NCBI GenBank assembly: GCA_009840625.1
Contig: VXNJ01000010.1
Span: 1-64,000 of the forward strand
Reading direction: 5' to 3'
Length of the DNA stretch: 64,000 nt
From: Chloroflexota bacterium
GTDB lineage: Bacteria > Chloroflexota > UBA11872 > VXNJ01
Shown here: positions 1-64,000 of the stretch, one piece after another
How positions within the stretch are numbered: position 1 is the first letter of the stretch
Layout of the letters: each line of letters opens with the position of its first letter
Translations under genes and position numbers: made by a program
Notes under the pieces: generated by a model
What the model was told of the DNA's origin: nothing
The model's input: only the letters and a program-made list of their open reading frames with translations
The model's database searches: none

Positions 1-1263
<1,263 letters not shown>

Positions 1264-1292
1264 CGCACTCAAAAGTTTTCAGGAATTGAACG

Positions 1293-4200
1293 ATGGCTCT
1301 TACCAACGTTGAACGGGTGGGCAAGGCGCTTGAACTGGTCCGTGATGGACTAATCGCGCCGGTCGATCGCGCGCTCGTTTCCTTTATTGGACCCGATTGG
1401 CCTAACAAAGTTTCTTCAACTTCAGGACATCCAACCCGACGCGCCAACCGAGCGGACCTCTCGCTGTTGATTTCCGGAATCATCGCCCCTGACCTGTGGC
1501 GCAATTTATGGTCCAGGCAGTTCTCAAATGGACACCGCTCGCTGGTTTTTGAACTGCGCGACGTGCGAAACCGCTGGGCCCACCAGGAGGCTTTCAGTTC
1601 CGACGACGCATATCGGGCCTTGGACACGATGGAGCGGGTCCTAGAGGCTTTTCGGGCGCCCGAGCAGCGCACTCAGATCAGATCATTGCGGATCGAATTG
1701 CAGCGCCAGGTATTCGATGCGGAGCGGCGAACCCAGCAGCGTCGCGTCGAACGGCAGACCAGTGGCGAACCCGAATCTGGCTTGAGTTCCTGGCGAGACG
1801 TGATTGCCCCACACGAGGACGTTGCGGCCAATCGCTTCGAGGAGGCCGAGTTCGCCGCAGACCTGCACGCCGTGCACTCGGGCGATGCTGATTCCCAGTA
1901 CCTTAATCCGCGCACGTTTTTTGCCCGCACGTATTTGACCCAAGGGCTGCGCGGTCTGATCACCGGAGCAGCCAAACGCCTGTCCGGTCGCGGCGGCGAT
2001 CCGGTCGTGGAATTACAGACCAATTTCGGCGGTGGCAAGACCCACAGCCTCATTGCGCTCTATCACCTCGCTTCTGGGATAAATGCTGCCGAACTTCCCG
2101 GGGTCGGGGAAGCGCTGGCCGAGGAAGATTTGCAATTGCCGGGGAAAGTTGCACGGGCGGTGCTGGTCGGCACGCAACTCCAGGCGGGCGACCCCATTAC
2201 GGTAGCTCCCGGCATAACGCTCAACACTCTCTGGGGACACATGGCCTGGCAGCTCGGCGGTCGCGAAGGGTACGAGGTCGTACGCCAGGCCGACGAGACT
2301 GGAACCAACCCCGGTGAATCCCTGGCGCGGCTGTTCCAGATGTGCAGCCCTGCGCTAATCCTCATCGATGAGTGGGTGGCGTATGCCCGCGACCTGCGCG
2401 ATCCCGGTGACGGCGAACGGCTTCCGGGCGGGTACTTTGATACCCAATTCACCTTCGCCCAGGCGCTGACCGAAAACGTTGAGCGGGTCCAGGGAGTGAT
2501 GGCGCTGGTGTCGGTTCCGTCTTCGGATCTGGAGGTTGGTGGACGTAGGGGACAGTTAGCCCTGGACAGATTACATAACGTGATTGCCCGCAAGGCCTCG
2601 CAGTGGCAGCCAGCCCAAGCCGACGAGTCGTTCGAGATCGTCAGGCGCCGGTTGTTCGATGAGATTTCACCTGAAGGCGCCCGTGAACGCGACTTGGTGA
2701 TCGACTCCTACTTGCGGATGTATCGGCGTCACCGACAGGAATTTCCTGCCGAAGCCGCAGAGCCTCTTTACCGTGAACGGATGCTGGCCACGTACCCTGT
2801 CCACCCGGCACTGTTTGATCACCTGTTCAGCCAGTGGTCGTCGCTGGACAAATTTCAACGCACCCGCGGTGTGCTGCGGTTGATGGCACTTGCGATAGCC
2901 GAATTGTGGCGTTCTACAGACAAATCACTGTTGATCATGCCGGGAACTCTGCCGATTCACGCCAGCGCGTTCTCTTCAGAACTGAAGAAGTACCTTGAGG
3001 ACGGCTGGGACCCGGTGATCAAATCCGACGTGGACGGAAAGAACTCAGAACCCGACAAGATCGACTCCGAGCATCGCCATTTCGGTCGATATTCGGCGGC
3101 GCGCCGTGTGGCCCGAACCGTCTATATGGGATCCGCACCAGGCCAAGCCGGCAACCAGCGTATCGACGTTGGGCAAGTTGCTCTTGGTTCGGTCCAGCCG
3201 GGCGAGCCGCCAACGCAATTTCGCGATGCGTTATCTGAACTAGCCCGCCGGTCGAATCATCTCTACGTCGACGGAGGACAGTACTGGTATTCGCTGCAGC
3301 CCAACGTAACCCGCATGGCCAACGAACGCGCCGTCTCGAATTTTTCCGACGCCGACGCAGACTTGCTGATTCGCGATTTGATCGCTGTCCAGCGCGACCG
3401 TGGACCATTCGCGGGAGTTCATCCGTTTGCTTCCGGACCCGGCGATGTCGACGACCGCGACGACGGAGTACGGCTGGTTATCCTGGACCCCGAATTCACC
3501 CATTCCGGACGGGATACGGATTCGGTGGCGGTGCGCTTGGCTGAACACATATTGGGCCAGCGATCGGCCGGGCCGCGCGTCAACCGCAACCTGCTGGTGT
3601 TCGTGGCCGCTGATTCGGAACGCCTTGCCGAGCTTCGCCAGGCCGCACGGCTACTGCTGGCTTGGCGGTCAATCGTTGCTGATGCCGAACGGCTGGACCT
3701 CACTCCTCATCAACAGGCCCAGGCCCGGGACCGGCAAGGTGATGCTAAAACCCGCGTGGACAGCCTTCTGGCGCAGACGTTTCGCCATCTGCTCTCGCCC
3801 TCTCAGCGACCCGGTTCGTCCGACGTTGAATGGCAGGTCGGTCTGCTCAGGTCAGAGGGGCCGATTGCAGCAATGGCGGCCGCGCGCCTGGAGTCCGACG
3901 AGCGTCTGATTACCGCTTATAGCCCGCGCCGGATTCGGATGGACCTGGACGATCACCGGCTGTGGAACCAGCAGCAGCGCATCGTAGTATCTGCGCTCTG
4001 GCAAGCCTATTGCCGCTATCCGTACCTTGCGCGGCTTTCTTCCCGGCACGTACTGGTTACAGCGATCGCCCAGATCGACGAGCAACTGATACCGGATGAC
4101 CTCTTTGGCTACGAACCCGAGGGGCCGATCAACGTGCACACTTGGCTCGTCCACCCTTCGCAGATTGAATCTGGCAACGGCGGTGGGGGTGGCGAAGAAG

Positions 4201-4469
4201 AAGTAAACGGTGGGGGCGATGATCCCCCGGAGGGCGACGCAAGGTCCAACCCGACTCGATTCTTCGGGAATTTCGAACTCGATCCGTTGCGCGCCAACGC
4301 TCAGTTTCCCGAAATCGTCGACGCCATCGTAGCTCACCTTGGTGAGGACGTAAGCATATTGGTCGATGTGACGGGCCACGAACCTGACGGTTACGACGAA
4401 AACGCCCGTCGGACCATCAGCGAGAACGCCAGCCAACTCGGTGGCAAGCAAGTGGAATTCAACGATTGA
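1293..4469 (+). CDS. DUF499 ATPase with N-terminal Swt1-like HEPN domain
   Basis: A large protein (1058 aa) of the DUF499 family. Residues 1-125 resemble the Swt1-like HEPN domain and contain an R-x4-H motif (R92 to H97, RNRWAH). The ATPase core has a Walker A-like NFGGGKTHS with K249 and a Walker B LILIDEW with D359. A Gly/Glu-rich linker near residue 970 leads to a small C-terminal domain, as is common in this family. It lies 29 bp downstream of the DUF1156 methylase and was probably co-transcribed. Such pairs are annotated as anti-phage associated, with the ATPase as the presumed effector or motor. No helicase or other partner is visible, because the upstream side is cut off and the next large gene is on the opposite strand. 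Family call is confident; function is inferred from context. Confidence 0.88.
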   Translation: MALTNVERVGKALELVRDGLIAPVDRALVSFIGPDWPNKVSSTSGHPTRRANRADLSLLISGIIAPDLWRNLWSRQFSNGHRSLVFELRDVRNRWAHQEAFSSDDAYRALDTMERVLEAFRAPEQRTQIRSLRIELQRQVFDAERRTQQRRVERQTSGEPESGLSSWRDVIAPHEDVAANRFEEAEFAADLHAVHSGDADSQYLNPRTFFARTYLTQGLRGLITGAAKRLSGRGGDPVVELQTNFGGGKTHSLIALYHLASGINAAELPGVGEALAEEDLQLPGKVARAVLVGTQLQAGDPITVAPGITLNTLWGHMAWQLGGREGYEVVRQADETGTNPGESLARLFQMCSPALILIDEWVAYARDLRDPGDGERLPGGYFDTQFTFAQALTENVERVQGVMALVSVPSSDLEVGGRRGQLALDRLHNVIARKASQWQPAQADESFEIVRRRLFDEISPEGARERDLVIDSYLRMYRRHRQEFPAEAAEPLYRERMLATYPVHPALFDHLFSQWSSLDKFQRTRGVLRLMALAIAELWRSTDKSLLIMPGTLPIHASAFSSELKKYLEDGWDPVIKSDVDGKNSEPDKIDSEHRHFGRYSAARRVARTVYMGSAPGQAGNQRIDVGQVALGSVQPGEPPTQFRDALSELARRSNHLYVDGGQYWYSLQPNVTRMANERAVSNFSDADADLLIRDLIAVQRDRGPFAGVHPFASGPGDVDDRDDGVRLVILDPEFTHSGRDTDSVAVRLAEHILGQRSAGPRVNRNLLVFVAADSERLAELRQAARLLLAWRSIVADAERLDLTPHQQAQARDRQGDAKTRVDSLLAQTFRHLLSPSQRPGSSDVEWQVGLLRSEGPIAAMAAARLESDERLITAYSPRRIRMDLDDHRLWNQQQRIVVSALWQAYCRYPYLARLSSRHVLVTAIAQIDEQLIPDDLFGYEPEGPINVHTWLVHPSQIESGNGGGGGEEEVNGGGDDPPEGDARSNPTRFFGNFELDPLRANAQFPEIVDAIVAHLGEDVSILVDVTGHEPDGYDENARRTISENASQLGGKQVEFND

Positions 4470-4593
4470 AGGCGCTACTCAGGAAGTAGTTTCACAGCTT
4501 GTAGCCGGATTGGCGTCGAATTCGTCCGACCAAAACCCTATAGCCGCGTTGGAATTGGACCCAACCGCACGGAGGGTGCCCGACGACGTTTGA
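4441..4593 (+). CDS. Small hypothetical ORF overlapping the DUF499 gene end
   Basis: A 50-codon frame starts with GTG inside the last 29 bases of the DUF499 gene and ends in TGA. The product begins MASKWNSTIEG and is polar with one amphipathic stretch; I recognise no family. Support is indirect: its overlap with the upstream gene and a TTGA stop/start overlap with the next frame imitate the coupling used elsewhere in the window. There is no clear ribosome-binding site. It could be a small defence-locus gene, the remnant start of a lost downstream gene, or chance. Confidence 0.3.
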   Translation: MASKWNSTIEGATQEVVSQLVAGLASNSSDQNPIAALELDPTARRVPDDV

Positions 4594-4784
4594 TCAGTCG
4601 TCAAGCCACCGGATCAAGATCCGTGCGCAATCACGAATTGTTCGAACCGAGCTTGCCCGTCGGCGTTCCAATTCGATCCGAATGCGACCGCCGAAAATTC
4701 GCCGCTACCCAGGCTACCGACCACCCAATACAGTGGATTGAAGCGCTAGAAATAAATGAGATTAGCTCTAGTCGCACCTATTGA
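4590..4784 (+). CDS. Small hypothetical ORF, TTGA-coupled to the preceding frame
   Basis: A 64-residue frame starts with TTG, which overlaps the TGA of the preceding small ORF. The translation is compositionally reasonable (HELFEPSLPVG, ATDHPIQWIEALE) but matches no family I know. Together with the previous frame it fills the gap between DUF499 and the convergent membrane-protein gene. It may be a genuine small gene of the defence locus or part of a decayed one. Confidence 0.25.
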   Translation: MISRQATGSRSVRNHELFEPSLPVGVPIRSECDRRKFAATQATDHPIQWIEALEINEISSSRTY

Positions 4785-4870
4785 AAGTCCCATTTCGGGA
4801 AGCATTTTTGGCCGCAGCCGGTTGCGGTAGTTGACGGAATCGCGGCTAGAAGAGCACTCCGAATTGGACG

Positions 4871-6787
4871 TCAAGACCCATCCTGATTGACCTGTGACCG
4901 CAAGCGCTGTTTCCAATCGTGGGCACCGAATATTCCCGCAACGGCTAGTGCGGACAAAACTCCGAATGCTAGTTGAGGGCCGTTCATGAAGTCGCCGGCA
5001 ATGGCAAAGGCTGTTTCAATCGAGTAATCGCTTGCCAGGATTGCTGTATCTGAAAAAGACCCGGCATCCGAAACATCCACTTCTGACTTAGCTAGCTCCT
5101 CAGCGGCTCCCAATCCAATTTCAAATGCGGGCCAGAAGATTACCAACCAGAACAGGCTCGGCGCAAGAAGGATGGCCGAAGCCCAAAGCAACCGACTCGG
5201 TCCGGTATTGCCGGCAAGTAGACCCGCAATCAGGAGCAGAGCCGCCGCCACGGCGATAGAGACCAATACACCGCGACGATATTCGGCGACCCAGTTCCGG
5301 AATTCTTCCAACTCTGCTGCAGCGTCCGCCGCGAATCCTTCAGACGAAGAACCGTCCGCCGAGATCACTATTCCGTCGGCAAAAAACGAGCGAAACTCGT
5401 CGAATTCTTCAAGGTCTCCGGCGCTTTCCAGATCAGCGCGCATATCGAGATGCGTGTATTCGAATCCCTCGCCGACCAGGTTTCGCCAATCGTCGATTGA
5501 TTCGAACGATCCGGCGCCGGCAACGAGATCGGTTGCATCATTCAGATCCGATTCCGAGAACGCGATACGGTCTGGAATGGCATCTAACACCTGGTCGCTG
5601 GCCGCGGTCGCAGTCTCGGCGTAGCTCTGGTCCAGCAACTCCTCCGGAGTCACCTCGGGAGGCAGGCACGTCGGCAGAGTTGGGGGACTTTCCCCCGCGA
5701 CGGCACCGATCGAGTCCGTTTGGCCTGAGCATTGCGGGAGCGATTCGAGTTCTGTCAGGATTTGCCCGCGTACCAGGGATTCAAGTTCGGATCTGGCCGA
5801 GTCCTTGGTCGCAGTGAAGTCGAATTGGGTGCTGAAGCCATCACTGCGCCCGGCCAGGTAACCGCCCAATTCGTTCGCAAAGGAGTCAAGCTGGCGCTCG
5901 ATCGACCCAGAGGAGGAATCACTCAGAATCGCGGCGGCAACTGCTTCGGGGGGCGGTGTAAAACCGAGCTGCGGGTCTTCGATCGAATTGATTTCGTCGG
6001 CGATCGCGGGGGTGAGCACGTGCGTTCGGACGAGGCCCACCAGCTCTTCTCCCGGAAGCGTTTCTGCAACTTCGCTGGCGACAACTGCGGCTTGCGATTC
6101 CGATAGGCCCACCCGGATCGCAAAACCTTCAGATTCGCCGAACACGTAGTCGACTACCGGAACCGCGACTTCTTCAACCGTCGCAGCCAACCAGCCAGGG
6201 GTGATGACTTGACGCACGATCTGAGCAACGAATTCAGGGTCGGCCGACAACGCGTCCTCGGAGTATTCGCCGACGGCCGGCAAGATCTCAGCGTCGACTA
6301 CCCACTCGTAGAACCCGCCTTGACACAAGAGGTCCAACCCACCGCGCAGCAGGCCGCGGGCGACCGGTCCGGCGTCGAATCGAATCCGGGCCTCGTCCTG
6401 CTCGGCGGTAACGTATCCGACAAACTCCAAGATCGCCGGTTCGACCAATGCCTGCAATTGTTCGGGCGAAAGCCCCTGGTGGACGGCATCAACGATTTGT
6501 TCGGCAGTGAGATCCGACTCTTCTAGAAATCGTTCTGCCTCAGACGACTCAAGCGCCTCCGCCGGGGAATTCAGGGCATCGCGGGCCGCCGATTCAAGAA
6601 GGTCGACCATCAAGAACTCGTAAACGCCGCGATCGCGCAGTTGGTCGGTGTAGTAGTTGGCGCTGAGAAGCGTCTGATCGAACCTGACTGCGAATACCGC
6701 CACCGGCAACGCCAGCGCAAAAACCATCCCGATCAGGACGGCAGCGAAGCGGCGCAGCGTCAACATCGCAAGGCGGCGATTCGGCAA
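4871..6787 (-). CDS. Large membrane-anchored protein of unknown function
   Basis: A 638-residue protein with one N-terminal hydrophobic helix (about residues 9-33), a long acidic extracytoplasmic region of roughly 480 residues rich in Glu, Ala and Ser, then three hydrophobic segments at the C terminus (starting GVLVSIAVAAALL, LLWASAILLAPSLF and AFGVLSALAVAG). After the first helix the motif FDQTLLSANYYTDQL recalls uncharacterised membrane proteins found in Chloroflexota. No catalytic motif is visible. The start could be at 6787 or seven codons later (MLTLRR). It is transcribed alone, convergent to the DUF499 locus and divergent from the next gene. A surface or sensory role is possible but unsupported. 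Confidence 0.75.
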   Translation of the reverse strand: MPNRRLAMLTLRRFAAVLIGMVFALALPVAVFAVRFDQTLLSANYYTDQLRDRGVYEFLMVDLLESAARDALNSPAEALESSEAERFLEESDLTAEQIVDAVHQGLSPEQLQALVEPAILEFVGYVTAEQDEARIRFDAGPVARGLLRGGLDLLCQGGFYEWVVDAEILPAVGEYSEDALSADPEFVAQIVRQVITPGWLAATVEEVAVPVVDYVFGESEGFAIRVGLSESQAAVVASEVAETLPGEELVGLVRTHVLTPAIADEINSIEDPQLGFTPPPEAVAAAILSDSSSGSIERQLDSFANELGGYLAGRSDGFSTQFDFTATKDSARSELESLVRGQILTELESLPQCSGQTDSIGAVAGESPPTLPTCLPPEVTPEELLDQSYAETATAASDQVLDAIPDRIAFSESDLNDATDLVAGAGSFESIDDWRNLVGEGFEYTHLDMRADLESAGDLEEFDEFRSFFADGIVISADGSSSEGFAADAAAELEEFRNWVAEYRRGVLVSIAVAAALLLIAGLLAGNTGPSRLLWASAILLAPSLFWLVIFWPAFEIGLGAAEELAKSEVDVSDAGSFSDTAILASDYSIETAFAIAGDFMNGPQLAFGVLSALAVAGIFGAHDWKQRLRSQVNQDGS

Positions 6788-7133
6788 CCGATTCGAAATT
6801 TGCCGGCCAGCGTGCCAAGGGGGCTACCCATTTCCCGGATTCGTTCGCCTGCGGCTATGCAATCTCGCGTGGCCGATTCGAATTCAGGAATCGTGGTCCG
6901 AGTAGCTGCACCATTCAACTTTCGATTCATCGCAGTCCACATTCGGTTAAGAGAACCGGGCAACCGTCAAGGCAAGAGGCAATTTCTGAAAGTTGAGGGG
7001 ATTTCAACAACGAACCGACCTTGGATTCCTGCCAGATCCAGCAGAAGTTCAGGAAACTACAGCCTGATGCCATCATGGGAATGTGGCGCTTTTTACGTCG
7101 GATCGGCAGCGCCTGGGGAAGGAGACGGGACTA
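6788..7133. other. Divergent intergenic region
   Basis: About 346 bp lie between two divergently transcribed membrane-protein genes. The only clear signal is the GGAG ribosome-binding site just before the ATG at 7134. Open frames here are short and lie opposite or beside real genes, so I call none. Confidence 0.5.
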
Positions 7134-7859
7134 ATGAACAGCGGAATTACGAGCGCGGAAAACCGCTTGGCGGGCATTGCGTTGATGCTCGGGGCGGTGT
7201 TGATGATCGTCGCGGGGCTCTTTTACCCCGGGGTGGCTTTGATCGAACCGGTTGATCAAACCAATTTTGAAGCCGCGATGGATGTCACCGGCGACTATCC
7301 AAGTCTGTCCCATGTGCTGACTCTGCTGGGAATCATCGGTGCGCTGGGTTATGCGTACGGGTTCATGGCGCTGTACCGCGCGGCGAGGCATGAAACTGGT
7401 ATTGCCGCCTCATTGCTGCGGTTCGGCGTCGGCACCAGCTTCTTCGGCTGGGCGGTATTCGCGGTCGGCATGGGAATGAGGCATCTGGTGATTTTCCTGG
7501 TCCAGATAGCCGACGGTGACGAAGGGTATCTCCATGCCGCTTTGGAACTCCAAGTCGCAATGTCGGGTGTTTTTCTCGCGGCCATCATGATTTATCCGTT
7601 TGCATCGTTCCTTACCGGCCTGGGATTGGCTCCCCGGTTCAGCTCGACGGGAATCCACAAGATTGCCGCAATCGGGTTGGTAGCTGTGGGTGTGGCGTCG
7701 CTGGCCACCATCATGTTCGCGCAACACACCGCCAGTCCTGATTTCGAAGTGATTCTGGTTGTAAACAATCTGATCCTTGCGGTCGGAACAGTCTGCTTGT
7801 TTGCAGTCGGGGCGGGAATCTACGCGGGACGCAACGAACTCACGGCACAAAACGCATAG
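7134..7859 (+). CDS. Multi-spanning membrane protein (hypothetical)
   Basis: A protein of about 241 residues with six to seven hydrophobic helices, beginning MNSGITSAENRLAGIALML. The start at 7134 is preferred over an upstream in-frame start at 7083 because GGAG lies eight bases before the ATG, and the hydrophobic pattern begins right after it. Helices include LAGIALMLGAVLMIVAG, a central block near FFGWAVFAVGMG, and a C-terminal pair with VVNNLILAVGTVCLFAVGAG. It resembles small integral membrane proteins of the DUF4386 type in length and topology, but no diagnostic motif is present. It is a single gene with no operon partner. Confidence 0.7.
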   Translation: MNSGITSAENRLAGIALMLGAVLMIVAGLFYPGVALIEPVDQTNFEAAMDVTGDYPSLSHVLTLLGIIGALGYAYGFMALYRAARHETGIAASLLRFGVGTSFFGWAVFAVGMGMRHLVIFLVQIADGDEGYLHAALELQVAMSGVFLAAIMIYPFASFLTGLGLAPRFSSTGIHKIAAIGLVAVGVASLATIMFAQHTASPDFEVILVVNNLILAVGTVCLFAVGAGIYAGRNELTAQNA

Positions 7860-8187
7860 AGCTTCCGAGGGCGGCACGGTGGTCGTCCCGGGATTGCATT
7901 AAGCGCTGCTGCGCCGCCCGCGATTGAATTCAGCCGTTTTTAACCGTTTTCGAGGTGATGTCGCAGCCGGTTAGGGCGGCCTCTTGCCCTTCTGACTTCC
8001 CGGCAGAGCGCATTACTTGGGCGAATTGAGTCCTTCGCAAATCAGTACGCCCCCGTCGCGCAGCCTGCCGGCTACCGCCCACCGGTCCACGCAATCGGCG
8101 GAGTCATCTCGAGACGAATTCGTGCGTCCTTGCCCCGTCATCGCCGGACCAGGGCACGAGCCACCCGGTCCAATTCCGGGAAGCTCC
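7860..8187. other. Convergent intergenic region
   Basis: About 328 bp lie between two convergent genes. I see no convincing gene, no clear hairpin with a T-run and no repeat. Short open frames overlap the end of the CocE gene in antisense and are not credible. Confidence 0.5.
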
Positions 8188-9936
8188 CTACCTTGGAATT
8201 ACCGGCAGAACGACATGCGACGGGCGAGCCACCGAATGATGGATTTCCTGTCGGGCGGTGATGAAACGATCATCCCGTCCAAAGGGCGCGCCGGTATTCG
8301 GGTTTCGGTCAAAGCGCGGGAAATTGCTGCTGGAAATTTCAATCCGTAATCGATGCCCCGCCCGGACGACGTGGCTGGTCGCCCACAAGTCGATCACGTA
8401 GAAATAAACCGTGCCAGGGACGATGGGCGAGGGGTCCGACGTCGAATCGCGAAATCGGGTTCGGATCATTCCGTCCTGGAGGTTCTGAGCGTAGCCGTCG
8501 GGCCTCACATCCACCAGCTTGGCGGTGAAATCCGTATCCGTCGAATCCGATGAGGCGAACAGATTGACACTTATCGGACCGGTTATTTCAAGATCCTCGT
8601 CCAGCGCATCGGACGTGTATACCAGCACATCCGCTCGTTCTTCCACTTCCCGCTGGTCCGCGACCCCGTAGGGAATGATCAGGGTGTTGCCCCGGTGCGT
8701 TGGCACGGGGTCGCTTGGGTCGTAAACGTAAGAATCCGGCGGTTCATCACCAGGCGGGGCCAACGAAAGCGATCCTGATCCGTGTCGGGTATTGGCATAC
8801 CCGTCGGAATGAAAGTAGTACCGCGTGTATTCGGTCCGCGCCAGCGGCCACTCGTTCTCGTCCCGCCAGCGGTTCTCGCCCATAACGAACAGTCGGACCG
8901 GCGGTTCGTCCATGATTCCGGTATCAGAGTCCTTGAGCCAGTGATCGAACCAGCGCAGCAGGTAATCGTGGAGCTCGATCCGGGCCTCATCACCGAAGTC
9001 GATTTCGCCGGTATCGCCCGAGGTGGGTTTGTTGTACGGGAGCAGATGGGCCCAGGGGCCGACCAGCAGCTTCTGGTTCTCGCGCGCCAGCTGGTTTGCG
9101 CCTTTTTCGGAGATGCCCGCGAAGGCGTTTAGGGCGCCTTCCAGGAAGATGTCGTACCAGGAGCTGACGTGCAGCATCGGCACGGAGATTCCGGCTAGGT
9201 GGCGGTTCAAGTTCACGCGCCACCAGTAGGGTCCGTCGCGCTCGTTGGCCAGATAGTCCCTAAAGTACGGAGCGGTTTCCTTGAGCAATTCCGCCCAGTC
9301 GCTAAGCGGCAGGTGACGGTACCAATCACCGGTGAGCGGTCGGGCGAAATTCTCTCCCGGTTCCAGGTACATCTCGACCTCATTCACCAGGTCGGTCCGG
9401 CCCATCCTTTCCAGGGTGTTGATGCCCTTGTGGATCGCGTAAGGGACCATCCAGCCCCATTCCATCGCCCCGCCGGTGTGGTAGACCCAGCTCTGGTGGA
9501 AATCTGAGGACGCTGAAACCGGCGCCATCGTTTGAAGATGGGGCGGCAGGGGATTGTTGGTCGCCAGGGTGTACTGGGTGGCACCCATATACGACTGGCC
9601 GGTCGTACCGACACGCCCGTTTGACCAGGATTGCCGGGCAGCCCACCCCACCGTGTCGTAGCCGTCCTCTACTTCCTGAAACAGCGGATCGTAACCGTCA
9701 CCTTCGGAGCCGAATCGGGCCCGGCAGTCCTGGGTTACAACCGCATATCCACGCTGGGCGAAGAACCAGACTGAGTGGGCCGGATCATCGACATAGGCTT
9801 CCCTGCCGTAGGGGCTGCGGACAACCAACACTGGGTATTTCCCTGGTGGCCGGGGCCGGACCACGTCGCACTCCAAGCGCACCCCGTCCCGCATCGGGAC
9901 TTCAACGTTGGAGTCGCAGATTACTTCTTCGGGCAA
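8188..9936 (-). CDS. CocE/NonD family (S15-type) alpha/beta hydrolase
   Basis: A 582-residue cytoplasmic serine hydrolase of the CocE/X-Pro dipeptidyl-peptidase family, which cleaves acyl esters or amides. The N-terminal alpha/beta domain has the nucleophile elbow GQSYMG with Ser115. The Asp/His side is represented by WAHLLPY near residue 295, and the C-terminal half is the jelly-roll domain typical of the family (ending near PSHVVLPVIPR). Full family length. It uses a TTG start with no strong Shine-Dalgarno, so the exact start is uncertain. No signal peptide is visible. The next gene upstream, an RND transporter, is on the same strand 190 bp away, so co-transcription is possible but not implied. 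The natural substrate cannot be read from sequence. Confidence 0.9.
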   Translation of the reverse strand: MPEEVICDSNVEVPMRDGVRLECDVVRPRPPGKYPVLVVRSPYGREAYVDDPAHSVWFFAQRGYAVVTQDCRARFGSEGDGYDPLFQEVEDGYDTVGWAARQSWSNGRVGTTGQSYMGATQYTLATNNPLPPHLQTMAPVSASSDFHQSWVYHTGGAMEWGWMVPYAIHKGINTLERMGRTDLVNEVEMYLEPGENFARPLTGDWYRHLPLSDWAELLKETAPYFRDYLANERDGPYWWRVNLNRHLAGISVPMLHVSSWYDIFLEGALNAFAGISEKGANQLARENQKLLVGPWAHLLPYNKPTSGDTGEIDFGDEARIELHDYLLRWFDHWLKDSDTGIMDEPPVRLFVMGENRWRDENEWPLARTEYTRYYFHSDGYANTRHGSGSLSLAPPGDEPPDSYVYDPSDPVPTHRGNTLIIPYGVADQREVEERADVLVYTSDALDEDLEITGPISVNLFASSDSTDTDFTAKLVDVRPDGYAQNLQDGMIRTRFRDSTSDPSPIVPGTVYFYVIDLWATSHVVRAGHRLRIEISSSNFPRFDRNPNTGAPFGRDDRFITARQEIHHSVARPSHVVLPVIPR

Positions 9937-10126
9937 TTGGCAAGATCCAGACTGCCCTGCACCAGGGCACTAAGCCTGAATCAGAGAATACGGATCGACC
10001 GCCGGACCATTGCGTCCCCGGCGCTTGCCGAATTCAGCGCATACCAGACGGGACCCTTAAGGCGACCCGCAACCGGGTCATTCCAATTGACGCGGGGCAC
10101 CCGCAGGCGCCCGGCGGCGCTCATCA

Positions 10127-12598
10127 TCACGCCCCTTCGTGTCGTCGGTGCGATTCCTCTATGGCCACGTCGAGGTCTTCCCACATTCGTTCGACCATTG
10201 ACTGCAGGCGCATGTTTTTGAACGCCCCCCAGACCGTCATCGCGGGCGGCACCAGGAGGATGGAAACGATCAGGGCGTAGGCGATCGTGATCGCAGCCAC
10301 GATTCCGAACTGGGCGAATGATTCGAGCGGGGAGAACACCAGAACGCCGAACCCGAGCGCGGTGGTCAACGCCGATCCGAGCAAGGCCGACCCCACCGTG
10401 CTCAGCGTCCGAACGGCTGCATCCTCGGGATCGCGCGATTTCGTGAATTCCTCGCGGTAGCGATGGATGACGTGAATCGTGTAGTCGACACCGATTCCGA
10501 TGGACAGGGCCGTGATTATCGAGGTGATGATCGTATACGGAATGTCCAGCAGCGCCATCGTCCCCAGGACCCAGATCAGCACCAGTGCGATCGGACCCAC
10601 CGCAACGATCCCGAGTACCGGTTCGCGCTGGGTTGCCCAGAAGAAGACCACCAGGATAATGAGCGCCGCGATGATGGTGGTGATGATCGCCTCGGTCTGG
10701 CGAGCGGTTATTTCCTTCTGAATCGCCAGGTTCTGGATGTTCGGCGAGGCCACATTGACCGCGTCTTCGTTGGCGTACCAGAGGAAGTCGACGTCGTCCA
10801 GCATCGCCTCGGTTTCCTCGTTGTCGATGGTCACCGCCCCAAACTGCAGCAAGAGCGTGTCGGTGCCGTCCGGATTGTTGACCAGCACCCGTCGCACGCC
10901 CTCGGGGTCTTTTTCGGCCAGCAGGTCCAGGAACGCTTGAATCTTGGTTGGGTCGAGTATCAATCCGTCAGTGGCCAGGTGAAAGGCGCTGGCCAGCTCG
11001 GGGTCATACTGCGGGCTGCCCGGATCTACTAACTTGCGCACTTCCAGTGCCAGCGACGCGTCGATCGGCCCCGACGCGGCGGGCGGGCGGGTCTGCTCAT
11101 CGGCGAATGCGTCCGTTATCTCGAATACGTTCAGAAACGTCCGCGTATCCGTTATTTCCGCCTTCACCAGAACGTTTACCAGCTCGGACGTCCCGCCGAC
11201 CGCGGCATCAATGGCGTCCAGGTCGTTGATCGACTGCCCGTCGGCCGGCAGGATGTCGCGGATCCCGAAATCGGTCTCCAGATCGGTCACCGCGTAGCCG
11301 AGCCCGACACTGATCAGGGCCACCGCCAGGATGTAGGGGGTCGCGTTGCGGGCGATCGACTTGCCCAGGAATCCAGCCAACCGATCAATGCCCGGCAGCG
11401 CCTGGGCGATCGGCCGCGGCGACTTCAACACCCCGCGGGCTTCGCGCCGGCGGTCGATGATCGTCCGAACCGCCGGGACCAGCGTGAGCATCACGATCAG
11501 GCTCAGACCTACCCCCAGGCCGGCAACCACGCCGAAATCCCCGATCGCCGAAATGGGTGAGAACAAGTTGGTCATGAAACTTACGAGGGTGGTGATGGCC
11601 GCCAGCGTCAACGGGATAAGGACGTTGCGGAGCCCGAACTGAACCGCCCGGACGGCGGACTCGCCGGCAATCAATTGCTCCCGGTAATGGGAGATTGCCT
11701 GGATCGAATAGTCCACGGTGAGGCTGATCAGGATGATCGGGACCATCGCCGTGAGCGCGTTGGGCGGGCCGATCAGGTTCAGAGCGTCCGGGCCCAACCA
11801 GCCCTCCAGTCCGACGACCCACATCAGCGAGGCGAATATCCCGGCCAGGGTGGCGACCAAGTCCGAAATCGTACGCAGGAACAGGAAGGTCAGAATCGCG
11901 ATCACCAAAAGCGCGGCGCCGAACAACGGCGCGGTCCCGTTGGTGGTCGCGTCCTGGAATTCTTCCTCGATGGTCGCGTTTGAAACCGTACTGATCGTCA
12001 GGGGTCCGGCGGATTCGGCGGCCAGTTCGTCGGCGCGTAACATCGCGGCAGTCATGGGGTCCACGTCGGCGTCGCGAATCAGGACGGTGGCCAGGCCGAT
12101 CGGCGATCCGGCGGTGTCGAACCCGGTGGTGTTTTCAAGCGCGACCGCCAGTTCCGGCGAGGCCCGCATCGATTCCGCCGCGGCATCGACCTGCTCCTGC
12201 GTGACGGCGCCGAATTCGGTCACTCCCAACAGCAACTTGAAGAATTCGGTTGGCGCAAATACCGGGTTCGCCGGTGGGAGCACGCCTGAGATATCCGGGT
12301 CGGCCCGGATCGCTCCGACAAGGCTGTCCAACTGGGCGAGCCCCTGCGGCGTCAGCAGCTCTCCGCGGGAAACGATGTACACCGGTTTGACGCCGGCGTT
12401 TTCCGAGAACAGGTTGTCAACCTCTTCGAGCGCCCGGGCTACGTCGCTGTCCCCGGGCAGGAATGCATCGTTGGGGGCGGTCGGTTGGCGAAAACCGGAT
12501 CCGGCAACGAATACGACCGTGACGACCGCAAATACGGCAAGAGTTATCCAGGGCCGGGCCGTTACCAAGCGGCTGGCCCAATCGAGAATTCGACCCAA
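10127..12598 (-). CDS. RND/MMPL family transporter
   Basis: A protein of 823 residues in the RND superfamily, MMPL/hydrophobe-exporter branch, expected to sit in the cytoplasmic membrane and move lipids or other hydrophobic compounds using the proton gradient. It shows the family's internal duplication: a first transmembrane helix (PWITLAVFAVVTVVFVAG), a large extracytoplasmic loop, five helices, then a second copy of the same pattern. Signature stretches include LTVDYSIQAISHYREQL in the first half and IGVDYTIHVIHRYREE in the second, both in the helix pair that carries the proton-relay acidic residues. It starts with TTG. It stands alone, with no membrane-fusion or outer-membrane partner nearby, as is usual for MMPL-type proteins. 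Confidence 0.92.
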   Translation of the reverse strand: MGRILDWASRLVTARPWITLAVFAVVTVVFVAGSGFRQPTAPNDAFLPGDSDVARALEEVDNLFSENAGVKPVYIVSRGELLTPQGLAQLDSLVGAIRADPDISGVLPPANPVFAPTEFFKLLLGVTEFGAVTQEQVDAAAESMRASPELAVALENTTGFDTAGSPIGLATVLIRDADVDPMTAAMLRADELAAESAGPLTISTVSNATIEEEFQDATTNGTAPLFGAALLVIAILTFLFLRTISDLVATLAGIFASLMWVVGLEGWLGPDALNLIGPPNALTAMVPIILISLTVDYSIQAISHYREQLIAGESAVRAVQFGLRNVLIPLTLAAITTLVSFMTNLFSPISAIGDFGVVAGLGVGLSLIVMLTLVPAVRTIIDRRREARGVLKSPRPIAQALPGIDRLAGFLGKSIARNATPYILAVALISVGLGYAVTDLETDFGIRDILPADGQSINDLDAIDAAVGGTSELVNVLVKAEITDTRTFLNVFEITDAFADEQTRPPAASGPIDASLALEVRKLVDPGSPQYDPELASAFHLATDGLILDPTKIQAFLDLLAEKDPEGVRRVLVNNPDGTDTLLLQFGAVTIDNEETEAMLDDVDFLWYANEDAVNVASPNIQNLAIQKEITARQTEAIITTIIAALIILVVFFWATQREPVLGIVAVGPIALVLIWVLGTMALLDIPYTIITSIITALSIGIGVDYTIHVIHRYREEFTKSRDPEDAAVRTLSTVGSALLGSALTTALGFGVLVFSPLESFAQFGIVAAITIAYALIVSILLVPPAMTVWGAFKNMRLQSMVERMWEDLDVAIEESHRRHEGA

Positions 12599-13048
12599 CC
12601 TCTTGCCCTTCTCTTGCTAATTTCCCCGCGAAGCGACGATCGGGCTTCCAATCCGACATCGCACCGGATGCAGGGCAGAAACGGTCACGGGGAGTTGCTC
12701 AACTGAATCTGCGTGCCAATTTTCGCGATACGCAACTGTGATCTGAGCTAGAACCAAAGGGTATTTGCTAGTTGCAACGCGATTGATTCGATTGCTGCAA
12801 CTTTTGCATATTTTGGGGATCGAATTTGCCGCCAGGCAAGGCTTCTAAATCAGCGACAAGTCCGTGCGATCGCCAGCCGCATTCGAAGGGGATCCGCTCG
12901 CAGTCCGGCGGAGAAAAGCGTTGCCGGCAGCGGCCGGAGGTCCGTGGATGATCGCCGAACTCGTCCGATTCCCTTAAGGCCGCGGCCATAACCGGGCCGT
13001 TTCACGGAATTGGCCTTCCGGCTGACGGATCCGGCGTGAAGCCGGTGT
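12599..13048. other. Intergenic region without a supported gene
   Basis: About 450 bp lie between the agmatinase-family gene and the RND gene, both on the minus strand. The only open frame (73 codons on the minus strand, 12768-12989) has no family resemblance and no ribosome-binding site. I see no hairpin-plus-T-run terminator. Confidence 0.5.
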
Positions 13049-14014
13049 CTAGGCCGGAGGGAAGCGGGCCGAGAGGATGTCGATGATCAGCTGGGAGGCC
13101 ACCTCGGCGGTGATCTGCGAGGAGTCGTAAGCCGGCGCCACCTCGACCAGATCGAAGGCCACCAGATTGTGCCGGCTTAGCAGTTCCTCCAGACAATCCC
13201 GCAACTCTTCGTACATCAGACCACCCATTGCCGGGGTCCCGGTGCCGGGCGCCCGGCTGGGGTCCAGGACATCGATGTCGAGGGTGATGTACAGGTTTTC
13301 ACTCTCGGGGATTTGGTCGACGACTCCCCGGGGTCCCAACCGGCGGAACTGCCTGGGGGTAATGATGAGGATTCCGTCGGCCAGCATCTCCTCGTACTGC
13401 AAACGGCGGGCGCGTCGAATCCCGACCGACGAAATCCGGTCCACGAACGGCAGCTCGCTGCAGCGGCGGATCGGATTTCCGTGGGTGTAGAAGACCCCCT
13501 GCACATCGTGCGTGTAGTCCAGATGGGCATCGAAGTGGACGATGTTCAGGGGGGCGAAACGGCTCAGTCCCCTCACCGCCGGAAAGGTTATGGCGTGATC
13601 GCCGCCGATAACCACCGGCAGGGAGCCCCGATCTGAGACTTTTTCTACCGCTTGGGTCAGCTTGTCGAAGTTGCTCTCGACATCAGAGGGCAGCACGGTG
13701 ATGTCGCCGCAGTCGGCCATGGTCACGCCTTTAAGCAACTCGGTTCCGGCATCGACGTCGAATATCCCCTCGGCTTCACGCCCGGCGCCCATGGGATCCG
13801 AGTACAGGTGGCCGCGCGGAACGTCCCGGATGGCATCCGGTCCGTACCTGGCTCCGGGCCTGCCGAAGGTGCCCTGGTCGAAGGGCATTCCTATGAATGC
13901 GACCTGCGCATCGAGCGTTTCCAGGTCGTCGCACACGGGAGTCTTGTAGAAGGTGCGCGGTTGGGACCGGATTATGGGCCAGCGCTCTTGGTCTTGGGGC
14001 GTAAGGGATGTCAT
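13049..14014 (-). CDS. Agmatinase/arginase-family ureohydrolase
   Basis: A binuclear manganese ureohydrolase that hydrolyses a guanidino group to release urea; agmatinase (putrescine synthesis) is the most likely activity, with guanidinobutyrase or another ureohydrolase as alternatives. All metal-ligand motifs are present: GGDHAI, the DAHLDY motif and DIDVLDPS followed by APGTGTP. Length (about 321 aa) fits the family. I chose the ATG at 14014; an in-frame GTG at 14065 would add 17 residues. Neither start has a strong Shine-Dalgarno. It is a single gene downstream of an SDR gene on the same strand, separated by about 220 bp. No other polyamine gene is in the window. Confidence 0.9.
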   Translation of the reverse strand: MTSLTPQDQERWPIIRSQPRTFYKTPVCDDLETLDAQVAFIGMPFDQGTFGRPGARYGPDAIRDVPRGHLYSDPMGAGREAEGIFDVDAGTELLKGVTMADCGDITVLPSDVESNFDKLTQAVEKVSDRGSLPVVIGGDHAITFPAVRGLSRFAPLNIVHFDAHLDYTHDVQGVFYTHGNPIRRCSELPFVDRISSVGIRRARRLQYEEMLADGILIITPRQFRRLGPRGVVDQIPESENLYITLDIDVLDPSRAPGTGTPAMGGLMYEELRDCLEELLSRHNLVAFDLVEVAPAYDSSQITAEVASQLIIDILSARFPPA

Positions 14015-14235
14015 GCAATTGATCCACGAAGGGCGCTCAATCAAGCGAGCGAGCCAGGACGACACCGACTCTTTTACACTGCGTCGCGGGCGGTTACCGG
14101 ACGGTTCGACTAGGGTTCGGGCAATTTCTTGGCTCCCAAAGACGCGCCGCTCTTCGTTGCCGCCACGAATCGGGAATTAGTGTTGCTCGAGCAAGCCGGG
14201 TCTGCCGCGCGAATCGTCCAAGACGAGTCGAACCG

Positions 14236-14988
14236 CTATGCGCCCCCGGTCACGTCGATGCAAGCGCCGGTGACGTAAGAAGCCTCTTCAGACAGCAACC
14301 ACAGAATCGCGGCGGCCACTTCCTCGGCATCGCCGCCACGGCGCATCGGCAACCTGGGCCGAAGCTTCTGCACCCGCTCCGGGTCGCCGCTCTGGGCGTG
14401 GATCTCGGTAAGGACAAATCCCGGCCGGACGGCGTTGATGCGGATTCCGTCAGTGGCAACCTCGCGTGCCACTCCGATCGTGAAGCTGTCGACAGCGCCT
14501 TTCGATGCCGCGTAGTCCACGTACTCGCCCGGCGAACCGCTACTGGCAGCGGTCGAAGATACGTTCACGATAGATCCGCCGCCGCCGCCGTATCTGCGGC
14601 TCATTCGTTTTATCGCCGCCCTGGTGCAGTGCATGGTTCCGAAAACGTTGGTCCGAAAGATCTGCTGCCAACGCAGATCGTCGGTCTCCTCGAATCTCCT
14701 CGACGGAGCCACCACGCCGGCGCTGTTCACCAGACCGGACAGTTCTCCGGGCAGCGAATCGATTGCTTTGAACATCCTTGAAACTTCGTGTTTGTCCCCG
14801 ACATCTGCCTGAATTGCCATTCCGTCGCCACCGCCATCACGAATTTGGCTCAACAAATCGGCGGCTGCTTCGGCGTTTTGGCGGTAGTTGACACAGACGA
14901 AGAATCCGCGCTCGGCCGCCATGCGTGCAGTTGCCGCACCGATTCCGCGGCCGCCGCCGCTGATCAGCAATTTCCGGGGTGAATCCAA
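14236..14988 (-). CDS. SDR family NAD(P)-dependent oxidoreductase
   Basis: A classical short-chain dehydrogenase/reductase of 250 residues. The Rossmann nucleotide-binding motif GGGRGIG lies near the N terminus, NSAG follows mid-protein, and the catalytic Ser-Tyr-Lys set appears as NVSS followed by YAASKG. The C terminus (YVTGACIDVTGGA) is typical of the FabG-like subgroup. The start is TTG, preceded by GAGGAA at good spacing. The substrate is unknown; annotation as 3-oxoacyl-ACP reductase or glucose-1-dehydrogenase-like would be equally consistent. It is divergent from pabB across about 180 bp that must hold both promoters. Confidence 0.92.
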   Translation of the reverse strand: MDSPRKLLISGGGRGIGAATARMAAERGFFVCVNYRQNAEAAADLLSQIRDGGGDGMAIQADVGDKHEVSRMFKAIDSLPGELSGLVNSAGVVAPSRRFEETDDLRWQQIFRTNVFGTMHCTRAAIKRMSRRYGGGGGSIVNVSSTAASSGSPGEYVDYAASKGAVDSFTIGVAREVATDGIRINAVRPGFVLTEIHAQSGDPERVQKLRPRLPMRRGGDAEEVAAAILWLLSEEASYVTGACIDVTGGA

Positions 14989-15172
14989 GCTGTTCCTCGC
15001 CTTTGAAACGCGTAATTGAATTCGATGGGGATTGAAGGAACTTGAGCGGGCTCAAATCGCAACTTGTTGGGCCACTTTAAGCCAACATTTGAATTCAAGC
15101 TCACATCTGCACCGAGTCTTTCTGCCCGATGCCATCGGCGCCCTTTGATTTCAACTTGATCCGCGACACCGC

Positions 15173-16789
15173 ATGTCCTGGCCCGATTCGCGATTTGCGG
15201 CTCGAGGAAGCAGTCTCTATTCGCAAAACCCGGCGCGCGGTCTGCGTGAGCCGGCAGGTTGGGGGTCGGCCGACGAATTGACCGACCGAAGCTGGGCAAT
15301 CAAGGAGTGGACGGGCAATTCCGGAATTAATGGACCGGAGCGCGCGGCCAACGCATTGCGTCATCACCCCGGGTTCGTGTGGCTCGATTCGGCTCTGGCC
15401 CACCCGGTACGCGGTCGCTGGTCGATTCTTGCCGCGAACCCCCGCTGGACATTGGACGCCAGGGGTTCTCAATTGCGCTTCACGAGCGCAGAAAGGACCT
15501 GGCGATCGGAAGCCGATCCGATTGCGGTTGCTGCGCAACTGATCGAATCAGAGCAAGAAGGATTTCTTGCTCGCCACTCTGCTACGAATTCGCCGAATCT
15601 GCCGTTTGCGGGGGGCGCCATTGGCTACCTGGGGTTTGAGCTGGCGCGGCACATCGAGTCGCTACCCGCGACCACGATCGATGACGTTGGCGCCGCCGAC
15701 CTTGTGATCGGTTGGTATGACGCGGCCCTGGTTTGGGACAGATTGAATCAAAAAGGTTGGCTGAGCGGCACCCCGGCCGGGGTTGCAGAGCTGTCGATGC
15801 GCCTCGCCGGCACAGATGCTGAGCGCAATTTGGCATCACCACCGGGCGGCGATCATGGGAGCCCCAGAGGGCCGACCCGGTTCGAATCGAACATGGAAAG
15901 GTCCGAGTACCTGGAGCGGATCGAAGCCGCCCGTCACTACATCGAAGCCGGAGACATTTATCAAGTCAATCTCTCGCAGCGCTTTTCCGCCCCGCTGGCG
16001 ATATCCGGGTTCGACGCCTACCTGAGGTTGCGGCGGGTGAGTCCCGCTCCCTTCGCGGCTTACATTGCCACGGTCGGCGAGGGAGGCGAATCCGTGGAGG
16101 TGCTTTCATCGTCACCCGAACGCCTGTTGCTCGTCGACGGTCAGCACCTGGAGACCCGACCGATCAAGGGAACGCGGCCCCGCGGACGCGACGCCGTTGA
16201 AGACGCCAGCCTGGCGGATGAGTTGCGAAACAGCGCCAAGGATGCCGCCGAGCATTCCATGATCGTCGACCTGGAACGCAACGACCTCGGCCGGATCGCC
16301 GAAACCGGCAGCGTCGCCGTGCCCCAGTTCAAGGAACTGGAGTCGTATTCGCAAGTCCATCAATTGACTTCTTCGGTCACCGCCCAGAGGAGGACCGGAG
16401 TTGGATTGGATGGAACGCTTCGTGCCATCCTGCCCGGTGGTTCGATAAGCGGAGCTCCGAAAATTCGTGCTTTAGAGATCATCGATGAACTTGAGCCGAC
16501 CGTCCGCGGGGTCTACACCGGAGCGATCGGTTACTTTTCGGCCCACGGTCGCTGCGACCTTAACGTGGCGATCAGGACGATCACGGTCGCCAACCGGCGG
16601 GCATACTGCCACGTCGGCGGCGCGATCGTTCATGATTCGGTCGCGGATTCCGAGTACCAGGAAACCCTGGACAAGGCCCGCGGCATGGCGCGGGCGTTGG
16701 ACGCGCTATTGCCGGACGAAATGCCCCCGCAGCACGGTCGCCCGCCGTTGACCAAAGGTTTCAGGTTCAAGTCCGACGCGCGCGGCTAA
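15173..16789 (+). CDS. pabB: Aminodeoxychorismate synthase component I (PabB-type)
   Basis: A chorismate-utilising enzyme of 538 residues that converts chorismate plus ammonia to 4-amino-4-deoxychorismate in folate synthesis. The N-terminal half has the LDSA...GRWSILAANP region of TrpE/PabB proteins. The C-terminal catalytic domain has IYQVNLSQRF, PIKGTRPRG, MIVDLERNDLGRI and PGGSISGAPKI. The Lys in PIKGT (K332) marks PabB, since anthranilate synthase TrpE has Ala there. Residues up to about 50 are not conserved, so the true start may lie downstream of the ATG used here. No glutaminase (PabA) or lyase (PabC) gene is adjacent, so partners must be encoded elsewhere. Confidence 0.9.
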   Translation: MSWPDSRFAARGSSLYSQNPARGLREPAGWGSADELTDRSWAIKEWTGNSGINGPERAANALRHHPGFVWLDSALAHPVRGRWSILAANPRWTLDARGSQLRFTSAERTWRSEADPIAVAAQLIESEQEGFLARHSATNSPNLPFAGGAIGYLGFELARHIESLPATTIDDVGAADLVIGWYDAALVWDRLNQKGWLSGTPAGVAELSMRLAGTDAERNLASPPGGDHGSPRGPTRFESNMERSEYLERIEAARHYIEAGDIYQVNLSQRFSAPLAISGFDAYLRLRRVSPAPFAAYIATVGEGGESVEVLSSSPERLLLVDGQHLETRPIKGTRPRGRDAVEDASLADELRNSAKDAAEHSMIVDLERNDLGRIAETGSVAVPQFKELESYSQVHQLTSSVTAQRRTGVGLDGTLRAILPGGSISGAPKIRALEIIDELEPTVRGVYTGAIGYFSAHGRCDLNVAIRTITVANRRAYCHVGGAIVHDSVADSEYQETLDKARGMARALDALLPDEMPPQHGRPPLTKGFRFKSDARG

Positions 16790-16808
16790 ACATAACGTGA
16801 ATTATGTT
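16789..16808. terminator. Hairpin between convergent pabB and methyltransferase genes
   Basis: A perfect 7-bp inverted repeat (AACATAA / TTATGTT) with a 6-base loop starts at the last base of the pabB stop codon and lies between convergent genes. There is no long T-run after it, so it is a weak candidate for a bidirectional terminator or mRNA 3'-end stabiliser. Confidence 0.4.
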
Positions 16809-16846
16809 CAGTTGCTTCTTGAGAGGTCAAGAATCGCTTTGGCTAT

Positions 16847-17674
16847 TCACGGGGCCCGTTCAAGCGAAATTTGGCGCAGGCCCCATTTGACCGCCGGGTG
16901 GGCAGAAACCTGGGATATGCAATCGGCGATCGCCAGCAAGCCCCGGTAAAGCTCATCGATTCTTGACACGTCGTAGTTGTCGCGAACAAATTCGCGCTCA
17001 CGAATCGACGCCAGATTCATGTGAAACATGCTCGCCGCGCGCGGAGCCGCTACGTCCAGCCTGGTGACATTGCTGGATATCAATCGCGCGTTTTCAAATC
17101 CGGTCATCATGCCCAGTAGAGGCCCCACGTATAGCGCGTTGGCCTGGCTAGCCAGCATCGATTGTTGGATGCCCAGATAGAGGACGAATTCGTCGATTCG
17201 GCTGTCGATGAACTCCACTTCTTCGATCAACAGGATCCCACCCGGGCAAAGCTGGCTGACCCAGGTCTCGATGACTGATTTCGGATCCCGCAGATGCGTC
17301 AGGACGAATCGGCCATACATCAGGTCGAATGGCCCGCGCGGGAATGGCGCCACGGTGATGTCGTGCAGCTCGAATCCGACAGATTTGGTGCTGGTCGCCA
17401 AAGCCTGCGCAAGGAAACTCTTCGAGTTGTCGAACCCGATTGTGTGAGCGGGTTTCAGGGCATTTGCCAGAAGGTGGGTCGAATGACCCGGTCCGCAGCC
17501 AAGATCGGCCGCCAGTTCCGGACGGAAATCAACCGATGCGCGCAGAAACGACCGCGACGAAGCGGCGTAGGTCTGGGCCAGCAGCGACAACCTCTCGGCC
17601 GCGACCGGCGAATCCCCGAACGCGTATTCGGCCACGCCCGCCTCAGGTCGGGCCGGCGGAATGGGTCCGTTCAT
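16847..17674 (-). CDS. Class I SAM-dependent methyltransferase
   Basis: A soluble methyltransferase of 275 residues with a class I Rossmann fold. Motif I is AADLGCGPGHST, followed by an acidic strand end (IGFDNSKSF), motif II near FDLMYGRFVLTHL and a post-motif LCPGGILLIEEVEFID. It resembles small-molecule methyltransferases of the UbiE/TylM type, but the acceptor cannot be deduced. Its ATG lies 32 bp inside the end of the upstream nucleoside phosphorylase gene, so the two are translationally coupled. This suggests a nucleoside- or adenosine-related context, or simply shared regulation. Confidence 0.87.
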   Translation of the reverse strand: MNGPIPPARPEAGVAEYAFGDSPVAAERLSLLAQTYAASSRSFLRASVDFRPELAADLGCGPGHSTHLLANALKPAHTIGFDNSKSFLAQALATSTKSVGFELHDITVAPFPRGPFDLMYGRFVLTHLRDPKSVIETWVSQLCPGGILLIEEVEFIDSRIDEFVLYLGIQQSMLASQANALYVGPLLGMMTGFENARLISSNVTRLDVAAPRAASMFHMNLASIREREFVRDNYDVSRIDELYRGLLAIADCISQVSAHPAVKWGLRQISLERAP

Positions 17675-18464
17675 CTGCCGTCAATTGCTCGGCGGCCGCG
17701 ATCGTCGCGTCGACACATCGGGTGAGCGATTCCAGGTAGGCAGGATCGTGGAATCCGGGTCGCCAGGAATCGAATAGCTCGTCGCTCACGGCAACCAGCA
17801 ATCCGGCGCGCACGCGGCGAACCTGCGACAGCGCAAATATCGCCGAGGCTTCCATTTCGACGACCTTTACGCCGGCGGTGCGGTGCCGCTCAACTGAGCC
17901 GATCGTCTCCCGGTAGGGCGCGTCGGTGGTCCATGCCGGACCCTTGGTCGGTTCGGCCCCGACAGTCCCGGCGCATCGCGTCAACAGCGAGACGATCTCC
18001 GGGTCGGCCCGAACGGATTCTCCGGACGGCAGGTAGTGATAGGAGGTCCCCTCTTCACGAACGGCATCGGTGACGATGACGGTGCTGCCGACCGGGACGT
18101 CCGGCTGCAGGCTGCCGGCGGATCCGACTACCAGGATCGATCGCACGCCTCGTGCAATGGCCTCCTCAAGTGCTATTACCGCCGCCGGGGCACCGGCCGG
18201 CAATCGCGCCACCGCAATCGGATCCCCGCCTGACGTTTTTCCGACCGTGACTCCCGTCTCGATCGCGGTTCCGTCCGATCGCGACGACGGCTGGTCGGCC
18301 CCGACTCGGGCGATTAGGTGGCTGAAGGAGGCACCCTGGAAAGTTCCAACGAGAACCGGCGGCAACCGCAACGACGCGGCCGGAACGCCTTGGCGTTCGC
18401 ACTGTTCCTTAAGCACCTGGGCCGGAGTTACCAGCGGCGGTGAAGGATCGTATGGAATCGACAT
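17643..18464 (-). CDS. Purine/uridine nucleoside phosphorylase family protein
   Basis: A protein of 273 residues in the nucleoside phosphorylase (PNP/UDP) superfamily, which splits nucleosides with phosphate to give a free base and ribose-1-phosphate. The family signature GSAGSLQPDVPVGSTVIV is present, followed by the substrate-binding segment VVEMEASAIFAL, where the Met-Glu pair contacts the ribose. VGTFQGASFSHLI near the N terminus fits the phosphate-site region. The sequence does not decide between purine and uridine specificity. It starts with ATG and overlaps the downstream methyltransferase by 32 bp. An MFS transporter gene lies 28 bp upstream on the same strand, so a three- or four-gene operon with possible nucleoside uptake is plausible. 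Confidence 0.88.
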   Translation of the reverse strand: MSIPYDPSPPLVTPAQVLKEQCERQGVPAASLRLPPVLVGTFQGASFSHLIARVGADQPSSRSDGTAIETGVTVGKTSGGDPIAVARLPAGAPAAVIALEEAIARGVRSILVVGSAGSLQPDVPVGSTVIVTDAVREEGTSYHYLPSGESVRADPEIVSLLTRCAGTVGAEPTKGPAWTTDAPYRETIGSVERHRTAGVKVVEMEASAIFALSQVRRVRAGLLVAVSDELFDSWRPGFHDPAYLESLTRCVDATIAAAEQLTADERTHSAGPT

Positions 18465-18492
18465 TTAATTCCCGGTTTGCCGATCGGTTGTT

Positions 18493-19740
18493 TCAGATCG
18501 AGATCGTTCGCTGGGGCAAATAGAACAATCCCACTATTACCGGCAAAAAGCAAATCGCGGCCAAGAGGAAGGGAAGGCCCGGATCCGACGCCCACAAAAG
18601 ACCGGCGGCCAAAGCCCCGCAAACCACGCCGAGCGAAAAGAACCCTACGTGCATTCCGGAAACCGTCGCCAGGTCGCGGGGCGCCACGATGTCACCGACG
18701 ATGGCCGAGATAAGCGTCTGGAAAGAGGCTTGCCCGAACCACTGCAGGGCGGATCCAGCGAGCAGCAGGGCCAGGCTCTGAGGGCGCCAGTAGAGCAGGG
18801 CCGACGTCGCGCCGATCAGCATCGCCGCGACAAGCAGATTGCGCCTTCCGAATCGATCCGATGCGAGTCCTATCACGACCTGCGAGGCCCCTCCGCCGAT
18901 GGCGGCGGCCGAAAGATACCAACCCACCGTCGACAGTTGTCCGGTCAGGTCGAGGACGACCAGCGCTGAAACCAGTTGGAATACACCGTGCGCGAACCCC
19001 GAAATCCAACGCGCCGCGGAGGTAATCAGGATCGCCCGGACCAACAGCAGTCTGGGATAGTCCGTAATCGACGGCCTGCGGCCGGGAACAGGTCCCGCTT
19101 GGGGCCCGCCGATTTCCGGCAGCAGGATCCAGGCTCCAGCCCAGGCCAGCGACAACAGCCCGCTCCCGCCCAGGATCGTCGCCCAGAGGCCAAATTGCGT
19201 CCCGATCGCGGTAAGCAGCGGGCCGGCCAGACCCGGTCCGAGGACCATAACGAACGATGCGATTCCGGTGGCCGTCCCGCGACGACGGGCATCGACCGCC
19301 TGCAGGATGTAGATATTGGCGCCGGTCCAGTGAAACGGCGCGGCCAATCCGAAAAGCGGGGCCAGGGCAATGACGTGCCAGCTTTCCTGGGCGGCGGCCA
19401 GCAGCGCGGTGCAGATGGCGATCCCCATCGCGCCGAGCAGATAGGTGCGGCGGCTTCCCCAGCGGGCGGCGAGGGTTCCGGCAAAAAGGCTTACGCCGGC
19501 AGAGAGCGAGTTGATGATGATCACGGCCACCATCGCTCCGATGACGCCGGCCTGCAGGCGCTCGCGCATGAAAATCGCCAACAACGCCGATACCGGAATC
19601 CAGCCGCCGACCGACAGGGCAAAGCAGAGGTTGATCGCAATGAATGGGCGGCTGCGGAGGCTCGTCTGGGGCTGATCCGGACTGCGAGCTGCGGGGGCCG
19701 CTGCGGGACGCGATCCTTGGGAGTTCCGATTCAGGCTCAT
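18493..19740 (-). CDS. MFS transporter (first of a tandem pair)
   Basis: A major facilitator superfamily permease of 415 residues with about 12 hydrophobic helices and a short basic N terminus. The loop 2-3 motif is ARWGSRRTYLLGAMG and a second-half equivalent is SDRFGRRNLLVAAM. It ends just upstream of the nucleoside phosphorylase gene and begins 25 bp after the next MFS gene. The two MFS proteins are paralogues sharing HWTG.N/Q.Y, an RRG-type loop and ASFV.V.G.GL. The substrate is unknown; the neighbouring phosphorylase makes a nucleoside or base one option, and drug export another. Confidence 0.9.
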   Translation of the reverse strand: MSLNRNSQGSRPAAAPAARSPDQPQTSLRSRPFIAINLCFALSVGGWIPVSALLAIFMRERLQAGVIGAMVAVIIINSLSAGVSLFAGTLAARWGSRRTYLLGAMGIAICTALLAAAQESWHVIALAPLFGLAAPFHWTGANIYILQAVDARRRGTATGIASFVMVLGPGLAGPLLTAIGTQFGLWATILGGSGLLSLAWAGAWILLPEIGGPQAGPVPGRRPSITDYPRLLLVRAILITSAARWISGFAHGVFQLVSALVVLDLTGQLSTVGWYLSAAAIGGGASQVVIGLASDRFGRRNLLVAAMLIGATSALLYWRPQSLALLLAGSALQWFGQASFQTLISAIVGDIVAPRDLATVSGMHVGFFSLGVVCGALAAGLLWASDPGLPFLLAAICFLPVIVGLFYLPQRTISI

Positions 19741-19765
19741 CGAAAGTTAGCCGTGGTCGGCCGCT

Positions 19766-21001
19766 TCAAATGCCGGATTCGACCGGCCGATTCGCCACGT
19801 TGTTAACTCGCGCCAGCCCCGCCCGCATCCGGTACACGGCAACCGTGGCGGCCGCCAGCAGCACCGCGGTGATGAAGAACCCGGTGTTAGGCCAATCAGT
19901 CGTCGAGAAGAGCCCGACATAAAGCGAACCACCCACGATGCCGAAGGAGAACGACGCCGTCAGCAGGGCCATCGCGTTGGAAGTCTGGCCGCGCGGCGAA
20001 ATATCCCCGCCGAGGGCCACCATCATCGCCTGGAACGCGGTCTGGGCAAACCAGTTCAAGGATGAGATCAGCAGCAGCAGGTAGATGTTGTCGACCAGAG
20101 GGAAGCCTATGCAGAGGAAAACCGACGTTATCAGCAAAAAGTAAAGGACCCCGGTGCGTCCAAACAGGTCTGACATTCGTCCCACAACCAGCTGCGCGGC
20201 CCCACCGGCGATCGAGCCGGCAAATACGAGTACTCCTACGTATTCGAGCCCGCCGCCGACCTCATACAGCCGAGGTCCGGCCATAAGCGTGAACAGCGCG
20301 TAGGCGGCGGCGTGGGCCGACCGGACATAGGTCATTCGTCGAAGATTGGGATCGCGGAACCCCGCCAGAAAACTTCCGCCATGCGCGGTAGCCGCCTGCC
20401 CCAGGTTCGGAAGGAATTTCAGCGCCACCACGAATGCCATGCCCACCATGGATCCGGCGATCACCGCGAACCGGATGAATCCTCCGTCGCCGGTTGCGAA
20501 CCCCAAGGCAAGTCCGAACAATCCGATCCCAACGACCACGACGAAAGACGCCGTACCGGATACCAGGCCTCGATGTTGGGCCGGGGCAACTTCGACCACG
20601 TAGTTCTGGAAGCCGGTCCAGTGCATCGCCAGTCCCAGGCCGGCCAATAGCCCCAGTGGGATTCCGAGGGTGAAGTTTTGGGTTACTCCTAAGAAAACCG
20701 TGTACGACGCCAGGATTCCGATCCCGGCAGAGTAGGTGATCTTCGAACCCCAACGGTTCACGACCTTCAGCGATAGCGCACCGCCAACAGTGAATGACCC
20801 GGTGTGAATCGCAATCATGATCAAGGCCGCCGACCAGATACCGACGTTGAATTCCTTGGCGGCAAAGCTCGAGAGGAAAGACAACACCGTCATCCAGGTG
20901 CCGGTGGCCAGAAAAGCCACCAGCAGCAACGGTGCGATCGTCCTGGGCCTGAGTCCGGCGATCGAACCGAACCGGGGGACCCTCGTCATGCGGTGCTGCA
21001 T
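19766..21001 (-). CDS. MFS transporter (second of a tandem pair)
   Basis: A 411-residue, 12-helix MFS permease, paralogous to its downstream neighbour. Shared landmarks are VNRWGSKITYSAGIG in the first half, MHWTGFQNYVVEVAP, and GRMSDLFGRTGVLYFL in the second half. The start may be the ATG at 21001 or the one at 20989 (MTRVPRFG). With the following MFS, nucleoside phosphorylase and methyltransferase genes it forms a close-packed minus-strand run. Two adjacent MFS genes could be independent exporters or a heteromeric pair; nothing in the sequence decides this. Confidence 0.9.
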   Translation of the reverse strand: MQHRMTRVPRFGSIAGLRPRTIAPLLLVAFLATGTWMTVLSFLSSFAAKEFNVGIWSAALIMIAIHTGSFTVGGALSLKVVNRWGSKITYSAGIGILASYTVFLGVTQNFTLGIPLGLLAGLGLAMHWTGFQNYVVEVAPAQHRGLVSGTASFVVVVGIGLFGLALGFATGDGGFIRFAVIAGSMVGMAFVVALKFLPNLGQAATAHGGSFLAGFRDPNLRRMTYVRSAHAAAYALFTLMAGPRLYEVGGGLEYVGVLVFAGSIAGGAAQLVVGRMSDLFGRTGVLYFLLITSVFLCIGFPLVDNIYLLLLISSLNWFAQTAFQAMMVALGGDISPRGQTSNAMALLTASFSFGIVGGSLYVGLFSTTDWPNTGFFITAVLLAAATVAVYRMRAGLARVNNVANRPVESGI

Positions 21002-21325
21002 CCGTGTATCAGGTCGCGGACCCGGTGCGAGAAAAGAGCAGTCACTGGTCCGCCGAGGCCGATTTCACGAACCGAAACGCTCGCTCGCGCTTTCCCAATC
21101 GGCCCGGTAACGGATTCATCCGACTTTGGATGCGGCAATTGGCGAAAAATGTCCAGGGAAGGCTCCAGGATATCCAGCGGGTGTGCTGCACGCGGCCGGA
21201 TCGTTTCGAACCAGCGGGCCCGCGGGTCGGGGTTGCCATTTAGTTTGCGGGTGCGGGCAAGAATCTGGCAGTCAAAACCGCGGTCGCTGGACCCAGGGCG
21301 GCGGGGGATGTAGTTGAGGTGCAAG
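21002..21325. other. Divergent intergenic region
   Basis: About 320 bp between the divergent MFS gene and the aminotransferase pseudogene. Open frames on both strands cross the region, but none has a recognisable domain and the longest overlaps both neighbours. I call no gene; both promoters should lie here. Confidence 0.4.
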
Positions 21326-22661
21326 ATGCCGAGCGCGACCGAGTCATTGACGCCACGCAACCAATGGTCGATCGAGACCAATACTGCGGGCGAGCGCTCG
21401 CTCCTCAAGCGCGACATGGCGTTTTCGATTCAAGGAAACAGCAACGCCCCGTGCGTAATGTCGGTGCGCCGCGCCGAAGGCATCTGGCTTGAAGACTCCG
21501 ATGGCAGGCGGGTCGCAGACCTATACGGCAACAACGCGCACCACATCGGGTACCGGCATCCGGTACTGGTCGCAGCACTGCACCGGCAATTGGACCAACT
21601 CACCCTGGCGCCCAGGGGATTGACTTCAGAAACGTCTATCGAGCTTGGCGAAACGCTTGCCCGAATGTGGGGAGATCCAAACGCCAAGGTGGGCCTGACG
21701 CCGAGTGGTGGCGATGCCAATGACGCAGCCATTTGCGTCGCCAAAGCGGCCACCAATCGGTACAAAACCATTTCCTTCTACGACTCATTCCATGGGCGCA
21801 ACGCCGGAGCTCTGAGCGTTGGCGGCGGCTACAACGATCGCCGGATGCTCGGCCCGGTTGCCGGGCACGCTCAAGGTCCCTCCGCCCTGGCGCCACGGTG
21901 ACGAGCATCTAGGACTTGACGAAGAGGATTACGCCCGTCATTCGCTTAATGCAATGCGCACGGTCTTCGAATACGAACGCGATATTGCTGCAGTCGTTGC
22001 CGAAACCATTCGCAACTACGCCCATGTTCCGCCCGATTGGTTTTGGGGTGAAGTACGAGCGTTATGCGATGAGTACGGCACATTGATGGTCATGGATGAA
22101 ATTGCCACCGGCCTGGGCAAGACCGGACAACTTTTCAATCACGAACGATTTGGATTCCGTCCCGACGTGACAACCGTGGGTAAAGCGCTGGGCGGGGCTG
22201 CGATGCCGGTTGCTGGCATGATCATCAACCCGGATCTGGACCTCCCGCAAGAATCTGACATCGGTTACGTGACGCACGAGAAAAACGCAATGTCCGCGCG
22301 GGCGGCATTAACGACGCTCCAAATCATGGAGACAGCGGCTCTTGCCGATCGATCCAAGTCGCTGGGCCAGATTGCCCGAGTTCGGCTCGACGAGGTTGCT
22401 AGCAGACACGCCAGCGTCCGTGAGGTTCGCTCCGCCGGCCTTATGCTCACGCTCGACTTCAGAAACCCGTCGTTTACCAGGGGTCAGGCGGAGGCATTTG
22501 CAGAAGCTACATTCAGGGCTTGCGTGGAAGGCGGTGTCCTGCCGGTGTTTCCGCATGCGGGGTCGATCACGTTTTCGATGCCTTTGGTAATCAGCGAGGA
22601 AGACTTATCAGACTCGATAGAGGTAATCGATAAATCCTTGGCGGTCGCAGAAACGCACTAG
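21326..22661 (+). pseudogene. Frameshifted PbfA-like class III aminotransferase-fold PLP enzyme
   Basis: Two overlapping frames together encode one PLP enzyme of aminotransferase class III. The first frame (to 21856) carries DLYGNNAHHIGYRHP, PSGGDANDAA and FYDSFHGRNAGALSVGG. The second, from about 21858, carries LPGTLKVPPPW, AAVVAETIRN, MVMDEIATGLGKTG, the PLP-lysine motif TTVGKALGG and YVTHEKNAMSARAAL. The order and wording match (R)-1-hydroxy-2-aminoethylphosphonate ammonia-lyase (PbfA)-type proteins. The frames join at GP followed by LPG near 21857, where one extra base or two missing bases break the gene. It could be a true pseudogene or an assembly indel. The likely start is the ATG at 21326, with a TTG 12 bases upstream. 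It is followed by phytanoyl-CoA dioxygenase genes, which may act on related substrates. Confidence 0.8.
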
Positions 22662-22780
22662 GTTCACCAGCTACTCCATTCTTTGTGCGCCAAATCCGGG
22701 AAATCGTCGTTTGCGATGGCGGATACCTGAATTCAACGCTCGCCAAGTGATTTGAAGCTTTGCTCAACGACTAATCCACT

Positions 22781-22885
22781 CTTCTTGGCTGGTGCGCCAA
22801 ATCGAGCAGAAGTCCGTCCAGGCACACTAGATTTCGCCCTCCGTCATCGCCCGGTTGAGTTCGACCCTGCGCTATTTGATTCACG
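22781..22885 (+). pseudogene. 3' remnant of a third phytanoyl-CoA dioxygenase copy
   Basis: About 105 bp here closely match the 3' end of the first intact dioxygenase gene, at an offset of 864-865 bp. Shared blocks include the stretch around GGTGCGCCAAATCGAGCAG, the CCAGGCACACT block and GCTATTTGATTCACG. It holds an in-frame stop and indels. It is followed, as in the intact unit, by the conserved leader of the next gene. It is best read as the stump of an upstream tandem copy whose body has been lost. Confidence 0.75.
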
Positions 22886-22912
22886 GAAAAACCGGTTGCC
22901 ATGTCGCTGCCC

Positions 22913-22996
22913 AACCTAGCCGGAAATTGCAATACTTGGGCTAGGTGGACGTGGCCGCCGCGCGGCAGACGCGCGACTTGAAGGCGGAGGGCGGAT
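22913..22996 (+). promoter_or_regulatory. Duplicated leader of dioxygenase gene 1 with inverted repeat
   Basis: This 84-bp leader recurs before the second dioxygenase gene with about nine substitutions and no indels. It holds an inverted repeat CCTAGCC (22915-22921) and GGCTAGG (22939-22945) around a 17-base loop that is identical in both copies, and ends in a GGAGG ribosome-binding site before a GTG start. It may be an operator or a 5'-UTR hairpin. Confidence 0.55.
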
Positions 22997-23755
22997 GTGG
23001 ATACGAAGACAGCGTTGGCCGAACTGGGCGTCAACGATGAATCGTTGTCGGAGGAAGAGAAAAGGGAGCTCGACGAGCGGGGCTACCTGATTCTTGAGGA
23101 CATGGTCGGCGGCGAGCAACTTGCTGCCATGCGGCAGCGATTTGATCGGTTACTTGCGCTTGAGGATGGCAAAGGCAGGGAGGCCAAACCCGAGGCCGAT
23201 GTCGGGAGACTGGCCAATCTAGTCGACAAGGGTTCCGAATTTGCCCTCTGCTACTCTCACCCCAAGGTTCTCGCCGCGGTTTGGCACGTCGTCGGCGGCG
23301 AAATGCATTTGGGCTCCCTCAATGGGCGCTCGGCGCCACCGGGCCGAGGCAATCAGGCCCTGCACTGTGACAATCAGGTAACGGCGACGGTGGTGCAGAA
23401 CTACGGCTCCTGCAATTCGCTCTGGATGCTGGACGACTTCACTCCCGACAACGGTGCCACTCGTTTGGTGCCGGGAACCCACCATCTGCTGGCGCAACCG
23501 CGCGATCACATGGCCAATCCGGAGGCCGAGCACCCGGACCAGGAATTGGCCCTCGGCCGGGCCGGGTCGGTGATCATTTTTAACGGCATCACCTGGCACG
23601 GCGGCACCGTCAACCGAACCGGTCGGCCGCGTCGGGCCGTCCACTGTTTCTGGTTGGCGCGCCAGATCGAGCAGCAGACCGACCAGGCACACTGGCTTTC
23701 TTCGGCCACGATCGACGAATTTAGTCCGCCTCTTCGCTATTTGATTCACGTTTGA
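22997..23755 (+). CDS. Phytanoyl-CoA dioxygenase family protein, tandem copy 1
   Basis: An Fe(II)/2-oxoglutarate-dependent oxygenase of the PhyH family, 252 residues, expected to hydroxylate a small substrate in the cytoplasm. The iron triad is H123-C-D125 (ALHCDNQ) and H201 in TWHGGT, with R207 or R213 available to bind 2-oxoglutarate. LDDFTPDNGATRLVPGTH is the usual core. The GTG start at 22997 is supported by GGAGG six bases upstream. It is a tandem paralogue of the next gene, with a duplicated leader, and follows a PbfA-like pseudogene. PhyH-family enzymes include AEP hydroxylases such as PhnY*, which makes an aminophosphonate substrate conceivable, but the substrate is unknown. Confidence 0.92.
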   Translation: MDTKTALAELGVNDESLSEEEKRELDERGYLILEDMVGGEQLAAMRQRFDRLLALEDGKGREAKPEADVGRLANLVDKGSEFALCYSHPKVLAAVWHVVGGEMHLGSLNGRSAPPGRGNQALHCDNQVTATVVQNYGSCNSLWMLDDFTPDNGATRLVPGTHHLLAQPRDHMANPEAEHPDQELALGRAGSVIIFNGITWHGGTVNRTGRPRRAVHCFWLARQIEQQTDQAHWLSSATIDEFSPPLRYLIHV

Positions 23756-23776
23756 ATCGGCCGCCGACCGCCTTCC

Positions 23777-23860
23777 AACTTAGCCGGAAATTGCAATACT
23801 TGGGCTAGGTGGACGTGGCCTCCGCGCAACAGGCGCGCGACTTGAAGGTGGGGGGCAGAG
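23777..23860 (+). promoter_or_regulatory. Duplicated leader of dioxygenase gene 2 with inverted repeat
   Basis: Second copy of the 84-bp leader, lying exactly 864 bp from the first. The inverted repeat is CTTAGCC (23779-23785) and GGCTAGG (23803-23809), so one arm has changed by a single base, while the loop is identical. It ends in a G-rich ribosome-binding site before GTG at 23861. Confidence 0.55.
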
Positions 23861-24625
23861 GTGGATACGAATACAGCATTGGCCCAACTGGGTGTTACCG
23901 ACGAATCGTTGTCGGAGGATGAAAAAAAGGAGCTCGACGAGCGGGGCTACACGTACCTTGAAAAGGTATTGAGTCCATCGCAGCTCGAAGCGATCCGCGC
24001 CAGATTCGACGAGATCGAAGCAGCCGAGGGTGAGTTGGCGGGCGATGAGTATTACGAGGGGAAGGAAGCCAACATTGGGCGGCTGGCCAACCTGGTAGAC
24101 AAGGGCGACTGTTTCCGACCCTGCTACACCCATCCCCGCGTCCTGGCCGCGATGGCCTACATCATGAAGGATGAAATCCACTTCGACTCGCTCAACGGCC
24201 GCAATTGCCCACCGGGCCACGGCCTCCAGGCGCTCCACTGCGACGCCATGGGGACGCCTGACGACAAGGGCTATCGGGTATGCCAATCGCTGTGGATCCT
24301 TGACGATTTCACTCCCCAGAACGGCGCCACCCGCATCGTTCCCGGATCCCACAAGCTTGGCAAGCTACCCAAGGACGTAGTCGACGACCCGCTCGCCCCG
24401 CATCCGGCCGAGGAGTTGGTGTTGGCGCCGGCGGGGACAGTGGTGATCTTTAACGGCCACTGCTGGCACGGCGGAACGCAAAACCGGAGCAACGAGCAAC
24501 GCCGCGTGCTGCATGGCTGTTACGTGCGCCGCGATGCCAAGCAGCAGCAGGTCCAGGCCGATTGGCTCTCCCCGGGCACGATCGAAAGCCTCTCACCGGC
24601 GGCCCGCTACATCCTGCACGTTTGA
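23861..24625 (+). CDS. Phytanoyl-CoA dioxygenase family protein, tandem copy 2
   Basis: A 254-residue PhyH-family Fe(II)/2-oxoglutarate dioxygenase, clearly a tandem duplicate of the preceding gene. N termini are near identical (MDTNTALAQLGVTDESLSE against MDTKTALAELGVNDESLSE), as are the iron-site motifs: H126-C-D128 in ALHCDAM and H203 in CWHGGT, with R209 nearby. The middle (residues 35-75 and 130-140) has diverged and holds a few indels, so the two copies may differ in substrate. It uses GTG at 23861. The duplicated unit spans about 864 bp, leader included. It is the last gene of the run before a convergent sulfatase gene. Confidence 0.92.
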   Translation: MDTNTALAQLGVTDESLSEDEKKELDERGYTYLEKVLSPSQLEAIRARFDEIEAAEGELAGDEYYEGKEANIGRLANLVDKGDCFRPCYTHPRVLAAMAYIMKDEIHFDSLNGRNCPPGHGLQALHCDAMGTPDDKGYRVCQSLWILDDFTPQNGATRIVPGSHKLGKLPKDVVDDPLAPHPAEELVLAPAGTVVIFNGHCWHGGTQNRSNEQRRVLHGCYVRRDAKQQQVQADWLSPGTIESLSPAARYILHV

Positions 24626-24968
24626 ACTAATCGGCTGCGGCTTAACGGACACGCGAATGCGTGATCTGGCCGGAACCGATTGACGTCGATGGCCTACCAA
24701 TTAGCCTGCGAGCACGAAATCAATGGTGTGATCGTAGCTCGGTCGCCACTGCTCGGCTGGGGATCGCCCTAGCGCGCGGCCGGAGGCCTTAACGCTGCCG
24801 ATTTCTCTGGTCAGTGTCAGAGCGCGCAGAAGGCAGCGGCATATCGTGTCTTCGAGGTTCACTCGAAGATAACTTTGCTGAGTTTGGATTCGCAGCAGAC
24901 CTCCTTGCGCGGCACCTCCCCAATTCAAAAATCGTTCGCTTGCCGCATCAACTCGGAGGAACGACAGC
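24626..24968. other. Convergent intergenic region
   Basis: About 343 bp between convergent genes. A 75-codon minus-strand frame (24701-24928) lacks any family resemblance or ribosome-binding site and is not called. I see no clear terminator or repeat. Confidence 0.5.
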
Positions 24969-26414
24969 CTAGACCGAAGCCAGTTTGCGGTGCCGCCGAT
25001 CGTATGTCGAAGCCAGCTTGACTAGCAGGGCCTTTCGCATTCGACCCAGCGCGGCGGAATGGGCCGGGTCGCCGGCCAGGTTGACATGCTCGCCAGGGTC
25101 AGCCTTGCGATCGTAGAGGATCTCGTTACCCTCGCCGTCAATCCAGTACTTGTTCTGCTCGTCAATGAGTGTGAGCACCGACCATCCGCTCAGCGTATAG
25201 CGGGTGGCTTTGGGAACTTCGTGGACGACCTCCTCGATGCCGGGATCGAAGTATTCCATCAGCACACAGTCCTTGCCAGGTCCGTCGCCACCGACAAGTT
25301 GCCCCCAGAGCGAGCTCCCGTCGACCGGCTTCGGGATAGGCAGCGAGAGGGCCTCAAGCAGAGTCGGCACCAGATCTACGCCTTCGAAGAAACCCTCGAA
25401 CGTTCGCCCACCGGGCAGGCCACCCGGCCAACGCCAGGCCATCGGCACCTTCATGAAGGAATCGTAGTGGGCCTGGTGCTTGCCCAGGGTGTAGTTGTCG
25501 CCACAGGCGTCGCCGTGATCTGAGAAGTAGACCACGATGGTGTTGTCGAGTTGACCGGAGCGCCGCAAATGCTCGATCACCCGTCCGCAATGGTGATCGA
25601 TCATGGTGCAGGAAGCGTAGTAGTAACGCCGATATTGGGTTACCTCTTCGTCTGTGTCCGGAAGCAGGCTCTCGGCGAGATAGCGCACCATTTCAGGCTT
25701 GTCGTCCAGTTCGCCGGGCACCACGTCGGGTGGCGGCACGCCGGAGGCCGGATAGCGATCTACATATTCGGCCGGCGGATTGCAAGGCGCGTGCGGAAGA
25801 TAAAACCCGGCGACGGCAAACCACGGCGTGTCGCCAGCGGCGTCGATGAACCCAATGGTTTGATCGGCCACCCAGGCGGTATATGAGAGTTCCTCGGGAG
25901 CCTCGAAATCCCAATAGTGTTTGCTGCGATCGCCGGTTATCGGGTGCGGTATGCCGACCTTGTCTTCCATGCCCGGGGCGACCTGACGAATCCAGCGGAT
26001 GTAGTCGTCAGGGAAGCAGCCCGGCTCGTCGGCGTTTACGTGTACGTCGAAGCCGAAACCGGGATGCGGGCGGTCAAAATCGCGCGTGCCAAGCGGCACG
26101 AAATGCAGCTTGCCCAGGTTGCCGGTCCGATAGCCGGCATCGGAGAGGATCTGGGCAACCGTCAGCTCGTCCTCTGAGAGTGCGATGCCGTTGGAAGTGA
26201 CGCCGTGATTGCGGGGGTAGCGACCGGTCAGCAGGGTGGCGCGCGACGGCGCGCAGACCGGATTGTTCACGTAACAGCCGGTCAGGTTGACCCCTTCGGC
26301 TGCTAGGCGATCGATGGCCGGCGTCTGCACGTAGCCGTCGGAATTTACGCCCAGGCAATCGAAGCGCTGCTGGTCTGACGTGAGGAACAGGACGTTGGGG
26401 CGGCGTTCGGCCAT
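24969..26414 (-). CDS. Sulfatase (formylglycine type S1), copy A
   Basis: An arylsulfatase-family hydrolase of about 481 residues that cleaves sulfate esters. The N terminus PNVLFLTSDQQRFD holds the metal-binding Asp, and NNPVCAPSRATLLTGRYP holds the C-x-P-S-R formylglycine motif (Cys54), so a maturase is needed elsewhere. VYFSDHGDACGDN is the second metal motif. The start at 26414 is chosen because GGAGG lies seven bases upstream and the protein then begins at the conserved strand; an in-frame ATG at 26459 lacks a ribosome-binding site. No signal peptide is seen, so it is probably cytoplasmic. It is one of three sulfatases in the window. The specific substrate is unknown; choline- or phosphonate-type relatives of this superfamily are alternatives. 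Confidence 0.9.
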   Translation of the reverse strand: MAERRPNVLFLTSDQQRFDCLGVNSDGYVQTPAIDRLAAEGVNLTGCYVNNPVCAPSRATLLTGRYPRNHGVTSNGIALSEDELTVAQILSDAGYRTGNLGKLHFVPLGTRDFDRPHPGFGFDVHVNADEPGCFPDDYIRWIRQVAPGMEDKVGIPHPITGDRSKHYWDFEAPEELSYTAWVADQTIGFIDAAGDTPWFAVAGFYLPHAPCNPPAEYVDRYPASGVPPPDVVPGELDDKPEMVRYLAESLLPDTDEEVTQYRRYYYASCTMIDHHCGRVIEHLRRSGQLDNTIVVYFSDHGDACGDNYTLGKHQAHYDSFMKVPMAWRWPGGLPGGRTFEGFFEGVDLVPTLLEALSLPIPKPVDGSSLWGQLVGGDGPGKDCVLMEYFDPGIEEVVHEVPKATRYTLSGWSVLTLIDEQNKYWIDGEGNEILYDRKADPGEHVNLAGDPAHSAALGRMRKALLVKLASTYDRRHRKLASV

Positions 26415-26916
26415 TGCGGCACCTCCGCGTTTCCGGGCAATCGGCGTTCGTTTGGCCATTATTGGAAATTCATTTGCCGGGCAGCCGGCAGACGCCGCAA
26501 TTGACCGGGCTCGGCAGCCGTTTCTGTCGCTTCCCAGGCCAAATTTGCGCCTGCACTTACATCTACAACGACTGAGGATTGATCGGCCCGGGCTAAGTCG
26601 ATCCGTTGGGTCGTAGATGCAGTTCCCAGACGCCCGGGCACTGGGTTAGTAGGACTTCCGAGCGGATGCCGGAGTTGGCAATCAGGGATTTGCCGTCGAA
26701 ATCGGCTTGGTTGAACCTGCGCCACCTACACCACTCCGGGGATAATGAACGCTCATGGCATGCCCGTAGATAAACCAATACGGGTGACCAGTGAACCCCT
26801 TAGATTTCGCTTCTGGGAAAGTTGCGTGACTGGCACCGGACCCAAGTGCTTGCCAATGGATCGATTGAATCGAACTATGGATTCGCGATGATGTCCGAAT
26901 TGAGACTTCGGGATGG
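26415..26916. other. Divergent intergenic region
   Basis: About 500 bp between the divergent sulfatase and ABC permease genes. Several minus-strand frames of 60-120 codons overlap one another without a recognisable domain, so no gene is called. It should contain promoters for both flanking units. Confidence 0.45.
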
Positions 26917-27978
26917 GTGCAAATGGTAGCTGAAGTTTCGCGCTTAACTCTGTGGGAGTGGCGCAAACTCCGGCGCCGCTGGATGCCGTGGATCCTTCTT
27001 GCAGTCATCCTTGTGCTCATGCAGGCAGCGCAATGGTTCACTTACGCCGCCTATCACAACGAGTCCTTGCAGCAGTTCACTGCCGGCGGATCACAGACCT
27101 TTTCGATTACCGAGGAGGTCGACGGTGAATCCGTCAGGATCGAGGCCACGTGCGTAAGTCTTGAGAACGAAGGCCTCCCTCAGGGAATAGAGCAACTCCC
27201 TGAGGAGCGGCAGGCCGAGTTTCTGGCCGAATTGACGCAATGGCAGGCCGAGAACTGCGCCAACACCCTGCCGACAGACGAGTTGCGCGGTGCGTTCACT
27301 ATCCCGCGGTCAATCTCCGGGGCCATTTCAGGGACGGTCGGACTGGCACCAATCCTTCTGATCATCCTCGCGGCCTCGCACATCGGCTCCGAATATGGAT
27401 GGGGCACGCTGCGCCCGGCTCTAACCCGCGGCGCTGGCCGCTGGCAGTTCCTGGCATCGAAGCTGGTGCTCCTGTTGCTGCTGTCAATCGCCGCAACTGC
27501 AGTCATTGCCGTCGCTACCGCTGCCGCCAGCCTGATCGCGGGAATAATCCCGCCCGAAGAAACCGGGACGTTGGCCGAACCGGGTGAGTGGTCCGATGTC
27601 TTTATCACCTGGGGCAAGGCAATCTACGCGTTTGCCCCCTACATCGGACTCAGCGTCTGCCTGGCCGTTCTTACACAGTCCGCCTCCGCGGGCATCGCGA
27701 TTGCGCTCGGTTACTACGTGATCGAACTCATAGCGGCCCCGATCCTAAACGTGACGTCCTGGGGGCAGCGGATCGCCGACTTCCTGCTAGGCAACAACGT
27801 CAATGAATGGATTGAATCCGGGGCCGTGACCGTGGAGATCAATGGGGCAAGTTCAGCTGCAAATCAACCCGAAACCCTACAGGCGTTCTTGGTGATATTG
27901 GCTTATACGGTGATCTTCTGCGTCGCGGCATTCTGGGTTTTTCTGCGCCGGGACATCGCCGGCGCCAAGGGCGAATAG
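26917..27978 (+). CDS. ABC-2 type transporter permease
   Basis: A membrane subunit of 353 residues, or 351 if the ATG at 26923 is used instead of the GTG at 26917. One helix follows a basic N terminus (WEWRKLRRRWMPWILLAVIL), then comes a periplasmic domain of about 110 residues, then five or so helices from residue 145 (TVGLAPILLIILAASHIGSEYGWGT onward). The SEYGWGTLRPALTRG loop is the cytoplasmic coupling region of ABC-2/NatB-like exporters. It ends 14 bp before an ABC ATPase gene, so the pair makes an exporter. The substrate is unknown; drug, peptide or antibiotic export is typical. Confidence 0.88.
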   Translation: MQMVAEVSRLTLWEWRKLRRRWMPWILLAVILVLMQAAQWFTYAAYHNESLQQFTAGGSQTFSITEEVDGESVRIEATCVSLENEGLPQGIEQLPEERQAEFLAELTQWQAENCANTLPTDELRGAFTIPRSISGAISGTVGLAPILLIILAASHIGSEYGWGTLRPALTRGAGRWQFLASKLVLLLLLSIAATAVIAVATAAASLIAGIIPPEETGTLAEPGEWSDVFITWGKAIYAFAPYIGLSVCLAVLTQSASAGIAIALGYYVIELIAAPILNVTSWGQRIADFLLGNNVNEWIESGAVTVEINGASSAANQPETLQAFLVILAYTVIFCVAAFWVFLRRDIAGAKGE

Positions 27979-27992
27979 GCAAGGGTTTCGAA

Positions 27993-28907
27993 TTGAACGA
28001 CTTCGTCATTCGCACGGACGGGCTGACCAAGCGGTACGGTGAGATCCTGGCCGTCGACGGACTTTCGATGGAGGTCCCGCGCGGGCGCATCTTCGGTCTG
28101 TTGGGCCCGAACGGATCCGGCAAGACCACGACGATGGGGATGCTGCTGGGGCTGGTCAAGCCCACCGCGGGCAGCTTCACATTGTTCGGATCTAACTCCC
28201 CGCACGTCGAATCCTTGCGGCGCCTGGGGGCGATTGTCGAGACACCGGCCTTCTATCCCTACCTGTCCGGACGCGACAACCTGGCCTACTTCCAGGGGAT
28301 CGGGGGAAGATCGGATGCGGCCGAGCTGGACGACCTGCTGGAGAAGGTTGGCTTGTCCGACCGTGCCGACAGCCGTTTCCGGACCTATTCATTGGGAATG
28401 AAGCAGCGGCTGGGCCTGGCCTATGCCCTGCTGGGCGATCCCGAACTGCTTTTCCTAGACGAACCCACCAACGGTATGGACCCGGCCGGCATGGCCGAGG
28501 TCCGCGATCTGATAAGGAGCCTGGGGACCGGGGGACGTACGGTATTGCTCTCCAGTCATCTGCTGCACGAGGTGGAGCAGGTCTGCGACAGCGTCGCCAT
28601 TCTTTCCAAGGGCAAGTTAATAGCCCAGGGCAACGTCGATGACCTGGTGCGCCCCGGCGGCGACGAGCGGGTAAGGCTCAGGACTACCGACAACGCCAGG
28701 GCGGTCGAAGTCTTGGAGGGCCTGGACTGGGTGACGAGCGTGGAAGATGACGGTGATTCGCTGCTGGTTGCAGCGGTCAGTGACAGGTCGCCGGAAATCA
28801 GCACTGCGCTGGGACAGGCAGAGGTTTACGTCACCGAGATGGCGGCCGAGGAGACGTCCTTGGAGCAGTACTTCCTGGATGTCACCGAGGAAGAGCGGGA
28901 GAGCTGA
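27993..28907 (+). CDS. ABC transporter ATP-binding protein
   Basis: An ATPase subunit of 304 residues partnering the preceding permease. Walker A is GPNGSGKTT, the Q-loop region is IVETPAFYPYLSG, the ABC signature is YSLGMKQRLGLA, and Walker B is LLFLDEPTNG followed by the H-loop SSHLLHE. A C-terminal extension of about 80 residues is typical of NatA/BcrA-like exporters. It starts with TTG 14 bp after the permease stop. A strong intrinsic terminator follows the stop codon, so the operon has two genes. Confidence 0.93.
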   Translation: MNDFVIRTDGLTKRYGEILAVDGLSMEVPRGRIFGLLGPNGSGKTTTMGMLLGLVKPTAGSFTLFGSNSPHVESLRRLGAIVETPAFYPYLSGRDNLAYFQGIGGRSDAAELDDLLEKVGLSDRADSRFRTYSLGMKQRLGLAYALLGDPELLFLDEPTNGMDPAGMAEVRDLIRSLGTGGRTVLLSSHLLHEVEQVCDSVAILSKGKLIAQGNVDDLVRPGGDERVRLRTTDNARAVEVLEGLDWVTSVEDDGDSLLVAAVSDRSPEISTALGQAEVYVTEMAAEETSLEQYFLDVTEEERES

Positions 28908-28921
28908 CGGGCGACGAATTC

Positions 28922-28957
28922 AAGCGCTGATTTGAATTCGCCAACGAGCGCTTTTTT
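28922..28957 (+). terminator. Rho-independent terminator after the ABC operon
   Basis: AAGCGCT (28922-28928) pairs with AGCGCTT (28947-28953), and the T-run 28952-28957 follows. A second inverted repeat, GAATTCAA (28916-28923) and TTGAATTC (28932-28939), overlaps it, so two alternative hairpins are possible. It lies 15 bp after the ABC ATPase stop codon. Confidence 0.7.
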
Positions 28958-29187
28958 GATCGAATGACCGACTAGCGATTAGGAATTGGCGTCGATTCCG
29001 AGCGGCTTTTGCTAGCGGCCGAAGAGCATTAGAGATAAACGTGATTATGTTTTTCCGAATCCCGTGTGCAGGTGACTTTTACGATTGAACTGAACAAAGG
29101 AAATCCGAATGGTCGGGCTGCCCGCGTAGTCTTCGTAGATGGGGCCACATCACTTCAAATTGCGGTTTGACACCTCGGTTGAAGCAC

Positions 29188-31425
29188 TCAATCCATATCA
29201 AGTTGTATCGGCAATTCAATCACCGGAATCAAAGGCGCTAGTCGAGCTTCGTATTGCCGGACAACCTCGTTATACAAGTCGTCGGCCCTCGGAACATTAA
29301 TGGTCAAAACTAGCGCATACCGGATTTTTCTCGCGGAGGATGTGCTGCCGCCTTTTGATCGAGCAACGTAGTGGATGTCGAACACCGGTTCTTTCAAGCT
29401 AGAAAGTCTTTTTCTTTTGCGGCGATGCAGCGTCGTTTCCCACTTGTGTGCATCCCTTCGGAGTTGATGCTCATTCGCGTACAGCCCACCAGGTCGAAAG
29501 AAAGATTCCGATTTTGGGTGAAGTGAATCATCCCGCGCGAACTTGTACCGATGGGGTCTAAACACAACCGAGAGTCCGCTCTTGGTGTAACTGCCTGGGT
29601 GTTCCGGGTCGATTTGCGTCGCAAAGCAAAAAGTGGCGGTTATTTCTGCAAACCCAGGAGCGTCAATTTCAGGTAGCGGGATGTGGACTCGTTTGTATTT
29701 GGCTGCGCTAATTACGTCTTGATAGACAATGCGCACGCCGTTGTCGGGACATATGACCATTTCGTCTAACGTGTCCGGCAGTTTGCCCCAACCAATTTCC
29801 GACCTCTCAAATGTCCCGGGTTGAGTGCAATGAATCAGTAGCGCCTTTATGGCCAAAGGACTTAGAACAGCGCCAAAGTGCGTCCGCACCGCAATGGCCG
29901 ACCGCATGGTAAGAGGCGACGCAAAGCTCGTACCTTGCAAAGCGGACGCCTTCCCTGGATTCAAGCTGTCTACTGCCCAGAATGGCTCCATGTCGCTCCC
30001 CCCGAACGCAATCAGGTCGGGTTTCACAATCCCGGGTGACCTTCCTGGGCCAATCGAACTGTACGCCGCTCTCTCCCAGCCGTCTCGTGTCGATTTGTTA
30101 CTCGCACCAACAGTGATTCCATTTACACAATCTGATGGAACTTGGACTCGCCACGGCTTAAGCGCATTGAATGAAGGCTCGTCCCCTGTGTTCCCAGCAG
30201 CGATGGCCATGAATGACCTTCCATCGGACAAGTGTTCGTCCAGTACGGCCGTCCAAGCGTGAACTTCGTTGTCGTCAATCGGCAATTCAGGTCCGATGCT
30301 CAAGTTGACGTATTCGTGGCCCCCCTGGCCCAACACAGATTCGACGCGCTTTAGTACTTCATACAGCTCATACGGATCGTTTTCAGATTCCTTGTCGAGC
30401 ACCCGGAAGTGGTCTACGCGGCAAAGTGGCGAATCAGGAGTAGCAGATGCGATTGAGCCAAACAACAACGCAGACGTAACTCGTTCGCCGTGTGCCAAAT
30501 ACTCGATTCCGGGTTCCCCCACACCAGGTACGTCACGAACATTCGCCCACCGATTTAGGGGGCTGTCGGAAGGCATCCCTCCGTCCAAGATTGCCACCCG
30601 AATCCCAGGATCCACTGCGGGCTTTATAGGAAGTTCGATTCGTTTAGGTTCGTAGACAACTGAAAGCGTTTTCTGCCCCACACGCAGCCTTGGCATCTCG
30701 CGCAATACCCGCAGGAATGAGAAACGCGCCACTTCTTGAGCTTCTGAGGGATTCGCGTGAATTCGGAGGAAGCACAAATTTCCAGCAAAAAACACGTTTT
30801 CGAAATCCCATTCCAAGCCCAACTCTTGGAGGTAAAACTTTAGGCCGGCCAAAATAAATCGGTCGCGCTCGTGCTCGCTGGCGTGCAGCACAACCTCAAG
30901 CAATAAACGATCAGGTTCGCTTGGTAATTGGCGGAGTCGGGACTCCGCGTCAACAGCCGCAATTGTTTCGAGTTTTGTTAAATGCCTGGCTGCAGGATGA
31001 ATTCTTGACCAATTTGGAATGCTCAGCGACAACGACCTAAACGCTGACCTTTTGCCAGCGACAAACAATTCGGTCGATACATCGGAATCACGTGCGGATT
31101 TGCGTGTCTGTTTCTCCGGTGAGACTGAGACTGACCGGCTCCCAATCGTTCGCAACCCCAGCCTTTCCAGGGCTCCTGCCGGTGAGTACGACTTTGCCAG
31201 GTATTCGGGGTGAAGCACGATTGAAGCAACCGACTCACCGCTCGGGCATACGCTTGCAGGCAACCGATCCAATGAGTTCGCAGTGTTGGCCAACATTGCC
31301 GATACACGTTGCTTCGCTTCGGCAAATTCATATGGAGGTTTCTTGGGCCCACCGCCTTCTTTGACTTCAATTTGTTCGGTGAGAGTTTCGCCATATCCAA
31401 GCAAATAATTCCGCCGGCTGGCCAT
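29188..31425 (-). CDS. ietS: S8 subtilisin-like serine protease, IetS-like
   Basis: A large subtilase, 745 residues from the ATG at 31425 (11 more if the ATG at 31458 is used). The catalytic triad is intact: Asp in RVAILDGGMP, His in AHGERV and Ser in GTSFASP, with the oxyanion Asn in AIAAGNTGDE. An N-terminal region of about 270 residues precedes the protease domain and a beta-rich region of about 220 residues follows. There is no signal peptide, so it acts in the cytoplasm. The ATPase gene lies directly upstream, with stop TAA and start ATG one base apart. An AAA ATPase plus S8 protease is the make-up of IetAS, known from plasmid incompatibility and later reported as a phage-defence system. 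Confidence 0.85.
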   Translation of the reverse strand: MASRRNYLLGYGETLTEQIEVKEGGGPKKPPYEFAEAKQRVSAMLANTANSLDRLPASVCPSGESVASIVLHPEYLAKSYSPAGALERLGLRTIGSRSVSVSPEKQTRKSARDSDVSTELFVAGKRSAFRSLSLSIPNWSRIHPAARHLTKLETIAAVDAESRLRQLPSEPDRLLLEVVLHASEHERDRFILAGLKFYLQELGLEWDFENVFFAGNLCFLRIHANPSEAQEVARFSFLRVLREMPRLRVGQKTLSVVYEPKRIELPIKPAVDPGIRVAILDGGMPSDSPLNRWANVRDVPGVGEPGIEYLAHGERVTSALLFGSIASATPDSPLCRVDHFRVLDKESENDPYELYEVLKRVESVLGQGGHEYVNLSIGPELPIDDNEVHAWTAVLDEHLSDGRSFMAIAAGNTGDEPSFNALKPWRVQVPSDCVNGITVGASNKSTRDGWERAAYSSIGPGRSPGIVKPDLIAFGGSDMEPFWAVDSLNPGKASALQGTSFASPLTMRSAIAVRTHFGAVLSPLAIKALLIHCTQPGTFERSEIGWGKLPDTLDEMVICPDNGVRIVYQDVISAAKYKRVHIPLPEIDAPGFAEITATFCFATQIDPEHPGSYTKSGLSVVFRPHRYKFARDDSLHPKSESFFRPGGLYANEHQLRRDAHKWETTLHRRKRKRLSSLKEPVFDIHYVARSKGGSTSSARKIRYALVLTINVPRADDLYNEVVRQYEARLAPLIPVIELPIQLDMD

Positions 31426-31426
31426 G

Positions 31427-32587
31427 TTATCTGCCGCTGACCGACTGTTCGTGGACATATTTGCGAATGGTGTCTCGACTTACACCGGTGGTTCTACTTG
31501 CCTCCCGTTGCGACATTAGCCCTTCAGACACAATTGCGATTGCGAGATTGCGGCGCATATTCGTGGGAGCAGATCTCGCGATTTGACTCAGGATTTCGAC
31601 AGACCCGACTTCAATGCTGCAATCCTCGATTGCGGTATATCGTCGCACTCTATCCACGACGTGGCGAACTTGGCTCAACGATTCGCCATCCAAGGCATGC
31701 GCGAACAATTCGGGCCAAGGATCCGATTTTTTAAACTTCATCTGATTTCTGACGTAAGACCCAATCAACTCTCTTTCTGGAAGCGGAAACTCAACAATGA
31801 GTTCGAATCTACGCCAAACTGCAGGGTCTAACAATTTCGAGTGATTGGTCGCCGCTAACAACAGGCCCCGTGCGGGCCACTCATCGATTTCCTGAAGTAA
31901 AACTGTAACTAGTCTTTTCAGCTCCCCAATTTCCCCCACGTCATCGCGCCGCTTAGCAACAGCGTCAAGCTCGTCCAGCAAAAGAACACACTCCCGGCTT
32001 CTAGCGAAATCCAGGACCGCACGTAGGTTATTGCCGGTTCGCCCAAGAAACGAACTCATCACAGCCGACAAATCAAGAATCGCGAGTGGCCGCTTAAGTT
32101 CACGGGCTACCCACTTCGCTGCTAGCGTCTTGCCAACTCCCGGCGGACCGATGAACAATGCGGTCCTCGTAGGGTCAATCCCCGATTCCGCAAGTGCGCT
32201 TGCACTGATCCTCTCGCGCACGATTTGATTCAAAAGTCCCCACACGCGCGATACGTATATGGGTTCTATTTCCAGAGTTGGAGTTTCCAAGACTCGAATC
32301 AACGGTAATCGCGAATTGCCATCAAGTGGAATACCGGAAGATTCGATTTGACGCGTCGAATCTCCTTTAACCGGCGCATTCCTCAGGAGCGCCATCAATC
32401 GATCCGCAAATTCGGGATTCGTTGAACGGCATTCCCTGGCCAAATTTCGCAATTGCAATACCAAGTCTCGCTTCTTCCCCTTCAACGCGATTTGCGACAA
32501 GTGGAATAATCGTTCTTGCCATTCCTCCGTATCGTCCACACCTATGTGACTGTCGGAATTTCCTTGAGAACCTTCCATCCGTCGCAC
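31427..32587 (-). CDS. ietA: AAA+ ATPase, IetA-like, with C-terminal helix-turn-helix
   Basis: An AAA+ ATPase of 386 residues (GTG start at 32587; an ATG nine bases later is possible). Walker A is GPPGVGKT (147-154), Walker B is CVLLLDELDA (200-209), sensor-1 Asn is in AATNHS and the arginine finger in WRRFE. A helical N-terminal domain of about 130 residues precedes the ATPase core. The C-terminal tail SQREASRTTGVSRDTIRKYV has the spacing of a DNA-binding helix-turn-helix. It is followed immediately by the subtilase gene. In the IetAS model the ATPase senses or delivers targets to the protease; the HTH tail suggests DNA or operator contact here, which is inference. Confidence 0.85.
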   Translation of the reverse strand: MRRMEGSQGNSDSHIGVDDTEEWQERLFHLSQIALKGKKRDLVLQLRNLARECRSTNPEFADRLMALLRNAPVKGDSTRQIESSGIPLDGNSRLPLIRVLETPTLEIEPIYVSRVWGLLNQIVRERISASALAESGIDPTRTALFIGPPGVGKTLAAKWVARELKRPLAILDLSAVMSSFLGRTGNNLRAVLDFARSRECVLLLDELDAVAKRRDDVGEIGELKRLVTVLLQEIDEWPARGLLLAATNHSKLLDPAVWRRFELIVEFPLPERELIGSYVRNQMKFKKSDPWPELFAHALDGESLSQVRHVVDRVRRYTAIEDCSIEVGSVEILSQIARSAPTNMRRNLAIAIVSEGLMSQREASRTTGVSRDTIRKYVHEQSVSGR

Positions 32588-33062
32588 CTGGACTACAATC
32601 AGCCATCCCTTAACATTTTAGTCCACTACGACAGATTTTCCTTTACTTGGTACAGGGTACTTTTTTGCCAATCGATCGAAATTCGCTTGCCGCCAATCAC
32701 TATCAACTATTCGATCAATAACGCATCAGCACGTTTGCATTTGCCGATTCGACCTCGGCATTCAGAATGCCATTCGCGAGCCAAAATCTACTCAATTACC
32801 GACAGTGCTCGCCGTGCCCGAATCACAAGAATTCAATGCCGTAGCGCCAATTGGCAGCACGGGCTCGCTTGGCTAGCAACGATAGCCAAATCTGTGCTGT
32901 TTCGACCGGCACACGAACGCCCAATTGAGATCAATTCGCAACCAAACTTTCCGAGGCCAGAATCTCCCGATCTTTCGCATGCACTGGACGAGTGGCACGA
33001 TGATGGTTGTGCTAGTCGTGCTATACTCGGCGAGCACAACTATCACTTGAAAGGCCTACATC
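32588..33062. other. AT-rich divergent intergenic region
   Basis: About 475 bp between the ietA-like gene and the divergent two-gene cassette. It is noticeably AT-richer than the rest of the window. Apart from the inverted repeat at 33006-33040 and the TATACT element inside it, I see no gene or repeat. Confidence 0.5.
33006..33040 (+). promoter_or_regulatory. Inverted-repeat operator candidate spanning a -10 box
   Basis: GTTGTGCT (33006-33013) and AGCACAAC (33033-33040) are perfect 8-bp inverted arms around 19 bases that include TATACT (33022-33027), a near-consensus -10 element. The cassette's start codon is at 33063. The arrangement suits binding of a regulator, possibly autoregulation by one cassette product. 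No good -35 is visible. Confidence 0.5.
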
Positions 33063-33536
33063 ATGCCTGAACCGGATGAACACCGCGCCAAAATTTCTCT
33101 AAAAGTCGGTGATGTCAGCTTCGAAGGGGAAGGGGGCCAATCCTGGCTCGACCAGCAAGTAGCGTCATTAATCGACGCAATTGGTTCCGGGAGAATCCGC
33201 AGCAACAATCCAATCGCTCCTGAATCTTCCAACGAACCGAAAGCGGCCGACCAATTTACCGAGTCGCTTGCAAGTTATTTGAGGTCAAAGGGAGGCGATT
33301 CGGTCCAGATTCAACGGTTTTTGGCTACTGCCGCATGGTTGAGCAAACGTGGCCAATCGACGCTGACAACTCGAGACGTCAGTCACGCTTTAAGAGAAAA
33401 CCAACAAAAACGATTGGGAAATGCGGCAGATAGTCTCAACAAAAACGTTTCAAAGGGGTTCTGCGAAAAATCGTCAAATGGATTTTTCATCACCCCGGAC
33501 GGTTGGGCGCACCTAGGTGAGCGCCAACCCCAGTGA
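33063..33536 (+). CDS. Small conserved protein of a two-gene cassette (KVGDVSFEGEG family)
   Basis: A soluble protein of 157 residues. The N-terminal segment KISLKVGDVSFEGEGG, followed by WLDQQVASLIDA, is a pattern I recall from small uncharacterised bacterial proteins encoded next to the type of protein that follows here. The C-terminal half (residues 70-150) looks like a helical, winged-helix-like domain. There is no signal peptide or membrane segment. The stop codon overlaps the GTG start of the next gene (GTGA), so the two are coupled. A possible operator lies upstream. I infer an antitoxin, adaptor or sensor role beside the HEPN-like partner; no function is established from sequence. Confidence 0.7.
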   Translation: MPEPDEHRAKISLKVGDVSFEGEGGQSWLDQQVASLIDAIGSGRIRSNNPIAPESSNEPKAADQFTESLASYLRSKGGDSVQIQRFLATAAWLSKRGQSTLTTRDVSHALRENQQKRLGNAADSLNKNVSKGFCEKSSNGFFITPDGWAHLGERQPQ

Positions 33537-34285
33537 TTCAACACACCGCTTTAGGTGCCCTGCCCGACAACCTTCGCAATCCGCTCATCGCCGAATACCG
33601 ACGAATCAATCAATCTTTCCTCGAACGCAGATGGTTGCCATCGGAGCTCAGCGGTGGAAGGTTCTGTGAAATCGTATACACGATTCTTGAAGGCTATGCT
33701 TAAGGCGAGTTCCCGGCCGAGCTTTCCAAGCCCCGGAACTTTGTTCGTGCTTGCCGTCAACTGGAGCAGCACGAGTGCATTCCAAGGTCTTTGCGTATCT
33801 TATTGCCCAGAATTCTTCCCGCTCTTTACGAGGTGCGCAACAATCGAGGAGTCGGCCATATCGGCGGTGATGTAGATCCCAATCACATGGATGCGGCATT
33901 TGTCGTGGCTACGAGCAGTTGGGTGTTAGGGGAATTGATCCGCGTTTTCCACCAAATTGAAATTCACGAGGCCCAATCTATCGTCGACAACCTAGTTCAA
34001 CCTCGAGTACCGTTGGTCTGGGAAGGACCACACTCGCGGCGTGTTCTTAATCCGAATTTGAGCGTTCAATCCCAGGTACTCGTGTTGCTAGCCACTACCC
34101 CCAATCCAGTAAGCACTGCCGAATTGCAGCAGTGGGTCGAATGTCGGAACACTGCATACTTCAAATCCATATTGCGCAAATTGCACAGAAATCGAATGAT
34201 TGAACTCTACCCGGATGGGAAAACCGCCGAGTTATTGCCTCCCGGATATTCCGAAGCTTCCGGAGAATTACATTCGAAGACTTAA
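33533..34285 (+). pseudogene. HEPN-like second gene of the cassette, interrupted by an in-frame TAA
   Basis: A 250-residue frame opens with a GTG overlapping the upstream stop and is interrupted only by TAA at 33701-33703 (codon 57). Before it the protein reads LPDNLRNPLIAEY and GGRFCEIVYTILEGYA; after it, in the same frame, GEFPAELSKPRNFVRACRQL and onward. Intact relatives, as I recall them, have Lys at this spot, so AAA to TAA is the simplest explanation. The later part holds YEVRNNRGVGHIGGD, an R-x6-H pattern reminiscent of HEPN and abortive-infection C-terminal domains, then a winged-helix-like C terminus (VLVLLATTPNPVSTAELQQW). A restart at TTG 33791 could still make a 164-residue fragment with the motif. 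HEPN assignment is tentative. Confidence 0.75.
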
Positions 34286-34740
34286 ACGTTAGGAATTAAT
34301 CTCCGCTTCGCAGTTAGAAGCATTTTTTCGCCCGCCTATCGACCATCCGAGTGCATATTGCCGTGCCGTTGTGCAAAGTGCGTCGGGCGCATTCGCCGCT
34401 GGTCGTGTCTCGTCTTCGTGATGGAAGCCACGTACATGACGCATTGCTGCTCAGTGAACCTGAATTGCCGAATACCGCTCGGTTGTCGCGTTTTGCGCGA
34501 TTCGACAAGATATAAACTGCATTATGTCTAGCTGCCCGCGATTCCGCGGCGAGCCCCTTCACGCGTCGGTGAATTGCTCAAATTGGCAGCGCGAGACGAG
34601 ATTAGCGACCATGAATGGCTCGCAATCACCCGGGCGACAGCGGCCGATTAGCCTCCGGAAAGACGGCTATGAATCAAATTCCTCGCTCTTGCTGGACGTA
34701 CCGAGGCGAGATCGATCCATTTGCCAATTCGAGCGAGTTC
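34286..34740. other. Intergenic region at the right edge of the AT-rich island
   Basis: About 455 bp between convergent genes. A plus-strand frame of about 70 codons ends with LSRFARFDKI before TAA near 34515, but has no recognised family or clear start. ATAAAC...ATTATGT at 34512-34527 resembles 29035-29050 at the other edge of the island. Otherwise nothing is supported. Confidence 0.4.
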
Positions 34741-36402
34741 TTATCCCCGCTGCCTGATATCTCGTCGCTGAAACAGGAATATCGACAGGCCAAAGAGCGC
34801 CGCGGACAACACGGTTAATACGAGGGCATCCCCCCAATCCATCCCGGTATTCAAAGGGTCGCTGACCAGGTAGTAGTGGAAGGGTGACAGCCACGCAATA
34901 CCGGCAAGGCCGTCGTTGATCTTTACCAGCGACGTCAATAGATGTGAGACGAGAGCTGCGCCCACAGCTCCATAGATGGCAGCCGACGCACGTCCCGTGC
35001 CGGCGCCAATTGCTAGGGCGAGGAAGCCGAATACCAGGCCTGACAACACTTGGAGTGCAGCGGTCGAGCCGATGTTGACAAAAGACATCCCGAGGTCACC
35101 GAACACCGACCCCAAGGACACGCCGGCGAACGTCGCGATACCGACTGCGATCCCAAAAAGCGTCATGGTCGCGGATTTCTCGATCACGATTCTGGAACGG
35201 CGAATGGGATTGGCCAGCAACAGCCCCATCGTGCGTCGCGACTCCTCGCCAGCGAGGGCTCCGGCGCCCGTGACAGCCGTCACCAGGATGACGGCAAGTG
35301 GGGCCATCAAGCCAAATGTTTCCAGCGTGTACCAACCTTCCGGAGTGCCCAGTTCGCCGCCCCCAAAGAGCGCGATTAACTCCTCGGGGAAATTGTGGAA
35401 CGCAACGCGCGTCTCCTCCGTCAACGATGCGTACATTGGCCCCAATATGACGCCCATGACTAGAAACATGGCAGCCGATGTGACCAGAAGCAGGGTCTGG
35501 TAATCGGAGACGGTCTTCAGCCATATAGACGACACCCTGGCCGAACCGGCAAGTCGCCCAACGATCCGGTTGAGGATCGGATTGCTCCGCATTCTGTCCA
35601 GTAGCGAGGTCCCAACGGATTGGCTTTTGAGGTCACGGCGGCCGAACCCGACCATGGCGGCGACCAAGAGCACGACGGACGCTGAAGCCAGAACTGCCAG
35701 GTGGTCCCACGCGATGCCGTTGTAGATCGGGTCACTCCCATCAAAGTAGTACCAAGGGAATGCTTTGCGCAGGTTCTCCAGCCCCTCGACAAGGGGCAAG
35801 AGCCCGACTGCAAAGAAGGAAATCACAAGGATCCCAGCGGCCACGCCCGATGCCGTGTCGCGATTGCCGGTTATGGCGCCGATGGCCAGAGCCAGCATTC
35901 CGTAATAGACGGCGTTGACGTAAAGGTGTAGCGCCAGGGCTTCCACTTCCAGGCCGCTGATTTCAACATCCATCAAGGCGGCCGCCGGGTAGACCGAAGC
36001 CCACAGGATGGCAACAGTGAGGGCGGCCAGCACGACGAGGGAAGCGGCTTTGGACAAAAGGACGTGCGTGCGACTCTTGGGATTTGCGAGCAGGATGTTC
36101 ATAGTCCCGTTCCGCTCTTCCCCAGCAATCGCTGCGCTACCGAAAACGAGCGCCATTGCGGCCGTCACGAATGCCCCGAAGGAACCAAGAATGTAGCCGA
36201 CCGCCAAGCCCCCGGCGTCAACGCCCTCCCCGATGCCGAACAAGGAGCGAAACGCCTCGGGCAATTCGGTGTAAATCGTGAGGTCGATTTCCCTATAGGC
36301 TGCCATCCCGAACAAAAGCAGCAGCGCGAGACTAACGGCCGAGATGACCCACCCGAGCCAGCGATCGCGCGCCGTTTTGAGGGTTATGTTCGCCAGCGTC
36401 AT
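34741..36402 (-). CDS. Double-length ABC-2 type exporter permease
   Basis: A 553-residue membrane protein with about 12 hydrophobic helices, built from two ABC-2 permease modules. Each half has the same coupling-loop motif: GEERNGTMNILLANPKSRTH around residue 95 and GEESRRTMGLLLANPIRRSR around residue 390. This shows an internal duplication, so one polypeptide can supply both transmembrane halves of the exporter. Its start overlaps the ATPase gene by four bases (36399-36402). With the ATPase and a MarR regulator it makes a three-gene operon typical of drug or toxic-compound efflux. Confidence 0.9.
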   Translation of the reverse strand: MTLANITLKTARDRWLGWVISAVSLALLLLFGMAAYREIDLTIYTELPEAFRSLFGIGEGVDAGGLAVGYILGSFGAFVTAAMALVFGSAAIAGEERNGTMNILLANPKSRTHVLLSKAASLVVLAALTVAILWASVYPAAALMDVEISGLEVEALALHLYVNAVYYGMLALAIGAITGNRDTASGVAAGILVISFFAVGLLPLVEGLENLRKAFPWYYFDGSDPIYNGIAWDHLAVLASASVVLLVAAMVGFGRRDLKSQSVGTSLLDRMRSNPILNRIVGRLAGSARVSSIWLKTVSDYQTLLLVTSAAMFLVMGVILGPMYASLTEETRVAFHNFPEELIALFGGGELGTPEGWYTLETFGLMAPLAVILVTAVTGAGALAGEESRRTMGLLLANPIRRSRIVIEKSATMTLFGIAVGIATFAGVSLGSVFGDLGMSFVNIGSTAALQVLSGLVFGFLALAIGAGTGRASAAIYGAVGAALVSHLLTSLVKINDGLAGIAWLSPFHYYLVSDPLNTGMDWGDALVLTVLSAALFGLSIFLFQRRDIRQRG

Positions 36403-37349
36403 TGCTTGGCCACTTCATCGGTGTGGTAGTAGGTGAGAAAAATCTCCTCAAGATCGGTTTCGCTCGTCTTGATGTCCTCCACGTTGTAACGGTCGGTGGC
36501 GGCCTTCAACAGTTCGCCCATGTCTCCCTCAAAAGACATCTCGACGTGGGTGTCGTTTGCGATCACGTTGCGAGCACCGGGCACGCTCTCGAAATCCGAG
36601 CCTTCCGGTCGCCGGTCAAGCACGAACTCCACGCGGCGAATGGCCTTCGACCTCAACTCTGCGACTGACTCGACCGCGATGAGAAAGCCGCCGCGGATGA
36701 TTCCGACTCGGTCGGCGACGCGCTGGACCTCGGACAGCGTATGGCTGGACAGGAAGACAGTGCGCCCTTCGGCGGTCACTTCGTGCACCAAGTTCTGAAA
36801 CTCCCGTTGGATAAGCGGGTCAAGTCCAGCTGTCGGTTCGTCCAAGATCAGCAGTTCCGGCCGGTTCATGAAGGCCTGGATGACCCCGACTTTTTGCCGG
36901 TTGCCCGTCGAAAGATCTCCGACCTTTCTCGAAAGGTCGGAGTCCAGTCGTTCGGCCAGCTCCCTGACGTAGGACCAGTCAACGCCGCCCCGCATATTTG
37001 CAAAGTACGTCAGGGTGTCCCAACCGGTCAGGTTTGGGTACAGCGCGAGGTCTCCCGGGATGTAACCGATGTGCTTGCGGATTTCGACGGAATTTCGATG
37101 CGTGTCCAGTCCGAGGATGGTCGCGGATCCGGCGGTGGGCCTGATCTCATCCAGCAACGTCCTGATCGTCGTCGTTTTTCCCGCACCGTTTGGCCCAAGA
37201 AAACCAAACACCTCGCCTTGCCGGACGTCCAGGTCCACACCTTCGATGCCACGGTGCTTGCCGTAGAACTTCGTCAGCTCACTCGCGTGAACAGCACCCA
37301 TGGATTCGCCTTCGATCGAAATCCTTGACGTTTCCGCGCTCATTGCCAT
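36399..37349 (-). CDS. ABC transporter ATP-binding protein of the MarR operon
   Basis: An ATPase of 316 residues with Walker A GPNGAGKTTT, signature LSTGNRQKVGV, Walker B LLILDEPTAG and H-loop SSHTLSE, followed by the roughly 90-residue C-terminal extension of CcmA/DrrA-like exporters. The ATG at 37349 has GGAGG seven bases upstream, so this start is preferred over the ATG at 37301 (MGAVHASELTK). It overlaps the permease start by four bases and lies 54 bp downstream of the MarR gene. The expected role is powering the double-length permease. Confidence 0.93.
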   Translation of the reverse strand: MAMSAETSRISIEGESMGAVHASELTKFYGKHRGIEGVDLDVRQGEVFGFLGPNGAGKTTTIRTLLDEIRPTAGSATILGLDTHRNSVEIRKHIGYIPGDLALYPNLTGWDTLTYFANMRGGVDWSYVRELAERLDSDLSRKVGDLSTGNRQKVGVIQAFMNRPELLILDEPTAGLDPLIQREFQNLVHEVTAEGRTVFLSSHTLSEVQRVADRVGIIRGGFLIAVESVAELRSKAIRRVEFVLDRRPEGSDFESVPGARNVIANDTHVEMSFEGDMGELLKAATDRYNVEDIKTSETDLEEIFLTYYHTDEVAKQ

Positions 37350-37403
37350 CTCGCCGCCTCCAGTTGTTGGTTGGTTTTGTCGATTCGATCCGAGACGTTC
37401 ACC

Positions 37404-37880
37404 TCAGGTGGCACCTTGGAGTGCGCGATCGGCCTCGTCGAACGCCTCAAGGCGTTCGACTCCCCGTTGGAAAACCTCCAACGCCTGAGCGACCACTTCA
37501 AGCTCCTCCACCGACAGGAACGCCGCGATCTTCTCCATGGCCTCGTAATGGCTTCGATTCAAAGTGTCAATGACCTCTCTGCCTGCATGGGTCAGACGGG
37601 CCAGGGCGACCCGCCTGTCCTTGGGGTCGGAGACGCGCTCCACCAGATCTTTCCTGACCAGGCGCTCCACCATGCTCGAGGCGTTGGGAGGGGCCATTCC
37701 CTGGGCCTGCGAGATTTCGGTGATCTTGGCCGGGCCGGAAGCGAGGACATACAGGACCCCAATCTGCGGGAGAGTCAGGTCGCCGTCAATGGCGAATCCC
37801 TTCGCGTCCATGCAGCCGGCGGTTGAAATCGATTCCGCCAATTCACCGATCCTGGCGAGCAGCTCATCCCTTGTCGACAT
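37404..37880 (-). CDS. MarR family transcriptional regulator
   Basis: A winged-helix regulator of 158 residues. The helix-turn-helix runs through TLPQIGVLYVLASGPAKITE and ISQAQGMAPPNASSMVERL, followed by the wing DPKDRRVALARLT, all at the usual MarR positions. Helices at both ends would form the dimer interface. The ATG at 37880 has GGGAGGG six bases upstream. It is the first gene of an operon with an ABC ATPase and permease, and two palindromes lie just upstream, so autorepression released by a ligand (often a phenolic or drug) is the expected control. Confidence 0.92.
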   Translation of the reverse strand: MSTRDELLARIGELAESISTAGCMDAKGFAIDGDLTLPQIGVLYVLASGPAKITEISQAQGMAPPNASSMVERLVRKDLVERVSDPKDRRVALARLTHAGREVIDTLNRSHYEAMEKIAAFLSVEELEVVAQALEVFQRGVERLEAFDEADRALQGAT

Positions 37881-38197
37881 GAGCTACCCTCCCAGCAGAA
37901 TCATATCTTCTTCATAATTATTATGGCTCTCATAATAGAGATCGCCAAAAGGGTAAGGATGGTAGCCATAACCATGTTGAAGCGGCTGTTCGGAATGCGA
38001 GGCGAATCGCCGGCTGCCCGGTTGCTCAAATCCGGCTAACCGGACGCTTGGCGAATTGAGCAAAGGACGGCAACACCTGGCAGTGCAAGCGGCGCCGTCG
38101 AACCCATCACCCATTCCACCCGACAAAGGTCCGCGGCAGGTGGGCCTACCGATTAATCAGCGCGGTTCCTCTGAGCGGAACGCCGCAAATTGAATGG
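37881..38197. other. Intergenic region upstream of the MarR operon
   Basis: About 317 bp between the MarR gene start and the 3' end of a sulfatase gene, both on the minus strand. It contains the AT-rich palindromes described separately. The remainder shows no credible gene. Confidence 0.5.
37913..37940 (-). promoter_or_regulatory. Palindromic operators for the MarR regulator
   Basis: CATAAT-T-ATTATG at 37913-37925 is a perfect 13-bp palindrome, and CTCT-CATAAT-AGAG at 37927-37940 is a second, adjacent palindrome sharing the CATAAT word. They lie 33-60 bp upstream of the MarR start codon in an AT-rich stretch where the promoter should be. Size and symmetry suit a MarR dimer. Confidence 0.6.
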
Positions 38198-39616
38198 TCA
38201 GGCGTAATCGGCGCCGGTCAGACTCTCCAGCACGGACTGTTGCCATTCCTTCAATTTGGCCCCCAAACGTTCAACTTCCTGCGGTTGAGCCGTTGAAAGG
38301 TCCCTTTTTTCGGATGCATCCGCTCGGATATCGAATAGTTCCTGGCCGGTTCCGGGCTCTCCATCAATGACGAGCTTGTATCGCGAATCAAGGACCGCGC
38401 GGGGTCCCTCGAAATCGTCTTCCCGGATCTCCGGATGGTGGTAGTTTTCGAAGTCGCGGGTGAATTTTCCGTCCATTAATTTGGCAAGCGGGCAAGTGCC
38501 GGACTGAAGGTCCGGATCGATATATGGCTCAGCGTCATCCGCCACGCTGCCGCCAAAACTCCAGAAGCAGATCGGATCGGGCCGGTCGCCCGCTTCACCT
38601 TCCATGGCCGGCACCAAACTGATGCCGTCCAAGGGGCGATCGGGCAATGGCTGTCCCGTCAGCTCGCACAATGTCGGCAGGATGTCGCTGGTGACCGAGT
38701 CCATCGACACGCGCATTGGATCCCTGAACCGGCCCGGCCACTCGATAACCGCAGGAACCCGGATACCGCCCTCGTAAACGAGTCCCTTGTAACCGCGCAT
38801 TGGCGAGGCGAACCGGCTCTCCCGCGGCGCGCCGTTGTCGCCGCAGTACCAGAGCAAAGTCTCATCCCTTATCTGCTCCCGGGACAGGTGCTGGCGCAGA
38901 TCGCCGATCGCCCTGTCCATCGCAGTGATCTCTGCATAACGCGCCTGCAGCACCCTGTCCAGTCGAACATGCACCTGCTCTCCGGTCTCAAGCGAGGTGA
39001 TCTGCGCTGTGCTCTGCTGCAATTCTTCCGGCAGATCGCCGTAGGTGGCAAGGTCCTCATCAAGTGCGCTGTAGGGCTCGTGCGGGGATCCGAACCAGGC
39101 CACCACGAAAAACGGGCGCCCGGCTGCCCGCGCATCCGAGATGAAACGGTTGGCCGCATCGACGACGATCTGGGAGCTTTCACCCTCGTATTGCTCAGGG
39201 GCGCCGCCGTTGTGCGAAAGGTACGGGTCCATGTCGAAAAAGTTGTCGTGCGAGAGGTATTCCTCAAACCCCATTGCCCGCGGATTGGTTGGCGAATCGG
39301 CCTTCACCGGACCGAGATGCCACTTGCCAAAGTGGCCGCAGGCGTAGCCCGCCCGCGACAGGATCTGCGCGATGGTTATTTCCTCCGGCCGGATCGACCA
39401 GCCCGGGTCGAACGTTCCGCACCGATTCGGATGACGGCCGGTCATCACGCTCGCCCTAGTTGGCGAGCAGAGCGGTGCGCCGGAATAGAAGCTGTCGAGT
39501 CGGAGCCCTTCGGAGGCCATTTCATCCAGGACCGGCGTCTGCACGATCGGATGCCCGTTGTAGCCGGTTTCATGCCATCCGTGGTCGTCACTCATCAGAA
39601 ACACGATGTTGGGCAT
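38198..39616 (-). CDS. Sulfatase (formylglycine type S1), copy B
   Basis: An arylsulfatase-family enzyme of about 472 residues. The N terminus MPNIVFLMSDDHGWHE holds the two metal-binding Asp; GAPLCSPTRASVMTGRHPNR holds the C-x-P-x-R formylglycine motif (Cys50); WYCGDNGAP is the second metal site. I chose the ATG at 39616, where the conserved fold begins. The frame stays open upstream to 39796, adding 60 residues rich in Ser, Ala and Arg with no hydrophobic signal, so those residues are unlikely to be real. No strong Shine-Dalgarno supports either start. It resembles enzymes acting on sulfated sugars; the exact substrate is unknown. Confidence 0.88.
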   Translation of the reverse strand: MPNIVFLMSDDHGWHETGYNGHPIVQTPVLDEMASEGLRLDSFYSGAPLCSPTRASVMTGRHPNRCGTFDPGWSIRPEEITIAQILSRAGYACGHFGKWHLGPVKADSPTNPRAMGFEEYLSHDNFFDMDPYLSHNGGAPEQYEGESSQIVVDAANRFISDARAAGRPFFVVAWFGSPHEPYSALDEDLATYGDLPEELQQSTAQITSLETGEQVHVRLDRVLQARYAEITAMDRAIGDLRQHLSREQIRDETLLWYCGDNGAPRESRFASPMRGYKGLVYEGGIRVPAVIEWPGRFRDPMRVSMDSVTSDILPTLCELTGQPLPDRPLDGISLVPAMEGEAGDRPDPICFWSFGGSVADDAEPYIDPDLQSGTCPLAKLMDGKFTRDFENYHHPEIREDDFEGPRAVLDSRYKLVIDGEPGTGQELFDIRADASEKRDLSTAQPQEVERLGAKLKEWQQSVLESLTGADYA

Positions 39617-39923
39617 CGAGCCCGGAGTTTCCCGGGCAGAGGTAGCCGCGGAGCTTGGCGATGCGTTCACGGGCGCTGAACTTCCAGAGCTATGGGTTGG
39701 GGATTGACGCCGCGCGATTCTTGCAGCCGGGCGGCTCGCCGATCGGGCCGATTTAGATCTCAAACGCGAGACGCCGCCATTTCCGCTCCCTCGCACCTTG
39801 CAAGAATGGGTGCCCTGAAGGGACTTTCACTGGTGGCGGCACCCTGATTTGCAGACACAGAATTCGGACCCAATGCTGGCAACTGGTTCCGCTACCGGGC
39901 AATCTTGGGGTCCGGCTTAACGC

Positions 39924-42900
39924 GTGATTCGTCCCCTGGCCTTGATCCTGGCGGCGGTGCTGGGCTTCAGCGGCGCGGCGCCGACCGCAGACGCGGCGAT
40001 CGTGGCGCCGCAATCGTCGCCCGCATCGGACCGGGCGGTTCTTGCCGAATTATTCGAAGCCGCCGGCGGATCGGGATGGCTCAATTCCGACAACTGGAAC
40101 AGCCCGGCCCCGCTGGATCAGTGGTACGGCCTCACCACTGATGAAGCCGGCAGGGTCACCGCAATCGCTCTGGCTTCCAACCGCCTGCGGGGGCAAATCA
40201 CGCCCGCGATCGATCAACTTCAAGGCCTCGAAGCGCTAGACCTGAGCAACAACCTGCTCCGCGGCGCGGTCCCCCTCGGACTCGGGCGGCTCCCGGCGAT
40301 CAGAACGATAAGTCTGGCCAACAACCGTTTCAGCGGTTCGATTCCGGCCGCCCTGGGCGCAGCTCCGCGACTGCAAATCCTTGACCTCTCCGGCAACCAG
40401 CTGGTCGCCGGCATCCCGGACCAGTTTTATGAGCTGAGCTCGCTCGAGCGACTCGATTTGAGCGGCAACCGACTGATCGACCGCGTCCGCCGGGAATTGG
40501 CCAACTTTTCGCGCCTGACCCACCTGGACTTGAGTCAAAACGGGTTCCATGGTCCGATTCCGGCCTCGCTCGGAACCCTGCAAAACCTCGAACGGCTGTT
40601 GATGGCGGAAAACTCGCTGTCCGGTGAAATCCCGGCCGGATTGTTCGGCATCGCAGATCTGGCGGAACTTGACCTTTCCGGCAACCGACTGAATGGACGC
40701 CTCCGAATCCCCGGCGGACCGCCCACGCGCCTGCAGCGGCTAGATCTTTCGGGCAACATCATCACCGGCCCGGTGCCGAGCGCGATCGCCAGGTTTGACG
40801 GTCTGCAGCACCTTGATCTTTCCAGCAACGTATTCAGGGGCCCGATTCCTGCGGGACTCGGCGACATGGCCGATCTGCGGGTCCTGCGGGTCGGCGGCAA
40901 TCGGTTTTCGGGCTCGCTGCCGCGGCGGCTCGGCCAGCTGGAGAACTTGACCGAGCTCTGGGCCGGCGGCAACCAGCTGACCGGCCAAATACCGGATCTC
41001 TCGGCGCTCGCGACCCTTTCGCACCTGGATTTGGGCGGCAACTCCCTCTCCGGCCCGATACCCGCCTGGCTGGCGGAGCTTTCATCACTTGAAGTGCTCG
41101 ACCTGAGCTCGAATTCGCTTACCGGGCCGCCGCCGAAGGAAATGGCCGAATTGAGCCGCGTAGTCCGGCTGGCGCTGGGAGGAAATCCGCTGACCGGCGC
41201 GATACCCGGCTGGCTCGGAGAGCTCGAGTCCCTCCAGGACCTGGACCTTGCAAACGCGAACCTGACCGCCCCGATCCCGGGCGGATTGCGATCGCTGGCG
41301 AACCTGCGGTGGGTCGATCTGGGCGGAAACCAACTGACCGGCCAGATTCCGCCGTGGTTCGGAGACTTCTCCGGACTGCAGTACCTGCGCCTGAGCGACA
41401 ACGCGCTCTCGGGGCCGATCCCGCCGAATCTTTTCTCGGTCGCTCAACTACAGGTGCTCGAGCTCGACAACAACGCTTTCAGCGGAACGATCCCGGACCG
41501 ATTCGGCGGCTTACCGGCGCTCACCCGTCTGCGGCTCAACGACAACCAGTTGAGCGGACCGATCCCGGATTCGCTGGGCAGATCATCGCGGATCAGATCG
41601 CTGCATCTGGACGGTAACCGACTGAGTGGGGAGTTGCCAGGCTGGCTGCCGGACCTGGACGCGCTTTCCGACCTGCGTCTCGGCCGCAACCGGCTCAGCG
41701 GCGAAATCCCGGACGACATCGGTCGCCTGCAATCCCTGCTCGAGCTCGGGATCGAGCGGAATCTCCTCGCCGGGCCGGTGCCCGAGTCGATCGGTTCCAT
41801 TCCTGGGCTGCTCAGTCTCGACCTGTCCGGCAACCAGCTCGAGGGCCAGATCCCGCCGTCGCTGGCGTCGCTGGCCGAACTAGAGCATCTAGACCTGAGC
41901 AACAACCGGCTTGGCGGCTCCATCCCGGCCGCGCTTGGCAATCTTGGCCGCATGCGCTGGCTAAACCTCGCCCACAACCGGCTTGAAGGATTGATCCCGG
42001 AGGAGATTGCCCAGTTGTCGCGATTGCGCGAACTGTTCCTGGAAGGGAACGGCTTCGAGGGCTGCGCCCCTAACGAGATTCGCCGCCTCCGCTCCACGAT
42101 CGACCTGCTGGAATTCGGCGGCAGACCGTTCTGCGACCTGGCCCTGAGCCTGATAAGTGTTTCGCCCGGACAAATCCGACCCGAATTCGATTCAGCCCGC
42201 CACGATTACGTCGTAGACGTTCCCGCCCCCGAGAGTTCGCGACACGTTTCGCTAAGGCTCTTCGCATACCAAGAATTGCAAGCGGTCGCGTTTCTTGACG
42301 CAAACGGTCGGATCCTTGCCGACGCCGACAGCCAGACCGGCGGCTTTCAGCTGGATATTGCCGAATTGACCGCCGATGACCTCCCGCCGCTGATGTCGGT
42401 GGAGGTGATCTCGGGGGACCTGAAATACCGCTACAGTCTGCGGTTCTCGCCCGCCCGGGCCGGGGAAGCGGGGTTGTACGCGGTGCTGGTCGATGGCCGC
42501 CCGATATTCGCCGGCATCGAGGCGGGAGAGTTTTCGCATAGGGTCGGTTTCGAACGCGGGCGGGTGCGAGTCGAACCGCTGGCGCTTGATCCCGGGGCGA
42601 CCGTGAACATCTCCCCGCCCGATGCCGATCAGGTCGCCGAAAACGGCCACCAGGTCGACCTGGCGGTCGGTGCGAACAGCATCCTGATCGAGGTGACCCC
42701 GGCCGACGGTCAAAACGGGCGCGGATTCGAGCTGGCCCTGGAGCGCCTGGCCCCGGACCGTGACATCCTGATCCGGCTCTATGAAACCACCGGCGGCCCC
42801 GCATGGTCCCGAAGCGAGGGATGGCTGTCCGAAGATCCACTCGGCGATTGGCACGGGGTCAACACCGACAACGCCGGTCGCGTCGTCGAGCTCGAGTTGG

Positions 42901-44315
42901 GCGACAACGGGTTGAGCGGCCCGTTGCCGGCCGCGATCGCCGACCTTGTCCGGTTGCGGAATCTCGACCTCAGAAAAAACCGCCTGAGCGGCGAGATCCC
43001 GTCCGCCTTCGGCCAGTTGAGCGAGCTGGTGATCCTGGAACTGAGCGGCAACCGGCTTTCCGGACCCCTGCCGGACCAGGTGGCCCAATTGCCCAAACTT
43101 CTGCTGCTCTCGCTTGACGAGAACGAACTGTCCGGTCCGCTCCCGACCTCCTTCGGCAACGCCGCTGAGCTGATCGGGTTGGGGCTGGCCGGCAACGAGT
43201 TCACCGGGCCCGTCCCCGAGTCGTTCGGGAATCTGCCGGCCCTGGGGACATTGCGCCTCGCCGGCAACCGATTGGGGGGCTGTCTGCCGGCAACGCTCCG
43301 CGCCGACGTATTGCAGTACCACGATTTCGCCCGGCTCGGGCTTTCTTTCTGCGACGTCGGAATCCGTGCGCTGCCGCTGAACCTCGGCCGATTGCTGCCC
43401 GCTTTTTCGCCGGGCGACACCCGCTACCGGCTATTCGTGGAAATAGGCGACGTCTCCGCGCAACTCTCGCTGGCGCCGGAACTATTCAATGAAAGCTCCG
43501 AAGTCAGCTACCTGGGCCCGGATCTTGTCCCGCTGGTGGACGCCGATCCCCGGTCCGACGGGTTTCAGATCAATCTGTCGCGGCTGCCGCCGGACGGGGA
43601 ACCCTTAGAACTGAGCATCCGGGTTTCAAACCCGGCCTCCGAGCAGACATACAGTTTTGCGATCGAACTCGCCAAACCGGGCGAGGTTGGCCTGGAGGCG
43701 ATCGGGGTCGCCGGGCAGTTTTCCAACTATTCCATCGGTTCGAGTTACCTGCGCCGCCTGGTCAATCACCAGTCCGAACGCATCACCATTGAGCCCCGAA
43801 CGATCGACCCGGCGGCGGTTTTCGAATTCCTGGCGCCGCCGGTCGGCTCAGGCGGGCCCCTCCCGCTGCCCGATGCCGACGGCGAACCGGGCAACGGTTT
43901 CCAGTTCGATACCGCCTCGGGCCCGAACATTCTGCTGCTGCGGGTGCAGTCGGCCGATTCAAGCAGGGTTCGCATCTACGCGCTGGTGATCGTGCGCACC
44001 CCGGGCAAGCCCTCGCCGCCCGCAATAGCCGCGGTCGCGCGGAGCCCCGCTCGAACGGAGATTTACTGGTCTCCGCCGGACATTACCGGAGGAAGTCAAA
44101 TCACTGGCTACGACCTGCGCTACATATATGCCGGGACCCCAGAGAAATCCGACCGATACTGGACGATGATCGGCCGCCTGGATCCCGTCGCCGGCCTCAA
44201 TCTGGTTCTTGACGGTCTCGAGGACGATCTTTCGTACGAATTTCAGATTCGGGCCCGCAATCGCGCCGGCGCCGGCCCTTGGTCAGACGCGTTCGCGGTG
44301 GCGCCGGCGGCCTGA
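39924..44315 (+). CDS. Giant secreted leucine-rich-repeat protein with cadherin-like and FN3 domains
   Basis: A 1463-residue protein. Residues 1-24 are a Sec signal peptide (cleavage likely after TADA). A cap (FEAAGGSGWLNSDNWNSPA) leads into about 27 plant-type 24-residue LRRs (LxLxxNxLxGxIPxxL) to about residue 730, closed by a paired-Cys cap. Two cadherin-like beta-sandwich units follow. Then the same module repeats: cap (YETTGGPAWSRSEGW), six LRRs, Cys cap, two beta-sandwich units, and a final fibronectin type III domain from about residue 1360. There is no C-terminal membrane anchor or sortase motif, so it is probably released or held non-covalently. It starts with GTG and is a single gene. 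Likely roles are adhesion, or recognition of hosts, other cells or polysaccharides. Confidence 0.9.
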   Translation: MIRPLALILAAVLGFSGAAPTADAAIVAPQSSPASDRAVLAELFEAAGGSGWLNSDNWNSPAPLDQWYGLTTDEAGRVTAIALASNRLRGQITPAIDQLQGLEALDLSNNLLRGAVPLGLGRLPAIRTISLANNRFSGSIPAALGAAPRLQILDLSGNQLVAGIPDQFYELSSLERLDLSGNRLIDRVRRELANFSRLTHLDLSQNGFHGPIPASLGTLQNLERLLMAENSLSGEIPAGLFGIADLAELDLSGNRLNGRLRIPGGPPTRLQRLDLSGNIITGPVPSAIARFDGLQHLDLSSNVFRGPIPAGLGDMADLRVLRVGGNRFSGSLPRRLGQLENLTELWAGGNQLTGQIPDLSALATLSHLDLGGNSLSGPIPAWLAELSSLEVLDLSSNSLTGPPPKEMAELSRVVRLALGGNPLTGAIPGWLGELESLQDLDLANANLTAPIPGGLRSLANLRWVDLGGNQLTGQIPPWFGDFSGLQYLRLSDNALSGPIPPNLFSVAQLQVLELDNNAFSGTIPDRFGGLPALTRLRLNDNQLSGPIPDSLGRSSRIRSLHLDGNRLSGELPGWLPDLDALSDLRLGRNRLSGEIPDDIGRLQSLLELGIERNLLAGPVPESIGSIPGLLSLDLSGNQLEGQIPPSLASLAELEHLDLSNNRLGGSIPAALGNLGRMRWLNLAHNRLEGLIPEEIAQLSRLRELFLEGNGFEGCAPNEIRRLRSTIDLLEFGGRPFCDLALSLISVSPGQIRPEFDSARHDYVVDVPAPESSRHVSLRLFAYQELQAVAFLDANGRILADADSQTGGFQLDIAELTADDLPPLMSVEVISGDLKYRYSLRFSPARAGEAGLYAVLVDGRPIFAGIEAGEFSHRVGFERGRVRVEPLALDPGATVNISPPDADQVAENGHQVDLAVGANSILIEVTPADGQNGRGFELALERLAPDRDILIRLYETTGGPAWSRSEGWLSEDPLGDWHGVNTDNAGRVVELELGDNGLSGPLPAAIADLVRLRNLDLRKNRLSGEIPSAFGQLSELVILELSGNRLSGPLPDQVAQLPKLLLLSLDENELSGPLPTSFGNAAELIGLGLAGNEFTGPVPESFGNLPALGTLRLAGNRLGGCLPATLRADVLQYHDFARLGLSFCDVGIRALPLNLGRLLPAFSPGDTRYRLFVEIGDVSAQLSLAPELFNESSEVSYLGPDLVPLVDADPRSDGFQINLSRLPPDGEPLELSIRVSNPASEQTYSFAIELAKPGEVGLEAIGVAGQFSNYSIGSSYLRRLVNHQSERITIEPRTIDPAAVFEFLAPPVGSGGPLPLPDADGEPGNGFQFDTASGPNILLLRVQSADSSRVRIYALVIVRTPGKPSPPAIAAVARSPARTEIYWSPPDITGGSQITGYDLRYIYAGTPEKSDRYWTMIGRLDPVAGLNLVLDGLEDDLSYEFQIRARNRAGAGPWSDAFAVAPAA

Positions 44316-44590
44316 TCAGCGGGAATCCAGTTCTGGAAGCCGTGCTCTCTCCCGCGCTCGCGGTCCAGGGGATCGGCGTTGTCGCGTCACCGCCATTCCC
44401 TCGCACCGGATTGGGGCTCGGACGCATCGAATCCGCAATCCTGCTGAATTACTGCGCGACTTACCTCGGAATCCCAGCGTTTCAACCCTGACACAAATAG
44501 CGCCGCCGGCAACTTGATTCCGGATAACCTTTTTTGTCAATGCGAGGTGGGCAGATGCCGGTTCCCACCCCGGAATCAAGGAGACGGTAC

Positions 44591-44836
44591 ATGGCATCCA
44601 CCGCCGAACGCCTGCGCAAGCTGGTAAGCGAAAACGTTGAAGTAGACGGCAAGTCGCTGGACATTCCGGCCGACCTGAATTTCAGTCTCGCTGACGCCGG
44701 CGTTTCTTCACTCGATCTGGTGGCGCTTGGCAAACTGGTCGCCGAAGAATTCAATATCACGTTTGCAATCGAAGACTGCACGTCGATCACTGATCTTGCG
44801 CAACTGGCCGATTTCATCGACGCCAAGGCGGCCTGA
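44591..44836 (+). CDS. Acyl carrier protein
   Basis: An 81-residue carrier protein with the phosphopantetheine site in AGVSSLDLVALGKLV (Ser40), followed by the usual acidic helices (AEEFNITF, SITDLAQLADFI). The start at 44591 is supported by AAGGAG seven bases upstream; an in-frame start at 44534 adds 19 unrelated residues. No fatty-acid synthesis genes are adjacent; the next gene is an alpha/beta hydrolase 250 bp away. This is therefore an orphan ACP, perhaps for a specialised acyl pathway rather than the housekeeping AcpP, which is normally beside fabF or fabD. Confidence 0.88.
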   Translation: MASTAERLRKLVSENVEVDGKSLDIPADLNFSLADAGVSSLDLVALGKLVAEEFNITFAIEDCTSITDLAQLADFIDAKAA

Positions 44837-45087
44837 CCCCACGCCGGGCCGGCTCCGCGGGGCGGATTTCCCCAGGCGCGCAAAACTCCGAGACCTGATG
44901 CTTCCAGCGGCGGTTCGGCCTTGCCGGCGCGGTCGGGAACCCGGCCCGCTGAAATCGCAAGTGGCAGGGGTCGCGGCGGCACGCAGCCGCCGTCAATCGG
45001 ACGGCGGTGAAATCCGGCGATTCAGGCCCTGGGAAAGTGCCGTTGGGTACTCACGAATAGGCAGTATCACGAAGTTGTTGCCCTAAC

Positions 45088-46008
45088 TTGTCTTCATCTC
45101 CTGAACGGATCTGGTTCATCCCCGAGCCAAACGCCTCGGTCGAACTCGACCTGGGCGGCGGCGCAACGATCCTGCTGCGACGTCACGGAAACCCCGAAGG
45201 CCCACGCATCCTGGTCAGCCACGGCAACGGCCTGGCCAGCGATATGTACTACCCGTTCTGGTCGCTGCTGGAAGATGAATTCGATCTGGTCGTTTACGAC
45301 CTGCGCAACCACGGCCGAAACCCGGTCGGAGACATAGATGGTCACAACATCCCGAACATGGTCGACGATCACGATCGGGTCCTGGAAGCGGTCGCCGCCA
45401 ACTTTGGGGAAAAGCCCGCGATAGGTCTATACCACTCGGTTTCGGCGCTCATTGCTTTGCTCTCCCCCGCCCTCGGCGCCAACTACCAGGCGCTGGTTTT
45501 GATCGATCCGCCGATCACCAAAGCGGGGCGCGACTACCAGGAGTTCGAGGCGGCCGCCAATCGCGCGGCGGCAATGGCCCGCCGCCGGGCCGACAACATC
45601 CCGACCAAGATCAAGATGATTGAAGTCCTTTCGGTCATTCCGATTTACCAGCGAATGGTGCCGGGGGTTTACCAACTCATCGCCGACACGACCCTGCGCC
45701 CTAACCGCAGTCGTGAGGGATTCACCTTGCGGTGCCCCAAGGAATACGAAGCCCGGATCATGGAATACGCCTGCGCCTTTGCGGTCGCGGTGGACCTGGA
45801 GGCGATTGAATGCCCGATCCAGGTGATCGGCGCCGATCCGACGATCCCTTACTCCTACCTACCGAGCCTGGACCTGAGCGCAATCGCCCGCGTCAACTAC
45901 GACTTCATTCCGGACTCGACCCACTTCCTGCAGTTGGAGGAACCGGAGGAGTGCCTGGCCATGATGCGCGAATTCCTGGGCACGATCGGGGCGCTCGACC
46001 AGGGCTGA
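45088..46008 (+). CDS. Alpha/beta hydrolase
   Basis: A soluble alpha/beta-hydrolase-fold protein of 306 residues, starting with TTG. SHGNGLASD forms the oxyanion loop, VYDLRNHGRNP follows strand 4, and the nucleophile elbow is LYHSVSAL, with Ser in H-S-V-S-A rather than G-x-S-x-G. The acid is probably the Asp in VIGADPT, and the catalytic His is in PDSTHFLQLEEP near the C terminus. It may be an esterase, thioesterase or lactonase. The upstream gene is an ACP, so a thioesterase role is possible, though the 250-bp gap argues against tight coupling. Confidence 0.87.
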   Translation: MSSSPERIWFIPEPNASVELDLGGGATILLRRHGNPEGPRILVSHGNGLASDMYYPFWSLLEDEFDLVVYDLRNHGRNPVGDIDGHNIPNMVDDHDRVLEAVAANFGEKPAIGLYHSVSALIALLSPALGANYQALVLIDPPITKAGRDYQEFEAAANRAAAMARRRADNIPTKIKMIEVLSVIPIYQRMVPGVYQLIADTTLRPNRSREGFTLRCPKEYEARIMEYACAFAVAVDLEAIECPIQVIGADPTIPYSYLPSLDLSAIARVNYDFIPDSTHFLQLEEPEECLAMMREFLGTIGALDQG

Positions 46009-46051
46009 CGGTCCCCCGGGCCTGCCACTGCCGGAAGAGGTTCTATTTGCG

Positions 46052-46735
46052 ATGAACGCCCACTTTGGTCCCGAGCTTTTCAAATTCCTGCGCCAGTTGC
46101 GGCAAAACAACAACCGCGAATGGTTTCAGGCCAACAAACGGCGCTACGAAGAACACGTCAAGCGGCCGCTGCAGCGCTTCATCGAGGATTTCGCCCCCGA
46201 ACTGGAGGCGATCAGCCCGCACTTTGTGGCCGACCCGCGCGGAAACGGCGGCTCGATGTTCAGGATCTACCGCGACGTCAGGTTCTCCAAGGACAAATCC
46301 CCCTACAAGACTCAGGCGGCGGCGCAGTTCCGGCATGAATTCGGCAAGTCGGCCCACGCGCCCGGTTTTTACCTGCACCTGGCTCCGGAGGAGGTTTTTG
46401 CCGGAATCGGCCTGTGGGGACCCGACACACCCACCCTCACCAAGATCCGGGAGGCGATCGTCGCCGACCCCGGACAGTGGCGCGGCATTGTCACCGAGCG
46501 GGATTTCGCCGCGGCGTTCAATCGCCACGGGCGTTCGCTGAAGCGTCCGCCCAAGGGGTTCCCGAAAGAACACCCGCTGCTGGAGGACCTCAAGCGCAAA
46601 GACCACATCGCTTCGCTGCCGTTTACCCACGAGCAGATTTACCGAACCGATTTCATCGATGTCTACGCCGACGCCTGTCGCCGGGCTTCTTCCTACATGC
46701 AGTTCCTTACCCGCGCCGTCGAATTGCCGTACTGA
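46052..46735 (+). CDS. DUF2461 domain-containing protein
   Basis: A 227-residue protein matching DUF2461 along its length: FLRQLRQNNNREWFQANK at the N terminus, GGSMFRIYRDVRFSKDKSPYK in the middle, and LKRPPKGFPKEHP followed by LKRKDH in the second half. The family is widespread but has no established biochemical role. It follows the hydrolase gene by 43 bp on the same strand and may be co-transcribed with it. Confidence 0.92.
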   Translation: MNAHFGPELFKFLRQLRQNNNREWFQANKRRYEEHVKRPLQRFIEDFAPELEAISPHFVADPRGNGGSMFRIYRDVRFSKDKSPYKTQAAAQFRHEFGKSAHAPGFYLHLAPEEVFAGIGLWGPDTPTLTKIREAIVADPGQWRGIVTERDFAAAFNRHGRSLKRPPKGFPKEHPLLEDLKRKDHIASLPFTHEQIYRTDFIDVYADACRRASSYMQFLTRAVELPY

Positions 46736-46784
46736 TCGGCGGTGCAACCTAGCTGGGACGGGAACTGGCCGGACCGGATTACGC

Positions 46785-47096
46785 TTATCCCGGGTCCGTA
46801 ATGGGTGATTTGAAAAAGTCGATCCGGCACCGAAACTGGCCGTCGGCGATCAAGCGGTGCGGCGCCAGGGGGCAAATGACCTGGCGGCCGGGGGCGGAAA
46901 TTCTCCGGATTTCGCCCGTCTGAAGGTCCTCGAACCTAACGCTTCCGGCCAAGACGTGCAGGACGGCCCAGAAACCCTCGGCGAGGGAGTGCTCCTGTTG
47001 CAGAGCGGCGGGCAATGTACCGCGCTCGAAGACGGGCGAGCTACCGGTCGCGATCAGCCCGTCCGGAAGGCTACAGCCGACTAAATCCTGGGTCAT
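46785..47096 (-). CDS. DUF1971 (TehB-like cupin) domain protein
   Basis: A small beta-rich protein of about 103 residues resembling DUF1971, a cupin-like domain found alone or fused to tellurite-resistance protein TehB. The pattern is P-x-x-x-x-x-x-H (LPAALQQEH), then WAVLHVLAGSVRFED, and later CPLAPHRL with the metal-ligand-like His. The ATG at 47096 is preferred; an upstream in-frame start at 47165 would add 23 unrelated residues. A purine-rich GGAGGG sits very close to the ATG, so the exact start is unsure. Single gene, convergent with DUF2461. Confidence 0.75.
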   Translation of the reverse strand: MTQDLVGCSLPDGLIATGSSPVFERGTLPAALQQEHSLAEGFWAVLHVLAGSVRFEDLQTGEIRRISAPGRQVICPLAPHRLIADGQFRCRIDFFKSPITDPG

Positions 47097-47345
47097 CCCT
47101 CCACAATCCCGTCCGGAAATCCTCCAACCAAGTTGTTTTGGCGCCGAATTGTCGACAACTTCCACCCCTTGAATTGAAGCTGGGCCGGGCGAGGGAGCGA
47201 TCCTGGCGCGCGCCGCCGAATTCGCTTGTCGCCCCCAATCGATCCGGTGCAGGCGGGGCCCGGAAGGATCGAATTGGCGACCCGGCCGGCCGGCCTGTCG
47301 ATACGCTTATTCCAAACCGGACTAAATGATCAAGCGGGGTAACCG

Positions 47346-48233
47346 ATGGCCGAATCCAAACCGACAGTCGCGTTCGTGGGAGTTGGTCGCATGGGGTCGA
47401 ACATGGCACTTCGCCTCAATGACTGCGGCTACACCGTCGCCAGCGTGATCGACACCAACCAGCACATGGCGATGGTCGTGGCCAACGACGTCGGTTGCCA
47501 GGTCGCCGATAGCCTGGCCGGCGCCACCGCCAGCGCCGACGTGATCATCACCGTGGTGACCAACGACCAGTCGATGCGCGACATCTACATGGCCGACGGC
47601 GACAACCTCCTGGAAGGGGCCACCGGCAAGCTGTTCATCAATTGCGCGACCCTCTCGCCGGCGATCCATCGCGAAGTCGACGCCGCGGTCTCGGCCGCCG
47701 GGGCCGAGGCCCTCGAAGCCTGCATGGCCTCTTCGATCACCCAGGCCCGCGACGGGACCCTCTATCTGATGACGGCCGGTTCCGACGCCGCCCAGGACCG
47801 CGCCGCCGGGCTGCTGGCCGATCTGGGCGAAGTCCGCCGCATCGGTTCCGTCGGCCAGGCCGCCGAGGTCAAGGCGCTGGTGAACATGGTCATGAACATC
47901 AATACCGCCGGGCTGGCCGAAGGCCTGGGCCTGGCCGACGCGCTGGGCCTGGACCTGGACATGGTCATGGAGGTCTTCTCCCAGACCGGGGCAAACTCGC
48001 GCGTGCTGGAGACCGACGGCGAGGACATGCGCGACCGCGACCACGAGGTCTATTTCTCGGCGGACCATGCCGCCAAGGACTCGGGGATAGCCCTTGATCT
48101 GGCCGCCGAAGAGGGGCTGAACCTGCCGCTGGCGTCCGCCACCAAGGCCCAGTTCGTGCGCCTGATGGATGCCGGCAAGGGCGAATTGGACAAGAGCGCC
48201 GTGGCCGAACTGACCTTTAGGGGCCGGAACTAG
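47346..48233 (+). CDS. NAD(P)-dependent beta-hydroxyacid dehydrogenase (HIBADH family)
   Basis: A 295-residue oxidoreductase of the 3-hydroxyisobutyrate/tartronate semialdehyde reductase family. The N-terminal Rossmann motif is FVGVGRMGSNMALRL; the catalytic Lys is in VKALVNMVMN near residue 180; and the C-terminal helical domain (KDSGIALDLAAEEGLNLPLA) is typical. It reduces or oxidises a beta-hydroxy acid; the substrate is undetermined. It is convergent with the MoaD-like gene, and their stop codons share bases (CTAG at 48230-48233). Confidence 0.9.
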   Translation: MAESKPTVAFVGVGRMGSNMALRLNDCGYTVASVIDTNQHMAMVVANDVGCQVADSLAGATASADVIITVVTNDQSMRDIYMADGDNLLEGATGKLFINCATLSPAIHREVDAAVSAAGAEALEACMASSITQARDGTLYLMTAGSDAAQDRAAGLLADLGEVRRIGSVGQAAEVKALVNMVMNINTAGLAEGLGLADALGLDLDMVMEVFSQTGANSRVLETDGEDMRDRDHEVYFSADHAAKDSGIALDLAAEEGLNLPLASATKAQFVRLMDAGKGELDKSAVAELTFRGRN

Positions 48234-48505
48234 CCTCCGCCGGCCTGGGCCGGCACGAAATAAACGATCGAGTCCTCCGGCACTTTGGTGCGAACCCCGG
48301 TCGCCAGGTCGTGGCCGTCCAGCCAGATCGCCAGGCCCGGCCGCAGGCCGTGGGTCGTCTCGTCGGAGACCAAGCGCGCCTTGATGCCCGGGTGACGCTC
48401 CTCTAAAGCGTCGATAAGCTCCCCGACCGTCCGGCCGGGGAGCTCGATTTCAACTTTGCCGCCGGTATGCTCGCGCAGGGCGCGCGGCACGTGGACCCGC
48501 GGCAT
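48230..48505 (-). CDS. MoaD/ThiS-family ubiquitin-like sulfur carrier
   Basis: A 91-residue beta-grasp protein beginning MPRVHVPRALREHTGG, with TVGELIDALEERHPG in the usual helix position and a C terminus of AQAGGG, the Gly-Gly end needed for adenylation and thiocarboxylation. The start at 48505 is preferred because the fold begins there. It lies 19 bp after the molybdenum-subunit gene of a xanthine-dehydrogenase-type operon, pointing to a role in molybdopterin supply or cofactor sulfuration for that enzyme. A general ThiS or MoaD role remains possible. Confidence 0.85.
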   Translation of the reverse strand: MPRVHVPRALREHTGGKVEIELPGRTVGELIDALEERHPGIKARLVSDETTHGLRPGLAIWLDGHDLATGVRTKVPEDSIVYFVPAQAGGG

Positions 48506-48524
48506 CGTCTCTGGGGCGACCCCC

Positions 48525-50813
48525 CTAGGAGGACCCGTTAGCCAGCGCCGCCTGGACGGTCGGCGGAGACATCGGCAGTTCCTGCAGGCGCTTGCCGGTG
48601 GCGGCAAAGATCGCGTTGGCGATCGTCGCCGGCGGCGGCACGATGCTGGATTCGCCGACCCCGCGCACCCCGTAGGGGTGGCCGGGGTTGGGCACCTCGA
48701 CGATGATCGTCTCGATCATCGGGAGGTCGAGCGCGGTCGGCAGGCGGTAGTCGAGCAGACTGTGATTGCGCAGCCGTCCCTCGTCGTCGTACCAGTAGCC
48801 CTCGTTGAGAGCCCAGCCGATGCCCTGGACGACGCCGCCCTGCATCTGGCCTTCCACGTACGGCGGGTAGACCGCCTTGCCGGCATCCTGGGCAATCGTG
48901 TAGCGCAGGATTTCGACTTTTCCGGTCTCGAGATCGACTTCCACGTCGGCGGCATGGGTCGTAAACGACGCACCGCGCTGGGTGGGGTTGACGGTGGCGT
49001 TGCCGACGATTTCAAGCTCGTGCTCGCCGAGCAGCGCGGCCGCTTCGGCAAACGAGAGTTCGTTGCCGGCCCCGATGAAGTAACCGTCGACGGCTTCGAC
49101 CGCCGAGGGTTCCACGTCCCAGAGCCCGGCCAGCGCCGCGCGCATCTTGGCCAGGATTTCGCGGGCCGCCTCGTAGGCGGCGTAACCGGTGGCGAACGTC
49201 ACCCGCGACCCGCCGGTCACGGCGGTGAAGGCGATTTCGTCGGTGTGTCCCACGATCGGGATGATTTCCTGTTCGGAGATTCCCAGCGCCTCGGCCATCT
49301 GCATGGCGACCGAGGTACGGGTGCCGCCGATGTCGGTCGAACCCTCGATCAGTGTCACCGTGCCGTCGGCGTTGACCCGCCCCGAAGCCGAGGAGGTCAT
49401 GCCGGCGTTGAACCAGAACCCGGAAGCCACTCCGCGGCCGCGAGCCTTGTTCGGGCCCGAGGGCTCGCCCAGGTCGCTCTGCCAGTGGTCCGAGTCGCGG
49501 ATCGCCTCGACGCATTCGATGTTGCCCACGCGCGGGAACGGCGGGCCGTCGGCGCGCCAGTCGCCTTCCTTGGAAGCGTTTTGCAGGCGGAACTCGATCG
49601 GGTCGAAGCCAAGCTTCTCGCAGATCTCATCGACGGTCGTCTCGACCGCGAATTCGCTCATCGTCGCGCCCGGCGCCCGATAGGCGTGCGAGTGCGGCTT
49701 GTTCACCAGGACATCGTAGCCGTCGACCCGGACGTTGGTGGTCGAATAGGGCGCGAACGCGCACACGCAGCCGGGGTGGATCGGCGAGCCCGGATAGGGC
49801 CCGGCCTCGAACCAGAATTCGCCTTCCACGGCGGTGATCTTGCCGGCGTTGGTGACGCCGATCTTCACTCGCATCCAGGTGCCCGGGGTCGGCCCGGTGG
49901 CGCGGATCACCTCGTTGCGGTCCATCGCCATCTTGATCGGGCGGCCGCTCTTGCGCGACATCACCGCGGCCAGCAGTTCGAGGTAGGAGGTGGTCTTGCC
50001 GCCGAATCCGCCCCCGATCTCCATCGGGATCACCTTGATCTTGGAGACCGGCATCTGCAGCAGGTCCTGGAGCTCGTTGCGGATCGCAAAGGCGCCCTGC
50101 GAGGAGCACCAGACCTCGAGGTGACCGTCCTCGTGCCAGAGCGCGGAGGCGTTGTGGGTCTCGATGTAGCCCTGGTGGACGGTCGCGGTCTCGTACACGT
50201 TCTCGAAGATGTGGTCGGCGGCCGCGAATCCGGCCGCAACGTCGCCTTCCTCGTAGATGCGGTGCTCGGCGACGTTTGACGGGTCGTCGCCGGCCTCGCC
50301 CTCGGTCATGGTCCGGATCTCATCGAGGATCACCGGGCCGTCGCCGTCGCGCACCTGGCGCGCGGTCATAACCGGGTCGAGCACCTCGTATTCGACCTTG
50401 ATCAGGCGGGCCGCTTCCTCGGCGGTGTGCGGGTCGGACGCCGCCACGGCCGCGATCGCGTGCCCGTCGTAAAGGGCCTTGTCGGTGGCCAGCATGTTCA
50501 TGGCCTTGAACTTGGTCGACTGCAGGCCGCCCTCGCCGATATCGGTCAGGCCGGTCTTGGGCTCCGGCAGGTCGGCGCTGGTGATGACCGAATGAACGCC
50601 CGGGTAGGCCTCGGCCGCCGAGGTGTCGATCGAGAGGATGTTGGCATGGGCGTGCGGGGAACGCAGCACCTTGCCGTACAGCTGGCCGGTCAGCCAGATG
50701 TCGGATCCGTAGGCGGCGCGGCCGGTTACCTTGTCGACGCCGTCATGCCGGACGGGCGATTTGCCAAGGACCTTGAAGTCCCCGGTCTTGACCAGGTGGG
50801 TTTCAGTTGCCAT
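48525..50813 (-). CDS. Xanthine dehydrogenase family molybdenum-binding subunit
   Basis: A large subunit of 762 residues that carries the molybdopterin cofactor and hydroxylates aromatic heterocycles or oxidises aldehydes. The ATG at 50813 (MATETHLVKTGD) is two bases from the preceding stop; upstream in-frame sequence overlaps that gene and is not protein-like. Motifs include GKVLRSPHAHA, GGGFGGK for cofactor binding, NKPHSHAYRAPG, and GVRGVGESSIVPPP with the catalytic Glu. The active-site loop reads AYRAPG rather than the AYRCSFR of form I CO dehydrogenase, so it is not a CoxL of that type. It is the third gene of an FAD, Fe-S, Mo-subunit operon. The substrate cannot be read from sequence. 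Confidence 0.93.
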   Translation of the reverse strand: MATETHLVKTGDFKVLGKSPVRHDGVDKVTGRAAYGSDIWLTGQLYGKVLRSPHAHANILSIDTSAAEAYPGVHSVITSADLPEPKTGLTDIGEGGLQSTKFKAMNMLATDKALYDGHAIAAVAASDPHTAEEAARLIKVEYEVLDPVMTARQVRDGDGPVILDEIRTMTEGEAGDDPSNVAEHRIYEEGDVAAGFAAADHIFENVYETATVHQGYIETHNASALWHEDGHLEVWCSSQGAFAIRNELQDLLQMPVSKIKVIPMEIGGGFGGKTTSYLELLAAVMSRKSGRPIKMAMDRNEVIRATGPTPGTWMRVKIGVTNAGKITAVEGEFWFEAGPYPGSPIHPGCVCAFAPYSTTNVRVDGYDVLVNKPHSHAYRAPGATMSEFAVETTVDEICEKLGFDPIEFRLQNASKEGDWRADGPPFPRVGNIECVEAIRDSDHWQSDLGEPSGPNKARGRGVASGFWFNAGMTSSASGRVNADGTVTLIEGSTDIGGTRTSVAMQMAEALGISEQEIIPIVGHTDEIAFTAVTGGSRVTFATGYAAYEAAREILAKMRAALAGLWDVEPSAVEAVDGYFIGAGNELSFAEAAALLGEHELEIVGNATVNPTQRGASFTTHAADVEVDLETGKVEILRYTIAQDAGKAVYPPYVEGQMQGGVVQGIGWALNEGYWYDDEGRLRNHSLLDYRLPTALDLPMIETIIVEVPNPGHPYGVRGVGESSIVPPPATIANAIFAATGKRLQELPMSPPTVQAALANGSS

Positions 50814-50815
50814 CG

Positions 50816-51313
50816 TCAGGCTTCCTCCCGCATGCGCGCGGCCGCGTCCTGGACCGCTCGGATGATCTTGTCGTAGCCGGTGCAGCGGCAGAGGTTGCCA
50901 GCCAGCCACCAGCGGATTTCGTGTTCGCTTGGGTCCGGATTCTGCTCCAGCAGGGCTTTCGCCGCGATGATGAAGCCCGGGGTGCAGATCCCGCACTGCA
51001 GGGCCGCGTTCTCAAGGAACGACTGCTGCAGCGGATGGAGCTTGTCGGGTTCGCCGACTCCCTCGATGGTCTCGATCTCGCAGCCAGCCGACTCGACCGC
51101 CAGCACGCAGCAACTGTTGACCAGGCGGCCATCCATGACCACGTTGCAGGCTCCGCAGTTGCCGTTGTTGCAGCCTTCCTTGGCCCCGTACAGTTGCAGG
51201 TTCTCGCGCAACACGTCCAGCAGCGAGTCGCGGGGCTCGCACAGAAAGTCGGTGCGCTCGCCGTTGATCGTGGTGGTTATGTGGGTCTTGCCCGCGATCA
51301 GGTCAGTGGGCAC
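50816..51313 (-). CDS. (2Fe-2S)-binding subunit of the molybdoenzyme
   Basis: A 165-residue electron-transfer subunit with two [2Fe-2S] clusters. The plant-ferredoxin-type cluster uses Cys48, Cys53, Cys56 and Cys68 (GCNNGNCGACN and NSCC). The second uses Cys107, Cys110, Cys142 and Cys144 (CGICTPGF and CRCTGYD). It passes electrons from the molybdenum site to the FAD subunit. Its start lies 11 bp inside the end of the FAD-subunit gene, and its stop is two bases before the Mo-subunit start, giving tight coupling. Confidence 0.95.
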   Translation of the reverse strand: MPTDLIAGKTHITTTINGERTDFLCEPRDSLLDVLRENLQLYGAKEGCNNGNCGACNVVMDGRLVNSCCVLAVESAGCEIETIEGVGEPDKLHPLQQSFLENAALQCGICTPGFIIAAKALLEQNPDPSEHEIRWWLAGNLCRCTGYDKIIRAVQDAAARMREEA

Positions 51314-52193
51314 TGTGGGACTCTCCTTTGGCGCGGGCCACGGCGCCGCGCAGGGCGCGCTTGGTCAAAACGCCGCTGAGGTGCTGGCGGTACTCGATGG
51401 TGCCGCGCATGTCGGTGATCGGCGACGCCGCCGCGACCGAGTGGGCGGCGGCAGCCTCGTAGGCTTCCTCGCCGGCGGTCTGCCCGACGAGCGCCGCGCC
51501 GGCTGCTTCGACGTAAAGCGGGGTCGGCGCGACCGCCCCCAGGGCAATCCGCGCGCCGGTGATGGTGTCGCCGTCGAGCTGGACCCAGGCGCCGGCCGAA
51601 ACCACCGCGATGTCCATCTCGTTGCGCGGGATAAAGCGCAGGTAGTGGGCCCCCGAACCGGCCGGTTGCGGCGGCAGCGTGAGCGAAACCAGCAGTTCGT
51701 TTTCGGCCAGCACGTTCTGGCCCGGGCCGGTGCAGAAGTCCTCGGCCGCCACCTGGCGCGTGCCGCCCGGCCCGGCGATGTTGCAGACCGCCGAGTAGAT
51801 GATCAGCGGCGGGGTCGAATCGGCCGCCGGCCCCGAGTTGCAGAGGTTTCCGCCCATCGACGCCCGGCCCTGAATGCCGGTCCCGCCGATGATGGTCGCA
51901 GCGTCAACGATTCCCGGGAAGGATTCGGTGATCGCCGCATTGGCATAGATCTGATAACAAGGAGCAGCCGCCCCCAGCGTAACCCCGCCATCGGCGGCGA
52001 CCGCGATCTCGGTCAACTCGGGAATGTGCTTGGCGTCGACGAAAACGTCAACGTCCCGCACCCATTCCCGGACCTGCACGATCAGGTCGGTTCCGCCGGC
52101 CAACATGCGGGCCTTGGAACCGTGCTGATCGAGGATTTCGACCGCGTCGGCAATGCTGGTGGGCGCCGCGTACTTGATCGCTTGCACTAGCAA
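51303..52193 (-). CDS. FAD-binding subunit of the molybdoenzyme
   Basis: A 296-residue subunit of the CoxM/FAD_binding_5 family. The flavin-binding motifs AGGTDLIVQV (residues 37-46) and SMGGNLCNSGPAAD are in place, and the C-terminal CO_deh_flav_C-like domain follows (LPPQPAGSGAHYLRF onward). It is the first gene of the operon, and the promoter should lie in the 170 bp up to the divergent sulfatase. Gene order FAD, Fe-S, Mo is the common one for xanthine dehydrogenase-type enzymes of this family. Confidence 0.93.
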   Translation of the reverse strand: MLVQAIKYAAPTSIADAVEILDQHGSKARMLAGGTDLIVQVREWVRDVDVFVDAKHIPELTEIAVAADGGVTLGAAAPCYQIYANAAITESFPGIVDAATIIGGTGIQGRASMGGNLCNSGPAADSTPPLIIYSAVCNIAGPGGTRQVAAEDFCTGPGQNVLAENELLVSLTLPPQPAGSGAHYLRFIPRNEMDIAVVSAGAWVQLDGDTITGARIALGAVAPTPLYVEAAGAALVGQTAGEEAYEAAAAHSVAAASPITDMRGTIEYRQHLSGVLTKRALRGAVARAKGESHSAH

Positions 52194-52369
52194 ACTCCAA
52201 TAAACGTAGCGCCAACAAGGCGCCTGCCCACCCCGCCGTTGAAACCCTTAAAGGTGCGCGGACGCCAATAAAAGAATAAGGAAAGGGCCGGGCGCAACCA
52301 CCCTGTCGCGGCAGCGTCCCTATTCTTAAAAATCAACATCGACGCAGACTCGCTCGCCGGACCGTCTAA

Positions 52370-53869
52370 TTGGCCAACGATCGCCCCAACATCGTGCTGA
52401 TCATCACCGATCAGCAGCGATTCGACACGATCGCCGCCCTGGGCTGTCCCTGGATGGACACCCCGAACCTTGACCGGCTGGTCAGCGAAGGCGTCGTTTT
52501 CTCGAACGTCTTCGTCAACGCCCCGGTCTGCGGACCGGCGCGGGCGGCGCTCTTTTCCGGGATGACACCGCACAACGCCGGGGTCCTGCGCAACGATTCG
52601 ATCTGGCGCGAGTGCTGGGTCGAGGACCTGGCCGCATCCGGGTACCACTGCGTCAACATCGGCAAGATGCACACCGGCCCGTACGACGCTCCCGCCGGAT
52701 TCCACGAACGCTACGTGGTCGAGAACAAGGACCGCTTCCACGCCCCGCTCAAATTCTTCGACGAGCTCGACAAAGCGATCCTGGCCCACGACCTGGAAAA
52801 ACCCGGTCGCCACACCTACCGCAAACAGGTACCCGACTACGCCGAACGCTTGGGGGCGTTCGAATGGCCGCTGCCCGGTCACCTGCATCCCGACGAATTC
52901 GTCGGCGACTCGGTGGTGCGCTGGCTGGACACCAGCGCTGCCTCGCGGCCGCTGCCGCAACCGCTGTTCCTGGAGATCGGCTTCCCCGGACCGCATCCGC
53001 CATTCGACCCGCTGGCCGAAGTGGCCGAAAAATACATGCAGCGCGAGATACCGATGCTCGAGGTCACCGAGGCCGAGATGGCGGCCCAGCCCGAGGGGCT
53101 GAAGAAGCTGCGCGCATTCTTCGAGCAATATGACGTCGACGCGGTCGTCCACGATTCGCGGGCCTCGCGCGAGCGGCGCCATCGCCAGCGTGCCTATTAC
53201 ATGGCCAACTGCGAGATGATCGATAACAAGGTCGGCCAGATACTGGACGCGCTCGAGCGTCACGAACTGCTGGCCAATTCGATCGTGATCTTCACCTCCG
53301 ACCACGGCGAATCCCTGGGCGATCACGGCATGTACGCCAAATGGAACATGTACGACTGCGTCACGCGGGTACCCACCATCGTCTGGGCGCCTGAAAAGTT
53401 CACCGGCGGGCGAACGATCGACGACCTCTACAGCTGGTTCGACCTGGGCCCCACGGTCCTGGAGTGCGCCGGCCTTGAGACTCCCGGGCACTTCCAGGCC
53501 TCAAGCATGCTGCCGCAGCTCGAGGGCCGCGCCGGGGCCGCCGGCCGCGACGAGGTGTTCTCCGAGCTCTCGCGCGACACCGTGATGAACGCGATCGAGT
53601 ACCAGATCATGCTCCGCACCCGGGATTTCAAGTGCGTGGAATTTTTGGGCGAAGAGCGCGGAATGCTGTTCGACCTGAAGGCCGACCCCGACGAGCTCGT
53701 AAACCTCTGGGACGATCCCGCCCAGGCCGAACGACGCGATGAGATGCTAGCCCGGATTCACCGCTGGTATGTAACCTCGGTCGCGGCGGCGGCGCGTCGC
53801 AACGTCCAGTACACGATCGGCGACTTCATCCGCCACCGGTTCGGCGAAGAGGTAGACGACGAGCGATGA
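52370..53869 (+). CDS. Sulfatase (formylglycine type S1), copy C
   Basis: A 499-residue sulfatase-family enzyme with a TTG start. [15 protein letters not shown] holds the metal-binding Asp, [15 protein letters not shown] the formylglycine motif (Cys54), and [14 protein letters not shown] the second metal site. The motif has Ala at the position after Pro, usually Ser or Thr (C-x-P-A-R instead of C-x-P-S-R), but keeps the core Cys, Pro and Arg. No signal peptide. Its stop codon overlaps the chorismate synthase start (ATGA), an odd partner for a sulfatase. A phosphonate- or choline-sulfatase-like role is possible. Confidence 0.9.
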
Positions 53870-54954
53870 GCAACAGCTTCGGTCAGGCTTTCCGGGTCAC
53901 CACCTGGGGCGAGTCGCACGGCGAGGCGGTCGGGGCGGTGATCGACGGCTGCCCGCCGCGCCTTGAGCTTTCGGCCGACGACATCCAGCCCGACCTGGAC
54001 CGCCGCCGGCCCGGCCAGAGCCGGATCACCACCCAGCGGCGCGAGGACGACCGCGCCGAGATCCTCTCGGGCGTGTTCGACGGGGTGACCCTGGGGACGC
54101 CGATCTCGATCGTGGTGCGCAACGAGGACGCGCGCGGCAAGGACTACGAGTACATGCGGCGCATCTACCGCCCCTCGCACGCCGACTACACCTACCAGGC
54201 CAAGTACGGGATCCGGAACTGGCGCGGCGGCGGACGGGCCTCGGCGCGCGAGACGATCGGGCGGGTTGCGGCCGGGGCGGTGGCCCGCAAGCTGCTGGCG
54301 GTCAGGTACGGGATAGAGGTCGTTGCCTACGTCAAGCAGGTGGCCGATATCGAGTCCCCGGTGGACATGGCCGGCATTTCGCGCGAGACGGTCGATTTGA
54401 GTCCTACCCGGGTCCCCGACGCGCGCGCGGCCGCCCTTATCTACGAGCGGATCGATAAGGCCCGCAAGGACGGGGACTCGCTGGGCGGGGTGGTCGAGTT
54501 CGTCTGCCGCGGAGTCCCGCCCGGACTGGGCGAGCCGGTGTTCGGAAAACTCGACGGCGAGCTGGCCCGGGCGATGCTCTCGCTGCCGGCGGCCAAGGGG
54601 TTCGAGATCGGTACCGGCTTTGCCGGCACCCGGCTTTCCGGGGTGACCCACAACGACGAGTTCTACATGCAGGAGCAGCGGGTAAGGACCCGCACCAACC
54701 GCTCCGGAGGGATCCAGGGCGGAATCTCCAACGGCGAGGACGTCGTGGGCCGGGTGGCGTTCAAGCCGACCGCCACGATCCTCAAGGCCCAGCGCACCGT
54801 CGACGATGACGGCAACGAAGTCGAATTCGGCGGACGCGGCCGCCACGACCCCTGCGTCCTGCCGCGGGCTGTGCCTATCGTAGAGGCCATGTGCACCCTG
54901 GTCCTTATCGACCAGGCGCTGCGCCATAACGCCCAGACCGGCTTCCTGGACTAA
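53866..54954 (+). CDS. aroC: Chorismate synthase
   Basis: The last enzyme of the shikimate pathway, 362 residues, converting EPSP to chorismate with reduced FMN. All three signatures are present: [17 protein letters not shown] at the N terminus, [12 protein letters not shown] in the middle and [17 protein letters not shown] near the C terminus. Length is standard. It starts within the upstream sulfatase stop (ATGA) and ends overlapping the MFS start (TAATG), so it is translated as the middle of a coupled trio. No other shikimate gene is here. The chorismate-using pabB is 37 kb away. Confidence 0.98.
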
Positions 54955-56237
54955 TGTCGGTATCGCCGGCGGCCCTGGCCTACGCCTCGCGGCAGGCGCT
55001 CTCGCCGCTGATGCTGGTGCGGCTCAACATTTACTGGCTGGGGCTTTCGCTGCTCTGGGGCGGGTTCGCGATCGTGTACCTGCCCGACCGGGTCGAGCAG
55101 CTGGTCGGCCCCGACATCAAGGGCACCATGCTGGGGGTCATCACCGCGGTCGGGGTGACCGCGGCGATCATCGTCCAGCCCCTGGCCGGCGGGATCTCGG
55201 ACCGGGCCTGGTCGCGCTGGGGCCGGCGCCGGCCGATGCTGATCCTGGGCGCGATCTGCACCGCGGTGTTCGTGCTGCTGATGTCGCTGACGGCCACCTA
55301 CCTGGCTCTGCTGGCGCTGATCCTCTGCCAGCAGATTTCCGAGAACTTCTCGCGGGCGGCGATAAAGGGCGTGCTGCCCGACCTTGTCGGGACCACCCAG
55401 ATGGCACGCGCATCCTCGATCAACGGGATCCTGAACATCGGCGGCACCGTCATCGGGGCCACCATCGCCGGGGTGTTCCTCGATGCCGGCAATCCGGGCG
55501 GCTTCGTGTTCGTGGGCGGGCTGACGGTCGCCTTCGCTGGGCTGCTGGCGTTCCTGCTAATCCCCAAGGGGCCGACCGCGCCGGCGGCGCCGCAGCCCCC
55601 GCTGCGCAGCGAGTTCGGGCAGGTCATTTCCTACCTGAAAGCCCAGCCCGCGTTCGTCCGCGTGGTCGCCTCGCGGCTGGTCTTCTTCGGGGCCATACTG
55701 GCTGCCGACAACACCCTGCTCTTTAACCTGCGCGACCGCCTGGAGGTCGATAACCCCGGGCAGTGGTCCTCGATCCTGCTCGGACTCCTGCTCCTGGCCA
55801 CGATCGCTTCGGCCTGGCCGGCGGGGGTGATCGGCGACCGATTCGGGCGCAAGACGGTGGTCTACGTGGCCTGCACCTGCGGCTGCGTGGGCTCTATTTG
55901 CGCCGCCTTCATCGTGCACATCGCGGCGCTGGGATTTGCGGTGGCGATGCTGGGGTTCGCGCTGGGCGCGTTCTCGGCCGGCGACTGGGCGCTGCTGATC
56001 GACAAGATCCCCAACCCCAACAGCGCCGGACTCTATCTGGGACTGGCCAATTTCGCCGGCGCCGGCGGCGACGCGGTCGGGACCCTGTGGGCCGGGATAG
56101 TGCTCGACCTGGGCAACCGCGGCGGCCAACTGCACGGATTCACGATCGTCTACCTGGTGATGGCGCTGTTCATGATCGCCGCCGCCCTGATCCTGCGGCC
56201 GCTGCAGGACGACGTGGCGCTGCTCAAATCCATCTGA
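54954..56237 (+). CDS. MFS transporter of the aroC run
   Basis: A 12-helix permease of 427 residues. The loop 2-3 motif is SDRAWSRWGRRRPML, a form seen in glycoside/sugar-type (GPH) and related MFS carriers, and the second-half loop is GDRFGRKTVVYVA. The start codon overlaps the aroC stop (TAATG). The substrate is unknown; the variant motif hints at sugars or sugar conjugates. It is separated from the following TauE/SafE gene by about 50 bp containing a strong hairpin. Confidence 0.9.
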   Translation: MSVSPAALAYASRQALSPLMLVRLNIYWLGLSLLWGGFAIVYLPDRVEQLVGPDIKGTMLGVITAVGVTAAIIVQPLAGGISDRAWSRWGRRRPMLILGAICTAVFVLLMSLTATYLALLALILCQQISENFSRAAIKGVLPDLVGTTQMARASSINGILNIGGTVIGATIAGVFLDAGNPGGFVFVGGLTVAFAGLLAFLLIPKGPTAPAAPQPPLRSEFGQVISYLKAQPAFVRVVASRLVFFGAILAADNTLLFNLRDRLEVDNPGQWSSILLGLLLLATIASAWPAGVIGDRFGRKTVVYVACTCGCVGSICAAFIVHIAALGFAVAMLGFALGAFSAGDWALLIDKIPNPNSAGLYLGLANFAGAGGDAVGTLWAGIVLDLGNRGGQLHGFTIVYLVMALFMIAAALILRPLQDDVALLKSI

Positions 56238-56263
56238 CCGGCCGCGGCCGCGCCTATTCGGCG

Positions 56264-56282
56264 AACCCGCTCCGGGCGGGTT
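56264..56282 (+). promoter_or_regulatory. GC-rich hairpin just upstream of the TauE/SafE start
   Basis: AACCCGC (56264-56270) and GCGGGTT (56276-56282) form a perfect 7-bp stem with a 5-base loop, ending four bases before the ATG at 56287. It could hide the ribosome-binding site or be part of a transcript end for the upstream MFS gene; there is no T-run. Confidence 0.45.
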
Positions 56283-56286
56283 GCCG

Positions 56287-57027
56287 ATGATCGGTCCGCT
56301 GGAGGTGGCGGGCGCCGCCCTGGTGCTCTCCCTGGCCGGATTCACCATCGGGGCAATAGGGTTCGGGTTCGCCCTGTCCACAACCCCCTTCCTGCTGCTC
56401 TTCCTGGACCCGCAGACGGTGGTAATCGTGGTCAACTCGGTGGCGGTGCTGGCCTTCGCGCTGGTGCTGATCGAAACCCGCGCCCGGCTGCGGTTCCGCG
56501 AGTTAACGCCGATGGTCCTGGCCGGCGTGCTGGGCACCCCGATCGGGGTGTGGGCGCTGAGCGAAATGGATCCGACCTACCTGCGGATCGGCATCGCGCT
56601 GCTCGTCCTGGCGGTCACGGTCCTGATCATCACCAACCCGCAGAGACGGATTCCCAAGCCCCGGATCACCGGCCCGCTGCTGGGATTCCTGACCGGCGCC
56701 CTGGTCTCCGGCCTCTCGATCGGCGGCCCGATCATCGTGCTCTTTTTCCTGGGCAGCGGCATGGGCCGGCAGGAGCTGCGGGCGGCGGTGGCCTACTTTT
56801 CGACCGTCGCCTACGGCGTGGCCCTGGCCGGCTACTACCTGGAGGGCCTGTTCACCGGCGAGCGTCTCCTGCTGGTGGTCGCCGCCGCCCCGATGGTGGC
56901 GGTCGGTTACCTGTTGGCGGTGCGGCTGACCCGCCACATGAACGCCCGACGGTTCCGCCAACTCGTGGTGACGGTGATCGTGATCACCAGCATCCTGGTG
57001 CTGGCCCGCGAGCTAATCGCCCTCTAG
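56287..57027 (+). CDS. TauE/SafE family sulfite/organosulfur permease
   Basis: An integral membrane protein of 246 residues with eight or so helices and the family's internal two-fold repeat: AGFTIGAIGFGFALSTTPFL in the first half and LTGALVSGLSIGGPIIVLFF in the second. TauE/SafE proteins export sulfite or sulfoacetate, or take up other anions. The ATG at 56287 is chosen over a TTG six bases upstream. With three sulfatases in the window, a role in disposing of inorganic sulfur is attractive but unproven. Confidence 0.9.
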   Translation: MIGPLEVAGAALVLSLAGFTIGAIGFGFALSTTPFLLLFLDPQTVVIVVNSVAVLAFALVLIETRARLRFRELTPMVLAGVLGTPIGVWALSEMDPTYLRIGIALLVLAVTVLIITNPQRRIPKPRITGPLLGFLTGALVSGLSIGGPIIVLFFLGSGMGRQELRAAVAYFSTVAYGVALAGYYLEGLFTGERLLLVVAAAPMVAVGYLLAVRLTRHMNARRFRQLVVTVIVITSILVLARELIAL

Positions 57028-57065
57028 CGAGACCGCTCAACCCCGTCCCAAGCGGGGCGCGCGCT

Positions 57066-57287
57066 TCAGGCGGTCGAAAGTTCCAGGTACTCGAGCGCTT
57101 TGGCGTAACTGTGCTTTTGCAGGAAGTGGCGCAGCTGCCGATCCTCGCACGCGCGGGCCTGTTCCTCGACCCTGGCCATAGCCGCCCGCAGCTCTGCGGC
57201 GGCCTGTGCCGACCCGCCGGCCAGTTCGTCGGTCAGGCGCGCGATCGCGCGCAGATCGGAGACGAGCGCGCCGGCTGGATCGATCAA
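57066..57287 (-). CDS. Small hypothetical protein, coupled to the M20 peptidase
   Basis: A 73-residue, mostly helical, Ala/Glu/Arg-rich protein with no recognised family. Its TTG start overlaps the TGA of the M20 peptidase gene (TTGA at 57284-57287), a coupling style seen elsewhere here. The sequence is compositionally protein-like (YAKALEYLELSTA at the C terminus) and could form a helical hairpin. It may be an accessory of the peptidase or an unrelated small gene. Confidence 0.6.
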   Translation of the reverse strand: MIDPAGALVSDLRAIARLTDELAGGSAQAAAELRAAMARVEEQARACEDRQLRHFLQKHSYAKALEYLELSTA

Positions 57288-58423
57288 CCTCTGCCATCCT
57301 CCTCGGCAAACGACCGTACCAGATCTTCGTACACCCCCACGCAGGCGGAAACTTCGGCGAGCTCCACGTATTCGCGGTTGGAGTGCGCCTGGGCGATGTC
57401 GCCAGGACCCAGGACCACGAAATCGCGTCCCAACGGCGCGTAGGCGGCCGCATCGGTGCTGTAGGGAACCCCGATCAATTCGGTCCGGCCCAGCCTGCCG
57501 CAGGCGGCGGCGGCGGCGCGCACGATCGGCGCCTCGGGGCCGGACTCGACGCCGGCCTCGGCTGCATAGGGCTCCCCGACGGTGATTGCTTCCCGCCCGG
57601 AGAAAAGTTCGACGAACGCCGCCCAGACCGCCATGGGATCCTCGCCGGGCAGCATCCGCCGGTCGACCATCGCCCGGCAGCTGGCCGGGACCACGTTTAC
57701 CTGGACCCCGCCGGATATGGTCGAAACCGTCAGCTGCCCCTTGCCGCAGAGCGGGTGCGGAGCATCGGGCATTACTTCCGGCGGCAGCGCGCGCAGCACG
57801 GATATGGCGTCCAGCATCGAGTAGATCGCGTTGCTGCCCAATTCGGGATTGGCGGTGTGGGCCGATTTGCCCGCCGCCTCGATCGCGAATCGCAGGATGC
57901 CCTTCTGGGCGATTACCGGCTGCAGTGACGTTGGCTCACCCACGACCACCGCGTCGGGGGAAATACCGGCCGCCATATGATGCGCCCCGCGCTTGCGGTA
58001 CTCCTCGTCGACGACCGCCGCCAGGGCTACGTTCAGCGGCGGCGGGTCGCGGACCAGACGCTCAAACATGAACAGCGCCGAGACCATCGAGCCCTTGACG
58101 TCGCAGGCGCCGCGTCCGTAGATCCGTCCTCCGTCGCGCACCGGTCGGGCGCTCCCCAGATCGCCTTCCTGCGGCACGGTATCCAGGTGGATGTCGAAAA
58201 GCAGCGTGCGTTCGTGGCCGCCGTCAAGTTCGAGCAGCACGTTGGCCCGCCCGTCGACCACCTCCTGGCGGGATACCGCAAGGCCCAGATCCCGGCCGAA
58301 TTCGGCCACGAAATCGCCGTATTCGTTTTCGCCCCTCTCGCCGCCCGGCATGTCTGGGTTGACCGAATCGATTGCAACCAACTGCTGGAGCAGGTCGCCG
58401 ACGCGTTCGATATCTGGATTCAT
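57284..58423 (-). CDS. M20 family metallopeptidase (ArgE/DapE/ACY1 type)
   Basis: A zinc hydrolase of 379 residues acting on N-acyl amino acids or small peptides. Metal and catalytic motifs are complete: LLFDIHLDTVP with the His and Asp, GRGACDVKGS with the bridging Asp, VVDEEYRKRG with the Glu pair, and IAQAHSNREYV with the C-terminal His. The central dimerisation domain lies around residues 170-285. Length and order fit acetylornithine deacetylase/succinyl-diaminopimelate desuccinylase, but neighbours give no pathway, so the exact substrate is open. Confidence 0.92.
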   Translation of the reverse strand: MNPDIERVGDLLQQLVAIDSVNPDMPGGERGENEYGDFVAEFGRDLGLAVSRQEVVDGRANVLLELDGGHERTLLFDIHLDTVPQEGDLGSARPVRDGGRIYGRGACDVKGSMVSALFMFERLVRDPPPLNVALAAVVDEEYRKRGAHHMAAGISPDAVVVGEPTSLQPVIAQKGILRFAIEAAGKSAHTANPELGSNAIYSMLDAISVLRALPPEVMPDAPHPLCGKGQLTVSTISGGVQVNVVPASCRAMVDRRMLPGEDPMAVWAAFVELFSGREAITVGEPYAAEAGVESGPEAPIVRAAAAACGRLGRTELIGVPYSTDAAAYAPLGRDFVVLGPGDIAQAHSNREYVELAEVSACVGVYEDLVRSFAEEDGRG

Positions 58424-58576
58424 CGGACTGCATTTACCTCGCAGTGCCCTGCCGGACCGAAGTGTTTTCGGGATCCTGCCCGGTGGCGGCCGGCTCAGGG
58501 GCCGGATACGGGACAGCTTCCGCAGGATATCCCAATTGCGGGCGTCCCAACCGGCCCGGAACCGGCGGCGCAGCCG

Positions 58577-59230
58577 TCAGGCGATCGGCCGCCGACTCCG
58601 GCGGACGTATGCCAGCACCGCAGATGGATGTTCGGCCAGCAGGTCCGGTTCGGCGGCTCGCAGCCGCTCCGGATCCAGCGACCCCCAGCTCGCCCCGATT
58701 GCACGGCAGCCGGCCGCGCGGGCGGCCTGGACGTCGGTCGGCACGTCGCCCACGTAGGCGATCTGCGCCGGCTCTTTTTGCCCGGTGCGTTCCATCGCCA
58801 CCAGCAGCGGGTCGGGCGCCGGTTTGGGCCTTGCGCAGTCGTCCCAGCCCACCACGGCTGCAAAGTAATCCAGCAGTCCGGCGCGCTCCAACTCGCCCCT
58901 GGCGCCCCAGGAGATCTTCGAGGTAACGATGGCCATCTCCAGCCCGTCGGAGCTCAGCGCCTCCAGGGTCTCGACCACTCCAGGGTAGGGCTCGAGCGGT
59001 TCCTCGCTCGCGTAATAGATTGCCCGGTAGCGCTCGACGAATCGCGGCCAGTCGTTGCCCGTGAGCTCCTTGGCCAGCGCTTCAATCGTGACTCCCAGGT
59101 GCATGCGCCAGAGTTCGCGCGCGTCGGGTCGCTCGCCGATGATTTCTTCATAGGTTGCGGTCAGGGCGTCGGCCCGGCCGGACAGCGTGTCCAGGACGGT
59201 GTCGTCAAGATCCCAGAAGACGGCCTTCAC
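58577..59230 (-). CDS. HAD family hydrolase (phosphatase)
   Basis: A HAD-superfamily phosphatase of 217 residues. Motif I FWDLDDTVLD holds the nucleophile Asp7 and Asp9, motif II is IVTSKIS, motif III is the Lys in ARPKPAPDP, and motif IV is YVGDVPTDVQAA. The helical cap between motifs I and II is of the phosphoglycolate phosphatase (Gph) type. The substrate is not decided. It lies 88 bp downstream of nrdA on the same strand and may be read through from it. Confidence 0.92.
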   Translation of the reverse strand: MKAVFWDLDDTVLDTLSGRADALTATYEEIIGERPDARELWRMHLGVTIEALAKELTGNDWPRFVERYRAIYYASEEPLEPYPGVVETLEALSSDGLEMAIVTSKISWGARGELERAGLLDYFAAVVGWDDCARPKPAPDPLLVAMERTGQKEPAQIAYVGDVPTDVQAARAAGCRAIGASWGSLDPERLRAAEPDLLAEHPSAVLAYVRRSRRPIA

Positions 59231-59318
59231 CGCCGACGGCCCAATCGGCCAACGCCCGCGGCGCCGGCGTATTTATCAATTGCCGGCCGTCCCGATCGGG
59301 ACCGCGCCGGGAGGCTGC

Positions 59319-62156
59319 CTACTGGCAGGCCTCGCATTCCTCGTCGAACGGGTCGCACACCAGCCCGTTGACGGTGGAGCGGACTTCGGCTGGGGCTTCG
59401 GCGCGCTTAACCGCGATCCGGGACGAGGCCGACTCGGATTTCATCCAGCGCGGCTGGATGGCGCGGGCGTTGATGTCGATCGACGTCTTTTCGATCTGGG
59501 TAGGGGCGAACGAGCGCAGGTAGTAGGTGGTCTTCAGGCCCCGCCGCCAAGCCAGGAAGTACATCTCGTCGACCGCTTTCCCCGACGGGGTGGCAATGTA
59601 GAGGTTCAGCGACTGACCCATGTCGATCCACTTCTGGCGACGGGCCGCGCATTCGATCAGCCAGGCCGGCTCGATCTGGGTCGCGGCCAGGTAGAGACGC
59701 CGCAAATCCTCGGGGATTCTTGAGATTTCGGCCAGCACGCCGTCGTAGTACTTCAGGTCCTCGATCATGCGCCTATCCCAGAGGTCCAGGCGCTGCAGGT
59801 CGCGAACAAGGTACGGGTTCAGGATCGTGAAGTCCCCGGAGAGGTTCGACTTGGCGTAGAGGTTGCGGTAGATCGGCTCGATCGACTGCGAGACCCCGGC
59901 AATGTTGGAAATCGTCGCAGTCGGGGCAATTGCCAGAACGTTGGAATTGCGCATTCCGTCGCGGTTGATCCGCGAGCGCACCAGGCCCCAGTCCTGGGTC
60001 CGGTCGCGATTCATCTCGACCGGTTCGCCGCGCTCCTGCTCCAGCAGATCGATGGTGTCGATCGGGAGCAGCCCGCGGTCCCACTTCGACCCCTGGTAGC
60101 TGGGGTACGGCCCGCGCTGGGCGGCCAGCTCGGACGAGGCCAGGATCGCGTGGTATGAAATCAGCTCCATCGAAAGATCGGCAAATTCCACCGCCTCCTG
60201 CGAGGCGTAGGGAATGCGCTGGATGTACAGCGCGTCCTGGAAACCCATGACGCCCAGCCCGACCGGACGGTGGGCGGTATTGGAGCGCTGGGCCTCCGGA
60301 GTCGGATAGAAGTTGATGTCGATGACGTTGTCCAGCATCCGCATCGCGGTGGCGACGGTCTTGGCCAGCAGCTCCTCGTCGATTCCCTCGGGAGTCGTGT
60401 GGGCGGGCAGGTTGAGCGAACCCAGGTTGCAGACCGCGGTCTCGGTGGAGGATGTGTTCAGCAGGATTTCGGTGCACAGGTTGGAGCTGTGCACGACCCC
60501 GACGTGGTCCTGCGGCGAGCGGATGTTGGACGGGTCCTTGAACGTGATCCAGGGATGCCCGGTCTCGAAGAGCATCGAGAGCATCTGGCGCCAGAGATCC
60601 CGCGCCTCGACTTCCTTGTAGCGGCGGATCTGCCCGCGCTTTGCTTGGCGTTCATAGTGCTCGTAGCGCTCGGTGAAGGCCTTGCCGTATAGGTCGTGCA
60701 GGTCTGGCACCTCGTCGGGCGAGAACAGCGTCCAGCGACCGTTCTGTTCAACCCGCCGCATGAACAGGTCCGGGACCCAGTTGGCGGTATTCATATCGTG
60801 GGTGCGGCGGCGCTCGTCGCCGGTGTTTTTGCGGAGCTCGACGAAGCTTTCGATGTCCAGGTGCCAGGTTTCCAGGTAGGCGCAGACGGCGCCCTTGCGC
60901 TTCCCGCCCTGGTTCACCGCCACCGCGGTGTCGTTGACGATCTTGAGGAACGGGATCACGCCCTGGCTCTCGCCGTTGGTGCCCTTGATGTGGGAACCGG
61001 TGGCGCGAATCGGGGTCCAGTCGTTGCCCAGCCCCCCGGCCCACTTGGACAGCGAGGCGTTATCGGAGATGCACTTGAATATCCCCTCCAGGTCGTCGCT
61101 GACCGTGGAGAGGTAGCAGGACGAGAGCTGGGGATGCGGCGTGCCGGAGTTGAACAGGGTCGGCGTGGCCGACACGAAAAGGCAGCGCGAGAGGACCTCG
61201 TAGAACTCGATTGCCCGCGCTTCGCGGTCATCCTCGTTCTGGGCCAGCCCCATCGCCACCCGCATCCAGAAGTACTGCGGGGTCTCGATCCGGCGCTGGT
61301 CGATGTGCAGCAGGTACCGGTCGTAAAGGGTCTGCAGACCGAGGATCCGGAAGTTGTCGTCGCGGTCCAAGCGCAGCGCCAGCTGCAGGCGCTCGAGGTC
61401 GAATTCCAGCAGCTTGGCATCGATTCTTCCCGCCTCGACGCCGGCCTGCAGGTAGGGTACGAAGCCCTTGCGGTAAGGCACGTCGAGTTCGGTGATGGTC
61501 GGAGCGATGCCCAGGGCCTCGCGGTAGATCAGGCGCAGCAGCAACCGGGTGGCGACGCGGTCGTAGGCCGGTTCGCGCTCCATGCACTGGCGGGCCACCA
61601 GGATGAGGGCGCGCTGGATGTCGGCCGAAGAGATTCCGTCGTGGAGCGAGAGGAATACCTCGTCCTCGATGTCGTCGATCGAGCAACGGCCGTCCAATCC
61701 GCGGAAGACCTCGAACAGTTCGGCGCGTATGCGCGCGACCTGCAGAGGCTGGCGCGACTGGTCCTGTTTGATTACATGGATGGGCTCGCGGATCTGGTCG
61801 GCCGGCTGAACGATCCGCCGGATCGAGCGCAGGCGGGTGCGCTCGGCGCGGTAGAGGATGTAGGAGCGGGCGATCGTGAAGTGGCCGCGCCGCATCAGTT
61901 CCTCTTCGACGTTGTTCTGGATGAACTCGACGTCGGCGCCCGGGTCGGTCAGGGCCTTGGTTGACACCCCTTCCACGACCGCGCGGGTGATGCCCTCTAC
62001 CTCGGCTTCCAGCGCTTCGGGCAGCGGTTGATCGACCGGTACTCCGAGGTCGGCACGGAATGCTTTGGCCATCGCGTCGCGGATGCGCTTTACGTCGAAT
62101 GGAACAACGCGACCATCGCGCTTGCGCACCAACATGGCACCTACATCGAGCGCCAT
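59319..62156 (-). CDS. nrdA: Ribonucleoside-diphosphate reductase alpha subunit, class I
   Basis: The large subunit of class I ribonucleotide reductase, 945 residues from the ATG at 62156, chosen because AAGGAG lies eight bases upstream (a TTG at 62162 is too close to it). An ATP-cone occupies about residues 6-100. Catalytic residues are Cys347 (LSSCYL), Asn559, Cys561 and Glu563 (NLCTEI), and Cys576 (VCNLGS). The electron-path Tyr pair is in KTTYYLRS, which marks class I. The C-terminal CEAC (Cys941, Cys944) accepts thioredoxin electrons. The small subunit nrdB is not adjacent. Two NrdR-like boxes lie upstream, so repression by NrdR is expected. Confidence 0.97.
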
Positions 62157-62309
62157 CGCCAAAGCTCCTTAAAACTGCTCAACGGGGAGCGAATCGCCGC
62201 CTCTTGTCCGCGTCCGTTGCACGCTGGCGCGTGCCCAAATCTCCCGGCTCGAACGGGTTTTAGTCTAACCCTTGCGCGCGCAATTTGGAAGACCCCGAAT
62301 GCTTACCGC

Positions 62310-62325
62310 ACCCAAAATGTTGGGG
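62310..62325 (-). promoter_or_regulatory. NrdR box 1 upstream of nrdA
   Basis: The 16-mer ACCCAAAATGTTGGGG matches the NrdR consensus core C-w-A-n-A-T-n-T-w-G. It lies about 155 bp upstream of the nrdA start. Confidence 0.65.
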
Positions 62326-62351
62326 CCTATTTCCTGTTCAAACCCGACAAA

Positions 62352-62367
62352 TTCCTACATATTGGGG
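62352..62367 (-). promoter_or_regulatory. NrdR box 2 upstream of nrdA
   Basis: The 16-mer TTCCTACATATTGGGG matches the NrdR core C-w-A-t-A-T-a-T-w-G. Its start is 42 bp from box 1, four helical turns, so both boxes face the same side of the DNA, as expected for cooperative NrdR binding. Confidence 0.68.
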
Positions 62368-62394
62368 CATATTCAGCGCGGCGCCGGCCAGCCT

Positions 62395-62769
62395 TCAGCA
62401 ATCTTCAGCGACCGGTTTGCGGCCCGCGAAGCCCTCGTCGGGGCGGTGCCAGTACAGGATGTCAGGTTCGCCCAGGCGGAAGCACCAGCACAGCGGTCCG
62501 TCGGCGTCGCGGCCCGGGAAATCGATGATCCCGCTGCGCAGGTCGCGCACCAGGATCCCGTCGTCGGAGAGCTCGCGCAAACGCGCGTTCATAGACGCGA
62601 GCAGTTCGTCCAGTCCGGGTGCGTCGCCCTCGGCCGGCGCCATCCCTTCGGCGGCGCTCCCCCAGGCCCGCATCTGCCCGCGGAGCTCGGCGATCTGCTC
62701 CAGCCGGCGAACGGTGGCCGGCAGCAGCGCGCGCGCCTCTTTTAGCGAGTAGAGACGCTCTTCCTCCAA
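62395..62769 (-). CDS. DUF2203 domain-containing protein
   Basis: A protein of about 124 residues matching DUF2203: YSLKEARALLPATVRRLEQI at the N terminus, then RELSDDGILVRD, GIIDFPGRD, LCWCFRLGEPDILYWH and the GFAGRKPV end. The family's function is unknown. I prefer the TTG at 62769, 16 bp after the aldo/keto reductase stop and preceded by a GGGG run; a longer frame from 62829 would overlap that gene by 44 bp with non-conserved sequence. It is the last gene before the nrdA promoter region. Confidence 0.88.
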   Translation of the reverse strand: MEEERLYSLKEARALLPATVRRLEQIAELRGQMRAWGSAAEGMAPAEGDAPGLDELLASMNARLRELSDDGILVRDLRSGIIDFPGRDADGPLCWCFRLGEPDILYWHRPDEGFAGRKPVAEDC

Positions 62770-62785
62770 CGGTCCCCGGCCGGCC

Positions 62786-63862
62786 TTATTCGGCCTCGTC
62801 TTCGGGCAGATCGCGCCCGCCGCCGGCAAACCGCTGCGGTTCGCGGTTCCAGGGATTCCAGCCGCCCTTGGGAGAGACCATCATCTCGTCGGCGACGTTG
62901 CGCTGATAGGCCTCGTCGGATATCGCGGTCACCTCGGCGTAGAGCTCGGGCGAGAGTTTCCACTCGGCCGCGCGGGCGGCGTCGTTGACTTCGGCCGGGG
63001 TCCGGAACCCGACCAGCGCGGTGGATACGACCTCGTGCGAGAGCACCCAAGCCAGGGCCAGATCGGGCAGGGTGTGGCCCTCGCGCTCGGCGATCGCCCG
63101 CAGCCGGTCTTGGGTTTCGACGTTGGCCGGGAAGTGCTTCTGGCGGTCGAAGAACGGCATGCCGAAGGCATGGCCGGAATCGCGCCAGTCCCAGGTCTCG
63201 AACTGGTAGTCGGCCGGCATCGCGCCCGAAAGCAGGCCGTGGGCCAGCGAGCCGTAGCTCATGATCCCCACCCCGTTCTGCTCGCACCAAGGCATCACGT
63301 CGCGCTCGATGCGGCGTTCCAGCATCGAGTAGCCCATTTGGTTGGCGACTATCCCCAGGTGCTTCTTGCACTCGGTAAGCATCTCCGGCATGAAGTTTGA
63401 GACCCCGGCGTAGCGGATCTTGCCGGCCTGCTGCAGCTCTTCCAGGGCGCGCATCGTCTCCTCGAACGGCGTATCGACGTCGGGCCAGTGGATCAGCAGC
63501 AGGTCGATGTAGTCGGTCTGCAGGTTCTCAAGGCTCCGCTCGCAGGACTCCAGCACGTGGGCGCGGGTGCCGTTGCGTTCCATCCGCTTTTCGGCGTCGT
63601 TCCAGGCGATTCCGCACTTGGTCACCAGCACGATCTGGTCGCGGATCGGCTTGAGCGCCGCGCCCATCACCCGCTCGGAATGACCCAGTCCGTAGCCGGC
63701 GGCGTTGTCGAAACACGTGACCCCCAGGTCAAAGGCCCTCCGCACCGCGTCCTGGCCCTCGCTGTCGTCGACTTCGCCGTACTGGGTACCACCCATCGGC
63801 CAGCCGCCGAAACCAACTACTGAGACCTCGAGGTCCGAATCTCCGAATTTGCGGTATTCCAT
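62786..63862 (-). CDS. Aldo/keto reductase
   Basis: An NADPH-dependent (beta/alpha)8-barrel oxidoreductase of 358 residues. The catalytic tetrad is visible: Asp52 and Tyr57 in CFDNAAGYG, Lys82 in LVTKCG and His125 in LLIHWPD. Cofactor-binding segments (GVSNF mid-protein and TALVGFRTPAEV toward the end) fit the AKR family of L-glyceraldehyde reductase or voltage-gated potassium-channel-beta-like enzymes. The C-terminal extension (about 40 residues, GGWNPWNREP) is unremarkable. It is followed closely by the DUF2203 gene on the same strand. Confidence 0.93.
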   Translation of the reverse strand: MEYRKFGDSDLEVSVVGFGGWPMGGTQYGEVDDSEGQDAVRRAFDLGVTCFDNAAGYGLGHSERVMGAALKPIRDQIVLVTKCGIAWNDAEKRMERNGTRAHVLESCERSLENLQTDYIDLLLIHWPDVDTPFEETMRALEELQQAGKIRYAGVSNFMPEMLTECKKHLGIVANQMGYSMLERRIERDVMPWCEQNGVGIMSYGSLAHGLLSGAMPADYQFETWDWRDSGHAFGMPFFDRQKHFPANVETQDRLRAIAEREGHTLPDLALAWVLSHEVVSTALVGFRTPAEVNDAARAAEWKLSPELYAEVTAISDEAYQRNVADEMMVSPKGGWNPWNREPQRFAGGGRDLPEDEAE

Positions 63863-64000
63863 GGCGTTCTTGGCTATTCCCTGGCTACGCGGCCGACACG
63901 GCGCCGGCGCGGTTCTGGCGCCGCCAATTCTGGCAATGCCTGGCCGCGCGCGGTCCGGCCCGGGCGGTTCAACGCCTCACCCGGCGACCACGGTCAGGCG
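63863..64000. other. Right end of the window
   Basis: The last 138 bp hold no supported gene; they should contain the promoter of the aldo/keto reductase gene or the edge of the next gene. Confidence 0.4.

Follow-up and report, generated by a model that had tools for sequence, protein, structure and literature searches.

Two genes coding for PhyH-type Fe(II)/2OG dioxygenases (A and B; Table 1) were identified in tandem in the stretch of Chloroflexota bacterium DNA analyzed (hereafter the window; 64,000 nucleotides of contig VXNJ01000010.1, assembly GCA_009840625.1), where they were flanked by an aminotransferase gene and a sulfatase gene. Both genes had GTG starts, spaced 864 bp apart, and both matched PF05721 at E 2e-25 or better (91 and 97 bits for the pair compared to a curated cut-off of 22), consistent with a preliminary description of the sequence that had reported tandem PhyH genes one 864-bp step apart. 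The genome maintained 12 PhyH genes in total, and an expansion of enzyme families, oxygenases among them, has been described in Chloroflexota of the SAR202 clade (PMC6946804).

Table 1. Features of the tandem PhyH locus, in window coordinates.
Feature	Coordinates	Strand	Evidence or remark
Stump: decayed A-type PhyH gene, 3' end (A residues about 212-251)	22765..22885	+	DNA alignment to A
A leader: copy of the A-B intergenic spacer	22886..22996	+	22911-22958 differs at 2/48 and 22959-22996 at 7/38 positions from the B leader
Gene A: PhyH-type Fe(II)/2OG dioxygenase, chimeric, 252 aa	22997..23755	+	PF05721, E 1.7e-25
A codons 1-30: tract common to A and B	22997..23086	+	Recombination breakpoint at 3' edge
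A-B spacer and B leader: source of the copied leader	23756..23860	+	Palindrome core 23780-23808 with one change
Gene B: PhyH-type Fe(II)/2OG dioxygenase, 254 aa	23861..24625	+	PF05721, E 2.5e-27

The A and B gene products are predicted to be intact, ordinary PhyH-fold oxygenases. Residues H123, D125, H201, and R212 were invariant in 25 aligned homologues and kept in both proteins, and are presumably the HxD...H facial triad (H123, D125, and H201) and the 2OG-binding arginine (R212) known from the family. The AlphaFold model of A (pLDDT 91.5) displayed the double-stranded beta-helix fold and matched FtmOx1 (VIA-align Z 25.7 over 228 residues, rmsd 2.1), SptF, PrhA, and DhiD. The fold, family match, HxD...H motif, and arginine are therefore held in common with the PhyH/phytanoyl-CoA dioxygenase family (PF05721), although its solved members are about 20% identical to A and B. 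Both enzymes probably hydroxylate small organic substrates, activity and substrate here being predictions. Candidate annotations as ectoine hydroxylase (TIGR02408) and methylphosphonate hydroxylase (NF052437) were rejected, scoring 27 bits versus 336.5 (A) and 23 bits versus 500 (B).

The upstream neighbor was a class-III aminotransferase gene (21314-22661) interrupted by a single frameshift near 21860 that leaves it in two frames; next to the stump, this would be another damaged gene unless the frameshift is a sequencing error. Its annotation as PbfA, an (R)-1-hydroxy-2-aminoethylphosphonate ammonia-lyase (NF049939), was rejected as the two frames scored 161.5 and 222.7 bits compared to a cut-off of 525. 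Two sulfatase genes were encoded on the minus strand (24969-26459 and 38198-39796), and a sulfatase gene also followed a PhyH gene in a Latescibacterota locus. Deriving a substrate from such neighbors was likewise unsuccessful, since aminotransferases in three loci (L022, L023, and L081) and sulfatases in five loci were just 23-42% similar, too weak to fix the pathway. Elsewhere in the window, two proteins encoded at 292-4469 matched the PADLOC models HmaB (C-terminal part only, 323 aa) and HmaC and appear to belong to an Hma-type anti-phage defense system with a short HmaB, and a subtilase and AAA ATPase pair at 29188-32587 (GC content 0.51-0.57 compared to about 0.60) matched IetS and IetA of a further anti-phage defense system.

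A decayed gene copy was located one unit upstream of A, as the preliminary description had proposed. Positions 22775-22885 aligned gap-free with the A 3' end at an offset of 865 (84/111 bases identical), the protein-level match began at about 22765, and the stump carried one in-frame TAG while its native stop was gone. Differences between the stump and A were spread evenly over the codon positions (10/8/9), a pattern as in a pseudogene. The DNA score of the stump versus A was 87, compared to a maximum of 38 in Markov shuffles and at most 24 versus every other homologue, including B and the genes of a second pair described below, such that the similarity clearly exceeded that between unrelated PhyH genes. 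The stops and indels attributed to the remnant were confirmed for the stop and not for the indels, none of which occurred inside the stump; the sole 1-nt indel sits in the spacer that separates the stump from the leader and changes the spacing from 865 to 864. A second mini-stump near 22685-22696 was rejected because its 12-nt exact match was reached by 4/1000 shuffles and the pair had been picked post hoc. The 3' stump is all that was seen here of a third copy.

The A leader contained a nested palindrome at 22914-22946 (ACCTAGCC-GGAA-ATTGCAAT-ACTTG-GGCTAGGT) that recurred in the B leader at 23778-23810, where a single change affects the left arm. The palindrome core occurred in the genome in these two leaders only, with none elsewhere at up to three mismatches, and a genome-wide search with the leader identified no copies beyond these two. 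The first 48 nt formed the most conserved block (4% diverged compared to 24% for the stump) and may be under constraint, given that just two differences separate the copies; the difference between this block and the next 38 nt is suggestive only (Fisher p 0.07 for 45 versus 38 nt). RNA fold z-scores of the leaders were -0.8 and -1.3, an Rfam search of the leader returned a chance match far below the cut-off with no fitting family, and a scan for sigma-70 promoters found none. As the RNA fold was unremarkable, the palindrome could equally be an operator or a hairpin.

Comparison of the two units revealed that the 864-bp unit is a mosaic. Positions 22911-23086 and 23775-23950, comprising leader sequence and codons 1-30, differed gap-free at 19/176 positions (89% identity), and A and B were 58% identical at the nucleotide level from codon 31. 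The unit had been described as occurring twice, which holds for the 864-bp spacing but not for a uniform repeat, and its copies as differing mostly in the middle, which was contradicted by an identity that falls at codon 31 and remains low through to the 3' end. The best breakpoint lay after codon 30 (chi-square 31.9; 0/1000 shuffles as high), and the diagnostic residues that separate A-type from B-type among four proteins numbered 29 after codon 30 and zero before it. Third positions differed at 7/30 codons (23%) in the common tract and were 41-53% identical past codon 30, near saturation, leaving a dN/dS test little power. In the AlphaFold model of A, codon 30 falls where helix 19-28 gives way to the first strand (30-33), so that the catalytic core of A was not broken up by the exchange.

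The same genome encodes a second A-B tandem pair (C1:549265-550887, hereafter C1) that served as a control. Phylogenetic analysis grouped the window and C1 genes by type, with support of 97/94 for both A genes and 100/100 for both B genes, showing that both types are present at C1 and that the A/B split predates both loci. Right of the breakpoint, a clade of the window A and B genes was rejected (p-AU 0.0001) compared to its support of 96/95 to the left, where the tree of 30 columns did not reject a grouping of the two A genes (p-AU 0.22). Residues of codons 1-30 common to the window A and B were shared five times with the C1 B gene alone and three times with the C1 A gene alone, which decides nothing on direction. 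In the C1 pair, the first 28 codons were the least similar part (42% compared to 61% nucleotide identity beyond), no leader or 5' similarity was identified between its genes, and its spacer was unlike the window leader; DNA similarity between C1 and the window locus spanned 23068-24625 only. Past codon 30, the C1 pair was as diverged (61% nucleotide identity) as the window pair (58%), such that the uneven identity reflects where the recombined tract ends. The suggestion of substrate contacts and positive selection in the middle of the genes was therefore not upheld, the presumed iron and 2OG residues also being conserved in both. That the genome keeps an A-type and a B-type gene at each of two loci points to distinct or combined roles for A and B, which have probably either come to differ in specificity or work jointly. 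Two different PhyH-fold chains form the TlxI/TlxJ 2OG dioxygenase heterodimer (PDB 7vbq), both among the fold matches of A, but they are about 20% identical to A and B and an A/B heterodimer by analogy with them is only a lead.

A relative from the same family (G001) contained one PhyH gene at a place syntenic with C1, with neighbors similar to those at C1 including HpcH-like (51%), SDR (51%), TIM barrel (49%), and GFO/IDH (54%) proteins. This gene was the next branch below A and B (88/93), which were sisters with support of 88/87. Comparison of copy number among relatives had been proposed in the preliminary description and returned this single-copy syntenic locus, with no further tandem pair of the A/B family in 60 related genomes (searched at E 1e-30) or in the flanks retrieved for 80 GTDB loci. 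Adjacent PhyH genes in G001 and two other genomes (G002 and G004) were rejected as a parallel case, as the 23-44% identity of these pairs indicates old or unrelated neighbors. C1 appears to be the older location of the pair.

The A and B genes are best explained as tandem paralogues, with A having been rebuilt through homologous recombination with B, most simply by an unequal crossover at codon 30 (probability about 0.7). A likely order of events would begin with one PhyH gene in a catabolic cluster (the G001 state), followed by tandem duplication there in this lineage to give A-B (the state retained at C1) and copying of the two-gene block to its present locus between the aminotransferase and sulfatase genes. 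Non-allelic recombination between the 5' parts of A and B in the window would then have generated A - (B 1-30/A 31-252) - B, after which the original A would have lost sequence from its 5' end and degenerated until only the stump was left, with the chimera remaining as the working gene A. The chimeric gene would thereby be preceded by a duplicate of the leader from between A and B, in the register observed. A stump of A in register, followed by a copy of the spacer native to the A 3' side, argues for this reading, and the similar divergence of the third positions of the tract (7/30) and the stump (27/111) is as expected from one event. The direction of transfer appears to be from B to A, mainly on account of gene order. 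Unequal recombination had been claimed for this locus from the outset and is well supported by the codon-30 breakpoint, the conflicting trees, and the stump one unit upstream, but no intermediate with three genes was seen among the relatives searched, which included no further genome of the same genus.

The same final sequence would result from a one-step template switch during replication or repair, in which a block of approximately 312 nt (the A 3' end, spacer, and B codons 1-30) replaced the upstream region and first 30 codons of A with edges at about 22770 and 23086, such that no complete gene would ever have stood where the stump now lies. This alternative dispenses with a second deletion step and the sequence itself favors neither event over the other, but it is unlikely in that, on the aminotransferase side, the block would have to join without homology at its left edge, while a crossover could draw on the ample homology between A and B. 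A very doubtful explanation is an older three-gene array (A'-A-B) in which A' decayed and a separate gene conversion, in either direction, made A and B alike in leader and 5' end. Separate events could explain the low divergence of the first 48 leader nt relative to the stump, but two unrelated events would be required for a stump and tract that lie in one register and are similarly diverged (24% for the stump compared to 23% at third positions of the tract).

An old tandem duplication without recombination, with the leader and 5' end held alike by regulatory selection and the middle diverged by positive selection, is scarcely tenable. A leader that is the most conserved block and whose palindrome could be an operator or RNA hairpin would be consistent with such selection, but the C1 pair lacks leader and 5' similarity, the genes of the window pair, but not those at C1, resemble each other at the third positions of codons 1-30, the similarity breaks off abruptly at codon 30, a second copy of the spacer follows the A stump, and the leaders have neither a marked RNA fold nor an Rfam family. 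A distinct question is whether transfer of the palindromic leader from B to A as an active regulatory element was the selected outcome. Adaptive promoter capture of this kind is improbable; if true, the chimera would have placed A under the control of B with the A catalytic core retained.

Remodeling of A by recombination with B provides a clean example of reshuffling between paralogues in a metagenome-type genome, where the intact sister pair serves as the control, and highlights that uneven identity between tandem genes can be the mark of past recombination and does not have to signify adaptive divergence. The case leaves the understanding of PhyH enzymes and of gene duplication unchanged, the mechanism being already known and this example tidy but ordinary. 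Chimeric genes arising via unequal crossing over or ectopic gene conversion have in common with A/B the tandem paralogues, sharp breakpoint, conflicting affinities, and in-register leftover fragment. The A/B locus is of the same kind, and here one catalytic core was kept while the leader and N-terminal helices of the neighbor were taken.

Follow-up and report, generated by a model that had tools for sequence, protein, structure and literature searches.

Two described systems pair an AAA-ATPase antitoxin with a subtilisin-like toxin, and in the accessible portions of their accounts the toxin and antitoxin roles are shown experimentally: sgiT and sgiA of Salmonella Genomic Island 1 (sgiAT; PMC5006074) and T133 and A132 of Mycoplasma (TA132/133; PMC8562856). 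The gene pair analysed here is likened to both by description, not by sequence. Another described system is IetAS, whose founder on pTiC58 of Agrobacterium has its AAA+ gene directly before the S8 gene, in the order and on the same strand as in our locus. A relative in the Pf phage PfAC08 is statistically linked to phage resistance, and the same 2025 paper, as far as its text is accessible, calls the IetAS mechanism unknown (PMC11878078). PfAC08 IetS is 32% identical to ours over 740 aa and likewise has a paired IetA. Our pair lies in a window of 64,000 nucleotides (the whole stretch of Chloroflexota DNA that was analysed), and we ask below how it compares with these systems.

The gene pair and its family

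Both ORFs of the AAA+ ATPase and S8 protease pair that the original prediction had claimed were found in place: ietA and ietS lie one base apart on the minus strand, and both are intact (29188-32587; Table 1). The listed ietS ORF begins at an upstream ATG (31458); the ATG at 31425 is most likely the start, since annotated starts of 13 aligned relatives fall close to it, and IetS is numbered here on the resulting 745-aa form (the listed ORF minus 11). Similarly, because an AGGTG motif that we read as a ribosome site stands 6 nt upstream of it, ATG 32578 may be the start of ietA (383 aa) instead of GTG 32587.

Table 1. Positions of the ietAS features and of the divergent neighbours in the window.
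Feature	Positions	Strand	Basis or remark
ietS, cytoplasmic S8 subtilase, 745 aa	29188..31425	-	profile matches; start set from relatives
ietA, AAA+ ATPase, 386 aa from GTG	31427..32587	-	profile matches
IetS ferredoxin-like domain (beta-alpha-beta-beta-alpha-beta), residues 172-245, occupying the position where subtilisins have their propeptide	30691..30912	-	AlphaFold2 model
IetS S8 catalytic domain, residues 275-547	29785..30603	-	PF00082, E 1.6e-14
IetS catalytic codons	Asp281 30583-30585, His312 30490-30492, Asn412 30190-30192, Ser500 29926-29928	-	
IetS C-terminal beta-sandwich, residues 563-710	29296..29739	-	model
IetA AAA+ domain, residues 144-269	31781..32158	-	PF00004, E 5.1e-29
IetA C-terminal helix-turn-helix, residues 342-385	31433..31564	-	weak Pfam matches, AlphaFold2 helices, conservation
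IetA residues 370-372 (Ser-Arg-Asp), opening of the recognition helix	31472-31480	-	
Putative operator, perfect inverted repeat TGGACTA-N23-TAGTCCA	32589..32625	.	directly upstream of ietA
Operator half-sites	32619-32625 and 32589-32595		
ORF D1, 157 aa, divergent	33063..33536	+	same low-GC segment
Frame D2, divergent	33533..34285	+	interrupted by in-frame TAA at 33701-33703

IetA carries Walker A (GPPGVGKT, 147-154), Walker B (Asp205/Glu206), sensor (Asn248) and arginine (Arg259/Arg260) residues. In aligned sets of 79 rows, which exclude two loci without ietA on their contig (L059, L113), Gly150, Lys153, Asp205, Glu206, Asn248, Arg259 and Arg260 are all invariant, and position 154 varies only between Thr (74 rows) and Ser (5 rows). 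Its C-terminus gives weak HTH_29 and HTH_psq matches; AlphaFold2 places helices at 342-354, 360-367 and 371-385 there, and Thr367, Gly368 and Arg375 are found in 79/79 members. From sequence and model, IetA, the putative antitoxin, appears to carry a putative DNA-binding domain, as type II-like autorepressors require. The original prediction mentions neither this domain nor an operator. We found no published description of an IetA helix-turn-helix or operator in searches that left out most subscription papers and preprints.

IetS has Asp281, His312, Asn412 and Ser500 in 79/79 aligned members, so that the predicted intactness of the catalytic residues holds for both proteins. Nor do we see a signal peptide, again as predicted: over roughly the first 60 aa, the mean hydropathy of a 15-residue stretch nowhere exceeds 0.37. 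A sequence search against solved structures gave no match to IetS, whereas a fold search with its AlphaFold2 model (pLDDT 88.4) aligned residues 172-558 with unautoprocessed pro-subtilisin E (Z 24.1) and residues 269-709 with SubHal and KP-43 (Z 26.9). Based on the model, IetS would be a cytoplasmic subtilase with the layout of a pro-enzyme, made up of a propeptide-like domain, the S8 domain and a beta-sandwich. A PF00082 search of its own genome returned no match and missed even the window S8 domain, which marks this result as a false negative.

The predicted IetAS design is borne out by PADLOC models PDLC02196 (IetA; E 1e-77 over 27-381) and PDLC02197 (IetS; E 1.7e-42 over 33-738 of the listed ORF), both matching nearly full length, and tree and gene order agree. 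The S8-domain tree keeps the window protease inside the IetS set, which splits at 96/96 from the four S8 proteases of other kinds that were included, with a warning of long branches, one intended outgroup (L136) that turned out to be IetAS and four others that gave no usable ORF; left out were near-identical viral loci (L004-L006, L010-L012) and L026, which has an IS inside. As to conserved context, ietA directly precedes ietS in 78/78 testable genome loci (80 kept minus two whose contig ends before ietA), and over paired loci from all sources the gap is at most 30 bp in 102 of 103, with overlap in 59; the sole pair with a larger gap carries an IS. IetA and IetS distances correlate (r 0.933). 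The genome scan yielded 318 confirmed relatives, 80 of them listed. With window IetA alone as query, the scan of viral contigs gave no match, whereas an alignment query found 88 IetA relatives of several helix-turn-helix types (80 listed); relatives occur on plasmids, too. The window proteins fall far short of the NCBIfam equivalog cut-offs, scoring 215.7 of 510 (NF042959) and 106.5 of 900 bits (NF042956). These comparisons support membership of the pair in IetAS, in a broad divergent clade far from founder pTiC58 and from NCBI IteAS.

Operons for ABC transporters flank a low-GC segment (28.9-34.7 kb, about 5.8 kb long) that contains the pair. GC is 0.491-0.547 in pieces of the segment against 0.585-0.628 in four flanking ABC transporter genes, and GC3 of its ORFs 0.50-0.54 against 0.72-0.80 in six flanking genes. 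The predicted island corresponds to this low-GC segment. Locally, its fit as a defence setting is weak: the ten flanking ORFs scanned are mostly transporters (MFS and ABC) and sulfatases, besides an aminotransferase and an LRR protein, and PADLOC matches just two of them. These two, ABC ATPases, match defence-system ATPase models (best E 6e-25), which suggests generic ATPase similarity because they have ABC-permease partners. Elsewhere, some IetAS relatives do adjoin defence and mobile genes. Searching the insert edges (28700-35000) gave no direct repeat of at least 14 nt, two short internal pairs only, and there is no tRNA within the window. D1 and D2 were considered as conserved IetAS partners and rejected, as among 315 loci only those of the own genome gave a match to D1 or to the longer piece of D2. 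The flanking ABC ATPase has many paralogues.

A dyad element and the recognition helix of IetA

The perfect repeat directly before ietA has one palindromic occurrence in its own 2.27-Mb genome. Equivalent repeats with 29-32 bp spacing stand at the ietA start in 58/79 loci (shuffled mean 0.2, maximum 2), perfect ones in 35 loci against none in shuffled sequence, and elsewhere in the same loci we count 14 (1 perfect) in 1.34 Mb; the near-identical viral loci named above were left out of a set of upstream sequences. Judged from record titles, loci with the repeat belong to ten phyla or more, and an open search over 20-50 bp spacing peaks at two neighbouring values. Under the strict rule 21/79 loci, including the close relative L035, have no site. 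Eight of these fall in one mainly betaproteobacterial group of 13, in which 7/13 loci have a TGGGCGA/TAGCCCA site (5 strict, 2 in a widened region), and many loci with other helix-turn-helix types, e.g. most Ser-Arg-Pro-Thr phage types, are without this kind of repeat. No sigma-70-like promoter and no other promoter- or terminator-like site was found near ietA (32300-33200). Together, the counts mark the dyad element at the operon start as a specific candidate operator.

Half-site variants follow residue 372, with exceptions: Asp goes with TGGAC, Glu with TGGAA and Pro with TGGTA. Unequal-arm sites were left out of the covariation tables, so that set 1 used 55 and 47 of 58 sites. At position 5, the 55 sites with equal bases in both arms divide into C/Asp372 (36), A/Glu (13), A/Asp (5), A/Asn (1) and C/Glu (0). 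Loci collected later, after removal of 12 identical proteins from 96, repeat this pattern at 27 loci (29 under a looser site rule): C/Asp 19, A/Glu 3, A/Asp 1, C/Glu 0 and A with Asn, Gly or Pro 4. In the pooled set, six Asp372 loci have A at position 5. TGGTA accompanies Pro372 in 7/16 loci, some of them close relatives, and occurs in 0/56 loci that carry any of the five further residues scored.

Among 305 IetA columns, 372 is the best predictor of half-site position 5 (score 0.547), whereas the best of 654 IetS columns reaches 0.249, and a tree-aware test of dependent evolution gives LR 38.7 (p 8e-8) for residue 372 and position 5. Position 6 is less clear: residue 370 scores 0.352 and LR is 17.7 with residue 370 vs 20.4 with residue 372. 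Because one IetS column scores higher (0.397), we keep the link between residue 370 and position 6 only as suggestive and inseparable from shared ancestry. The tree tests dropped rows with residues other than Asp/Glu or Ser/Ala (n=77 and 60). Independent-pair sign tests on both links (372/position 5, 370/position 6) had no contrary pair and too few pairs for p<0.05. This covariation suggests that the helix-turn-helix of IetA recognises a matching DNA switch before its own gene.

Proposed working of the operon and competing readings

Taking together what is read from sequence - the pair, its intact catalytic residues, the conserved helix-turn-helix and operator and the statistical match between the two - we consider it fairly probable that this is a type II-like toxin-antitoxin or defence operon whose AAA+ antitoxin doubles as sequence-specific regulator of itself. 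From here on we infer binding and repression by IetA, its inhibitory role in this clade, the trigger, the protease target and a function of this copy in phage defence or plasmid incompatibility. IetA would be made first, probably translationally coupled to IetS, and would hold this toxin, a pro-enzyme-type cytoplasmic subtilase, inactive. Its C-terminal helix-turn-helix would bind the dyad operator abutting the ietA start, where half-sites about three helical turns apart may let two such domains of one IetA oligomer sit on one DNA face, and operator-bound IetA would repress the operon. Once IetA is lost, occupied or inactivated, be it by loss of the element or phage infection, IetS would be freed to arrest or kill the cell while transcription rises.

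An opposite role for IetA, that of an activator, may be envisaged: its AAA+ ring would unfold substrates or hand them over, or would remove the propeptide-like domain from IetS, yielding an infection-activated ATP-dependent protease with the operator serving expression control only. This recalls FtsH and the proteasome; the AAA domain of IetA is nearest the Cdc48/p97, PAN and FtsH unfoldases, and in the model the propeptide-like domain must be displaced by something. Yet the accessible accounts of the SGI1 and Mycoplasma relatives describe a protease that is toxic by itself and is neutralised by its ATPase (PMC5006074, PMC8562856), and so to our minds activation by IetA is unlikely. Rather improbable, too, is a scenario in which IetA is safe as long as its oligomer sits on the operator, which would serve as an identity tag, such that extra operator copies or a competing IetA brought in by a plasmid or phage titrate IetA and free IetS. 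Were it true, the code of Asp-TGGAC, Glu-TGGAA and Pro-TGGTA would set self and non-self groups, and one mechanism would serve incompatibility and superinfection exclusion.

The inverted repeat itself may be read otherwise. As a leader RNA hairpin hiding the ietA start codon it would need no protein operator, and the window leader does fold more stably than its shuffled versions (z -3.0), the stem reaching past the 7-bp arms. However, a loop would not need spacing that peaks at two neighbouring values, half-site type follows residue 372, and no extended stem is evident by eye upstream of ietA in L089, L034 and L035, all of which makes a hairpin very unlikely. That the repeat instead serves a host regulator, with the IetA helix-turn-helix acting in protein contacts or oligomerisation, seems highly improbable to us, given that the same half-sites accompany ietA across phyla, occur once in the window's own genome and have an IetA recognition-helix residue as top predictor of position 5; on its side, helix-turn-helix folds can mediate protein contacts, and Pfam helix-turn-helix models give weak scores, and these for only a minority among the 79 members. 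Scarcely credible is a degenerate remnant in a decaying insert, no longer acting: although the adjacent D2 frame is interrupted and kin genome G004 has an IetA-like ORF but, for IetS, no more than a short match broken by a stop, neither window gene is truncated, the catalytic residues are intact and the operator is perfect.

For the self-regulating antitoxin that we favour, the conserved operator with its residue-to-base code allows the DNA target of IetA to be predicted for many relatives. It also helps to fix ietA start sites, can split sub-clades that score low on existing profiles and makes testable, in a family spread broadly over genomes, viral contigs and plasmids, whether IetA is regulator plus antitoxin.

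Comparison with described systems

In their accessible text, the accounts of sgiAT and TA132/133 describe no helix-turn-helix or operator of the pair (PMC5006074, PMC8562856). Founder IetA of pTiC58 shares 31% identity over 269 aa with window IetA, and founder IetS gives no significant BLASTP match (E 0.09). Unlike ours, founder IetA (328 aa) stops before the helix-turn-helix, hence autoregulation cannot be general to IetAS, and 200 bp before the founder gene hold no TGG-type repeat. PfAC08 IetA has another type of helix-turn-helix (His-Ala-Ser) and, unlike the window, no TGG operator was found there. IteAS (NF042959/NF042956; e.g. Acidovorax p1-T1) shares the operon order and, in alignment, a helix-turn-helix-like IetA C-terminus with our pair, at about 38% identity over 211 aa for IetA and about 25% over 430 aa for IetS. 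The PADLOC models score the Acidovorax proteins at 979.5 and 487.9 bits against 143.7 and 260.1 for the window, and no matching TGG operator was seen at two IteAS loci (L020, L021). Type II antitoxin autorepressors such as HigA bind before their own operon through the antitoxin's DNA-binding domain. The window would differ from this type in that its putative repressor is an AAA+ ATPase, its helix-turn-helix is C-terminal and the half-sites stand about three turns apart.

The gene pair and its family

The original prediction placed an ATPase and a subtilase at 29188-32587, and both open reading frames are present there, on the minus strand, as described. Pfam recognises AAA in IetA (E 5.1e-29) and Peptidase_S8 in IetS (E 1.6e-14), and the proposed IetAS identity was borne out by PADLOC for the ATPase (PDLC02196, E 1e-77, residues 27-381) as well as the protease (PDLC02197, E 1.7e-42, residues 33-738 of the listed ORF). 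In PHROGs, IetA falls in phrog_3757 (313 bits) and IetS in phrog_3964 (462.5 bits); neither family carries a functional label other than unknown. The NCBIfam equivalog models for IteA and IteS match too, with 215.7 bits (cut-off 510) and 106.5 bits (cut-off 900), scores that rule out membership of this equivalog.

Coordinates of the features discussed (locus handles mark plasmid sequences)
Feature	Position	Strand	Remarks
ietA ORF	31427-32587	-	386 aa
ietS ORF as listed	29188-31458	-	756 aa
Inverted repeat TGGACTA-N23-TAGTCCA	32589-32625		perfect arms
Divergent two-gene unit	33063-34285	+	same low-GC segment as IetAS; in-frame TAA (33701-33703) interrupts second frame
Leucine-rich repeat protein	39924-44315	+	1463 aa, mostly leucine-rich repeats; fn3 and cadherin-like matches
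Multiubiquitin/ThiF genes near IetAS	L017:8573-10722
Multiubiquitin/ThiF genes near IetAS	L027:1262-3688
Multiubiquitin/ThiF genes near IetAS	L029:1254-3686
Multiubiquitin/ThiF genes near IetAS	L031:10368-12268

Judged from sequence, an ATG at 31425 is more likely the start of ietS than the listed 31458, since the annotated starts of 13 aligned relatives fall near the equivalent of MASRRNYLLGYGE. This ATG lies one base past the ietA stop codon (start and stop letters checked), and IetS residue numbers from here on refer to the 745-aa protein beginning there. The catalytic positions of the pair are the same in 79/79 aligned loci, namely Asp281, His312, Asn412 and Ser500 in IetS and Gly150, Lys153, Asp205, Glu206, Asn248, Arg259 and Arg260 in IetA; in the separate alignment behind the S8-domain tree below, one of 47 rows (L132) has Leu against His312.

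Whether phylogeny sets the pair outside IetAS was checked with an S8-domain tree (52 rows, 274 columns; the program gave a long-branch warning), and the IetS rows split from four other S8 proteases with support of 96/96. A fifth intended outgroup, L136, fell among the IetS rows and has an IetA homologue upstream; four more gave no usable ORF. The closest companions of window IetS (100/99) are three proteins 56% identical to it, two Phycisphaerales MAGs and one gammaproteobacterial MAG being their sources, and all four are nested within a 41-row clade (98/85). The founder (pTiC58) and named IteS belong to a sister group with weak support (85/47). Both genes of the window pair are intact, and the pair belongs to a divergent clade of an already known family.

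The two genes travel together. Among the 80 relatives listed of 318 in a genome scan, 78 have ietA directly upstream and the remaining two contigs stop before its position. Across all sources, near-identical viral loci included, the gap is at most 30 bp in 102/103 paired loci, 59 of which overlap; in the sole exception, L026, an insertion sequence splits the pair. Distances among IetA proteins track those among their IetS partners, the two matrices correlating at r 0.933 (at most 0.10 after permutation).

The IetS model (pLDDT 88.4, pTM 0.90) runs, by its secondary structure, from two N-terminal alpha/beta modules through the S8 domain to a C-terminal beta-sandwich. Against solved structures, its residues 269-709 align with SubHal and KP-43 (Z 26.9) and 172-558 with unautoprocessed pro-subtilisin E (Z 24.1), the best Foldseek match being a propeptide-containing Thermococcus subtilase; the latter two likenesses suggest that IetS may be a pro-enzyme. 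The IetA model (pLDDT 87.8, pTM 0.73) has a helical N-terminal region, an AAA+ module resembling p97, PAN and FtsH, and three C-terminal helices (342-354, 360-367, 371-385) that we read as a putative helix-turn-helix (HTH). Its residues Thr367, Gly368 and Arg375 are conserved in 79/79 loci and Gln360 in 77/79.

The repeat before ietA and the helix-turn-helix

Inverted repeats with arms of 8 occur in 43 of 98 ietA upstream regions against 10.1 in shuffles. When TGGWnn/nnWCCA 6-mers were searched openly over 20-50 bp in 103 regions, a spacing of 31 gave 33 pairs, 32 gave 17, 34 gave nine and any other at most four. A fixed rule (TGGnnnA plus TnnnCCA, 7-mers 29-32 bp start-to-start, at most one mismatch between arms, from -250 to +60 of the assumed ietA start) found sites in 58/79 loci (shuffled mean 0.2, maximum 2), 35 of them perfect (shuffles 0); the remaining 1.34 Mb of the same loci held 14, one perfect. 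Going by the titles of the records, loci with a site come from Planctomycetota (6/7), Pseudomonadota (32/50), Bacteroidota (7/7), Actinomycetota (4/6), Acidobacteriota (2/2) and, 1/1 each, Chlorobiota, Armatimonadota, Nitrospirota, Cyanobacteriota and Bdellovibrionota, besides one unranked locus and the window itself. Eight of the 21 site-less loci belong to one mainly betaproteobacterial group of 13, in which five have a strict TGGGCGA/TAGCCCA, as do L097 and L102 in a widened region. Across the 2.27-Mb genome, TGGACTA-N20-28-TAGTCCA matches exactly at the window repeat and nowhere else, and the reversed pattern, run as a control, has no match. On a Xanthomonas plasmid (L030), a longer, different palindrome with arms of ~12 bp precedes ietA and the recognition helix also differs, hinting at other HTH types with operators of their own.

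In set 1, the genome loci tabulated for sites whose two arms agree in their bases, position 5 of the half-site pairs with residue 372 as C/Asp 36, A/Glu 13, A/Asp 5, A/Asn 1 and C/Glu 0, and position 6 with residue 370 as T/Ser 17, G/Ala 22, G/Ser 6 and T/Ala 2. Loci outside this set came from phages, plasmids, viral contigs and other genomes; of 84 distinct ones, 27 have a site. Position 5 pairs there as C/Asp 19, A/Glu 3, A/Asp 1 and C/Glu 0, four further sites combining A with Asn, Gly or Pro, and position 6 as T/Ser 7, G/Ala 6, T/Ala 1, G/Ser 1 and A/Ser 1.

In a ranking for position 5 with no column picked beforehand, residue 372 came first of 305 IetA columns (0.547) and 370 second (0.356), the best of 654 IetS columns reaching 0.249. 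For position 6, residue 370 led 302 IetA columns (0.352), but one IetS column scored 0.397, so this link is inseparable from descent. On a tree that leaves out the HTH columns, Pagel-type tests put the position 5/residue 372 link at LR 38.7 (p 8e-8, n 77) and the position 6/residue 370 link at 17.7 (p 0.0014, n 60). The crossed combinations reach 16.0 for position 5/residue 370 and 20.4 for position 6/residue 372, so that only the first of the two links stands out. Independent-pair sign tests found zero contrary pairs for either link, with pairs too few for 0.05. From these comparisons of sequences, the HTH appears to match the operator.

Pro372 with TGGTA makes up a third residue/half-site class. 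TGGTA/TACCA at 26-38 bp occurs in 7/16 Pro372 loci (shuffled 0.03), four of the seven being related Ser-His-Pro-Thr phage types, and in 0/56 loci with Asp, Glu, Ser, Thr or Gln at 372 (12 other loci left out). The kin-genome locus L002, with a Ser-His-Pro-Thr HTH, has such a pair too (31 bp in the same counting).

Surroundings and distribution

The pair sits in a segment of low GC and GC3 (28.9-34.7 kb). An ABC transporter operon lies on either side of the segment; farther out come sulfatases, MFS transporters and the leucine-rich repeat protein. Eight of ten flanking ORFs had no PADLOC match; the other two encode ABC ATPases, whose hits to ATPase models (mad3 being the best, E 6e-25) we read as generic. 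For the divergent unit, PADLOC and PHROGs gave no match and Pfam none above chance, and the longer piece of its second frame found no relative among the plasmids or viral sequences searched.

Among 141 nearest-neighbour ORFs of relatives (raw counts, top 25 families each), Pfam gave ThiF 9, the commonest, M78 peptidase 7, sigma-70 region 4 7, RadC 4, integrase 4, resolvase 3 and SMODS 3, and PADLOC one E1-E2 model up to 8, RmrA 7, capP 6, PtuA 3 and cyclase 3. In four of 19 plasmid loci, spread over different genera, multiubiquitin and ThiF (E1-like) genes lie near IetAS; possibly, they are its functional partners. A strict search (E 1e-70), with few candidates scored per genome and each group including its own seed genome, found matches in 6/397, 7/395 and 4/392 genomes of three sampled groups, some with other HTH types. 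IetAS is frequent on viral contigs (88 IetA and 63 IetS relatives, L150-L229 and L245-L307), and phage records with it include a Peduoviridae phage and a Pf phage. The L002 locus, with an IetA-like ORF and a short, stop-interrupted IetS match, we take for a decayed or different IetAS. In OR818368.1 (L022) the notes have the two names exchanged, calling the ATPase IetS and the peptidase IetA.

Proposed mechanism and known systems

For two relatives, SGI1 sgiT/sgiA (PMC5006074) and Mycoplasma T133/A132 (PMC8562856), other groups have shown that the protease is the toxin and the ATPase the antitoxin. Joined to the operator evidence, these roles make it the simplest model that IetA would be antitoxin-autorepressor and AAA+ ATPase in one protein. 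As half-sites lie 30-31 bp apart, two HTHs of a putative IetA oligomer could sit on one DNA face. The new part is the HTH-operator code, of which we found no description in the literature searched. Among named systems, the Acidovorax iteS/iteA pair scores 979.5 and 487.9 bits with the PADLOC models that match the window pair; founder IetS from pTiC58 has its best PADLOC match (85.6 bits) on another IetS model than the window's, and founder IetA ends short of the HTH region.

Follow-up and report, generated by a model that had tools for sequence, protein, structure and literature searches.

The U-H locus and its surroundings

In the window, that is, the whole stretch of 64,000 nucleotides that was analysed, two coupled genes, which we call U and H, lie behind an inverted repeat and beside an IetAS-like gene pair on the opposite strand. 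The features referred to below are the following.

29188..31458, minus strand, IetS-like subtilase (PADLOC 1.7e-42), not judged part of the U-H unit
31427..32587, minus strand, IetA-like AAA ATPase (PADLOC 1e-77), divergent neighbour, not judged part of the U-H unit
33001..33045, no strand, inverted repeat, likely an operator, with 13-nt arms (12/13 complementary) and a 19-nt spacer
33063..33536, plus strand, U, intact ORF of 157 amino acids with an ATG start at 33063 and a stop ending at 33536, type T3
33533..34285, plus strand, H, GTG start at 33533, HEPN-like with a winged helix, frame disrupted
33836..33859, plus strand, RNNRGVGH codons, the HEPN-like motif inside H, conserved in relatives

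The initial annotation had proposed two coupled genes with a GTGA overlap, and our analysis bears this out, GTGA being the overlap between the stop of U and the start of H. U contains LKVGDVSFEGEG. For the second protein the initial annotation gave a length of 250 residues, the motif RNNRGVGH and a tail like a winged helix. Both motif and tail are encoded, but a protein of this length is obtained on read-through only, and the frame is not open: an in-frame TAA (33701-33703) stands after 56 codons. The mention of an 'intact orthologue' in the initial annotation suggests that the break had been recognised there. A restart at the TTG at 33791 would give 164 residues only, with loss of the first part of the helical domain. 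Because the TAA interrupts the frame, the window copy of H is probably dead, with U still intact. The family motif residues are retained in it, and the stop is therefore either recent or an error.

The end branch of the window H is the longest of the H tree (1.11 vs a median of 0.43), a length that would fit decay, and what remains of the unit is probably a relic in decay, within an island where the IetAS frames are still open. We regard it as unlikely, though worth keeping in view, that the stop instead reflects a sequencing or assembly error and that the local pair is functional. Such an error would agree with the family-invariant residues kept downstream of the stop, with the open frames of the adjoining IetA and IetS and with the draft state of the source genome (20 contigs); however, relaxed constraint would give just such a long branch, and loss of H is seen elsewhere, in one relative by a transposase that splits the gene.

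The repeat upstream of U, TGATGGTTGTGCT-19-AGCACAACTATCA, ends 17 nt before the U start and has a TATACT-like box between its arms. Because its score was above those of all 200 dinucleotide shuffles of the region (0/200 reached it), it is more than a chance arrangement. When its sequence was sought in relatives, no conserved operator was found, and similarly placed repeats of different sequence occur in some T3-type relatives.

The block at 29.0-34.5 kb, with IetS, IetA, U and H, has a GC content of about 0.51, whereas its flanks are at about 0.60; these 5.5 kb therefore resemble a small acquired island. By PADLOC the matches of IetA and IetS are clear, but they are far below the NCBIfam cut-offs, and the pair is therefore a divergent IetAS. 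Both of its frames are open (29188-32587), and the subtilase triad motifs are visible in IetS. The initial annotation had taken this neighbour as support for a defence role of U-H. The adjacency itself holds in the window; as support it does not, since IetAS homologues lay near U-H in 0/81 other loci (flanks of up to 10 kb, shorter on small contigs). With no recurrence in these loci, IetAS was rejected as a functional partner, and its adjacency to U-H is incidental. An Rfam scan of 28-40 kb and a tRNA scan of the whole window found nothing. Further along, at 39924-44315, lies a gene for a very large leucine-rich-repeat-like protein of 1463 amino acids, beside a sulfatase-like gene.

Distribution and pairing of U and H

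No fitting family was found for the window U and H in Pfam, NCBIfam or PADLOC 2.0, and a wide set of their relatives gave nothing convincing against Pfam and PADLOC. A PDB sequence search with H returned no match, and no description of the pair was found in the open-licence literature. U-H is nonetheless a genuine, widespread, unnamed two-gene family. H was present in 9 of 400 genomes of the same phylum, the window's own genome being the sole carrier among 41 genomes of its class. A pattern scan of species genomes with the RNxRxxxH motif gave 163 relatives, from which 80 loci were kept; this larger set, having been collected by the motif, is not independent evidence for motif conservation, and for that question the independent set consists of nine members collected without the motif, together with a Natronomonas protein.

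U-H loci represent at least 19 named phyla. Of 50 genomes checked, 49 have one H gene only, and the H tree requires 33 phylum changes. On these data the distribution is patchy, and the family has moved horizontally. Annotated phage records contained no H match, and plasmid records no match to the window proteins; with a Sphingopyxis H as query, the plasmid records gave a single Natronomonas plasmid match, a distant haloarchaeal H of 28.8% identity. Downstream of this archaeal relative (plasmid PL131, L093, 5931-6131) a small protein is encoded that resembles the hairpin-helix end of U, without the winged helix. A viral or phage contig, L091, carries a U-H pair. On another phage-like contig, L139, a serine recombinase gene is followed by two U genes, T3 then T4 (3198-5043); other phage-like genes are also present, and the contig ends before a possible H.

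The co-occurrence of the small gene with H, which the initial annotation had put forward, proved to be close to universal. In 72/81 loci the distance from the U stop to the aligned H start is at most 40 nt, and with HMMs built for the U types, U adjoins H in 79 of the 81, with no U elsewhere in those loci. Where U at first seemed absent, the cause was an alternative start, a stop within the frame or the shortness of the contig. The coupling is thus strict and old. According to the type HMMs, at least 10 loci carry two U's, which may share a type or differ in it. Among the divergent members found without the motif, L008 has two tandem U's and L009 has one, L007 has a different winged-helix-like gene in the U position, and L010 is interrupted by a transposase. 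In L010 (G310:C14) the transposase gene, IS256-like by eye, splits H.

Single-linkage BLAST joins 81 of 86 U proteins, and tighter clustering separates them into types T1-T6, at least six N-terminal types. U type follows the H tree, with 18 changes against a mean of 50.4 in shuffled data (0/200 shuffles as low); L068, with a T1 U within a T3 clade, is an example of a swap. Judged from these trees, U and H appear to co-evolve, with occasional partner exchange and horizontal transfer. Two loci, L026 and L046, have U frames with in-frame stops (TAG and TGA) and an intact H. Both are metagenome contigs, one at a coverage of 2.2, and the frames may be pseudogenes or sequencing errors; in L046 another U is present. 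A third small gene, winged-helix-like, recurs upstream of U in L016, L038 and L065.

The genes near U-H include type I and type II restriction-modification (R-M) systems, GmrSD-like genes, DarT/DarG, MzaA, HepT-like genes and Mads components, and also housekeeping genes such as those for DNA polymerase I and GatB. PADLOC families matched were 181 and 45 for near genes and 21 for genes beyond 6 kb, a rough comparison, since it counts families, not proteins, and one protein can match many models. The neighbourhood gives moderate support for a conflict role. Of the defence association claimed initially, the copies on phage contigs, the R-M and toxin neighbours and the patchy spread speak in its favour; on the other hand, many loci lie among housekeeping genes.

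What H is

The family alignment of H has an invariant P, RNxRxxGH, D, W and R. The conservation of R and H on which the initial annotation relied is upheld by the relatives found without the motif: R, R and H of RNxRxxxH are invariant in all nine, N being replaced once (L010), and are also kept in the haloarchaeal plasmid relative from Natronomonas. The HEPN superfamily is characterised by Rx4-6H with a polar residue after R, and RNase activity is predicted where this is kept, although some HEPN proteins, e.g. MtlR, are non-catalytic (PMC3710099). In the nine-member set and the Natronomonas protein, H has this arrangement in the form RNxRxxxH. With the HEPN RNases (Anantharaman et al., 2013, PMC3710099) H shares a helical domain and an R followed by N, with a histidine six residues later, and U-H shares with them a conflict-type distribution; unlike them, H is unmatched by any Pfam model, including the Pfam HEPN families. 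In the family table of PMC3710099 no HEPN domain combines a C-terminal winged helix with a partner gene for a winged-helix protein.

An AF2 model of H, with a mean pLDDT of 91, shows a helical HEPN-like domain and a C-terminal winged helix, in agreement with the initial annotation. Foldseek returned MarR winged helices for the tail; for the helical part it repeatedly returned Csm6 (prob 0.85) and the HEPN structures 2hsb and 4nqf (prob 0.41-0.47), all at E values of 0.3-1.6, below significance. A search of a viral fold library gave nothing informative.

Abi_C (PF14355), the abortive-infection C-terminal domain, resembles H in its motif RN..G.GHG, which falls in register with RNNRGVGH. In hhalign, H aligned with four Abi_C proteins over about 122 columns end to end (P 0.0017), with a score of 29.4 vs 29.1 for the best of 100 column shuffles. 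Membership of H in this family was rejected on the Pfam scan, in which 0/40 H proteins matched (125 members scanned, E 0.01). Abi_C is rare in the genomes examined and, as far as seen, has no U partner. Taken together, there is good but not conclusive support for H being HEPN-like and not a member of Abi_C.

What U is

The model of the window U (mean pLDDT 82.5, above 90 in the winged helix) consists of an N-terminal hairpin-helix, a disordered linker and a C-terminal winged helix that resembles the MotA activation domain and RuvB. In T3-type U proteins the hairpin-helix has a consensus like KIEIKIGxIxFSGEGDxxWLSxQLDKI. A nucleotidyltransferase (MNT) partner was considered and rejected, as none of the U proteins matched MNT and the window U was modelled with a hairpin-helix and a winged helix. 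The HepT/MntA system (HEPN-MNT, type VII toxin-antitoxin) likewise has two coupled genes, one of them HEPN-like; it differs in that its partner is a nucleotidyltransferase, whereas U is a winged-helix protein, and in gene order and architecture.

U-like proteins were also observed in two other gene pairs. In L138, from a genome of the same order, a U-like protein, IRIKMGDIELEYEGEELFLERDL, follows a type I R-M specificity gene and precedes a winged-helix-then-HEPN-like protein with RNGCGH, whose gene it overlaps (624-1358 and 1333-1845, minus strand); no Pfam family was found for this pair. In L140 (Ochrobactrum plasmid pLM19O1, 2084-3450) a U-like protein of 204 amino acids overlaps a HEPN-like protein with RNMAAH in the same arrangement, both being annotated only as hypothetical. 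In both pairs, as in U-H, the U-like protein comes first and overlaps the next one, which has a possible HEPN motif; in contrast to U-H, this second protein has the reversed domain order, and its HEPN reading is by motif inspection only. The kind of adaptor represented by U may thus serve more than one HEPN-like family.

Discussion

On balance, and with some reserve, we favour the view that the two genes form a mobile unit for immunity or suicide, in which H would be a HEPN RNase and U its sensor or restrainer. H would be a metal-independent RNase of HEPN type carrying its own winged helix, and U its small winged-helix partner, the variable N-terminal module of which would sense, or be displaced by, a signal of the invader. 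In the resting state U would hold H in check and repress the operon from the inverted repeat. A trigger would then release or activate H; active H would cut cellular or viral RNA, and infection would be stopped at the expense of the cell, which is the phage protection that we infer.

Several features are toxin-antitoxin-like: the order and overlap of the genes, the winged helix of U, and the inverted repeat of the window. Two coupled genes with the small partner first are also what a type II system has. U-H might accordingly be a plain type II toxin-antitoxin pair, in which U, as a DNA-binding antitoxin, would both neutralise H and repress the operon, and whose role would lie in maintenance or stress response and not mainly in phage sensing. 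The 4-nt overlap, the operator-like repeat and the patchy spread are all compatible with this, and the state of the window, U intact and H lost, is a viable order of decay for such a pair. We nevertheless judge it improbable as the main explanation, since one constant H combined with at least six N-terminal types of U, and with two U's at ten loci, is more like a set of sensors, and since relatives do not share the operator. A sensor-effector arrangement is also the better fit for the winged helix in H itself and for the two loci where U is broken and H intact, L026 and L046, with the reservation that these are metagenome contigs in which the stops are possibly sequencing errors and that L046 has its second U.

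We see still less reason to regard U and H as regulators without RNase activity, e.g. two proteins that together regulate chromosomal genes through transcription or RNA binding, an explanation that we consider quite improbable. It would account for winged helices in both proteins, for the many loci in housekeeping contexts and the single copy per genome, and non-catalytic HEPN proteins such as MtlR provide a precedent (PMC3710099). However, all divergent members retain the catalytic-type motif, the family is spread patchily across phyla with no constant neighbour, and copies are found on phage contigs.

The immune or suicide unit that we favour may belong to something more general. We tentatively suggest, as a possibility still short of probable, a modular sensor-HEPN platform, in which a constant HEPN-winged-helix effector would be combined with swappable and sometimes doubled U sensors; these would also serve the HEPN-like family of reversed domain order, and carriers of the platform would be bacteria and phages and, for a divergent version of it, a haloarchaeal plasmid.

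In summary, the observation stands, and the initial interpretation is partly supported. We read U-H as a new, widespread variant of HEPN-based conflict modules, broken in the window and incidentally placed next to IetAS. If this is right, the defence-annotation models of Pfam, NCBIfam and PADLOC 2.0 lack a module that occurs in at least 19 bacterial phyla. The addition would be a pair of effector and sensor in which the sequence shows how diverse the sensors are, and the exchange of U types over a conserved H would give direct access to the triggers of HEPN RNases.
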